From a virus, in IMG/VR virus record IMGVR_UViG_3300020579_000028, positions 1 through 32,974 of that record: a stretch of DNA of 32,974 nt; one strand, given 5' to 3'. This document shows positions 1 through 32,974 of the stretch, piece by piece. The notes under the pieces were generated by a model, which was not told the origin of the DNA, made no database searches, and worked only from the letters and a program-made list of their open reading frames with translations. Both the position numbers and the translations under genes were made by a program. How positions within the stretch are numbered: position 1 is the first letter of the stretch; every line of letters starts with the position of its first letter.

Positions 1-363
1 GCTCAAATCAGTAAGAATACTCTCGAAGAGTTCCAGTCGCTAGTCGACGCCAAGAAGGCTGGGGTTACTATTCCTAAGGAACTGTCCGATGGAGTATTGG
101 CGAAGTTGGGGCAGGAGGTCGGTCTCGAGCCCAAGCGAGTTAACGATTTTTGGAACTTTGTCACCGGTGGAACTCACCAGGAGTTGGTTCCTAAGGTCGA
201 CACTGAAGCTCTCAAAGGGCAGCAAGGGCCTCAAGCTACTAACTCCAAACCCCGAAGTGCTGGGGATATGATCGGCAGTATGATCAAAAACGTTAAGACT
301 ATCTTCAACGACCTTGACGAAGATGAGAAGAGAAAGAAGCGCGAAGCACAAGGACCGCAATAA
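1..363 (+). CDS. C-terminal part of a virion-region protein of unknown function (5' truncated by window edge)
   Basis: Frame 1 is open from the first base to the TAA at 361-363, giving about 120 residues of a protein whose start lies before the window. It is hydrophilic, has no membrane segment, and ends in a lysine/glutamate-rich charged tail (NDLDEDEKRKKREAQ). A TTG at 97 could serve as a start, but the frame upstream of it is open and reads like ordinary protein, so I treat the gene as truncated. Its stop overlaps the next start by one base (TAATG), showing translational coupling to the giant gene downstream. By position it is probably a structural or internal virion protein; no domain is recognised. 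Confidence 0.7.
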   Translation, partial: AQISKNTLEEFQSLVDAKKAGVTIPKELSDGVLAKLGQEVGLEPKRVNDFWNFVTGGTHQELVPKVDTEALKGQQGPQATNSKPRSAGDMIGSMIKNVKTIFNDLDEDEKRKKREAQGPQ

Positions 364-3300
364 TGCCAGATCCACAACAGCAGGGTCAGTCGCAATCTCC
401 TAACTGGGGGGACATCGCACAGAGCTTGCCTCCGATGTTGCCCCAGGAAGATTATGACAAGCTGCGGAGGAAGTTCTTCGACGATTGGATCGCACCTAAG
501 GTACGCTCGAACTATAGCGTTGAGGGTACCTGGGAAGCGTTCAAGGTTCAATCGGATAGGCCTCGGCTGATGACACCCTCAGGTCGTGCGTTGGTAAGCT
601 CTGAGTTGGGGTTATTGAGCGCTGCTTCAGCTATGTTGGATCCGATGAAGAAGTTAGATCCAGGGTTCAAGCAAGCTCACGACCAGCTTCAAATGCATAT
701 GGCTAAGGTTGTTGAGGTTGCGAAGAGGGAAGGCATGAATACCACCCTCCCAATGTTCCTCGGTCAGATGGGCGGAGTAGCGATTGACTTCAGTATGTTG
801 CAAGAGGTACTGGGTTCAGCCGCTGGAGAGATTATTGAAGGGATCTCTAGTCAGTACAAAATGGCTGCTGGCACCTCAGCTTTGGCCGAGCGTGCTTTAC
901 GGGGCGGGTTGTCCTTTAGCGCCTATGACATGCTATCCAACGAGAAGGGCAGTCTCTTTGGTGCTGGAGCTAAAGGCTTTGCGATCGGCGCGGCGTTCGA
1001 TCTCGCTCTTGGGACTCCTGGCTACCTTCTACGGAAAGGCTACGTCAGCTCCCTCGCTGAGGGGGAGGAGGTTATCAAACGAGTTGCCACGGGTGATGAC
1101 TCCCTCCCCGCTCAAGTTCAGAAGGACATCGCGGAGAAGTTCGGCGCTGAGGTCGAAGCTGCGAGGCAGGAAGGACGGTCGAAGGAACTCGTCCAGCACA
1201 ATATCACCCGACCGGGAGCTCGAGTTGTTATTACCGATGTTGGTGGACGTTCCAACGAGATTGAGATTCGGTCTGCCAAGGAGTATGAGGCGTTCACCCG
1301 AGTCAACGCTCTACTCAAACAGGGAGGGACTGTAGATCACCTCGAAGTTCACCCTGAGGACGAGTCGTTGCTAAACCGTTACCTTCGGCTTCAAGCCCAG
1401 GTTGAAGGGCAAAAGTACGACACCCAAGTTATCAAAACAGCTCCTGGTGAGGCCGGCAGCGTCGCCAGAGCAGCGGCTGAGGAAGGTATACCAGCGGTCT
1501 CTCTGACCTCTTCGCAGGTTGAACTTCACACCGTGAAGATCCCCGTGCCTACCCTGACTAGGCCGTCAGTTGCGGACGGTGCCCGCGTACCTTCCTCTCC
1601 GCCGACTGACAAGATGGTGTGGGATGCAATCGTGTCTAAGGGAGGTCAAAAGCCTGGCACGATTAACTTCATCCGCCAGCAGGTTAAGGTTGCTTGGGAT
1701 CCGGAGATTCCGTTTGAGGATAAGATGGTAGCTCATCAAGTACTGTCGAAGTACCCTGAGCTACTACCTCCGGATTACAACATTGAAGCTGCTAAGACTG
1801 AACTAGCGACTAAGGGGGAACGAGCTCCTATCACTCCTGAGATGGAGGAGGCTAATACTAAAGCACTTCGTAAAGCGTTCGGTCGAGAGGATCTCAGTGT
1901 TAAGCTGGAGTATGAAGGAGACCTATCCAAACCCTCTGTTACTGTGCGGTCTACCCAAATCCTCAACGCTAATGAGATGGATCGCATGGTGGCAGGGTTC
2001 GGGGAAAAGATCGCTGGGATTAAATTCGAAACAGAAGCTCGTGCACCTGGCACTGCTGTACCCTCGGCAGAGATCCAAGAGCTACTGGATATGTACGGCC
2101 TCAAGCCTGAGGAAGTCGACATGGAGTATCTTGAGGAGATCGGTCCCGCTCAGATCCAACAGGCGCTGGAAACGATTGCGAAGAGCAAGATTGGAAAGGG
2201 TACTCGCCCTCCTCCGACTAACCTCGGAGCGTTTGAAATCCCGATGAGCGAGCAGGTTGAGTACGGAGTGAAGGGGGATAAGATCACCGCTAAGGGTGAG
2301 GAGTATGGATCCCTCAAGCGTGCGATTGGAGAAGCTAGCCCGTATAAGTTCCTACAAGAGAACGCTAGCAAGGTTCCAGTCTACGAACAAGTGCAACGCG
2401 CTAACTTGGATAACCGGTTGATGGGGTCGATTGAAGACGTACCTCACAGCAGCGCCGGAGCTGTTGCCGATAAGCTGAATGAGAAGGGCTGGCATACCTG
2501 GGAACTTCAGGGCTGGGAACCGGGGCAGAAGGAGATTGTGTACTTCCGTCCTCAAGATGAAGCCACCGTTCAACCTCTCATTCGGGACTATGACAACTTC
2601 ATCTCTAAGCAGGCCGGGCGGATCTTCAACAGCGCTCAACAGTTTATCGAACCGGTTGGTGATGAAGCTCACGCGAGGCTCGGGCGAGCGTTTGGGGTCG
2701 ACCAAGGCGGCACGGAACGATTCCTCCAGGACTTGAGGAATGGAATGACGTCAGGGACAAAGCTGGCTCCAGAGATTCGCAACCTAGCTCGAGGTAACCG
2801 TCTCGTGTTGGATCCTCGAGATGTCAACGAACTAATGCAAGGGGCGATGGGTATCTCTACCGAGGACTTGACCGAAGACCTCAAGCGAGCAGGGTTTACA
2901 GTTCCTGATAGTATGAAGTCAAGCGGCCCTCTCATGATCATTGGGAAGGGTGAGGGTAAGTCGATCGTCTGGCATGAGCGGCTGCATACTAATATGATGT
3001 ACGCCAACCAGATCCACTACCTCGAACACCTCATCCCTGAAGATGTAATGGCTACCGGAGTTGACCTTGCCAAAGGAATCAGTACCGGAGCGAGCGCATA
3101 CTCGGAACAATCGCTCCCCCAGTTGTTGAACGAGGCTTATGTACACGCCGCTGAGGCCCTTCGCTTCGGCGATAAGCGCAAGCTCCAACAACTCGTGATG
3201 TGGGATACGGATATTGAGCATATCCTGGACTTCGTCAGTAAGACAAGCTCAAACCTTCTTGACGACTCCTTCCTCAAGGGAGAGTCAGTTCCCGTTCGAA

Positions 3301-5567
3301 CTCTTCAGGGAACCATGTGGGATCTTATTCGGCGAACCAGTCCCGAGGTCAGCGCATGGCTACGTAATGGAGTTCGTATCACCGGAAGCGGTTCGGGTGC
3401 TTGGCTGGATCCTGAACGTGGCTGGATCCTCAAGCGCGGCAGTGGGAACGAAGTCGTCTTCACCGATATTAAAGAACTGTGGGATTATATCAACGTCAAC
3501 GACAAGAACATCTGGGCTCCTTCTGCCAGCGCTAAGATGCAGATGGCTGGAGTTGGAGGACCTCTCGTCCCCAAAGGTGCTGAGCCTGATGGTAGCGAGC
3601 CTCCTAACCCTGACTTCACTCCTGCTCCTGGAACTATCGGATTCAGCGGGATGAGTGCACCGTACCGTCCAATGGGTCCTTGGGTTGCGGATCTCGACAC
3701 TGCGATGAATAAGGTCTTCGCATCCAAAGGTCAGAAGCTACCACTGTTCGATAAGTGGAAGGATGTTGACGATGCCTTTCGCGCTAGCGGGTTGTGGACA
3801 GAGCAGCAGTATGAAAAGGCGGGGGCGATCTTCAAAGACTTCTCCGACAAGCAAATGTACAGCGTGTTCGATTACCTGACCAACGCAGAGAAGGATCGCA
3901 CCCCTGCTCTTGCTCAGAAGTTGGGTTTGACTCCAAAAGATGTGGCCAACGCTAAGGCTGCAGAGAAGTTCCTAATCGAACTACAAAACGATTCTCACTT
4001 CCCAGTATTCGAATACCTACAGCAATACTACCCCAAGCTACGGGGGTTCGGGTGGGATCCAGATTTTGTCTTTGGCAAGTCCTACTCAAGCAAGAGTGCC
4101 AGTCCTTGGGAAACCGCTATTCGAGACGGTGCGTGGAACCCTCAAGACAATCACTTAGGCCGGTTCACGAGTTTCGTCCTTCGCCAGGGCGTCGAGAAGA
4201 AGTTCACCGGAGAGGCTATCAAAGACTTCAAGAAACTAATCGATCTCAAAGCCTCCGATGGTTCCTACGTCATCCGACCTGAGGTCCGCTGGCCGCTGGA
4301 GAACTACGTCAACTACATGCGGTCGATTCCTGACAAGAGTCAACAGGTCATCAACAGCACTCTTCAGAACTTCATGGTTCAGGTTAACGACCGCCTGGCC
4401 ACTCTAAATAAGGGCTTGCCCTCCAGCATGCAGCTTCCGCTGATGGATGGCCCGCCTCGCAACATCCTCAACCGGATGATGATTATGTCCTACGCAATGG
4501 GGCTTGGAGGTCGCCCAGCCATTATGGTTCGTGATGGGCTCCAAGCTCTGACCGGTGGAATGACGGTAATGGGGCCAATGCGATTCATACGAGCTCTTGG
4601 GAGAAGCCTCAATGCCGAAGCACTCGACCGCTCCTACAATGCGGGAGCTCTTCTACGACGAACCAATCCTGGAGAGCTCTTCGGAGACATCACTGGTGAA
4701 ATGCCCGTGGCTGGTAAGGGTTGGGCAGATCGACTCACCAAGTGGTCTAATATGTTGTTATCTCCATCGCGCTGGGGGCATAACCTTGGTCGGAACATCC
4801 TTTATAACGGAGAGTACTTTGATGCATTAGAGGGCCTACGACAGTATCGAGCAGGGGAGATCGACGCCCGTACGCTGATGAAGGATCACACATCGATGTG
4901 GTTCTGGGACAAGCCGATGCAGGCGAGAATCCTTCGTCAGGCTACAAACCCTGAGGTCCCGATTGAGGACGTAGCTCGTCAGATCGGGCTTGAGACTACT
5001 GACTTAACCTTGTGGCCTTATCGGCGAGGTACCCAAGCAACCGCTCTTCGTTACGGGGCAGGCCGAATTCTAGGTCAGTATGGGGTGTGGCCTTCAAACT
5101 ACCTCGACTTCCTAAAACGTATCGGCCGTAAGTGGGGCGAGTTCCCAGACAAGGCAGGTCAGACCACTGCTATGTGGGCTGCGGTTTCCTACAGCGCCAG
5201 CCACACTGCCGAAGCGCTAGGCGTTGATACTAGTCGCTGGTTCTGGCAGTCACCTGCAGGGTTCGCTGGGAGTCCCCACGCCCAGTTCGTAGCTAACCTG
5301 ATGAAGTCTCCCGAGAACACCCAAGAGGGTCGGGACGCTCGCAAAGCAGTGCTTGAATATCCTCTTGACTTCGTTCCAGCCCTTGGTGAAATGCGGGCTA
5401 TCATGAAGGCTATGGATGAGGGTGGAGATGAGTGGCCACCTTCCAAAGAGTCGCTAGTCCGTATCCTTGGGTTCAAACCACTCAAAGAGATTGAGGATGA
5501 TAAGACCATGCAGGAGACGATAGCTTATCAGCTGGGCTATGGTGCCGGTCGTCGTCGTCCTCAATAA
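363..5567 (+). CDS. Giant virion-associated protein (1,734 aa) with internal HExxH motif
   Basis: The largest ORF of the window, uninterrupted and in the late module between the virion genes and the lysis cassette. There is no N-terminal signal. A glycine/alanine-rich hydrophobic stretch lies near residues 200-220. Around residue 871 the sequence IVWHERLHTNM contains HExxH, the zinc-binding pattern of zincin metallopeptidases, followed some 50-60 residues later by acidic residues (LLNEAYVHAAEA) that could supply a third ligand. The C-terminal third is rich in aromatic and arginine residues (WFWQSP, RWGHNLGRNILY). Size and position resemble the internal/ejection proteins of podoviruses or large polyvalent proteins injected with DNA; that assignment is inference. 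No lysozyme or transglycosylase motif was recognised. The ATG at 363 overlaps the upstream stop. The stop at 5567 is followed 10 nt later by the next start. Confidence 0.75.
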   Translation: MPDPQQQGQSQSPNWGDIAQSLPPMLPQEDYDKLRRKFFDDWIAPKVRSNYSVEGTWEAFKVQSDRPRLMTPSGRALVSSELGLLSAASAMLDPMKKLDPGFKQAHDQLQMHMAKVVEVAKREGMNTTLPMFLGQMGGVAIDFSMLQEVLGSAAGEIIEGISSQYKMAAGTSALAERALRGGLSFSAYDMLSNEKGSLFGAGAKGFAIGAAFDLALGTPGYLLRKGYVSSLAEGEEVIKRVATGDDSLPAQVQKDIAEKFGAEVEAARQEGRSKELVQHNITRPGARVVITDVGGRSNEIEIRSAKEYEAFTRVNALLKQGGTVDHLEVHPEDESLLNRYLRLQAQVEGQKYDTQVIKTAPGEAGSVARAAAEEGIPAVSLTSSQVELHTVKIPVPTLTRPSVADGARVPSSPPTDKMVWDAIVSKGGQKPGTINFIRQQVKVAWDPEIPFEDKMVAHQVLSKYPELLPPDYNIEAAKTELATKGERAPITPEMEEANTKALRKAFGREDLSVKLEYEGDLSKPSVTVRSTQILNANEMDRMVAGFGEKIAGIKFETEARAPGTAVPSAEIQELLDMYGLKPEEVDMEYLEEIGPAQIQQALETIAKSKIGKGTRPPPTNLGAFEIPMSEQVEYGVKGDKITAKGEEYGSLKRAIGEASPYKFLQENASKVPVYEQVQRANLDNRLMGSIEDVPHSSAGAVADKLNEKGWHTWELQGWEPGQKEIVYFRPQDEATVQPLIRDYDNFISKQAGRIFNSAQQFIEPVGDEAHARLGRAFGVDQGGTERFLQDLRNGMTSGTKLAPEIRNLARGNRLVLDPRDVNELMQGAMGISTEDLTEDLKRAGFTVPDSMKSSGPLMIIGKGEGKSIVWHERLHTNMMYANQIHYLEHLIPEDVMATGVDLAKGISTGASAYSEQSLPQLLNEAYVHAAEALRFGDKRKLQQLVMWDTDIEHILDFVSKTSSNLLDDSFLKGESVPVRTLQGTMWDLIRRTSPEVSAWLRNGVRITGSGSGAWLDPERGWILKRGSGNEVVFTDIKELWDYINVNDKNIWAPSASAKMQMAGVGGPLVPKGAEPDGSEPPNPDFTPAPGTIGFSGMSAPYRPMGPWVADLDTAMNKVFASKGQKLPLFDKWKDVDDAFRASGLWTEQQYEKAGAIFKDFSDKQMYSVFDYLTNAEKDRTPALAQKLGLTPKDVANAKAAEKFLIELQNDSHFPVFEYLQQYYPKLRGFGWDPDFVFGKSYSSKSASPWETAIRDGAWNPQDNHLGRFTSFVLRQGVEKKFTGEAIKDFKKLIDLKASDGSYVIRPEVRWPLENYVNYMRSIPDKSQQVINSTLQNFMVQVNDRLATLNKGLPSSMQLPLMDGPPRNILNRMMIMSYAMGLGGRPAIMVRDGLQALTGGMTVMGPMRFIRALGRSLNAEALDRSYNAGALLRRTNPGELFGDITGEMPVAGKGWADRLTKWSNMLLSPSRWGHNLGRNILYNGEYFDALEGLRQYRAGEIDARTLMKDHTSMWFWDKPMQARILRQATNPEVPIEDVARQIGLETTDLTLWPYRRGTQATALRYGAGRILGQYGVWPSNYLDFLKRIGRKWGEFPDKAGQTTAMWAAVSYSASHTAEALGVDTSRWFWQSPAGFAGSPHAQFVANLMKSPENTQEGRDARKAVLEYPLDFVPALGEMRAIMKAMDEGGDEWPPSKESLVRILGFKPLKEIEDDKTMQETIAYQLGYGAGRRRPQ

Positions 5568-5576
5568 GGAGCAGAC

Positions 5577-5807
5577 GTGGATTTCGCAGAGGTAGTTCAC
5601 CTATTTATAGAGCTGGTTTTAATCGGCCTGCTCTTCTGGTTGGTTTGGTGGTTTATTGGCTACTGCAACCCTCCAGAACCGTTCAACAAGGTACTTCGAG
5701 TATTAGTCGGACTCGTTGCTATCGTGTTCCTTGCCTATATCATCATCAGAGTGATGAATGATTTAGGCCCGATACCTCACTTCAACCATCACCATTTAGG
5801 GGGATGA
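5577..5807 (+). CDS. Small two-segment membrane protein (holin candidate)
   Basis: 76 residues from a GTG at 5577, with AAGGAG five bases upstream. Two hydrophobic segments are obvious: about residues 9-28 (IELVLIGLLFWLVWWFIGY) and 41-61 (VLRVLVGLVAIVFLAYIII), joined by a short NPPEPFNK loop. The C-terminus is short and histidine-rich (HFNHHHLGG). Size, topology and location at the start of the late/lysis run fit a small holin or another inner-membrane lysis protein, but small membrane proteins of this type are common in phages and the role is inferred. The stop is immediately followed by the next start (TGA-T-ATG). Confidence 0.7.
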   Translation: MDFAEVVHLFIELVLIGLLFWLVWWFIGYCNPPEPFNKVLRVLVGLVAIVFLAYIIIRVMNDLGPIPHFNHHHLGG

Positions 5808-5808
5808 T

Positions 5809-6177
5809 ATGTTTTGGCAATACGCAGGGCTTGCAGTAGCAGTGACTCTAATACTCCTGGGAGGGCTCAAGATGTTAGTTGACGATCTGAAAGCAGCGGT
5901 CAGCGGATTGGCCGATGCGGAAACAAACCTAGCGACGGCAGTTACAGCGGCAGCAGCTCGTGTGGCGGCGTTGCCAACGGGTACCGGCGGTTCAGTCAGT
6001 GACGCCGATGTCCAAGCGGCGATTGACTCCGTCAACGCGACGACTACAAAAGTGAACACGGATATCGCAAACGTGAACGCCATCGCACCACCGCCGGCGG
6101 GAACTCCTGGCGCGCCTCCGGTAATCACTCCGGCTGCGGCTACATCGGCTGCTCCAGCCAGTCCGCGCGATCACTAA
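5809..6177 (+). CDS. Membrane-anchored Ala/Thr-rich coiled-coil protein
   Basis: 122 residues with a single N-terminal transmembrane segment (about residues 4-22, YAGLAVAVTLILLGGLKML). An alanine/threonine/valine-rich helical region follows (about 25-95), containing pseudo-heptads and a central glycine-rich break (TGTGGSV). The end is a proline/alanine-rich tail. The start ATG at 5809 follows AGGGGGATGAT, a good ribosome-binding site overlapping the previous stop. The arrangement (one TM plus a periplasmic coiled coil and Pro-rich end) is what one expects of an i-spanin-like or other envelope-spanning lysis protein, but composition alone cannot settle this. Confidence 0.65.
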   Translation: MFWQYAGLAVAVTLILLGGLKMLVDDLKAAVSGLADAETNLATAVTAAAARVAALPTGTGGSVSDADVQAAIDSVNATTTKVNTDIANVNAIAPPPAGTPGAPPVITPAAATSAAPASPRDH

Positions 6178-6190
6178 CCCAAACCGAAGG

Positions 6191-6212
6191 GAGGGCTCTT
6201 AACCGGGCCCTC
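6191..6212 (+). terminator. Short GC hairpin, possible weak terminator or processing site
   Basis: GAGGGC (6191-6196) pairs with GCCCTC (6207-6212) around a 10-nt loop, in the 59-nt gap after the coiled-coil gene. It is followed by a pyrimidine stretch (CACTTTCTCTC) rather than a clean U tract, so termination would be partial. It is the only real gap in the lysis run before 9140. Confidence 0.4.
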
Positions 6213-6236
6213 ACACTTTCTCTCAAGGAGGCCTAG

Positions 6237-6410
6237 ATGGCCAGCGTAGGACGACCGCCGAAAGGCAAAGCAGGACCGGCACCAGCGAATACAATCACCT
6301 CACCCCAGGAGCGTGAAAACAATGCGCCCGTTGCCAACACGATTACCTCTTCTTCGCCGCGCGAGAACGTTGCGATTGAGAACGCAATCACGGGGCCCAA
6401 GGAAAGCTAA
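6237..6410 (+). CDS. 57-aa low-complexity protein with internal repeats
   Basis: ATG at 6237 is preceded by AAGGAGG at ideal spacing and the frame runs to TAA at 6408-6410. The protein has a basic N-terminus (RPPKGKAG) and then three degenerate copies of a unit: ANTITSPQEREN, ANTITSSSPREN and ENAITGPKES, with NAP/VA linkers. It has no membrane segment and no known domain. The tandem repeats suggest a short fibrous or disordered binding protein rather than an enzyme. It lies directly upstream of the peptidoglycan enzyme (one base between stop and next ATG), so it is co-translated with it. It was too short to appear in a 60-residue ORF search, but the ribosome-binding site is excellent. Confidence 0.65.
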   Translation: MASVGRPPKGKAGPAPANTITSPQERENNAPVANTITSSSPRENVAIENAITGPKES

Positions 6411-6411
6411 G

Positions 6412-6780
6412 ATGTGGACTTATCGACAATCAACTGGGGAGCTCGCTAACGCTGACGGTGAGATCATCGCTGTTGGTTATAGCGGGCACGGACTTGGCAA
6501 GGATGTTCCTGAGGAGGAAGAGGTCAGTTCAGTAGGACCGATTCCGAAGGGCAGGTATACCATCGGGTCGCTTCACGACGAACCAGGTCGAGAAGGTCCA
6601 GAGGTAATGCTTCTCAGTCCACAACCGGGAACTAACGTCTTCAACCGTGGCCCGTTTCTAATCCACGGGGATAGTCGAATGCATCCAGGAGAAGCTAGCT
6701 TAGGGTGCATCATCATGCCTTACAACATCCGGTTGATTGTTGGTCAGTCATCGGACAAAACACTGGAGGTGATAGCGTGA
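6412..6780 (+). CDS. Tlde1 / L,D-transpeptidase-like peptidoglycan enzyme (endolysin candidate)
   Basis: 122 residues from ATG at 6412, with GGAAAG upstream. The frame is also open further upstream, but that part overlaps the repeat gene and reads as an arginine-rich shadow. Key motifs fit the Tlde1 (DUF2778)/YkuD-like fold: GPIPKGRYTIG (42-52), FLIHGDS (82-88, His85), and EASLGCIIM (94-102) with a catalytic-type Cys99 in S-x-G-C. Members of this fold are Cys enzymes that act on the peptide stems of peptidoglycan; Tlde1 proteins are known as periplasmic L,D-carboxypeptidase/exchange toxins of proteobacteria. In this cassette, beside membrane and holin-like genes, the likely role is host cell-wall degradation at lysis or modification during infection. 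No signal peptide is visible, so it would need a holin for export. Family is fairly sure; role is inferred. Confidence 0.75.
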   Translation: MWTYRQSTGELANADGEIIAVGYSGHGLGKDVPEEEEVSSVGPIPKGRYTIGSLHDEPGREGPEVMLLSPQPGTNVFNRGPFLIHGDSRMHPGEASLGCIIMPYNIRLIVGQSSDKTLEVIA

Positions 6781-6938
6781 GCAAGTACTACAAACTGCAG
6801 AACGCTCAGGGGACCAAACCGGTCGCCCAGGAGATCGCTGCACAACCGAAACCGAAGTATCCAGAAGATCACAACGGCCAAGGTGATATTCCTTGTGAGC
6901 ATCACCCGCCGACGCAGATAATCACACACGGCTCGTAG
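6777..6938 (+). CDS. 53-aa hypothetical protein
   Basis: GTG at 6777 overlaps the stop of the peptidoglycan enzyme by four bases (GTGA), with GGAGGTGATAGC upstream as ribosome-binding site. The product is polar, with a lysine/proline-rich centre (AQPKPKYPEDHNG) and a C-terminal C-E-H-H-x(6)-H cluster (IPCEHHPPTQIITHGS) that could bind a metal. No domain is recognised. A longer ORF upstream in the same frame (from 6705) runs inside the enzyme gene and is not needed. Confidence 0.55.
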   Translation: MSKYYKLQNAQGTKPVAQEIAAQPKPKYPEDHNGQGDIPCEHHPPTQIITHGS

Positions 6939-6958
6939 CCCGAGCTAAGGAGACGCTG

Positions 6959-8266
6959 ATGGGTCGGTTCTTAATGTTGTCAGGCGGGGGCGACGGTCTT
7001 GGGCTCGCACTCCGCCTCAAGTGGGAGGGTCACGAGGTTGCCACATGGATTCGTGAACGCAAGAGCAAGCGGAATTATGAAGGTCTACTCACAAAGATCG
7101 ATCGGAATTGGGAGACATTTCTCACTCCTGATACAGTGGTACTTTTCGACTCCTCGGGTGGGGGGAAAACTGCGGACAGACTACGGGCTCAGGGATATCA
7201 CGTATTTACGGGTTCCGTGTTTGCAGATCAACTTGAACTAGACCGAGGAACTGCGTTCGGCCTTATGCAAGATGCAGGGATTAAAGTCCCACACTCAGAA
7301 ACCTTCAACTCCTTCGAGAAGGCCCGCGAGTATGTTAAGAAGGCAGACAAGCGGCTGGCTTTCAAACCCTCAGGCGCATCAGCGGATCAGCTGCACTCCT
7401 ACCTCGCTTCAGATCCTGAAGACATGATCGAGATGCTGTTTCTGTTCGAAGAAATCCACAAAGGGAAACCCGAATTCGAACTCCAAGACTTCGTCAAGGG
7501 GATCGAGATCAGCAGCGAAGGGTGGTTCAACGGTCACCGCTTCATGACCCCATTCAACCACACCATCGAACGTAAACAACTCATGAACGAAGGGCTAGGA
7601 CCCTCAGGAGGCTGCGCCGGCAATGTTGTTTGGACCTGTCAAGAATCGACACCTATCCTGGAACAAGGGATTCTCCGTATGGCATCTATTCTTCGCGAGC
7701 GTGAGTACCTTGGGCCTATCGATCTCAATGCCATTGTCAATGATGATGGTGTATGGGGGCTTGAGTTCACACCGCGCTTCGGTTATGACGCTATGCCTGC
7801 TCTTCTCGAGCTCTTTGACGCTAACATTGGTGATACTATCACTGCGATCGCGAAGAGAGAAGAGCCGAAGACTCTTCCACTCAAAAACCTATGGGCAGCC
7901 GCTCTCAGGGTTACCATACCTCCCTACCCAAGTGAAGCCTTCCATCCAGAGGAAGGAGTCCCGATAAGGGGGTTTACTAAAGATGATCGTGCTCATACTT
8001 ACTTCACAGACGTCCTCCTTAACGAACGAGGACGCTTGGTCAGTAGTCCTGCTTACGGGGCTATTGTCAGTCTCACTGGCAATGGTTACAGCATCACTGA
8101 GGCGCTCGAAGGTCCGTACCGGCTTGCGGAGCGCGCTAAAATCCCGGACAAGCAGTACCGAACTGATCTCCGCAGCCTTTTCGTCAACGAGTACAACAAG
8201 CTTGAGCCCTATCTCAAACACAAGGAGAGCCCAGATGCCGGACTCACCGCAGCCGCAGGAGTGTAA
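6959..8266 (+). CDS. PurD-like ATP-grasp ligase
   Basis: 435 residues, close to the length of phosphoribosylamine-glycine ligase (PurD). The N-terminal domain opens with a glycine-rich loop (LSGGGDGLGLALRLKWEG, 7-24). The central region has an ATP-grasp layout: lysine-containing LAFKPSGAS (133-141), GIEISSEGWFNG (181-192) corresponding to the PurD GEE-S-V segment, GLGPSGGC (212-219) in the place of GPNTGGMG, and DLNAIV...GLEFTPRFGYDA (255-278) in the place of the metal-binding E-x-N-x-R-F-G-D. The first part of the PurD NTGGMG motif is altered, so the substrate may differ from phosphoribosylamine. ATP-grasp enzymes join a carboxylate to an amine using ATP. SD AAGGAGA lies before the ATG. The 3' end overlaps the next gene by 32 nt. 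Family level is confident; true substrate is unknown. Confidence 0.75.
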   Translation: MGRFLMLSGGGDGLGLALRLKWEGHEVATWIRERKSKRNYEGLLTKIDRNWETFLTPDTVVLFDSSGGGKTADRLRAQGYHVFTGSVFADQLELDRGTAFGLMQDAGIKVPHSETFNSFEKAREYVKKADKRLAFKPSGASADQLHSYLASDPEDMIEMLFLFEEIHKGKPEFELQDFVKGIEISSEGWFNGHRFMTPFNHTIERKQLMNEGLGPSGGCAGNVVWTCQESTPILEQGILRMASILREREYLGPIDLNAIVNDDGVWGLEFTPRFGYDAMPALLELFDANIGDTITAIAKREEPKTLPLKNLWAAALRVTIPPYPSEAFHPEEGVPIRGFTKDDRAHTYFTDVLLNERGRLVSSPAYGAIVSLTGNGYSITEALEGPYRLAERAKIPDKQYRTDLRSLFVNEYNKLEPYLKHKESPDAGLTAAAGV

Positions 8267-8573
8267 ATACCAGTGGTTCAAAGATCTGATCGACAAGCAC
8301 TACGACAAACTCCTCATCATGACGGGGTTTGCGTTTTGCATCGGGATGGCGAAGCGTGGCTACAACCACGGCCAGACTGACTTCGCCTCTGCCACCATCG
8401 ACCTTGCCAAGCAGTTCGGGGCCGCATTCTTGACCCTGGTAGCAAGTGCGGGACTAACCAACCGTAAATCCAACAATGGAGGAAATAGAAATGGGACGAC
8501 GACGGAACAAGTTACTGTCACTCCTACTCTTACCGTTAATCCTGGTGCTGGCGGGATGCCCGCTGGAAAATGA
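8235..8573 (+). CDS. Holin candidate with polar C-terminal tail
   Basis: 112 residues from ATG 8235, with AAGGAG 8-9 nt upstream inside the end of the ATP-grasp gene. Two moderately hydrophobic helices are visible, about 31-48 (LLIMTGFAFCIGMAKRG) and 60-80 (IDLAKQFGAAFLTLVASAGL), separated by a short hydrophilic loop. A disordered Asn/Gly/Thr-rich tail follows. Two short TM segments plus polar tail, directly before a lipoprotein gene, fit a class II-type holin. Its 3' end is overlapped by the lipoprotein gene. Role inferred from topology and location. Confidence 0.6.
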   Translation: MPDSPQPQECKYQWFKDLIDKHYDKLLIMTGFAFCIGMAKRGYNHGQTDFASATIDLAKQFGAAFLTLVASAGLTNRKSNNGGNRNGTTTEQVTVTPTLTVNPGAGGMPAGK

Positions 8574-8880
8574 TGTTCGGGATGATGTTGCAGGAGCGCA
8601 AGGATGGATCCAACAACAGCAGGGAGTGCATCAAGCTGACTGTACCGCAAACCCTGCTTTACCAATCTGCGTGGCTGTTAACAAAGCGATTGACGCCCAG
8701 CACGTCACTCGTGATGCGTTGAACGTCTACTGTGGAGGTCCTCCACCATCGGGTCAGACGCCATTTAGTTCGGGCGGGCCTTGCGTTCCGGTGAAGAGTG
8801 CTCAGGCGGCGTTACAAGCTGCTCTAACCAACATGAATCAAATCGTCGCTGACGGTAAAGCGCTAGCAGGAGGCAAGTGA
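8491..8880 (+). CDS. Lipoprotein with LAGC lipobox (o-spanin candidate)
   Basis: 129 residues from ATG 8491. An ATG 15 nt earlier is in frame, but the GGAGGAAATAGAA just before 8491 fits the second ATG. The N-terminus is a textbook lipoprotein signal: basic MGRRRNK, hydrophobic LLSLLLLPLILVL, lipobox LAGC with acylated Cys23. The mature part is about 107 residues with four further cysteines (CTANPALPIC and CGGPPPS...GGPC), suggesting two disulphides in the periplasm, and ends in an Ala-rich helix. A lipoprotein beside a holin candidate suggests an outer-membrane spanin subunit or a superinfection-exclusion lipoprotein. The gene is overlapped at 5' by the holin candidate and at 3' by the next gene. 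Confidence 0.7.
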   Translation: MGRRRNKLLSLLLLPLILVLAGCPLENDVRDDVAGAQGWIQQQQGVHQADCTANPALPICVAVNKAIDAQHVTRDALNVYCGGPPPSGQTPFSSGGPCVPVKSAQAALQAALTNMNQIVADGKALAGGK

Positions 8881-9140
8881 TGGGGATCTTCCTACTCCTT
8901 CTCAACGTTGCCTCCGCTGCACTAGCTACCAGCCAGAAACTAAACCTTCCTGCCGAGATCATCGCTCAGCTCGAAGCTATCGTCGTCGCCATTGCTAAGG
9001 TTCACGGGTCGACTGTGACTGGGGCTCAGCTGGACTCTCTGATGACGGAGAAGACTTGGGCTGATGCTGTTGCTGTAACGGGCTCAACTCAAGTTCTCCC
9101 GGCGGGAGCTCAGTTACCACCGACGAAGCAGGTGAAGTAG
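8880..9140 (+). CDS. Last gene of the late run; hydrophobic N-terminus, hypothetical
   Basis: 86 residues from ATG 8880 (an adjacent GTG at 8877 is in frame; AGGAGG at about 8868-8873 spaces better to the ATG). The N-terminus (MGIFLLLLNVASAALATSQ) looks like a signal peptide with an A-x-A cleavage site. The remainder is short, polar and unremarkable. It overlaps the lipoprotein stop (TGATG arrangement). The 3' 146 nt overlap, on the opposite strand, the extended C-terminus of GroES. A terminator hairpin follows at 9154. No family recognised. Confidence 0.6.
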   Translation: MGIFLLLLNVASAALATSQKLNLPAEIIAQLEAIVVAIAKVHGSTVTGAQLDSLMTEKTWADAVAVTGSTQVLPAGAQLPPTKQVK

Positions 9141-9438
9141 GTGTATCGGGTTTGAGTACCGAAATCAGTTCTCGAAACTCGAGACTTCGGTACTCTTTCC
9201 CCTGCACCATTTGACCAGTCCCCGACGTCCAAGCAAAGAAGACAATATCCCCCACCTGAACATGTTCTTGGACGAAAGGATCAGTTCCTACCGCAACGAC
9301 CACTCCACTGGTAGGTTTGGGTCGCTTCTCATCTGCGATGACAGCGTAAAGGCCAATCTTCACCATACGCGCTTCCAGCTCCAACAGCGGCTCGACTGGG
9401 TCTACCAATACTCTTGCTCCTAGTGGAACTAGTTTCAT
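8995..9438 (-). CDS. Phage GroES-type co-chaperonin with extended C-terminus
   Basis: 147 residues. Residues 1-97 match the Cpn10/GroES fold: VPLGARVLVDPVEP at the start, ARMVKIGLYAVIADEKRPKPTSGVVVAVG (mobile loop followed by G-x-V-V-A-V-G), VQVGDIVFFAWTSGT, and the closing KEYRSLEFRELISVL. Phage co-chaperonins such as T4 gp31 replace host GroES on GroEL to fold capsid proteins; the role here is inferred from that. Residues 98-147 are an unusual Pro/Ser/Gln-rich disordered tail, encoded antisense to the last late gene. The start ATG overlaps the upstream stop (ATGA), with GGAGAG upstream. It is the last gene of the minus-strand run. Confidence 0.8.
   Translation of the reverse strand: MKLVPLGARVLVDPVEPLLELEARMVKIGLYAVIADEKRPKPTSGVVVAVGTDPFVQEHVQVGDIVFFAWTSGTGQMVQGKEYRSLEFRELISVLKPDTPTSPASSVVTELPPGELELSPLQQQHQPKSSPSSESPAEPQSQSTREP
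9154..9198 (+). terminator. Rho-independent terminator ending the late plus-strand run
   Basis: GAGTACCGAA (9154-9163) pairs perfectly with TTCGGTACTC (9186-9195), and an inner CTCGA/TCGAG stem lies within the loop. TTT then CCCC follows. It begins 13 nt after the last late gene's stop. The hairpin lies inside the coding region of the oppositely oriented GroES gene, just after its conserved domain. Confidence 0.7.
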
Positions 9439-9689
9439 GGTTTCTCTCCTGCCGGTACCAGCGCCCGGATTGCGCTAGACTGGCCTGTGTAGGGTGTCGT
9501 TTCCGAACTGATAACTAGGAAATCGATATTACCATCTCCTGCCTTCAGCTCGTAGTACTCTTCCTGCTTAGTGAAGCTTGGCTCTCCGTCGTCAGGATCG
9601 AAGAGGCTGGTTGAGACTACCTGGCGAACTACCCGATACTCCTTGTTGTTGTACTTGACTACCTCACCGAGTGTGTGTGATTGGTCCAT
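9435..9689 (-). CDS. Hypothetical protein (84 aa) between dpdA and groES
   Basis: ATG at 9689 overlaps the dpdA stop (TAATG), and its own stop overlaps the groES start (ATGA), so it is tightly coupled in the operon. The protein is mainly beta-prone and acidic (GEVVKYNNKEYRVVRQVV, SLFDPDDGEPSFTKQEEYYELK), suggesting a small SH3-like or barrel protein. No motif or family is recognised. Confidence 0.65.
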   Translation of the reverse strand: MDQSHTLGEVVKYNNKEYRVVRQVVSTSLFDPDDGEPSFTKQEEYYELKAGDGNIDFLVISSETTPYTGQSSAIRALVPAGEKP

Positions 9690-10462
9690 TAGAGGTTATC
9701 CACCTTTACCCCGCAGAGACGGAGGTTCTTTCTGATTTGGTTCTCGTACCCGATTTCTGGAGCGTTCCACTCGATCGGAGCTTCCTTCCACGATTCGAAG
9801 TGGGCTAGTGATTGGTTGAGCCACCCTCGCCACACGGGCGCACTCGAGTCGATCGTCCTCACCCCTGCGTTGTTCAGATACCACAGCTCGTGGTAGTTGC
9901 CTCGATCCATTCCCAACGCATGTACTTTCTTTCCTGGGTGTGAGACCTGGATGAAGCGAGCCAGTTGATATCTCAACCCCGGATCATCGCTATACAAATA
10001 CGACAAGTTCCTCGGCAGTCCGATCCATCGCACAAGCGGCTCATCCAGAAACCGCATTAAGCAGGTTAAAACGTCTCCCGATCCGACCTTGGCGTTTCCC
10101 TGCGGTACGGCCATCCATTCCCAAGGTACCCCTCCCATATCGGCCACAAGTCGCATACCAGTGTGGTAAGTTTTATCTGAGGGTTCTCCTGGAAAGTCCG
10201 GTAGTACCACGACGTCGGCGTTGTATTCACGAGCCATCTCAATAAGCCGATCGGTGGAGACGACCTCTGTTTCATACGCCCCGTTATCAAGGATAATAAA
10301 ATCCCCAAGGCGTTTTCGTTCCTTGTAAAACTCAACATATTCAGGCTCCTTCCTTTGAGCCAGGACCAGGTGGCTCTTGGATAACGTCGAAAACTGGTTC
10401 AGCCCCGCTATCGGACTGATCACGCAGAACTGCATGTCTGGCGGACTCGATGGTGTTTCCAC
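9689..10462 (-). CDS. dpdA: DpdA-like DNA transglycosylase (7-deazaguanine insertion)
   Basis: 257 residues resembling the compact phage DpdA/TGT-related proteins. FIILDNGAYE (55-64) and VVVLPDFPGE (84-93) carry aspartates in the positions expected for TIM-barrel transglycosylase catalysis; later strands include WEWMAVPQG, RWIGLPRN and VHALGMDRGNYHELW. DpdA exchanges guanine in DNA for a 7-deazaguanine base. All upstream enzymes for preQ0 (folE, queD, queE, queC) are in the same minus-strand region, which strongly supports this role. Start chosen at GTG 10462 because GGAGG lies 4 nt upstream; an internal ATG at 10435 lacks one. The gene overlaps the end of the HTH gene by 122 nt. Family moderately sure; the exact base installed is not determined. 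Confidence 0.75.
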   Translation of the reverse strand: METPSSPPDMQFCVISPIAGLNQFSTLSKSHLVLAQRKEPEYVEFYKERKRLGDFIILDNGAYETEVVSTDRLIEMAREYNADVVVLPDFPGEPSDKTYHTGMRLVADMGGVPWEWMAVPQGNAKVGSGDVLTCLMRFLDEPLVRWIGLPRNLSYLYSDDPGLRYQLARFIQVSHPGKKVHALGMDRGNYHELWYLNNAGVRTIDSSAPVWRGWLNQSLAHFESWKEAPIEWNAPEIGYENQIRKNLRLCGVKVDNL

Positions 10463-10784
10463 GTTGCCTCCGTTTGTATTTGTAGACTAGACTACTACTG
10501 CAACCTAACATTGCTGCGATACTAATATCGTTGACCGACCACAACAGCCGTTGGTCCATCAAGTGGAGCTTGTAGGCGAACTTACCGCTGTTATTAGCAC
10601 CTCCCGGACTGCGCATTGCGATTCCGTAAAGTATAAGACGGTTGCGTAGGGTAATCTTTCCCACCCCTAACTTCATCGCAATATCAGTGATAGAGAGCTC
10701 TTGATCGGTGTAGAGATCCCTCAACATCGGACCTTCGGCTTCGTAGCCTAAGTCCCTAGCGTACTTATCCCAATCAAGTGGCAT
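10341..10784 (-). CDS. Helix-turn-helix DNA-binding protein
   Basis: 147 residues. Two HTH-like segments are visible: LYTDQELSITDIAMKLGVGKITLRNRLILYG (about 24-54) and WSVNDISIAAMLGCSSSLVYKYKRRQRG (about 82-109), each with the pattern of an invertase/resolvase-type or sigma-like HTH (hydrophobic-IAxxLGVxxxTLRNRL). The C-terminal 30 residues are polar and overlap dpdA. It may regulate this operon or assist replication. It overlaps the primase/helicase stop by 11 nt. Confidence 0.65.
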   Translation of the reverse strand: MPLDWDKYARDLGYEAEGPMLRDLYTDQELSITDIAMKLGVGKITLRNRLILYGIAMRSPGGANNSGKFAYKLHLMDQRLLWSVNDISIAAMLGCSSSLVYKYKRRQRGNTIESARHAVLRDQSDSGAEPVFDVIQEPPGPGSKEGA

Positions 10785-12198
10785 TACCGCCCTCCTTCCG
10801 AAGTACCCATACGTGGACTAGTCGATCGATGATTTCGTCTACCTGCTGGGCGTCTTTAAGACTGTTGAGGATGAAACGAATTTGTTGGGAGTTGAGGCGA
10901 TGCTGCAGTTTACGAATAAGAGATGAATGATGAATAAACCCGCCACTAGCTCGAATAGTACCAAGGACCAATTCCTGATCAATCCCGCTTTCAGTCTTGA
11001 ACATCTGCTTGAGTATGGTTGGGTAGAACGTTTCCATCCAATCCATAATAGCGATAGCCCGCTGAAAGCAATCAAAACACACAACCAGATTATGGTGCGT
11101 AGCAATATGCAAACACATTGCGACTCTGATAACATGCTTGTCCTTTCTCTGGTAGAAGTTCTTCATCAGTTCGCTTTCTTGATGTTTGCCGCGAGCAGTG
11201 AGGTCTTCATACCACTGCTTGAACTTGCCCGCTGTTTCCGCATCGAGAGTTACTTCACCTGCGAACTCGTGGATTCGAGCGAGGTCTCCGATGAGGGTTT
11301 CTCTAATACGGCTCGAGCCGGGGCGCGGTATAGGCTCAGATCTTGGGGTACTCTCTTGTACAACGAGTATATGCCTCGCAACAAAGCCCCCATCAACGAT
11401 ATCCTTTGGAGTATTGTTAATGAACCATTCCGGAGTGGAACACATAAGGGTACTGATACACACGTCTCGTAGTACAACTCTTCCTCGACCGATTGTCTTG
11501 GAGTCCCATATGTCAGGGCAGTCAAGGAGGCGGGTAATGAGTGGAATTGCACCTTCCATATACTTCTGTTTCCCCAATACCGCGGCCAGTTCGGGAGCAT
11601 AAATAATACCCTGCGCCATGTCCTTCATATCATCCACGAGCGCCTCAGGTGTGAGCCTTTCTGCGTAGATTTTGGTTACTTCCAACTCCTGCAACATACT
11701 TACGATGATGTTGGTGGCTGAGGTTTTCTTAAGACCCGACGGGCCCAAAATGATGATCCCAAGGTTAGGAAATAACTTGAAATAACCCATCTCGAACCAC
11801 ACCCTACGATTAAGAGTACTGCCGATCCCAAGCAGAGCGCAAAAGAGATGATAAGCCAACGGCGCTTCAGAATGGGAGGTGTACTCCAAATAGCGATGAA
11901 TAAACCCGTCAGTAGGGCAAATACTTCGTAGCTCCTTCTCAATCTCTTTTGGGTCACGTTGGGGTTCTTCATGGCCGTTCTCCTCTCCAACTAGTTCTTT
12001 GGTAAACTCCTCTTCGGTAATACTAAAGCAGGTGTAGATCAGTCGTTTAACCTCTGCCTTATCCCTTTCATTCAACATCCCAGGAAAGTTCCCGACCCAC
12101 GTCAACGCCAGCTTAAACGCAGGGTGAGTCTTCGGCAGTCTCTTATCCCTCAGCAGCGACTTAAACTTATCCAATTGTTCCAGAACGTTGGGAGCCAT
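10774..12198 (-). CDS. DUF3987-like primase/helicase ATPase
   Basis: 474 residues. A Walker A motif GPSGLKKTS at 152-160 follows the segment LFPNLGIIIL, the arrangement found in DUF3987-type replication ATPases (LYPNLYVLLVGPSGSGKS). YAPELAAVLGKQKY corresponds to the helicase segment after Walker A, and ISTLMCSTPEWF resembles Walker B/sensor 1. The N-terminal 100 residues are helical and may be a remnant primase-linker or loader domain. The protein probably unwinds DNA at the phage fork with the adjacent UDG-PolA fusion. It overlaps the polymerase gene by 32 nt. Confidence 0.65.
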   Translation of the reverse strand: MAPNVLEQLDKFKSLLRDKRLPKTHPAFKLALTWVGNFPGMLNERDKAEVKRLIYTCFSITEEEFTKELVGEENGHEEPQRDPKEIEKELRSICPTDGFIHRYLEYTSHSEAPLAYHLFCALLGIGSTLNRRVWFEMGYFKLFPNLGIIILGPSGLKKTSATNIIVSMLQELEVTKIYAERLTPEALVDDMKDMAQGIIYAPELAAVLGKQKYMEGAIPLITRLLDCPDIWDSKTIGRGRVVLRDVCISTLMCSTPEWFINNTPKDIVDGGFVARHILVVQESTPRSEPIPRPGSSRIRETLIGDLARIHEFAGEVTLDAETAGKFKQWYEDLTARGKHQESELMKNFYQRKDKHVIRVAMCLHIATHHNLVVCFDCFQRAIAIMDWMETFYPTILKQMFKTESGIDQELVLGTIRASGGFIHHSSLIRKLQHRLNSQQIRFILNSLKDAQQVDEIIDRLVHVWVLRKEGGNAT

Positions 12199-14620
12199 AT
12201 TGTGCGATCCAGTCCTCGTAAGCTATGACATCATTCCAGTTTGGCAAACCCGTCTTACTGGTTTCCTTACTCCCAATCTTTAACGTCGCTGTGAAGAAGA
12301 AATTGTCCATTTCTGGTACGGGTCGCTCCATACACTCTCTGACGTAATCTCCAACAACAGCAGCCTTGGATCGTGGTCCACAGGCAGCGACTTGGTCGTG
12401 AACCGTAAGCATAAGGCGACTATCGTAAGCAGGAAGGTCTCTGCCCAATGGTACCAAAGCATTTTGAATAAGAACGTCAGCGGCATTGCTTTGACCTGGG
12501 AAAGCGAGTATCTCATTACGGAGCATTCTAACGTTGGGGAACCAGCGTATGCGTCCAAAGAAATTCTTGAGGTGTCCATTCTTATAAGCCTCCGAGATTA
12601 ATCGTGTGTGGAGCGCCGAGATCGCCCAGTGCTCTTTGAAGAAGTTGTCGTACATTTTGAAGGCTTTGTCTTTTGCGATACCGAACCCCTTTTGGAGCGA
12701 GTCAGCTTGTCGACCGTAGAGAAGTCCCAAAGGCCCACTCTTGGCGACAAGGAGTTCCCAGGGTTCGACGCTACTGCGACGATACTGTTTGAGAGGCGGG
12801 CGCCCTTGCTCAAAGAACGGTTTCTGGAAGATCTCTTCGTAAAAGAGACCGTATAGATAAATTCCATTCCGCTTTGCTTCAAGTATTGGTTTATCCTGCG
12901 CCGCGTACCCGTAGACAAAGAACTCAATCTGTTCGAAGTCAGCGTGGATAACAACTTGTGTATCGGGGAAATCGGGGATAACAATTGATCTTGGAAATAT
13001 GCCCCCAATTTCTTCTGGGATATTTTGTAGATCTGGATCTTTAGCTTGTAAACGGCCCGCGCGTTGGCCGACAATGGATACTTGGGCATGTGCCCTCCCA
13101 TCTTCTGCGTAGAAGTATGTAAACTCTTCGCTCTTCTTCAGCGTACGCATCTCTCGAATCAGTAGTGCTGCTTGACTCTTGTTCTGTGTGATGTATACTT
13201 CCAATGCATCGTCATCGACGGTCTGGCGACGAACCTTCTTTTTAGTACCCTTGACCGCAACCATGTTATACTGAGGTTTGTATCCCAGCGCGTTAAAGAA
13301 CTCCATCAGTTGCTTAGGGCTGGACCACATCACCATCGGGTTGAGCTTGTTCCAGATTTCGATATACTTCTCCAGCGCCATAGAACACTGCAGCTCCATT
13401 CGCTGGGCATGCTCAGTATCACAATTAACCCCTTGTACACGCATCATCTCTACCACTGGCCATAGATCCATCCCATGTTCCCAGAACAACTTACTCATCC
13501 CCCTTGCTTCGAGCTCCTTAACGGCTTCTTGTACAACCCATAGCGCTCCGAAAGTATCGTAGGCATTGTAGAGATTGGGATCTCGTTGGGCGAGGTTTTT
13601 AGTAAAGGGACAATCTGTAAAGACCGACATAGCTGTTCCCAAACTTTTTGAAGTCGCGTCAGAGTAAAGGAAGTTGAGGGCCAGCATTCCATCAGCAGGA
13701 CGAATCCCGGAGAGATCAAAGTGGGTGGCGAGGTGATAACCGTCAAATCCCCAGTTAAAGACACAACATATTGGTTTCCTTGCACGCTTGCCTTCGAACA
13801 GCGGAACGAGGAGTGGAAAGAGGCTGGCAGGGACGCCAATCGATTCCCCGAGATCCGCTGAGAGACCGATAACTTGGATCTCTGTCTGACCGGAGATTTG
13901 GCCGGTGCGGTCTTCCTCTTCGAAGACGTCGTCTGGGGTTTCGATATCACACCCGAACCACCCTTTATCAAGGATTTTTTGTACATAGTCGATTACATCC
14001 CTTTCGCTTGGTTGGTAGTTAGTAACGATGTGATCCCAAACCGGGAAGCCTTTACCATCGATCCACCGTTTGACTTTGGCAAGATCTCGCTCAAAGAACC
14101 AGGTGTCACGAAACCCGGTTCGGAGTAAGTAGGATGGGTGAAACAGTGGAATGATTATTCTCTTGCCTGTAATAGGAAACGGACAGCCTCTTAACCAGAA
14201 GCTGGGATCCTTGCGCGCTTTCTTAGTGATAACGGTTTGGAGATTTTTTCCGGTGAAAGTCTTAAAGGGCTCGCTACCGAGCGTAACAGTAATATCTGGA
14301 TTTCCCACTGCATCAAGTTCTTTATCAAGGAGGGGTTTACAGCAGCGAATCGCTTCCGGCGGTACAGGGGTTCCCGGCGGAACAAAGCAACGTACAAGGT
14401 TGGTAAGATATTGTCTGGAACGCTCAATACCCGCTGCTCTAAATCCGTTGTTGAGAGTGTTTCCACTTGGTCCACTGAATGGCACTCCTTCCTGGATTTC
14501 GTTTTCTGCTGGGCCCATCCCGATGAAGACAGCTTGGGGGTTAGGGCTCCCGGTTCCCCAAACTGGTCCTGGCGCGTCTTTAAGAGGGCATTGATGACAA
14601 AGGGGGCCTGGTTTACTCAT
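12167..14620 (-). CDS. Uracil-DNA glycosylase / family A DNA polymerase fusion
   Basis: 817 residues with three domains. Residues 1-195: family 4-type UDG with C8-x2-C11 and C78...C93 for a 4Fe-4S cluster, motif A GMGPAENEIQEGVPFSG (34-50) and motif B HPS (161-163). Residues 220-360: 3'-5' exonuclease with Exo I DIE (225-227), Exo II N-x3-D (288-292), Exo III Y-x3-D (350-354), so proofreading residues are present. Residues 370-817: polymerase A with GRLQAKDPDLQNIP (521-534), motif A HADFEQIE (Asp560), motif B K626-x3-L630-x3-Y634, and motif C VHDQ (Asp741). Compared with E. coli Pol I, position 762 is Leu, the Arg754 equivalent appears to be Leu, and the motif C Glu is Gln. It lacks a 5' nuclease domain. 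The ATG at 14620 overlaps the upstream stop by 8 nt. Confidence 0.88.
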   Translation of the reverse strand: MSKPGPLCHQCPLKDAPGPVWGTGSPNPQAVFIGMGPAENEIQEGVPFSGPSGNTLNNGFRAAGIERSRQYLTNLVRCFVPPGTPVPPEAIRCCKPLLDKELDAVGNPDITVTLGSEPFKTFTGKNLQTVITKKARKDPSFWLRGCPFPITGKRIIIPLFHPSYLLRTGFRDTWFFERDLAKVKRWIDGKGFPVWDHIVTNYQPSERDVIDYVQKILDKGWFGCDIETPDDVFEEEDRTGQISGQTEIQVIGLSADLGESIGVPASLFPLLVPLFEGKRARKPICCVFNWGFDGYHLATHFDLSGIRPADGMLALNFLYSDATSKSLGTAMSVFTDCPFTKNLAQRDPNLYNAYDTFGALWVVQEAVKELEARGMSKLFWEHGMDLWPVVEMMRVQGVNCDTEHAQRMELQCSMALEKYIEIWNKLNPMVMWSSPKQLMEFFNALGYKPQYNMVAVKGTKKKVRRQTVDDDALEVYITQNKSQAALLIREMRTLKKSEEFTYFYAEDGRAHAQVSIVGQRAGRLQAKDPDLQNIPEEIGGIFPRSIVIPDFPDTQVVIHADFEQIEFFVYGYAAQDKPILEAKRNGIYLYGLFYEEIFQKPFFEQGRPPLKQYRRSSVEPWELLVAKSGPLGLLYGRQADSLQKGFGIAKDKAFKMYDNFFKEHWAISALHTRLISEAYKNGHLKNFFGRIRWFPNVRMLRNEILAFPGQSNAADVLIQNALVPLGRDLPAYDSRLMLTVHDQVAACGPRSKAAVVGDYVRECMERPVPEMDNFFFTATLKIGSKETSKTGLPNWNDVIAYEDWIAQYGSQRSGTIG

Positions 14621-14999
14621 AGCTCTCCGTCAACTCGATGATTTCGTTTTCATATCCGGTCCAGTCAAATCCCAACTCTCCAACAAGGATGCGCTCAATC
14701 CCCGTAGCTGTGCAGTGTTCTTTCTTGCACGGACAATCAGGGTGATCTCCAGGTTCGATGTCGGACGTTGGATCATACCCGAGATCGAACTTATCGACTT
14801 GCTCCGTCGTGATGCCTCGTGCCTGGCAGAGAATCGCTTCAACGAGTTCATGAACGGCAATGCAAAGACTCCCAGCAAGTCCTGTTTTAGGTGTTTCTGA
14901 TACTCGGATTGTGAGGTTGCCCTCGGTGTCATACTGCCAATCTCCGCAGGTGTTATACCGTTGAGCAGAGTGCGGTATTGTTTCAATTGTGATTTTAAT
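14613..14999 (-). CDS. Hypothetical phage protein with HELVE motif, ATT start codon
   Basis: 128 residues. The frame from 14999 to TAA at 14613-14615 has no ATG or GTG; its only TTG codons are near the 3' end. In-frame TAG lies just upstream (codons TAG GAG GAT ACG ACG ATT). AGGAGG (15008-15013) lies 8 nt before ATT (14997-14999), so ATT is the best start; ACG is a poorer alternative. The protein reads as a real gene: KITIETIPHSAQRYNTCGDW at the start, then DTEGNLTIRVS, then CIAVHELVEAILCQARGI (HELVE, a possible metal site), FDLGYDPTSD, and a cysteine/histidine cluster HPDCPCKKEHC. The pattern (ETIPH, QRY-T-GDW, VHELVE, LC..RGI) is one I associate with conserved hypothetical proteins of many phages. 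The end overlaps the polymerase start by 8 nt (ATGAGTAA). Confidence 0.8.
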   Translation of the reverse strand: MKITIETIPHSAQRYNTCGDWQYDTEGNLTIRVSETPKTGLAGSLCIAVHELVEAILCQARGITTEQVDKFDLGYDPTSDIEPGDHPDCPCKKEHCTATGIERILVGELGFDWTGYENEIIELTESYE

Positions 15000-15039
15000 C
15001 GTCGTATCCTCCTATGAGATTTTTGACACGCGCCGCGAC

Positions 15040-15591
15040 TCACGGGCGGCCTGCCAGTTGAAAGAAGCGACTTTCCATCTTCGGGTCATCGCGAAACGCG
15101 CCCTCGAGGTGATAAGTCGTAAAATCGCCAGGTGAGCGGACACCCCTAATTTCAGTACAACCATGCTTGCCCGATACCAGACAAGCCACATCCTTAACTC
15201 CGGATACTTCGCTTTGCAGACGAGCCACCGCATCTCGAGTAAATCCCTCTTGGAGAAGAGGTCGAGTATTACACTCGTCAAGCACCCGGATAAGCTTGCT
15301 AAGCCCAAGCACCTCACCAGCTGGAATGTAGGCAAGGGAAACAGTAAAGCGAACAGGTAGAAGATGATGGGGGCACATACTGTAAAGTACATGGCCCTTG
15401 AGCATGATAAAATCCGTGAAGTCTTCGGGAAACGTTGCATACTCGACTTCCTTCTTTCCAAACATCTCAACGTAGAGGCGAGCTACGCGCTCCGGCGTGT
15501 CGATGAAGTTTCGATCGGCTGGATCGATGTTGAGGCCTTTGAGGATTTGGCGAACGCCTTGTTCGATGAGTCCGTTGTTAATTGGTTTCAC
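15040..15591 (-). CDS. folE: GTP cyclohydrolase I
   Basis: 183 residues, close to the length of compact FolE. It converts GTP to dihydroneopterin triphosphate, the first step toward preQ0 (and folate). Conserved features: DRNFIDTPERVARLY (26-40), MCPHHLLPV (72-80, Zn ligand Cys73 and catalytic-type His75/His76), GLSKLIRVLD (96-105) with TRPLLQEGFTRD, and the second zinc cysteine in KHGCTEIRGV (His143, Cys145). GTG start at 15591 overlaps the upstream stop (GTGA), with GGAGG 4 nt upstream. Co-occurrence with queD/E/C and dpdA indicates DNA modification rather than folate supply. Confidence 0.93.
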   Translation of the reverse strand: MKPINNGLIEQGVRQILKGLNIDPADRNFIDTPERVARLYVEMFGKKEVEYATFPEDFTDFIMLKGHVLYSMCPHHLLPVRFTVSLAYIPAGEVLGLSKLIRVLDECNTRPLLQEGFTRDAVARLQSEVSGVKDVACLVSGKHGCTEIRGVRSPGDFTTYHLEGAFRDDPKMESRFFQLAGRP

Positions 15592-15866
15592 AGTGCCTCC
15601 ACAACGTCTTCGAAGATGAGATAGATCCAGGTAGCAGCTTTGACAAGCAACCGCATCCGAAATTGAGGGTTGGCTGGGTTCGCTCGAAAGAACTCTCCAA
15701 GCTTGAGTTTGATTTCACCTGTAGCGTGAGTGTAATCCCCGCCTGCGTTAGTTTCGAAGAACCCACCCTTCTCACCGTAGTGGGCTTTCTTCTCCTCGAG
15801 CATAGCGGTAATGGCGTCGAAGAACGCCTTGAGAGTGTCAGTTCGGTTTAATAATCGTGTACTCAT
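15588..15866 (-). CDS. Hypothetical protein (92 aa) upstream of folE
   Basis: Helical, mixed-charge protein from ATG 15866. Its stop overlaps the folE GTG by four bases (GTGA), so it is translationally coupled to folE. Segments ITAMLEEKKAHYGEKGGFF and GEIKLKLGEFFRANPANPQFRMRLLVKAATWIYLIFED suggest two long helices, reminiscent of small all-alpha phage proteins with a MazG-like look, but key acidic metal motifs are not evident. No family is assigned. Confidence 0.65.
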   Translation of the reverse strand: MSTRLLNRTDTLKAFFDAITAMLEEKKAHYGEKGGFFETNAGGDYTHATGEIKLKLGEFFRANPANPQFRMRLLVKAATWIYLIFEDVVEAL

Positions 15867-16137
15867 CCTTATCGTCTCCTGGGTGGGTCAGTTTAGACAG
15901 TTTGTCTTTGACTTCCTCGAACGCTAACATCGCCTCCTGCCGATCCTTATCCTGGCCAAGCTTGTTCCAGTGGTGACGCATAGTTTGACCGTTAAGGATG
16001 TTGAAGTATCCCACATCCCAACATTGAGTCTTGCCGTCGTAGTGGCTTCCCAAGAACACAATCCACTTACCCGACTGGCTAGTATATTTGGAGAGTACGG
16101 TCACCCCGTACTTGCTCGGTTGGAAACTCACCGGCAT
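15838..16137 (-). CDS. Hypothetical protein (99 aa)
   Basis: Start chosen at ATG 16137 (MPVSFQPSKYGV) because the upstream extension reads as low-quality Ser/Ala/Arg sequence lying over the neighbouring zinc-ribbon gene. AGGAGA and GCGAGG lie upstream. The N-terminal half is beta-prone with aromatic residues (SGKWIVFLGSHYDGKTQCWDVGYF), followed by a helix (RQEAMLAFEEVKDKLSKL) and an acidic tail. Unknown function. It overlaps both neighbours, typical of this compact operon. Confidence 0.55.
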   Translation of the reverse strand: MPVSFQPSKYGVTVLSKYTSQSGKWIVFLGSHYDGKTQCWDVGYFNILNGQTMRHHWNKLGQDKDRQEAMLAFEEVKDKLSKLTHPGDDKDEYTIIKPN

Positions 16138-16291
16138 AGAGCCTCGCTTTCTCCTCGTCACTGCGAACCAACCAGCACATGAAGTAACCGCAGCTCTTGC
16201 AGTCGTGTTTGACGCCGCCGGAGTAAAAGATGACACGAAGGGACTTAGCGCGCTTACAGTTTGGGCACTTCTCGAGTTCTAGGCCGCTCAT
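16079..16291 (-). CDS. Zinc-ribbon protein (70 aa)
   Basis: ATG 16291 overlaps the upstream stop (ATGA). Two cysteine pairs, CPNC (about 9-12) and CKSC (about 31-34), spaced by a short beta hairpin (SLRVIFYSGGVKHD), form a zinc ribbon. A third cysteine, FMCW, follows. Such small ribbons bind nucleic acid or partner proteins. The C-terminus overlaps the next gene by 59 nt. Function is otherwise unknown. Confidence 0.6.
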   Translation of the reverse strand: MSGLELEKCPNCKRAKSLRVIFYSGGVKHDCKSCGYFMCWLVRSDEEKARLYAGEFPTEQVRGDRTLQIY

Positions 16292-16620
16292 AGCAGCTCC
16301 AGGATCTGTTCTGGAGTTTCTATTACCATCCATTCACCGGTTGCGTGTTGGAGTACGGTGAATTCAGGTGGCATTTTATCATGAGCGCGTTGGTGAGCTG
16401 CTCTGGCTAGACGTTGAAGCTCTTTGGGCAGCTCTTCGGTTTCGTCGTCATCAATTTTGCAATCGTCCCGAATAACCCGCTTGAGAGAACTGAAAAGAAA
16501 CTCATCAGGGGTTATTCGAATATAAACAGGGAGTCCGCTAACAGCGCCCGTGAGCCGAAGATAACTCTTGGTCCTTAGCGCAGTCCCAGCACTTTGTGTA
16601 GCTGTACCGACAGTTTCCAT
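16288..16620 (-). CDS. Hypothetical protein (110 aa)
   Basis: Start placed at ATG 16620, preceded by GGAGG at 10 nt; an earlier in-frame codon at 16650 lies deeper in queE. The protein has a Ser/Thr/Ala-rich start, then SYLRLTGAVSGLPVYIRITPDEFLF, a beta-rich segment, and a helical section (EELPKELQRLARAAHQRAHD), ending in EWMVIETPEQILELL. It overlaps the queE 3' end by 46 nt. No family recognised. Confidence 0.6.
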   Translation of the reverse strand: METVGTATQSAGTALRTKSYLRLTGAVSGLPVYIRITPDEFLFSSLKRVIRDDCKIDDDETEELPKELQRLARAAHQRAHDKMPPEFTVLQHATGEWMVIETPEQILELL

Positions 16621-17313
16621 TGTGGGTATTCCTCCAGTAGTTTCATGCAAAGTTGGATGTTGTCTAGGTTCAAGCTGTTCTCATTGTTGATCGGTTGGAG
16701 ATACACGCGGTGGCTCTCAACCAGGCCAACGGGTAGGTTCTCGATTTTGAACTCGCTGTCCACGAGAAGCTTAATCTCGTCAGCTAGGTTCAGCATGTTA
16801 GGGTTTACTCCAACCTTAGGGCTAACACTGATCCAAACGTGACGATCACCCATTCCCCTACCGTTAGCTAGTTCGGCGGGTAGGATCGTCCCACTGGTCT
16901 CAATGTGTACCATCTTACGGAAGGAGTTAGCGTGTTTGATCAACTCGAGCAAGCCTTTATTCCAGTGGATAAGAGGCTCTCCACCAGTGATACAGATGTG
17001 TTCTTCGTGAGTGTCACTGATGAGGGTGTCGATCCCAACATCCTCGTACTTGTTGAAATCGGTATCGCACCAGAAGGGCCTTCCATCATACGTATGACAA
17101 ATCCACGCAGGCGCCCCTGTCTGAAGTATTGGAATGGGTCCCGCGGCTACTTCCTCATGGAGCTTGGTTCCCGGCGGATCATCTATTTGAGCTCGACGGA
17201 GTAGCTTGCCTACCGAGCACCCCGCCAGCCTAATAAAATGCATCGGTGTGCCCACCCACCGCCCCTCACCTTTGTATCGAGTGGAAACGTTCTGCTAATG
17301 GTAACGTGTTCAT
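16575..17313 (-). CDS. queE: 7-carboxy-7-deazaguanine synthase (radical SAM), split by a one-base frame change
   Basis: QueE turns 6-carboxytetrahydropterin into 7-carboxy-7-deazaguanine with SAM and a 4Fe-4S cluster. The annotated-looking body (16575-17255, 226 aa) begins at a GTG mid-motif. Upstream, ATG 17313 has a strong ribosome-binding site (GGAAGGGAG) and encodes MNTLPLAERFHSIQ, then AGG and TGA (17266-17268). Skipping one base (17271) joins SIQ to GEGRWVGTPMHFIRLAGC, recreating the conserved QueE N-terminus SIQGEG...GTP...R..GC. The full product would be 245 residues. Cysteines follow C-x39-C-x9-C, ending WCDTDF, an expanded version of the usual C-x3-C-x2-C. ICITGGEPLIH and HIETSGT match the SAM-binding GGEP and later conserved E-T-x-G motifs. 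Either +1 programmed frameshifting, a real mutation, or a sequence error; see findings. Confidence 0.85.
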
Positions 17314-17333
17314 AACTCGGATCTCCCTTCCAA

Positions 17334-17744
17334 TTAAGGTCGCTCGTGACGTAGAGCTTTAATGCGGCCAACAATTTCGAGAATGCGATCGGAAGACGTT
17401 AGGTTCTTTTTGCCTTGACCTTGGTTGTTGTTGCAGTACTCTAAAAGAAGTTCCGCTTCTTCCTTCTTTGAGATTAGATAAGGTAGAATACCCTTCAATA
17501 CTTTAGAGATTGTAGGAGTATCACTCCAGTGAGTCGTGAAACAGTTACTCCGGTTACTAGTGACAATTTGGTGCGCACCAAACCTATCGTGAACGAAAGC
17601 GTGGAGAGCAAGACTCTGGTTTGCGAATTGGATCCTCGCGTGAGGATAACCGTTCGAACCGATAATTAAGCTGATACAGCCGTCAGCTTCAATCAATCCC
17701 GCTAGGAACGCCCACTCTTCCGCTAGTGGTAGCGTTGTCGACAT
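17334..17744 (-). CDS. LAGLIDADG-type homing endonuclease
   Basis: 136 residues from ATG 17744, with AGGAGAAACGAG upstream. A single motif FLAGLIEADGCISL (about 12-25) matches LAGLIDADG with the catalytic acidic residue retained. The following segments (YPHARIQFANQSLALHAFVHDRFG, CFTTHWSDTPTISKVLKGILPYL) match the alpha-beta DNA-binding fold of such enzymes. One motif means it should act as a homodimer. It is free-standing (no intron or intein flanks recognised) and lies between queD and queE, 20 nt before the queE ATG, suggesting a selfish insertion in the preQ0 cluster. The C-terminus is complete. A longer upstream start (17846) is unlikely, as it lies inside the HNH gene. Confidence 0.85.
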   Translation of the reverse strand: MSTTLPLAEEWAFLAGLIEADGCISLIIGSNGYPHARIQFANQSLALHAFVHDRFGAHQIVTSNRSNCFTTHWSDTPTISKVLKGILPYLISKKEEAELLLEYCNNNQGQGKKNLTSSDRILEIVGRIKALRHERP

Positions 17745-18018
17745 CTCGTTTCTCCTGTGCTCGCTTCTTTGCGTGGTATGATCTGTGACAGCTCGAATGA
17801 CAAGGAGCAAGGTTTTGTGGGTCGTTATTCTCCCTGTTCTCGTCAATGTGATGCAGTGTTATCCTAACTACAATTGCCGAATGTCGTCTGTGCCCGAATG
17901 TCTCAGCGGGTTCAGCCGGCATGAGAGGTCGTCGGCAGAACACACAACTAATTCGAGGGAGTATCCAACGGAGAAACTCTCTCGACTGTTGTAGTTCAGC
18001 CTTAGTGGCACTATTCAT
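17689..18018 (-). CDS. HNH homing endonuclease
   Basis: 109 residues from ATG 18018 (AGAGG upstream; a GTG two codons earlier is in frame). It contains CVFCRRPLM (zinc CxxC), LHHIDENRENNDPQNLAPCHSSCHRSYH, where HH..DENRENN is the HNH core and CxxC supplies the second zinc pair. Such free-standing nucleases spread themselves by cutting cognate sites. Its 3' end overlaps the LAGLIDADG gene by 56 nt, and its start overlaps the queD stop by 8 nt, so two nucleases of different families are stacked between queD and queE. Confidence 0.85.
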   Translation of the reverse strand: MNSATKAELQQSREFLRWILPRISCVFCRRPLMPAEPAETFGHRRHSAIVVRITLHHIDENRENNDPQNLAPCHSSCHRSYHAKKRAQEKRDVDNATTSGRVGVPSGID

Positions 18019-18469
18019 GAACACCTCTGTCGAAGTCAGCCCGGTTCAACACACAGCTGCTGGTGCAGGTTTCGTTGAGCCGAAGTTGATGCCAATCCAA
18101 CCCACGTTCAAGCAACCGCTCTCCTATCCAGACGATAAGGTTCTCGCTGGAGGGGTAGAAGTTCTTCGACAGCCCTGGCGCAGCCCAGTTCTCGTTATGT
18201 TCAAGCAGCCAGTCAGTACTCAGATCCAACATCTGAAGAGGAATATCCCACGAGCCCAAGTGCCTATGATCCAGCTCCTCAATCAGCGGATTGACCTTTG
18301 CACTCAACTGACCGTAATCCATCACGAATCCGCTGTCGTGGTGAACTGAGCCCTGTACCGTTACTTCCAACCTCCAGCTGTGGCCGTGAAGCCTCGAGCA
18401 CTTCCCCGGATGCTTGGGAAGTATGTGCGAGGCCTCAAACCTAAACTCCTTACTTATAGTCATCTCCAC
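18011..18469 (-). CDS. queD: 6-carboxy-5,6,7,8-tetrahydropterin synthase
   Basis: 152 residues. QueD converts the FolE product to 6-carboxytetrahydropterin. Motifs: FEASHILPKHPGKCSRLHGHSW with zinc ligands His15, His28, His30 and catalytic Cys24; MDYGQLSAKVNPLIEELDHRHLG; PSSENLIVWIGERLL (normally PT-x-E-N); and LNETCTSSC near the end. The normal LDHxxLN is LDHRHLG here, a small deviation. GTG 18469 chosen because AGGAG lies 7 nt upstream; ATG 18463 would be too far. Its start overlaps the small membrane gene, and the next gene starts inside its 3' end. Confidence 0.92.
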   Translation of the reverse strand: MEMTISKEFRFEASHILPKHPGKCSRLHGHSWRLEVTVQGSVHHDSGFVMDYGQLSAKVNPLIEELDHRHLGSWDIPLQMLDLSTDWLLEHNENWAAPGLSKNFYPSSENLIVWIGERLLERGLDWHQLRLNETCTSSCVLNRADFDRGVHE

Positions 18470-18596
18470 TGGGTGTCTCCTGTTGATTTGAGAGGGCCCC
18501 TCTTCGGAGCCCCCTTTCCTTGGCCCGCTTGACCAACTTCGTCTCCAAGGCTATGGTGAATACTACCCATAGCACAGGGATTAGGATGATCGTCAC
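18450..18596 (-). CDS. Small single-pass membrane protein (48 aa)
   Basis: A GTG at 18596, two bases after the upstream stop, opens a frame encoding a hydrophobic segment at residues 3-17 (IILIPVLWVVFTIAL) followed by a strongly basic stretch (KLVKRAKERGLRRG) and a polar tail, ending inside the queD start. Topology would be N-out with a positive cytoplasmic tail by the positive-inside rule. No family recognised. An alternative frame here (18460-18651) gives a proline/basic sequence with no coding look and is rejected. Confidence 0.55.
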   Translation of the reverse strand: MTIILIPVLWVVFTIALETKLVKRAKERGLRRGALSNQQETPSGDDYK

Positions 18597-18598
18597 GG

Positions 18599-18985
18599 TT
18601 AGTTCTTTGGCCCGTCCTGCATGCTGCGGATGTTGTACGGGGCGATCTCACTGCGCTTCTCCCCGTCGTACATCTTGTGAGTTACCTTGACCCAGCATTC
18701 ACGCCCGTTCAACTCCAGCGGCTCGTGACCTTCGGGCCCCGGCGTATAGCCGCAGGCTTCGTAGTACGCCTTCAGCTTGGCCAGCGCATGAGATTGGAGG
18801 GAAGGGTTGTCCCAGACCGTACGACCTACGTGGGGTTCGTTCTGGACTTTCATCCACAACGCCCAGGTTGGTTGGTTGGATCCGGACATCCTTTCTTCGC
18901 CCTTCTCAATTCGGACGTGGTACCAGCCTTCTGGTAACAGGTCTCCGAACTTCTCCACCTTGCTCATGTCTTGTTGGTAGGGCAT
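18599..18985 (-). CDS. DUF669-like phage recombination-associated protein (ssDNA-binding candidate)
   Basis: 128 residues from ATG 18985, with AAGGAGACTAAC upstream. Pattern FGDLLPEGWYHVRIEKGEERMSGSNQPTWALWMKV, then GRTVWDNPSLQSHALAKLKAYYEACG, then LELNGRECWVKVTHKMYDGEKRSEI matches the DUF669 layout (LPEGxYxVRI, G-xxVWDN-xL, helix, then G-x-V-x-V beta strands). DUF669 genes typically sit next to Sak4 recombinases and Cas4-like nucleases, as here, and are thought to bind single-stranded DNA; the role is by context. Confidence 0.7.
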   Translation of the reverse strand: MPYQQDMSKVEKFGDLLPEGWYHVRIEKGEERMSGSNQPTWALWMKVQNEPHVGRTVWDNPSLQSHALAKLKAYYEACGYTPGPEGHEPLELNGRECWVKVTHKMYDGEKRSEIAPYNIRSMQDGPKN

Positions 18986-18990
18986 TTTAG

Positions 18991-19221
18991 TTAGTCTCCT
19001 TGGTTTTTGTTGTTTAGGTTGTGTTTCTTCTTCATTGAGTCGATCTCCATGCGTACAGCGTCACGGGCGATCGGTTCAAACTGGGTTGAGGCAATATCGT
19101 AGTTGGAGTTGATCTCACGAATGACAGGGGCGGTCTCCGGAGAAATCCCTCCGCGAGTCATCGTGATGTGGAGTTTGGGCCAGTCTTCGTCGTCAATCTC
19201 GATATGGATTGCGCTACGCAT
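18991..19221 (-). CDS. Hypothetical protein (76 aa) between Sak4-like ATPase and DUF669 gene
   Basis: Start placed at ATG 19221, overlapping the ATPase stop by 8 nt; a longer in-frame start would lie deep in that gene. Beta-prone N-terminus (RSAIHIEIDDEDWPKLHITMTRGG) followed by helical, basic C-terminus (RDAVRMEIDSMKKKHNLNNKNQ). It may belong to the recombination set by location. No family recognised. Confidence 0.6.
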   Translation of the reverse strand: MRSAIHIEIDDEDWPKLHITMTRGGISPETAPVIREINSNYDIASTQFEPIARDAVRMEIDSMKKKHNLNNKNQGD

Positions 19222-19978
19222 GAGCAGCGGCCTCCAGGAGTTTAACAAACCTATCGTACTCAGCGGTGTCTTCGCTCTCGACCCGCTCGATGGTAATCTC
19301 ACTGCCAGGTTCGGCAGCTTCCTTACTGATAGACTCCGTGCCCCGATCCACGTCTATGATATAGATTGGACGAGGGAAAGTAAGTAAGGATCGAGTCTTT
19401 CCAATTCCCGCGGTCCCATAGATAAGTGTAAGGTACGGAGGGTTCCAGTTACATGACGGGTTCGCGGCAGCGAGTTTCGCAACTTCGGCGTAATCAGCCG
19501 GCAAGAGACCCGACATGATTTGTGTGGCGTTGAATCGATCCTTGACGACCCAATCATCACCCCCGCCTCCGAGAGCTTCCGGACGAGCAATCCAAGTCGT
19601 CTTACCGTTGACTCGTCTAACGTGAAAGACATTGTCAACTGCACGCATTACCTCCTCGGGACATGTTCTGCCAGGCAGGTCTGGCATTCCCTTTACTGCG
19701 ATGGGTTCTTGAACCGGTTGGCCTTTGGGAGTGATAACTCCACCACGAGCGTAGACCTTTTCGATTTGTTCGTGGGCGGTGATAACAACGTTAATCCCCA
19801 AGGTTTTGTAGTCTTTCATCCGCCGGACGACCATGTTGATTCGCTCGGTCGTTCCGGGATAGTCGTTGACTTGTCGGATCTTTTCGAGATCCTTGGCCGA
19901 CTTCCCCATAGCTTTGGCGAAGGTCAGCCTTGCCCATTCACTAGCTGAGTCAATGGCGATGGTTTTGTACTTACTCAA
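19214..19978 (-). CDS. Sak4-like RecA-fold ATPase, circularly permuted
   Basis: 254 residues. The N-terminus starts directly at a Walker B-like strand (YKTIAIDSASEW, 4-15), followed by RRMKDYKTLGINVVITAHEQIEK (sensor strand), PDLPGRTCPEEVMRAVDNVFHVRR and DDWVVKDRFNAT (141-152), the usual C-terminal part of Sak4/AAA_24-type ATPases. The Walker A motif GTAGIGKT (188-195) with FPRPIYIIDVDRGTESI lies near the C-terminus, where a normal protein would start. So the order of the two halves is swapped. Sak4 proteins are single-strand annealing or RecA-like recombinases. A DUF669-like and a Cas4-like gene nearby support this role. TTG start at 19978 overlaps the upstream stop (TTGA), with AGGAGG 4 nt upstream. 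Confidence 0.78.
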   Translation of the reverse strand: MSKYKTIAIDSASEWARLTFAKAMGKSAKDLEKIRQVNDYPGTTERINMVVRRMKDYKTLGINVVITAHEQIEKVYARGGVITPKGQPVQEPIAVKGMPDLPGRTCPEEVMRAVDNVFHVRRVNGKTTWIARPEALGGGGDDWVVKDRFNATQIMSGLLPADYAEVAKLAAANPSCNWNPPYLTLIYGTAGIGKTRSLLTFPRPIYIIDVDRGTESISKEAAEPGSEITIERVESEDTAEYDRFVKLLEAAAHA

Positions 19979-20115
19979 TCTTCCTCCTCGTCGTCTTCAT
20001 CTTCTTCGTCCTCGTCTTCGTCGTCTTCCTCTGACAAGGGAATGAGTTCATCATCTTCATCAACGAGTGGGAAATCGTTCTCCCGATCGATAGTACTTTC
20101 GTCGTTAAGCCTCAT
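19975..20115 (-). CDS. Very acidic small protein (46 aa)
   Basis: Start placed at ATG 20115, with GGAGG 11 nt upstream; a longer in-frame start (20178) lies inside queC. The last 20 residues are almost entirely Asp/Glu (SEEDDEDEDEEDEDDEEED), preceded by FPLVDEDDELIPLS. It overlaps queC by 11 nt and the ATPase start by 4 nt. A poly-acidic protein next to recombination genes might mimic DNA or compete for ssDNA-binding sites, or act as a C-terminal-tail-like interactor; these are guesses. Low sequence complexity also makes a purely compositional origin possible. Confidence 0.5.
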   Translation of the reverse strand: MRLNDESTIDRENDFPLVDEDDELIPLSEEDDEDEDEEDEDDEEED

Positions 20116-20752
20116 ACTGAGTTGGGTCCTCCACTCCTGCGAGTTTGAATGCTTCTTTACGTTCAACACACGTCCCACACTTACCGCAGTGGAGCAGTTT
20201 ACCTTTGTAACAGCTCCAGGTTAGTTCGTAGGGAACTTTCAGATAACTACCCGCTTTGACAATATCGGCCTTGGAGCTGTTAACGAACGGAGCGATGAGT
20301 TTGACGTGCTCCCAGTTACCTAGGTGGATTGCACTGCCAAGAGCTTGGATGAAGTCGGGTCGACAGTCAGGGTAGATGGTATGGTCACCGGCGTGAACAG
20401 CGGTGTAGACTGATTTAGCTTCGGTTGAGATTGCCCACCCCGCAGCGATGGCTAGCATAATCATGTTACGGTTGGGAACTACTGTTGTCTTCATATTCTC
20501 CGCAGCGTAGTGGCCCTCGGGTACTTCTTGGAATCCTGTTTGCGAACCTTTCGCTAGAAGGTGAGAGATGCCTCGCACGTCAGCGATTTCGAACTCAACA
20601 CCCGCTTTGGAAGCTAGGTGGGAAGCGTGATCGATCTCGGTGACGTGGCGCTGACCGTAGTTGAAGATCAGCGCTTTGACGTTAGGCTTGAGCTGCCATA
20701 ATAGGGTTGTGCTGTCAAGCCCCCCGCTAAAGAGTAGTATTGGTTTTGTCAA
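20105..20752 (-). CDS. queC: 7-cyano-7-deazaguanine (preQ0) synthase
   Basis: 215 residues. QueC makes preQ0 from 7-carboxy-7-deazaguanine using ATP and ammonia. The N-type PP-loop LLFSGGLDSTTLLW (6-19) binds ATP, and the zinc site near the C-terminus is SCYKGKLLHCGKCGTC. Also typical: FNYGQRHVTEIDHA and VVPNRNMIML. TTG start at 20752 overlaps the stop of the small zinc-ribbon gene (TTGA). No QueF, ArcS or glutamine-amidotransferase domain follows, so preQ0 is the last recognisable intermediate in this window. Confidence 0.93.
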   Translation of the reverse strand: MTKPILLFSGGLDSTTLLWQLKPNVKALIFNYGQRHVTEIDHASHLASKAGVEFEIADVRGISHLLAKGSQTGFQEVPEGHYAAENMKTTVVPNRNMIMLAIAAGWAISTEAKSVYTAVHAGDHTIYPDCRPDFIQALGSAIHLGNWEHVKLIAPFVNSSKADIVKAGSYLKVPYELTWSCYKGKLLHCGKCGTCVERKEAFKLAGVEDPTQYEA

Positions 20753-20916
20753 TTGACTGCCTCCGTTGCATCAGGTAACATTCCAATCTTCTGCCCGCAC
20801 TTCGAGCATTTGATCCCCCGCCAGATGTGAGTTTCGTCCCCCTCACCTTGTTCCTGAGTATGAGGTTGAGTTCGATCGATTGTGAGAAGTCCTCCACAAC
20901 TTTCGTGGTATAGCAT
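20749..20916 (-). CDS. Small zinc-ribbon-like protein (55 aa)
   Basis: ATG 20916 overlaps the Cas4-like stop (TAATG), and the stop TGA overlaps the queC TTG. The sequence reads MLYHESCGGLLTIDR, a polar centre, then WRGIKCSKCGQKIGML. One CxxC pair (CSKC) plus the N-terminal H-x2-C form a possible zinc site. It lies exactly between two real genes with overlaps at both ends, which supports it as a gene. No function assigned. Confidence 0.6.
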   Translation of the reverse strand: MLYHESCGGLLTIDRTQPHTQEQGEGDETHIWRGIKCSKCGQKIGMLPDATEAVN

Positions 20917-21875
20917 TACTTGGCCTCCAGGATTTCAGCGTAGGTTTTGTTAACATAGTCGTCTTCGCGTTGGGCGAACTCACCATCAGCGATCTCACCG
21001 TCACGTTGACACAGGTCGAAGTAGTAGCATCGGCGGTTGTAATCCGTGCAGGACTTCGGGTTCAGATACCATCGATCTCTCACAAAGGCGTCTTCGTAGT
21101 CTTCTGCGACTTGGGTAAGCTCACGCTCAAAGCGAGCGAGTCGAGCATCTGTGACAAGGAAGGGCTCACGTTCAGGTGGTGGCACGTAGAAAGGATTTGC
21201 AGCATTCTTTCGAGGCTTGAGCATACGTTCGAGAATAAATCCGTGCGGTCGAAGACCCGCTTGTTTCCACATTCCGTAGATGTAGCCCACCGGTTGGTTG
21301 TCAAGCCTCCATTGGTCCCAAAAGGTTTCTCTCGGATCACTACTTGTTTTCCTTTCCAGCAGCCAGACGAGGTTATCCCACGAGAGGACTGCGTCGGTTG
21401 TGCCTACGAACCAGATTGGTTGTTGGCACCGTTCGTCGAAACAGGTAAGGTGAAGGTCGTGTTCGTGAGTACCTTTGGGGTAGAGGAAGTGATGCATGAA
21501 AATACAATGATGCTTGCTGTTGGGCATGGGTACTCGAAACTTAACCTCAGGCTTCAGCACCACCCAGTTGTCCTTCTCATACTGGTTAGCTTGGGCGTCG
21601 AGAAGTCGGTTGACCATCGCGATGGATTGTTCCATCAAGACGTTCTCTTCGGGAAGGTACAGCACTCCTTCTCGACGAGTTCGAATTTCCGCCTCAGCTG
21701 CTGCTTTGGCAGCGTTACGATCTTTAGTAACAACTAGTACCGCAGCACCTTTGTGGTAAGCACCACCTTCGACTAAGGGATCAGCGTCTCGCTTAGGCAC
21801 GAGTCGCCTAATATCCCAGTCGAAGGCCTTTTGGCGACACTGTTGGAACTGTGCCGCTCGGCTGATGTTGATTAT
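20916..21875 (-). CDS. Cas4/RecB-like PD-(D/E)xK nuclease with iron-sulphur cysteines; non-AUG start
   Basis: Frame start is about 21875 (ATA, 9 nt after AGGAGG at 21885-21890) or ACG 21878 (6 nt). The only upstream ATG (21932) lies above the transcription start of promoter P1, within the -35 region, so it cannot be used on that transcript. The resulting protein has about 319 residues: SRAAQFQQCRQKAFDWDIRRL with the first cluster cysteine, GTTDAVLSW (metal Asp) then WLLERKTSS (E-x-K) for the nuclease core, and C-x8-C-x5-C (SCTDYNRRCYYFDLC) near the end, as in Cas4/AddB-type 4Fe-4S nucleases. Probably makes 3' single strands for the Sak4-like recombinase downstream. Confidence 0.8.
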   Translation of the reverse strand: MINISRAAQFQQCRQKAFDWDIRRLVPKRDADPLVEGGAYHKGAAVLVVTKDRNAAKAAAEAEIRTRREGVLYLPEENVLMEQSIAMVNRLLDAQANQYEKDNWVVLKPEVKFRVPMPNSKHHCIFMHHFLYPKGTHEHDLHLTCFDERCQQPIWFVGTTDAVLSWDNLVWLLERKTSSDPRETFWDQWRLDNQPVGYIYGMWKQAGLRPHGFILERMLKPRKNAANPFYVPPPEREPFLVTDARLARFERELTQVAEDYEDAFVRDRWYLNPKSCTDYNRRCYYFDLCQRDGEIADGEFAQREDDYVNKTYAEILEAK

Positions 21876-21903
21876 CGTGGGACACCTCCTGTGATGTTCA
21901 ATG

Positions 21904-21944
21904 ATTATATCATGAAACGCAAAGTAAATCAAGGCCCACTTGGA
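21904..21944 (-). promoter_or_regulatory. Promoter P1 with upstream CCAAGTGGG box
   Basis: On the minus strand, -35 TTGATT (21927-21932), 17-nt spacer, -10 TATAAT (21904-21909). Directly upstream (21933-21944) is TCCAAGTGGGCC, a version of the box shared with P2-P5. It drives the Cas4-like gene and the recombination/modification/replication run downstream. The box is also the distal arm of the terminator of the preceding gene. Confidence 0.75.
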
Positions 21945-21961
21945 CTTAAGTTAGGTGGGCC
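21933..21961 (-). terminator. Terminator of the 360-aa gene, merged with promoter P1
   Basis: GGCCCACTT (21933-21941) pairs with AGGTGGGCC (21953-21961): nine pairs including one G-U, 11-nt loop containing CTTAAG. Read on the minus strand it follows the stop of the 360-aa gene by 8 nt and ends in TTGATTT, which is at the same time the -35 of P1. Confidence 0.65.
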
Positions 21962-21969
21962 CTAAGTTG

Positions 21970-23052
21970 TTAGCTCACCTCATAATCAGCGCGCACGTTG
22001 ACGTTGTGCTCACCGTTGCTGAGGCGAACGACGTTGGGAACGTAATCCTTCTGTTCCTGCCAGCTGGCTAAGCGAGGGCGTACCCCATTCTCGTTAACTA
22101 CAAGGTAGCCCTTTGCTCGCCAAGGCGGGATGTGATTGCTGCTTACGTTCGCAGGCATTGTGCGGTAGTAGATTCGACGGTTGGTTCGGCCAAGGGGCTC
22201 ACCAGGAACTGACCGCACGAAGCTCAGCCCTAGGTAATCGGTCCAATCGCCGTTACCGAGGATGTTTATACGTTTGCGCACGAGTGATTGTGCGAGGTAA
22301 CGGGCAAACAACTCAGTGGCTTCGTTATCGGACGAGCCGTAGAGCTTCCGATACGTGTCACGATAGTGAGTGCGTTGGTCGTCGGCGATTGTTCCCATCC
22401 AACCGAGTTCTTTGAGCGCGGAGTATTGCTTCATCACCGTACGTTCCGAATCGTGAACCCCTTCCGAGGCTTTAACGTAGTCAAGGAGTGTTGGGTAGAC
22501 TTGTTCGAACTCACGCTCGAACGCATCCTCGCTAGTCATCTGAGTCTCAGGAACCGGAGTGATGAAGTGTTGAACTTCCAGCGTGTGGATGAGATCGATC
22601 AAGCTGTCGGTATACACCTGAGCGTTCAGCCGTGCACGTGGACGATCGTTGAAGTAAAGGTTAGGAGCGGTTGCATCTTCAATCCGAATGCGGATGCTAA
22701 TGCCCGGACGATAAATGCTTTCGACTCGACCCTGCAAACAAGCTAGCGTCTTCATCGCAACTATTTCTGCGACGTCAACGGTTTGTAGGTCAACAGGTTT
22801 TTCTGATCCCCAAGGCATGAGGAAGCGAACTGGTTCGTTCGAATCGATCACAGCCTTGAGGTGTTTGCGAATCTCGAACAACGATTCGACACCAGGCCGA
22901 GGACCCAATCGAATCTGACCGCTAGCCAAGATAGCCTCGGTCAGAAGCTCCAACGTGTCCCCTGAGCTCTTCACAGCGGAGTTCGGAAACTCCGACTGAA
23001 AGAACTGGCGAATTTGATCTCGGTAATCGCCATCCGTTGTTACGTTGAACAT
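21970..23052 (-). CDS. Hypothetical protein (360 aa), its own transcription unit
   Basis: ATG 23052, with AGGAGG about 10 nt upstream. No membrane segment. I do not recognise the family securely. One section, PVRFLMPWGSEKP then VDVAEIVAMKTLACL then SIYRPGISIRIRIED (about 74-129), loosely recalls the DIT1/PvcA isocyanide synthase pattern (P-x-FP-x-KSPN, PDxAE-x-AL-x-x-L, IY-x-PG), but the C-terminal part (MPANVSSNHIPPWRAKGYLVVNENGVRPRLASWQ) does not help. It is insulated by a strong hairpin upstream and a terminator downstream, unlike its operonic neighbours, so it is probably expressed at its own level. Confidence 0.7.
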   Translation of the reverse strand: MFNVTTDGDYRDQIRQFFQSEFPNSAVKSSGDTLELLTEAILASGQIRLGPRPGVESLFEIRKHLKAVIDSNEPVRFLMPWGSEKPVDLQTVDVAEIVAMKTLACLQGRVESIYRPGISIRIRIEDATAPNLYFNDRPRARLNAQVYTDSLIDLIHTLEVQHFITPVPETQMTSEDAFEREFEQVYPTLLDYVKASEGVHDSERTVMKQYSALKELGWMGTIADDQRTHYRDTYRKLYGSSDNEATELFARYLAQSLVRKRINILGNGDWTDYLGLSFVRSVPGEPLGRTNRRIYYRTMPANVSSNHIPPWRAKGYLVVNENGVRPRLASWQEQKDYVPNVVRLSNGEHNVNVRADYEVS

Positions 23053-23121
23053 AGTAGGTACTGCCTCCTGTTAGAGTGTACATCTACTTGGCCCTTGTTG
23101 TTGGTAACCTAGCCTCCCGAA

Positions 23122-23184
23122 CATAAAACCAGGTACTTGAGCTGTTCTTGGAGGGTACACTCACAAGAGACTCAAGTACCTGGT
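23122..23184 (-). terminator. Long-stem hairpin with U-tail upstream of the 360-aa gene
   Basis: ACCAGGTACTTGAG (23128-23141) and CTCAAGTACCTGGT (23171-23184) form a perfect 14-bp stem around a 29-nt loop, which has an inner TCTTG/CAAGA stem. Read on the minus strand it is followed by TTTTATG, so it can act as an intrinsic terminator between the 108-aa gene (stop 23251) and the 360-aa gene. The long loop is unusual for a simple terminator and could host a regulator. Confidence 0.6.
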
Positions 23185-23228
23185 GCAGGAGGCCGCCCTA
23201 CCTACGGTTAATAGAAGGGCGTGACCCA

Positions 23229-23244
23229 CCCCCCTCTCGGGGGG
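23229..23244 (-). repeat. Perfect C6/G6 hairpin after the stop of the 108-aa gene
   Basis: CCCCCC (23229-23234), loop TCTC, GGGGGG (23239-23244). It lies 6 nt past the stop codon on the minus strand, with no U tract. It would block 3' exonucleases or cause RNA polymerase pausing. The rest of the 198-nt gap (23053-23250) holds only the long-stem hairpin and the ribosome-binding site of the 360-aa gene; I see no gene in it. Confidence 0.5.
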
Positions 23245-23250
23245 AACTGT

Positions 23251-23577
23251 TTACGCGGACGCTTCGGCGTCTTCCGTCGCGTTGGCGTCGGCAGCGACTT
23301 CCAAAAGCTTGGCTTCGGCGGCAGCATCGGCTTGCGCTTCGATGTTGTCGTAGATGTTCAGCTTGATTGCCGCTTCCTTCATCAGCTTCGCCAGCTCGCG
23401 CTGTTTCAGCTGATATGCCTTCTGACTCGAGGAGCCCTGCATTTTCTTCTGTTGAACCTTCTGTCGGGTGCGGACCTTCAACAGTCGTTCACGCAGTTGA
23501 TCCGGTGTCAATCCGGCGACTTCTGCCTGTAGCGCCGCCAAATCGATTTGAGGTGCTCCACTTTGATCGGTTGCCAT
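23251..23577 (-). CDS. Alanine-rich helical protein (108 aa), first gene after promoter P2
   Basis: Start at ATG 23577, preceded by AAAAGGAGATACACAG; the longer in-frame start at 23658 lies upstream of the P2 transcription start. Highly helical: QIDLAALQAEVAGLTPDQLRERLLKVRTRQKVQQKK, then QKAYQLKQRELAKLMKEAAIKL, then an Ala/Asp/Glu-rich tail. The pattern is coiled-coil-like with a basic centre and acidic end, perhaps a small nucleic-acid or scaffold-type protein. No family recognised. Confidence 0.65.
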   Translation of the reverse strand: MATDQSGAPQIDLAALQAEVAGLTPDQLRERLLKVRTRQKVQQKKMQGSSSQKAYQLKQRELAKLMKEAAIKLNIYDNIEAQADAAAEAKLLEVAADANATEDAEASA

Positions 23578-23623
23578 CTGTGTATCTCCTTTTGTAGAGG
23601 CTATAGTGGCCTCATTCGAATCG

Positions 23624-23664
23624 ATTATATCATAGGTCTTGATTGAAATCAAGGCCAAGTTGGA
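23624..23664 (-). promoter_or_regulatory. Promoter P2 with perfect CCAACTTGG box
   Basis: Minus strand: -35 TTGATT (23647-23652), 17-nt spacer, -10 TATAAT (23624-23629). Upstream (23653-23664) TCCAACTTGGCC contains the perfect palindrome CCAA-C-TTGG. The -35 lies in two palindromic settings (TTGATT-TC-AATCAA and AATCAA...TTGATT flanking the box). It drives the 108-aa gene. Confidence 0.75.
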
Positions 23665-23670
23665 TTGATT

Positions 23671-24000
23671 TTAGCGTCCGTGCCCCGCAAAGAGTTCGAT
23701 CGCGCGTTCCAAGCCACGGATGAAACCTTGTTGGTGCACTGTATCGTCGTGACGACGTTCTTCCTGCCGGCGAAGATGCTCTTCCGGCGGGATTTGTGAC
23801 GCTGCGGCGAGGAAAGCGTTGTCGAGAGGAGGACGAGGAGCTACGGCCTTGGCTTTTTTGTTCTTCCTCACCAACCGAAACGAGTGATTGACCACTCGAG
23901 CATGGCCCTCACCATGCTTCATATACTTGTGGGGACCGAGTCCGCGTTGCTTGACGCGAGCTCCGCAGATATTGCAAACAGCTTGTTTGCGAGTTGTCAT
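23671..24000 (-). CDS. C2H2-like zinc-finger protein (109 aa)
   Basis: ATG 24000, with AGGAG 5 nt upstream. CNICGARVKQRGLGPHKYMKHG (about 9-30) has C-x2-C-x11-H-x4-H, a zinc-finger-like site. A basic linker (RLVRKNKKAKAV) follows, then a helical C-terminal half (EEHLRRQEERRHDDTVHQQGFIRGLERAIELFAG). It is probably a small DNA- or RNA-binding protein, perhaps a regulator. Stop at 23671 is just before the P2 box. Confidence 0.7.
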   Translation of the reverse strand: MTTRKQAVCNICGARVKQRGLGPHKYMKHGEGHARVVNHSFRLVRKNKKAKAVAPRPPLDNAFLAAASQIPPEEHLRRQEERRHDDTVHQQGFIRGLERAIELFAGHGR

Positions 24001-24458
24001 ACATTCTCCTGTTGCTTGTTCAACTTGACAGCCTCTTCAATCTCCGCTTTCTTGGTGGAGATTTCATCGTAGGCTTTTGTAATGATTTCGAGAGCTTGCG
24101 TGTCGGTGAACTCATCGATGTGCCGAACGAAGTCCTCGATGTACCCATCCATCACAAAATCGGGGAAGTAGTGAGCGCGCATGTACAGCGGCACGCAGTG
24201 TTCAAGATGTCCGTAGGGGTCGATGGTAGAGGCTTTCATCTCAAACGCCCAGACGTGAAGGCCTTCACCAATACCTGTGATTCGAGAAATGTGTTTCTCG
24301 ACGTGTTCACACTCTTCAGCTGTTAGTTGACCCAGTTCCACCCGTGGTCGTTCGCCCTTCGTTATCACGAACAGCCGCGTTACCTTCCGCGCCGGCTCCG
24401 ACGTCTGGGGGGAAGACTGCGGTTTGGACTGGTCCATCGCTGGTGCCGTATCTGACAA
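23997..24458 (-). CDS. Hypothetical protein (153 aa)
   Basis: TTG 24458, with GGAGG 6 nt upstream (an internal ATG seven codons later is possible). The first 30 residues are polar and disordered (SKPQSSPQTSEPARK), then a compact domain: VTRLFVITKGERPRVELGQL, TAEECEHVEKHISRITG, HVWAFEMKASTIDPYGHLEHCVPLYMRAHYFPDF, and a terminal helix pair. No family recognised. Its stop overlaps the zinc-finger gene start by 4 nt. Confidence 0.6.
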   Translation of the reverse strand: MSDTAPAMDQSKPQSSPQTSEPARKVTRLFVITKGERPRVELGQLTAEECEHVEKHISRITGIGEGLHVWAFEMKASTIDPYGHLEHCVPLYMRAHYFPDFVMDGYIEDFVRHIDEFTDTQALEIITKAYDEISTKKAEIEEAVKLNKQQENV

Positions 24459-24648
24459 GGTTAACCTCCGCCCGAAGTTGTCGGGTCGCTAGTAGAAGTG
24501 TTTGAAGCGAGCGCAGGATTACACGCCCTTGAATCTGACGAGCTTTGACGCTGTAATCAGCTCGGCTGGGGTCGATTGTGTTGTACTTGTCGTAGAGTTT
24601 CCATTCCCGTTCAACTTCAGCTAGGCATGCGTCGATTTGCTTCAGCAA
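24316..24648 (-). CDS. Hypothetical protein (110 aa), long overlap with next gene
   Basis: TTG 24648, with AGGAGAAAGCCC upstream. N-terminal 70 residues are a helix-rich core (DACLAEVEREWKLYDKYNTID, VKARQIQGRVILRSLQTLLLATRQLRAEVNLVRYG). The last 40 residues are a Gly/Thr-rich tail (EGRTTTGGTGSTNS) that overlaps the next gene's N-terminus by 143 nt. Both overlapping parts are disordered-looking, which makes a real overlap credible. Unknown function. Confidence 0.5.
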   Translation of the reverse strand: MLKQIDACLAEVEREWKLYDKYNTIDPSRADYSVKARQIQGRVILRSLQTLLLATRQLRAEVNLVRYGTSDGPVQTAVFPPDVGAGAEGNAAVRDNEGRTTTGGTGSTNS

Positions 24649-24901
24649 GGGCTTTCTCCTCTAGTAGTTGTTCGTACCTTCTGCCAGCGATGAAACCGGC
24701 TGAGATAAGCCCCATCATCGTCGTCATGAGGTTGAAGTGTTCTTTGTTGTGGACTTCGCGCATGGCTTTGATGCCGCCAACCTGGACGAGAGTGTTGAAC
24801 TCCTTTTCCTCCATCAGCTTCTCGGCCATACGAGCGGTGTCTTCGGCTTGAGTCATCGCCCAGAGAAACGCAGCGTTGGCTGTAGGAACGTCAATCTTCA
24901 C
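24617..24901 (-). CDS. Hypothetical protein (94 aa) with hydrophobic helix
   Basis: GTG 24901, with AAGGGAACACTAC upstream. The longer in-frame extension upstream (to 25057) overlaps the 68-aa gene and is Ser/Arg-rich shadow. The core is helical: TQAEDTARMAEKLMEEKEFNTLV, then HFNLMTTMMGLISAGFIAGRRYEQLL, a possible single transmembrane or amphipathic segment (about 60-75). Overlaps neighbours at both ends. No family recognised. Confidence 0.55.
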   Translation of the reverse strand: MKIDVPTANAAFLWAMTQAEDTARMAEKLMEEKEFNTLVQVGGIKAMREVHNKEHFNLMTTMMGLISAGFIAGRRYEQLLEEKALAEANRRMPS

Positions 24902-25097
24902 GTAGTGTTCCCTTTCTGAACAGCCGAATCTTCGTGGCTGGACCGATGAGAAGGTAGGATGGGAAAGAGATTTCAACCGAGACCGCTTTGGACTCAGGTT
25001 TGATCCACCCGACTCCAATTTTGGTCCACGCACGCTTGCCGGGGGCGTATTCCTCATCAGCCCCGATGCACAGGTCGTAATCAGGCTTGTTGGCCAT
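24891..25097 (-). CDS. Hypothetical protein (68 aa)
   Basis: ATG 25097, with GGAGG 9 nt upstream. Mostly beta-prone (DYDLCIGADEEYAPG, WTKIGVGWIKPESKAVSVEISF, LLIGPATKIRLF), likely a small barrel or ribbon. The WIKPESKAVSVEI section is a style common in small phage barrel proteins. Unknown function. It overlaps the 94-aa gene by 11 nt. Confidence 0.65.
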   Translation of the reverse strand: MANKPDYDLCIGADEEYAPGKRAWTKIGVGWIKPESKAVSVEISFPSYLLIGPATKIRLFRKGTLRED

Positions 25098-25251
25098 TTG
25101 TCTTTACCTCCAGCTGGAGAGTGGTGGGAGGAGTAGCTCCGGGCGCCCAGGTATCGAGCGGAAAGTAAACCGACCCGGTGTGCGGGCCTTGAATCTTATA
25201 AACCCAGTACGACTTCGTCTTTCTCTCATACGTCAACTTAACGGGTTGCAT
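25081..25251 (-). CDS. Hypothetical protein (56 aa)
   Basis: ATG 25251, with a strong AGGAGGTAACAA ribosome-binding site. Sequence starts MQPVKLTYERKTKSYWVYKI and continues with beta-strand-like QGPHTGSVYFPLDTW and a Pro/Thr-rich end. It overlaps the upstream stop by 14 nt and the downstream start by 17 nt, as usual here. Too short for the ORF length cut-off, but the RBS and composition support it. Unknown function. Confidence 0.6.
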   Translation of the reverse strand: MQPVKLTYERKTKSYWVYKIQGPHTGSVYFPLDTWAPGATPPTTLQLEVKTNGQQA

Positions 25252-25585
25252 TTGTTACCTCCTGTTTGGAGCTCTGGCTTTGGCTGTTAATAGCACTGAC
25301 TCCGTTGTTGGTTAGGGTGGAGTTAATAGCGAGGCTTCGCCTTGCAATTCGCCGTTCGGTATCAATAATAGTCACTCCTACACAACTATGTCGGCCTTTG
25401 AGTATCGGCGCCATTCCGCATAACTGCATGCGGAGTAGTACTTCGTAAACTAACGTCTGGTTGAGAACAGTGCGCTCACGACGGAACGTGCGTATCGCTT
25501 CACGCAGTTCCAGTATAAAATAATGAGCAGTCTCCTCAACAGATAGACTGATTCCGGGAAGTAACCTCCGTGGATCGCTTATCAC
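25238..25585 (-). CDS. Hypothetical protein (115 aa)
   Basis: GTG 25585 overlaps the upstream stop (GTGA), with GGAGG 7 nt upstream. Helical N-terminal half (ISLSVEETAHYFILELREAIRTFRRERTVLNQTLVYEVLLRMQ), then a beta-rich stretch (SCVGVTIIDTERRIARRSLAIN) and a Ser/Gln-rich tail. No family recognised. Confidence 0.6.
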   Translation of the reverse strand: MISDPRRLLPGISLSVEETAHYFILELREAIRTFRRERTVLNQTLVYEVLLRMQLCGMAPILKGRHSCVGVTIIDTERRIARRSLAINSTLTNNGVSAINSQSQSSKQEVTNATR

Positions 25586-25932
25586 GAGGTCGCCTCCGCG
25601 TCATCATCTTCGTCATCGTCGATTGACTCACCCTTTTCCATCTTCATCGCGACGATAGCTTCCGCTTGTTGGTCGATGGCTTCGAGTTCATCCGCGCTGA
25701 GATGCTCACTCGCGACCTTAAACAGTAGCTTCTTCTTGATGGCTTGTTTCGCGTGGTAGTTCTTTCTCTCGGTTAGACTGTCGAAGATATACCCGAGCCA
25801 GCTACTGATGTCGTTAGCATCCTTAGCATCGAGTCGTGTACCCTCAGCCTCGACAGCGTCTTCTTGAAACCGTTCAATCAAGCGTTCGAGTTTCTTAAGG
25901 CTGGTTGGAGCTCGAAGCTTCGCTTTGGCCAT
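25582..25932 (-). CDS. Hypothetical helical protein with acidic C-terminus (116 aa)
   Basis: Start at ATG 25932, preceded by AGGAGG at 9 nt; the longer start (25965) lies in the upstream gene. Helices LKKLERLIERFQEDAVEAEGTRLDAKDANDISSWLGYIFDSLTERKNYHAKQ and SADELEAIDQQAEAIVAMKM, ending in ESIDDDEDDDAEATS. The acidic tail resembles protein-protein interaction tails of phage SSB-like proteins, but no fold is recognised. Confidence 0.65.
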   Translation of the reverse strand: MAKAKLRAPTSLKKLERLIERFQEDAVEAEGTRLDAKDANDISSWLGYIFDSLTERKNYHAKQAIKKKLLFKVASEHLSADELEAIDQQAEAIVAMKMEKGESIDDDEDDDAEATS

Positions 25933-26569
25933 GCTGGTCAACCTCCTGTTGAAGTTGTACTTCATCTGGGTCGAGAGGAATCCCCAACCCGATCTTCGCC
26001 TTAATCCCGTCTAGTCGAAGTCGTCGAGTCCTCTGCTCCGGAGTTTCTGGAGTTTCGTTCATCGCTTTCTCCAACTCGTCGAGCGTACTCGCTGCTTGCT
26101 TTGTGCTGATGACTTCGACTCTGTCCATCGGAAGCAGTCGAGAGTTTAGCATTTCCGCCTTAGCAATCCACTTTGCTCGGTCTGGATGTTGCGGATACGC
26201 TTGAAGATAGTTGTTGATCTTCTTGATATGCCAGCGAGCTTGCGCCGCGCTGTTACCAATCAGTGTGCTGACACCTTGGGTAAGCACTCCATGTTCTCGG
26301 TAGTCTTCCAGAGATTGGAGTTCCTCTGGTCCTCCACCTACCCACACGCCTACCTTCATCCCAGCCTGTTGTAGAGCCTCTAGGCACTCTACCTCTCCGT
26401 CTTTGAACCGATGTCGCTTGTTAGCTATTTTGACTACGAAAAGCTCCTTGGTGATTAGGTTGTACAACATCCTGTCCACTAACCCGTTCACCTTCACCAA
26501 GGAGTAATAATCGTCGCCAGCCTTTGCCACCAGCGCATCGTATTCGGAGAGGCGTTCGTTGTTATTCAC
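25895..26569 (-). CDS. Hypothetical protein (224 aa), first gene after promoter P3
   Basis: GTG 26569, with AGAGG 5 nt upstream. Residues 30-80 (GLVDRMLYNLITKELFVVKIANKRHRFKDGEVECLEALQQAGMKVGVWVGG) have the strand-strand-helix-strand pattern of small VRR-type nucleases, but the metal-binding E before V-K is absent (LFVVKIA), so it is either degenerate or unrelated. The rest is helical (ARWHIKKINNYLQAYPQHPDRAKWIAKAEML; TLDELEKAMNETPETPEQRTRRLRLDGIKAK). It overlaps the next gene by 38 nt. Confidence 0.6.
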   Translation of the reverse strand: MNNNERLSEYDALVAKAGDDYYSLVKVNGLVDRMLYNLITKELFVVKIANKRHRFKDGEVECLEALQQAGMKVGVWVGGGPEELQSLEDYREHGVLTQGVSTLIGNSAAQARWHIKKINNYLQAYPQHPDRAKWIAKAEMLNSRLLPMDRVEVISTKQAASTLDELEKAMNETPETPEQRTRRLRLDGIKAKIGLGIPLDPDEVQLQQEVDQHGQSEASSSNQP

Positions 26570-26750
26570 GTTGGCCTCTTGGGTTGTAATTTCTCTTTAG
26601 CATGTTAAAATCGCTCTCTTTACGTCTCATTCATATATTTCTGTACATTCTATTAAGCAAATAGAAACATCTGAACTACAGTACAATGTTCCTAACCTTA
26701 ATATACTATATACAGAAAAAAGGATTGAGACGTAAAAAATCATATTTCCT
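26570..26750 (-). promoter_or_regulatory. AT-rich leader with large imperfect inverted repeat
   Basis: A 180-nt gene-free leader between P3 and its first gene. TTTACGTCTCA near 26617-26627 is repeated inverted as TGAGACGTAAA near 26725-26735, and the homology extends imperfectly through the facing TTTCTGTA/TACAGAAA pair for about 28 bases. Inside are smaller inverted pieces (TTCTATT/AATAGAA). The region is much richer in A/T than its surroundings. It could be an RNA structure controlling the operon or an origin of replication. Confidence 0.5.
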
Positions 26751-26753
26751 CAT

Positions 26754-26794
26754 AGTATAGAGCAAAGACTAAACAAAATCAATACCCAGTTGGA
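26754..26794 (-). promoter_or_regulatory. Promoter P3 with upstream CCAACTGGG box
   Basis: Minus strand: -35 TTGATT (26777-26782), 17-nt spacer, -10 TATACT (26754-26759). The box TCCAACTGGGTA (26783-26794) lies directly upstream, in the same position as in P1 and P2. It is only 7 nt after the stop of the 59-aa gene and starts the long AT-rich leader. Confidence 0.72.
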
Positions 26795-26800
26795 CTGTCG

Positions 26801-26980
26801 TTACTCATCCATTCCCGGTTCCTTCCTCTCGATCGTGTCGAGAAGGGTCGACAAGTCGTACAACCGATCAACCTGTTGAGCGAACTGATCATGGTGAGCT
26901 GGAAAAGCCTCTTGTAGCTTCTCGTGGTTGAAAAAATACCAGCGAGTCAAACGTTGGAGCCGTTGCTCTGTTTTAATCAC
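26801..26980 (-). CDS. Hypothetical helical protein (59 aa)
   Basis: GTG 26980, with AAGGAGG 5-6 nt upstream; TAA at 26801-26803. Sequence begins MIKTEQRLQRLTRWYFFNHE and continues as a helix (KLQEAFPAHHDQFAQQVDRLYDLSTLLDTIER). Composition and RBS support it although it is just under the usual ORF cut-off. Last gene of the P4 transcript before P3. Unknown function. Confidence 0.6.
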   Translation of the reverse strand: MIKTEQRLQRLTRWYFFNHEKLQEAFPAHHDQFAQQVDRLYDLSTLLDTIERKEPGMDE

Positions 26981-27018
26981 TAGAGCCTCCTTCCTTCTTT
27001 ACCGCTTCTACCGCAGCC

Positions 27019-27336
27019 TCAACCTGCTGGTGTAGCCTTGGCCCACGAAACGTGGAACAGTTCCTTCACCTTGGCTTTGACCGGAGCTAGCTTATCTCTG
27101 CGGTTTTGGTTGAAGTTAGTATGCGAGCGTCGTTGGTACTCGATGTAGTAAATGTAACGGTTAACTATCTCTACCACTTCATCAGGTGTAAACACATCAA
27201 ACACAGCCTGTTTAGTAATCGTATGGAGACTAGAATCGTTCTCTAGTCTTTCAAACGCTGGGTCCAAGTTATCATTCTTCACGTCAACCCTTGGTACCAG
27301 CGGTAACTTCTCCTTCCAATTTATCTGGGTCTTCAT
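27019..27336 (-). CDS. Hypothetical protein (105 aa)
   Basis: ATG 27336, with AGGAGG about 6 nt upstream. An N-terminal basic part (INWKEKLPLVPRVDVKND) is followed by a region with several tyrosines (DEVVEIVNRYIYYIEYQRRSHTNFNQNRRDKLAPVKAKVKEL), probably a helical bundle with a basic face suited to nucleic-acid binding. No family recognised. Confidence 0.65.
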   Translation of the reverse strand: MKTQINWKEKLPLVPRVDVKNDNLDPAFERLENDSSLHTITKQAVFDVFTPDEVVEIVNRYIYYIEYQRRSHTNFNQNRRDKLAPVKAKVKELFHVSWAKATPAG

Positions 27337-27353
27337 GCTAGAGCCTCCTGAGC

Positions 27354-27572
27354 TCAGTTGTGTGGACTAGCTTTCGCAATCACACTAAGTATCCGTTGTG
27401 TGCAGTCGTGGCAGCAGACTCCGGTGTTGTCATCGTCACCTTCAGCCTGCATAATCAGCGACAACATTTGTTGCTTTTCAGTTCCACTCGTCATCACAGC
27501 CTCCTTCTCAATCGTAACGAGGTGAACCTTATCCCCAGGCTGCAACTCCTTTCCGCAAACCTGACAGCGCAT
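27354..27572 (-). CDS. Zinc-binding protein (72 aa)
   Basis: ATG 27572 overlaps the upstream stop (TAATG). CQVC (about 3-6) at the start and CCHDC (about 53-57) near the end form a split zinc site, with KVHLVTIEKEAV between, as in small Zn-ribbon proteins with an inserted helix (KQQMLSLIMQAEGDDDN). Function unknown; nucleic-acid binding is a guess. Confidence 0.65.
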   Translation of the reverse strand: MRCQVCGKELQPGDKVHLVTIEKEAVMTSGTEKQQMLSLIMQAEGDDDNTGVCCHDCTQRILSVIAKASPHN

Positions 27573-27832
27573 TACTCGCCGTCCAGCAAGTTGGGATTCG
27601 CTTTGAGCGCAGTCCTGACCTTCTTCAACAGTTGCATCCGCTCGGCGTTGTACGCTTTGCGCGCCAACTTGACTTCTGGCTTCGAGTTGTACTGAGCGCG
27701 ATAAATCTCCTGATTGATCACCATCGCGACATCCTTCGGCTCCATCTTGAGAGCCTCAGCGAGCGCCACAACATGCGGATTGTCCAACGTTACCTTTACT
27801 CCCAACTTCACTACTTCCTTCACTGTCAACAT
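27572..27832 (-). CDS. Hypothetical basic helical protein (86 aa)
   Basis: ATG 27832, with GAGGAGG upstream. It begins MLTVKEVVKLGVKVTLDNPHV and continues with helical, lysine/arginine-rich segments (NPHVVALAEALKMEPKDVAMVINQEIYRAQYNSKPEVKLARKAYNAERMQLLKKVRTALKAN), compatible with DNA binding. No definite HTH match. Confidence 0.65.
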   Translation of the reverse strand: MLTVKEVVKLGVKVTLDNPHVVALAEALKMEPKDVAMVINQEIYRAQYNSKPEVKLARKAYNAERMQLLKKVRTALKANPNLLDGE

Positions 27833-27884
27833 ACTGCCTCCTCGTTACCAACTTGCAGAACTACCCATCAACCGTACCGGCGGG

Positions 27885-28052
27885 TTAGTTCACCTTCCTA
27901 TCTGCATACGTCGCGGTGATCTCGATCGAACATCCACACTCCGCTTTCCAATACTGCTTGGCGAGTTGTTGAGTGTTGTCGGAATCATGCTCTTCATCGA
28001 TCTTGACAAAACGTTTCGCGTGAAGCGCACACATCACTGTTACGCTAATCAT
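27885..28052 (-). CDS. Small protein (55 aa), first gene after promoter P4
   Basis: ATG 28052, preceded by AAAGGAGG at 5 nt, the first gene on the P4 transcript. Product starts MISVTVMCALHAKRFVKIDE and has three cysteines (MCALH, ECGCSIEI), a possible metal site, and ends in a beta strand (SIEITATYADRKVN). Too short for the ORF cut-off. Unknown; its position directly behind the strongest promoter suggests an early host-takeover factor. Confidence 0.65.
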   Translation of the reverse strand: MISVTVMCALHAKRFVKIDEEHDSDNTQQLAKQYWKAECGCSIEITATYADRKVN

Positions 28053-28073
28053 AGAGCCTCCTTTCTATCAAAG

Positions 28074-28115
28074 ATTATACTACACTAATTTTGAAAAGTC
28101 AACCGGAAAGTTGGA
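28074..28115 (-). promoter_or_regulatory. Promoter P4, near-consensus sigma70
   Basis: Minus strand: -35 TTGACT (28097-28102), 17-nt spacer, -10 TATAAT (28074-28079), the best match in the window. Upstream box TCCAACT followed by TTCCGG (28103-28115) is one base longer than in P1-P3 and keeps only the first half of the palindrome. It drives the 55-aa gene and its downstream neighbours. Confidence 0.78.
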
Positions 28116-28428
28116 GTCTCCTCGACGCTAGCCGCGTCTAAGCTATCCGCTGACTCGCTATTATCTCTCTAAGCAACAGAGCTATTACACTACCAAGCAG
28201 ACCTCTCGCTCGATGTCGTCAACGCAGAGTGTCTGCGGTCTGCTATACTGTCAATTGTCCTCCTTCCTAAGGCGGACTGCGTGCCCTAGTCATCACTTCC
28301 TCCTCTCTTACTACTCAACTAATCACTCTATCGGCCTTCCTCGCTAGCACACTACAAGGCACACGACCGCCTCCGCCTCTCTTTTTAACGTGGTGGATTG
28401 GTTACCACGCTAACCACTTACTCAGTGA
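28116..28428. other. Gene-free stretch with RNA-like inverted repeats
   Basis: No ORF longer than about 20 codons with a credible start. AGCAGAC (28196-28202) pairs with GTCTGCT (28238-28244) and encloses a directly adjacent hairpin CGCAGA-GTG-TCTGCG (28223-28237), giving a compact two-helix element. CGTGGT (28389-28394) pairs with ACCACG (28404-28409) after the 82-aa gene. Several orphan AGGAGG-type sites (e.g. AGGAGGAAGTGATGAC on the minus strand) lead only to short frames. It could be a small RNA, a leader upstream of P4, or remnants of deleted genes. Confidence 0.5.
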
Positions 28429-28677
28429 TTAGAGAGCTACGCGCTTGCCGAGTCCGAACTTCTCCGCCAACGCCGGATCCGACTGAGCGATCTTGAGTAT
28501 GCGTCGTGCCTCCTTGCTCTCGGCTGCCTTCTTGGGATTCGTCTCTCGACGGTATTCCAACTGATACAGTCCGAGCTTGAAGATCTGTTCGAACAACTCT
28601 TGCTCGCTCTGCTCATCCTTCCTGAGCTTCATCGCTCGCTCGAGTAGTTCGCCTTGCAACTTCATTTGCTTGTTCAT
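28429..28677 (-). CDS. Hypothetical helical protein (82 aa)
   Basis: Start at ATG 28677, preceded by AGGAGG at 7 nt; an earlier in-frame start at 28740 lacks one. It begins MNKQMKLQGELLERAMKLRK and continues helical and charged (QSEQELFEQIFKLGLYQLEYRRETNPKKAAESKEARRILKIAQSDPALAEKFG). The outermost minus-strand gene, divergent from terminase. The A/R-rich repeat-free helices suggest a small ribosome- or nucleic-acid-associated protein, but this is a guess. Confidence 0.65.
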   Translation of the reverse strand: MNKQMKLQGELLERAMKLRKDEQSEQELFEQIFKLGLYQLEYRRETNPKKAAESKEARRILKIAQSDPALAEKFGLGKRVAL

Positions 28678-28819
28678 GGTCTTACCTCCTGTCAGCTGCT
28701 GGTCTGATCGAACTTGGCCAGTCAACTGTATATCTAACACCCCACCTCCCCCTAAACCGCCGGGCGGGCGGGTGCTATATATAATTAATGCCTCACCTAT
28801 TTGGTGGGGGGTAAACTAT

Positions 28820-28900
28820 ATGACCTTGAGTCGCACCCTCACTGATTTCCAACTGGGCAGTGCTTGGACCTTGGATCCCAATTATACTTGGACATGCTGA
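28820..28900 (+). CDS. Possible 26-aa leader peptide
   Basis: ATG 28820 follows GGTGGGGGGTAAACTAT. The frame runs to TGA (28898-28900), ending 21 nt before the small terminase start, and encodes MTLSRTLTDFQLGSAWTLDP then NYTWTC. The peptide overlaps the P5 elements. It may be a translated leader coupled to terminase or a chance ORF; RBS quality is moderate. Confidence 0.25.
   Translation: MTLSRTLTDFQLGSAWTLDPNYTWTC
28848..28888 (+). promoter_or_regulatory. Candidate P5: CCAACTGGG box with -10 TATACT, late direction
   Basis: TCCAACTGGGCA (28848-28859) is the same box as in P1-P4 but on the plus strand. The next hexamer is GTGCTT (28860-28865), a poor -35, then a 17-nt spacer and TATACT (28883-28888). 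The distances are identical to P1-P3, so a sigma factor may need an activator here (late gene switch). Confidence 0.5.
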
Positions 28901-28921
28901 GGGGCCGGGGGGCGGTAACGG

Positions 28922-29428
28922 ATGCATAACGCGCGCCAACTCGTGAAGGAAGAGGAGTTGATGAGAAGCCTGACCGCAGGGCTCAGTTTGAAGGAGTGTG
29001 CGGTTCAGCTTAAGCTGTCGTATCCGACGGTGTTGAAGTATGCGAGGCAGCCCGCGTTCTTGGCCAAGTTGAAGGAATACTCACTGACGATTTATGGTAG
29101 GGTGGATAAGGAACTCCAGAATAGCAAGGAGTCCATCTTAACTCGGTTGGAGGAGGTCAGCGCGGACGCTCTGGAGAAGCTGGCTAGCTTGATGGATGAT
29201 CCCACAGCGCCTCCGGTGGTTCAGTTCAAAGCGGCTCAGGATTTGTGTGATAGAGATCCGCGGATCAGTCGAACAAAGCGTGTGGAGGGGAATGTCGATC
29301 ACAAATTTATCAACCCTGCGTTGTTGATCCTGGCAAGCCAAACGGCGCAGGAAGTCAAGCGGTTTAAGGAAAGTGAAGCGCTTGGAGACGGAAACACTAT
29401 CGATGTTACCCAGCCCTCCGGAGACTGA
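28922..29428 (+). CDS. Terminase small subunit
   Basis: 168 residues directly upstream of and overlapping the large terminase. Helix-turn-helix at about 18-45 (TAGLSLKECAVQLKLSYPTVLKYARQPAF), then a long helical region (LKEYSLTIYGRVDKELQNSKESILTRLEEVSADALEKLASLMDD), the usual TerS architecture: DNA binding plus oligomerisation. It recognises phage DNA for packaging. The ATG follows GGGGGGCGGTAACGG, a G-rich weak ribosome-binding site. Confidence 0.8.
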   Translation: MHNARQLVKEEELMRSLTAGLSLKECAVQLKLSYPTVLKYARQPAFLAKLKEYSLTIYGRVDKELQNSKESILTRLEEVSADALEKLASLMDDPTAPPVVQFKAAQDLCDRDPRISRTKRVEGNVDHKFINPALLILASQTAQEVKRFKESEALGDGNTIDVTQPSGD

Positions 29429-31043
29429 ACCTAAGTCAGCGGAGTTGGTAGATGTTGCCGCTAGCGGAGACGCCAGCAAGCTCTGGCAGGAGCTTCGGGA
29501 TAAAGCTGATGACTCGTTGTATTTCTTCAGTAAGGTGGTCCTGGGTTACAAAGAGTTAGTCGACCATCTCCACCAACCTCTAGCGATAAAAATCCAAGGG
29601 TACCGCCCAAATTCCAAGCAGCGTCGTGGTTTCCTACTCCCCCGCGGCCATTTCAAGAGTACCATCCTATCGAAGTCCTACCCTCTGTGGCGACTTGCCC
29701 AGAACCCAGAGTTGCGGATCTTGATTCTTGGTGAGAGCGCAACCGTCGGAGAGAAGAACCTTCGTGATATCAAATGGCATATTGAGAACAATCAGCTTTT
29801 CCGCTGGCTGTATCCCGAACTTATCCCGGCTGTTATCGGCGCTCAGAAATGGACCGAAAAGGAAATTCTTCTCCCCCGTCAAGGTACGTTCGACGAGTCA
29901 AGCATTACAGCTACGGGAGTCGGAGTTCGACTTACCGGAACTCACTACGATATTATCATTTACGACGACCTCGTCGGCGAGGAAGCCTCCAAGTCTGAAG
30001 CGGTTATGCAGGATGCAATATCCTATTTCCAATGGGCCACAGGCCTTGCCAACGATCAAGACACCATCGAAGAGTTGATAGCGGGCACGCGGTGGAAGCA
30101 CGCTGACAAAGACCTCTATGGCTGGATCATGAAGATGATGCCTGGGGAGTGGGACTGGGAGCAGCGCTCAGTCATTGAAGATGGAGTACCTATCTTCCCT
30201 GAGCGGTTCAGCGAGAAGATTATTGACGATATTAGGCGTCGTCTAGGCGAGTACAAGTTCAGCTGTAACTATATGAACTCCCCCATCAGCCCTGAGGGAG
30301 GCGATTTCAAAACCAACCAGGTTTTGTCCTATACAGTCAGCGCAGACGGCAAGACGATCATACCTGATGACGGGACGCCGCCTGTCCGTCTCGCTGACCT
30401 GTATCGGATCTCGTTTTGGGATCCATCGGCTGGTGGTCGTAGTGCTACCGCTGAGAACGCAATTATCGTCGCGGGGATGTCAGCTGACCGCAGGATCTTT
30501 GCTCTCGCCGCGTGGTCCAAGAACACTGATATGCATGCGGCCGCTGAGAAGTGGTTGGAGTTGAACGATCGCTTCCACTGTTTCTACAACCACTACGAGC
30601 TGGTAGGCAGCCAGAAGGAAATTGAGAAGATCATCCGTGATCGCCTGATGGCGGTTAAATGCGCTTATTGTAATAAGACCCACCGGCGCTTAAAACCGCT
30701 TGGGGTGAGTCCTCCAGGGGGGCGAGCCAACAAGGAAGAGCGTATTCGAACGTTTACCGAAGACGCCTTCGGTCATATCACTGAGGATAATAAGGTAGTC
30801 GGAACTCGGATTTACCTACGGCGTGGGATGGAAAAGCTTCGAGGTCAGATCGTCAGCTTTCCGCCGAGCGAGTCTGGCAGCTTGGTAGATGAGTTCGACG
30901 CGTTCGCCTACTGCTGCCATCTGTTGCGTCCACCCCTCCTCGACACCAGTAACGAAGAAAAGAGTAAGGAAGCTGAAGAGGTTGAGCGGCGTAAATCCGT
31001 TCCCTTCACCCACACTGAACGAGATTACGGAGGCTACCACTAA
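29373..31043 (+). CDS. Terminase large subunit
   Basis: 556 residues. ATPase: Walker A-like RGFLLPRGHFKST (82-94), Walker B IIIYDDLVGEEAS, coupling segment LIAGTRWKHADKDLYGWI. Nuclease domain: SFWDPSAGGRS (first metal Asp), and SLVDEFDAFAYCCHLLRPP near the end (third acidic). It cuts concatemers and pumps DNA into the prohead. GTG 29373 (AAGGAAA upstream) gives the longest frame; ATG 29403 ten codons later is an alternative with a weaker site. Overlaps TerS by 56 nt and the portal start by one base (TAATG). Confidence 0.92.
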   Translation: MKRLETETLSMLPSPPETEPKSAELVDVAASGDASKLWQELRDKADDSLYFFSKVVLGYKELVDHLHQPLAIKIQGYRPNSKQRRGFLLPRGHFKSTILSKSYPLWRLAQNPELRILILGESATVGEKNLRDIKWHIENNQLFRWLYPELIPAVIGAQKWTEKEILLPRQGTFDESSITATGVGVRLTGTHYDIIIYDDLVGEEASKSEAVMQDAISYFQWATGLANDQDTIEELIAGTRWKHADKDLYGWIMKMMPGEWDWEQRSVIEDGVPIFPERFSEKIIDDIRRRLGEYKFSCNYMNSPISPEGGDFKTNQVLSYTVSADGKTIIPDDGTPPVRLADLYRISFWDPSAGGRSATAENAIIVAGMSADRRIFALAAWSKNTDMHAAAEKWLELNDRFHCFYNHYELVGSQKEIEKIIRDRLMAVKCAYCNKTHRRLKPLGVSPPGGRANKEERIRTFTEDAFGHITEDNKVVGTRIYLRRGMEKLRGQIVSFPPSESGSLVDEFDAFAYCCHLLRPPLLDTSNEEKSKEAEEVERRKSVPFTHTERDYGGYH

Positions 31044-32974
31044 TGCCGTTTGATCCGGTCGAGTTCACACTAAGCATTGAGAAGAAGCGCGAACTCCAGA
31101 AGTATCTGTTGGAGAAGTTCGATGCTAGTGTCAAGGCTCGTCTGAACCAGATCGAGGACAAGTACAAGCGTTGGATGGATAACTACAGCGGAAAGCCGTT
31201 TGAGGAGGTTAGGACAACTCCGTTCTATCGAGCAAGCAACTTCGTCCCCCAACTCATCCGGATGCATACGGATATTCTATCTGCTCGGATCTACGGCCTC
31301 CTAATGTCGGCAAAGCCGTTTTGGAAACCGAAGAGTTTGATTGATCCCCTTCCTCACGAAGCACTAGAGGATCTCAGTACCTGGATGGATTACAAGACGC
31401 TGATGGAGATGCGATTCAGCCCAATGCTGGATAGTGCGATCTACCGCAGCGTTAAAACAGGTACCGTCATGCTCAAGTTCCCCTGGGTTAACGAAGCTTG
31501 GACCACGGGCCAGAAGCCGAAGGAAGAAGGTGGCGAAGCCGAGATGAAAGATTGGAACGAAGAGGGGATCAAACCCGTCATCGTTCCTTTCGAAGATTGC
31601 TGGCTGTGGCCGATTACCTGTAATAACGAACGCGAGGCTGAGATAGTATTCCATCGCATCCGCTTGACCAAAGAGCAAGTTCAGTTTCGAGCTAACAATA
31701 ATGTGTGGGATAAGGGTGCGTCTACCAAGATGCTCACCACGCCTGACTCCAGCGGACAAACCTCTGCAGCTCGCAATAGCCAAGCGCAGCAGGCCGGTAT
31801 TACTCTCACTCCTGACGTCGATCGCCCATTCAGCGCAATCGAAGCGTGGCTCTCATACGACCTAGGCCAAGGTAAAATGGTCCGCATTGTCATCGTCTTC
31901 AACCCCTTTGTCAACACCGAAGAAGGAGTCCTACGTTCCTTCTACAACTACTACTCCAAACAAAAACACTGCTTCGTGGGTATCCGACCCATGCCGCGGG
32001 AGGATTTGTGCTATGGTTACTCGGTCCCGGAAATCCTCGAACAAAGCCAAGAAGAGCAAGCTCAAGTCCACAATGCACGGCGAGATGCTAATACTATTAC
32101 AAATGTCCCTGGATGGAAAAAGCGTCGTTACGCCGAAGTCCCTAACCCTGCTGCAGAATGGTATCCGGGTAAAGTCTTCGAACTTGAAGATATGGATGAT
32201 CTCCAACCCCTCACTTTCGGAGGCATTCAGTACAATTCTATGCTCGAGGAAGAAAACCAAATCCTCCAGCTTGCCGAGCGTTACACTGGAATCAGTCCAC
32301 CTATGCAAGGGTTCGGAGCGGGTACGATGCAAGGCAAAAGGGGCATCTACACCTCCGGTGGAACACTCGCTATGCTTGCCGAAGGAAATCGTCGAATCGA
32401 CATGTATCTCAAACGATACAGGGACCCGTTCCATGACATCGGGAATCTTATTTACCAGAGCGAGAAAAACTTCCGCGGTACTATAGACCCTCAGGCGTAT
32501 GGGGCCTATGGGCAGTTGGGCCAGACAATCCGAAAGACGTTCGATTTCAAAGAACCAAGCGGGTTCAAAGGGTATTACTTCGAACTTGGCGCAAGCGAAG
32601 CCAGTGCAAACAAAGAGGTCGATCGTACCAACCTGTTGATGATGTCCAACACAATGGCGGGGTACTATCGGCAGATTGTGGAGGCAGCTCAAGGTGTCAG
32701 TCAAATCCCTGAAGGTAGTCCGCTTCGTGAAGTTTTGTTTCAAGTTTTGGATGGGGCGCGTGACCTTGCCGACAGACTCCTCTTCTACTTCGACGTCGGG
32801 GATAGAAAGAAACTCGTCCCGGACATACGAGCAGTATTTGGAGGAGGCTCTGCTGATAAAGGACCCAATGCCGCTAACGCGGCAGGAATGTCTGAATCTG
32901 CAGGACCTGTTTCGACAGACGACCTATCCGACATTTCAGCGCGCCTTGCTACGATTACGGGTGCGTCACGCAGT
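31043..32974 (+). CDS. Portal protein (3' truncated by window edge)
   Basis: Open from ATG 31043 (overlapping the terminase stop) to the end of the window, 644 codons without a stop. Immediately after terminase large, and sequence features fit a podovirus-type portal: YKRWMDNYSGKPFEEVRTTP, FVPQLIRMHTDILSARIYGL, VPFEDCWLWPITCN, IRLTKEQVQFRANNNVWD, and LAERYTGISPPMQGFGAG. The portal forms the dodecameric DNA gate on the capsid vertex. The visible part is already longer than many siphovirus portals. The 3' end and the capsid genes lie beyond the window. Confidence 0.85.
   Translation, partial: MPFDPVEFTLSIEKKRELQKYLLEKFDASVKARLNQIEDKYKRWMDNYSGKPFEEVRTTPFYRASNFVPQLIRMHTDILSARIYGLLMSAKPFWKPKSLIDPLPHEALEDLSTWMDYKTLMEMRFSPMLDSAIYRSVKTGTVMLKFPWVNEAWTTGQKPKEEGGEAEMKDWNEEGIKPVIVPFEDCWLWPITCNNEREAEIVFHRIRLTKEQVQFRANNNVWDKGASTKMLTTPDSSGQTSAARNSQAQQAGITLTPDVDRPFSAIEAWLSYDLGQGKMVRIVIVFNPFVNTEEGVLRSFYNYYSKQKHCFVGIRPMPREDLCYGYSVPEILEQSQEEQAQVHNARRDANTITNVPGWKKRRYAEVPNPAAEWYPGKVFELEDMDDLQPLTFGGIQYNSMLEEENQILQLAERYTGISPPMQGFGAGTMQGKRGIYTSGGTLAMLAEGNRRIDMYLKRYRDPFHDIGNLIYQSEKNFRGTIDPQAYGAYGQLGQTIRKTFDFKEPSGFKGYYFELGASEASANKEVDRTNLLMMSNTMAGYYRQIVEAAQGVSQIPEGSPLREVLFQVLDGARDLADRLLFYFDVGDRKKLVPDIRAVFGGGSADKGPNAANAAGMSESAGPVSTDDLSDISARLATITGASRS

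What the first reader, a model, noticed from the sequence alone, without database searches (positions are those of the whole stretch)
19214..19978. Circularly permuted Sak4-like ATPase
The protein starts at a Walker B-like strand (YKTIAID, residues 4-10) and carries Walker A (GTAGIGKT, 188-195) near its end. Placing the C-terminal 75 residues before the N-terminal part gives the ordinary Sak4/AAA_24 order: Walker A, FPRPIYIIDVDRG, linker, Walker B, INVVITAH, KDRF. The order swap is exact at LLEAAAHA | YKTIAID, where normal proteins run on. Permuted RecA-fold ATPases are rare, and the start at TTG overlapping the upstream stop suggests a settled arrangement rather than a broken gene.
Basis: partly seen in the sequence, partly recalled or inferred. 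Interest (0 to 1): 0.85.

Follow-up and report, generated by a model that had tools for sequence, protein, structure and literature searches.

The report
Circularly permuted Sak4 phage recombinase
A group of uncultured bacterial viruses carries a DNA-repair ATPase of the Sak4 (RecA/Rad51-like) type whose two halves are encoded in swapped order; the swap is kept intact across the whole group, so it is a working, apparently undescribed rearrangement of one of biology's most conserved enzyme cores.

Summary
Confirmed. The gene is on the minus strand (window 19978 to 19217, 254 aa, TTG start). Its N-terminal part matches the Walker-B half of Sak4/AAA_24 and its last about 75 residues match the Walker-A half, in swapped order. 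Rotated in silico at the linker before Walker A, it matches conventional Sak4 as one continuous domain. Rotation raises the best-domain score from 43 to about 94.5 bits, against at most 6.5 for shuffles.

It is not a broken gene or an assembly artefact. Seventeen IMG/VR contigs, plus one edge fragment, carry colinear permuted homologues (48-61% identity). All are in one replication cassette (nuclease-QueC-cpSak4-DUF669-QueD-QueE-FolE-PolA), with no second Sak4 in those contigs and dN/dS of about 0.02-0.1 in the closest pairs. They form one clade (99/99). Several members have a stop codon 0-2 codons before the start, so an upstream Walker A in the same frame is excluded.

AlphaFold2 folds the native order as one compact domain (pLDDT 84.7, pTM 0.83); residues 1-165 align to RAD51 from Walker B onward. 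Walker A, Walker B and the KxR finger that reaches ATP of the neighbouring protomer in the phage 52A Sak4 filament are all conserved.

Most likely it is a working ATP-dependent single-strand annealing recombinase. Biochemistry is untested.

The parts
19217..19978 (-). Circularly permuted Sak4 (cpSak4), 254 aa, TTG start at 19978, stop 19214-19216
19463..19978 (-). Residues 1-172: the C-terminal part of an ordinary Sak4 (Walker B strand to last helix), here placed first
   Evidence: phrog_124 108-215 and AAA_24 63-140; VIA-align model 1-165 to RAD51 210-335
19949..19969 (-). Walker B strand YKTIAID, residues 4-10; D10 invariant across permuted and conventional Sak4
19532..19543 (-). K-x-R finger KDRF, residues 146-149; aligns to K229/R231 of phage 52A Sak4, which contact ATPgammaS from the neighbouring protomer
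19433..19471 (-). Linker (residues 170-182) joining the old C-terminal helix to the Walker A strand; modelled with pLDDT about 90
19217..19432 (-). Residues 183-254: the N-terminal part of an ordinary Sak4 (Walker A strand, P-loop, second strand, helix), here placed last
19394..19417 (-). Walker A GTAGIGKT, residues 188-195
18994..19224 (-). Small downstream ORF of about 76 aa overlapping the cpSak4 end; recurs in several related loci, no family
18599..18985 (-). DUF669 protein, weakly matching phage SSB families; likely single-strand-binding partner
20916..21932 (-). Exonuclease (phrog_1218) upstream of QueC; the nuclease of the cassette

Best explanation
The gene encodes a natural circular permutant of the phage recombinase Sak4 (RecA/Rad51-type ATPase core). 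Shown by sequence and prediction: the chain starts at the Walker-B strand, runs through the rest of the core to the old C-terminal helix, then by a linker of about 10 residues continues into the Walker-A half and ends one helix after that half's last strand. Supported by a confident model of the native order: the two halves fold in cis into one Sak4-like domain. Inferred from conserved residues and from studied Sak4 proteins: protomers polymerise on ssDNA, with ATP held between the Walker A/B site of one subunit and the K-x-R finger of the next. They then anneal complementary strands made by the neighbouring nuclease, with the DUF669 protein as likely SSB partner, during recombination-dependent phage replication or repair. 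Origin (inference): tandem duplication of an ordinary sak4, fusion of copy 1 to copy 2, and loss of the first half of copy 1 and the last half of copy 2, once in the ancestor of this phage clade. QueC now sits between nuclease and sak4, where conventional cassettes have none, and LAGLIDADG homing endonucleases recur at this site, so they may have helped.
For: Swapped two-piece match and single-piece match after rotation. Seventeen contigs with the same order and no second Sak4, plus a fragment in L050. Single clade, 99/99 support. dN/dS about 0.02 to 0.1 over the closest comparable pairs, similar low pN in both halves. Stops 0-2 codons upstream of the start in L005, L009, L010, L024, L027. AF2 pLDDT 84.7, pTM 0.83. 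Model 1-165 to RAD51 210-335, Z about 5, rmsd about 3 over about 115 residues. Walker A, Walker B and K-x-R invariant across permuted and conventional sets. A mixed rotated/conventional profile finds 8rc5 (phage 52A Sak4) at E 3.6e-12 with K-x-R aligned to K229/R231. Conventional cassettes nuclease-Sak4-SSB/DUF669 in L011, L029, L033, L037-L039. HK620 Sak4 is an ATP-dependent annealase stimulated by its SSB (PMC5928155).
Against: No biochemistry. The mixed profile includes conventional sequences, so the 8rc5 hit is not from permuted sequences alone; the rotated window alone finds nothing in PDB. The full-length native model has no order-preserving P-loop match in PDB; this is expected for a permutant but is not positive evidence. 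Walker A position 6 Gly is replaced by E or K in L002, L008, L010, so ATP use may be altered in some members. No duplicated intermediate was found.
Confidence: 0.85

Rival explanations
1. The permuted protein folds by domain swapping: the C-terminal Walker-A lobe of one protomer completes the core of the next, giving an interlocked filament or obligate oligomer rather than a cis-folded monomer.
For: Sak4 forms filaments (PMC11846896) and the Walker-A lobe hangs on a linker; monomer prediction cannot exclude swapping.
Against: AF2 closes the domain in cis with the linker at pLDDT about 90; old C-terminal helix and Walker-A strand are joined by only about 10 residues.
Confidence: 0.1
2. The gene is a decayed or inactive Sak4 relic, kept as a structural or regulatory protein without ATPase activity.
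For: Frameshift in L005, in-frame TGA in L009; Walker A Gly replaced in L002, L008, L010.
Against: Strong purifying selection in both halves; window and most members keep intact Walker A, Walker B and K-x-R; it is the only Sak4 in these contigs.
Confidence: 0.08
3. The swap is only at DNA level: RNA circularisation, trans-splicing or a split intein restores the ordinary order in the product.
For: LAGLIDADG-type homing endonuclease ORFs lie beside the gene in several loci; such genes often travel with introns or inteins.
Against: No Rfam match in window, L001 or L002; the start codon lies directly behind the upstream gene, with a stop 0-2 codons before it in five loci; an ordinary stop ends the frame and the next ORF overlaps it.
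Confidence: 0.03
4. Metagenome assembly artefact or chimera.
For: All permuted members are metagenomic; none in cultured phages, plasmids or 84,980 genomes.
Against: Seventeen separate contigs with 48-61% identity to the window share order, start site and cassette.
Confidence: 0.01

Closest known systems
Sak4 ssDNA annealing proteins (PHROG 124, Pfam AAA_24 PF13479; phage HK620 Sak4, phage 52A Sak4 PDB 8rc5)
   Same: Same motifs (Walker A, Walker B, K-x-R), same gene neighbours (nuclease, SSB or DUF669, PolA), continuous match after rotation.
   Different: The primary order is rotated: Walker-B half first, Walker-A half last; the ordinary N-terminal extension before Walker A is replaced by a short linker.
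Circularly permuted GTPases (RsgA/YjeQ, RbgA/YlqF)
   Same: A natural, conserved circular permutation of a P-loop NTPase domain.
   Different: Those are TRAFAC GTPases in ribosome assembly; this is a RecA/ASCE-type ATPase in phage recombination.
RAD51/RecA recombinases
   Same: Predicted core: model residues 1-165 superpose on RAD51 210-335.
   Different: Permuted, core only; no separate N- or C-terminal DNA-binding domain.

Membership tests
Sak4 (PHROG 124 / AAA_24) | Sequence profile match over both halves | tested here: met
Sak4 (PHROG 124 / AAA_24) | Walker A, Walker B and trans-acting K-x-R residues | tested here: met
   window intact, some relatives with altered Walker A Gly
Sak4 (PHROG 124 / AAA_24) | Order Walker A before Walker B in the chain | tested here: not met
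   So it is a permuted derivative of the family, not an ordinary member.
Sak4 (PHROG 124 / AAA_24) | Gene context: phage nuclease and SSB-type neighbour | tested here: met
Sak4 (PHROG 124 / AAA_24) | ATP-dependent ssDNA binding and annealing | not testable with these tools
   known for HK620 Sak4 (PMC5928155)
RecA/Rad51 fold | Compact RecA-type core in three dimensions | tested here: inconclusive
   Confident compact model; the N-terminal 165 residues match RAD51, but no order-independent whole-domain superposition could be run.
Circularly permuted GTPases (RsgA/RbgA) | Belongs to the TRAFAC GTPase family | tested here: not met
   Only AAA_24 passes the Pfam cut-off

The most novel reading that the evidence does not exclude
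The permutation is more than a neutral rearrangement: moving the termini to the Walker-B edge and tethering the Walker-A lobe at the end changes how the filament is built (for example domain-swapped, interlocked protomers), giving a mechanically distinct class of Rad51-type recombinase filament.
Probability: 0.12. Interest if true: 0.85.

Novelty: new variant of a known kind. Interest (0 to 1): 0.66.

Why it matters
RecA/Rad51-type cores are among the most conserved ATPases. Circular permutation is well documented for P-loop GTPases, but the papers searched here describe none for a RecA or Sak4 core, as far as their matching passages and abstracts showed, and I recall none. A phage clade that has kept such a permutation gives a natural test of which parts of the recombinase (chain order, N-terminal arm, folding path) are needed for filament formation and annealing. 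It also shows that annotation pipelines can see two partial hits where there is one intact enzyme.

Tried and rejected
Broken gene or assembly chimera: rejected by 17 colinear contigs and purifying selection. Second conventional Sak4 in the same contigs: none. Hidden upstream Walker A in frame: excluded by stops 0-2 codons upstream in L005, L009, L010, L024, L027. Known intron or other RNA at the locus: no Rfam match in the window, L001 or L002. Cultured-phage, plasmid and genome relatives in permuted order: none. Foldseek in PDB gave no significant match for the native order in either model; top VIA-align rows are UMP kinases at Z 7.5, below the tool's noise guide of 8, so not used. BFVD gave one significant match, unnamed A0A516LUR7 (E 2.6e-6, TM 0.46), whose chain order could not be checked. 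A conventional-order close sister carrying the same cassette was sought through the polymerase: close relatives with the region are permuted (L050 fragment), and the distant L053 is conventional. Folding the rotated sequence was not attempted because the tool does not accept changed copies.

Full report
Observation. The gene lies on the minus strand, 19978 to 19217 (stop 19214-19216), 254 residues from a TTG start. Walker-B strand YKTIAID is at residues 4-10 and Walker A GTAGIGKT at 188-195. Pfam AAA_24 and PHROG 124 (Sak4) each match in two stretches in swapped order. After in-silico rotation, PHROG 124 matches in one stretch (1-200 to 43-215, E 3e-29) instead of two. A scan over all rotations against an HMM of 16 conventional Sak4 raises the best single-domain score from 43 bits to a plateau of 94.2-94.5 bits for cuts at residues 156-182. 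The score falls when the cut enters Walker A, and shuffled controls stay at or below 6.5 bits.

It is a conserved arrangement. Scans of IMG/VR found 17 contigs with colinear homologues, 48-61% identical over most of the protein, plus a fragment at a contig edge (L050). Two are interrupted (frameshift in L005, in-frame TGA in L009) and L028 is cut by its contig end; 14 are complete. A search of 20 records with PF13479 shows only the permuted gene in each permuted record, while conventional controls L011 and L018 match in one full-length piece. No permuted relative is in the cultured-phage, plasmid or genome collections. The closest comparable pairs have dS of 1 or more with dN of 0.02-0.24, with similarly low nonsynonymous change in both halves. 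The 15 complete permuted sequences form one clade against 16 conventional ones, 99/99 support. Long branches make the sister group unsure.

Start site. All members with a complete 5' end begin within a few residues of the Walker-B strand, except L026, which has about 14 extra residues. L005 and L027 have a stop directly before the ATG; L009, L010 and L024 have at most two open codons. Starts are TTG, GTG or ATG, often with a ribosome site inside the end of the upstream gene. An N-terminal Walker A in the same frame is therefore excluded in those loci.

Setting. In every contig long enough, the order is nuclease, QueC, cpSak4, DUF669, QueD, QueE, FolE, UDG-PolA, with small or endonuclease ORFs between. 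Conventional phages carry nuclease or replication genes beside Sak4, followed by an SSB or DUF669 protein (L011, L029, L033, L037-L039). The permuted gene occupies the Sak4 slot, with QueC inserted before it. LAGLIDADG ORFs lie close to or next to the gene in L001, L002 and L005.

Structure and mechanism. AlphaFold2 on 18 rows gives pLDDT 84.7 and pTM 0.83 for the native order; the weak part is residues 74-82. That region may be a DNA-binding loop (inference). Residues 1-165 align to RAD51 210-335 at Z about 5, rmsd about 3, about 115 residues, that is, the RAD51 core from Walker B onward. Foldseek finds no significant order-preserving match in PDB, as expected for a permutant. In an alignment of rotated and conventional sequences the invariant columns include Walker A Gly and Lys, Walker B Asp and the K-x-R pair. 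The same profile finds 8rc5, phage 52A Sak4 (E 3.6e-12). There K-x-R aligns to K229/R231, residues shown with ATPgammaS from the neighbouring protomer (PMC11846896). HK620 Sak4 binds and anneals ssDNA only with ATP and is stimulated by its SSB (PMC5928155). I infer that cpSak4 works the same way; this is not shown.

Origin. Inference only: tandem duplication, fusion and loss of the outer halves. Homing endonucleases can drive segmental amplification in phages (PMC13096335, abstract), and such genes recur here, but no intermediate was found.

Novelty. Paper searches returned no circularly permuted Sak4 or RecA core in the passages and abstracts read; permuted GTPases are known (PMC6912228). The library holds only open-licence papers, so absence there is weak evidence. 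It is filed as a new variant of a known kind: a permuted derivative of Sak4.

Noticed in passing
L002, L008, L010 (Walker A in the last 80 residues of cpSak4); L009 frame past its stop: Walker A position-6 Gly replaced by Glu (L002, L009) or Lys (L008, L010) in one subclade, while relative L007 keeps it.
   Followed up: partly
L005 5986-6751; L009 6394-6396: cpSak4 interrupted by a frameshift (L005, flanked by LAGLIDADG-like ORFs on both sides) or by one TGA at a conserved Trp (L009).
   Followed up: partly
window 19975-20115 (-): Small very acidic ORF (46 aa from its ATG) between QueC and cpSak4; not recognised in the other loci examined.
   Followed up: no
window 15040-20752 (-): QueC, QueD, a QueE-like radical-SAM protein and FolE form a 7-deazaguanine set, likely for DNA modification, kept in nearly all permuted contigs and split by cpSak4-DUF669.
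   Followed up: partly
window 18994-19224 (-): Conserved small ORF of about 76 aa between cpSak4 and DUF669, no known family; might be a partner of cpSak4.
   Followed up: no
window 12167-14620 (-): Fusion of a uracil-DNA-glycosylase-family domain to DNA polymerase A, shared with conventional-order relatives such as L011.
   Followed up: no
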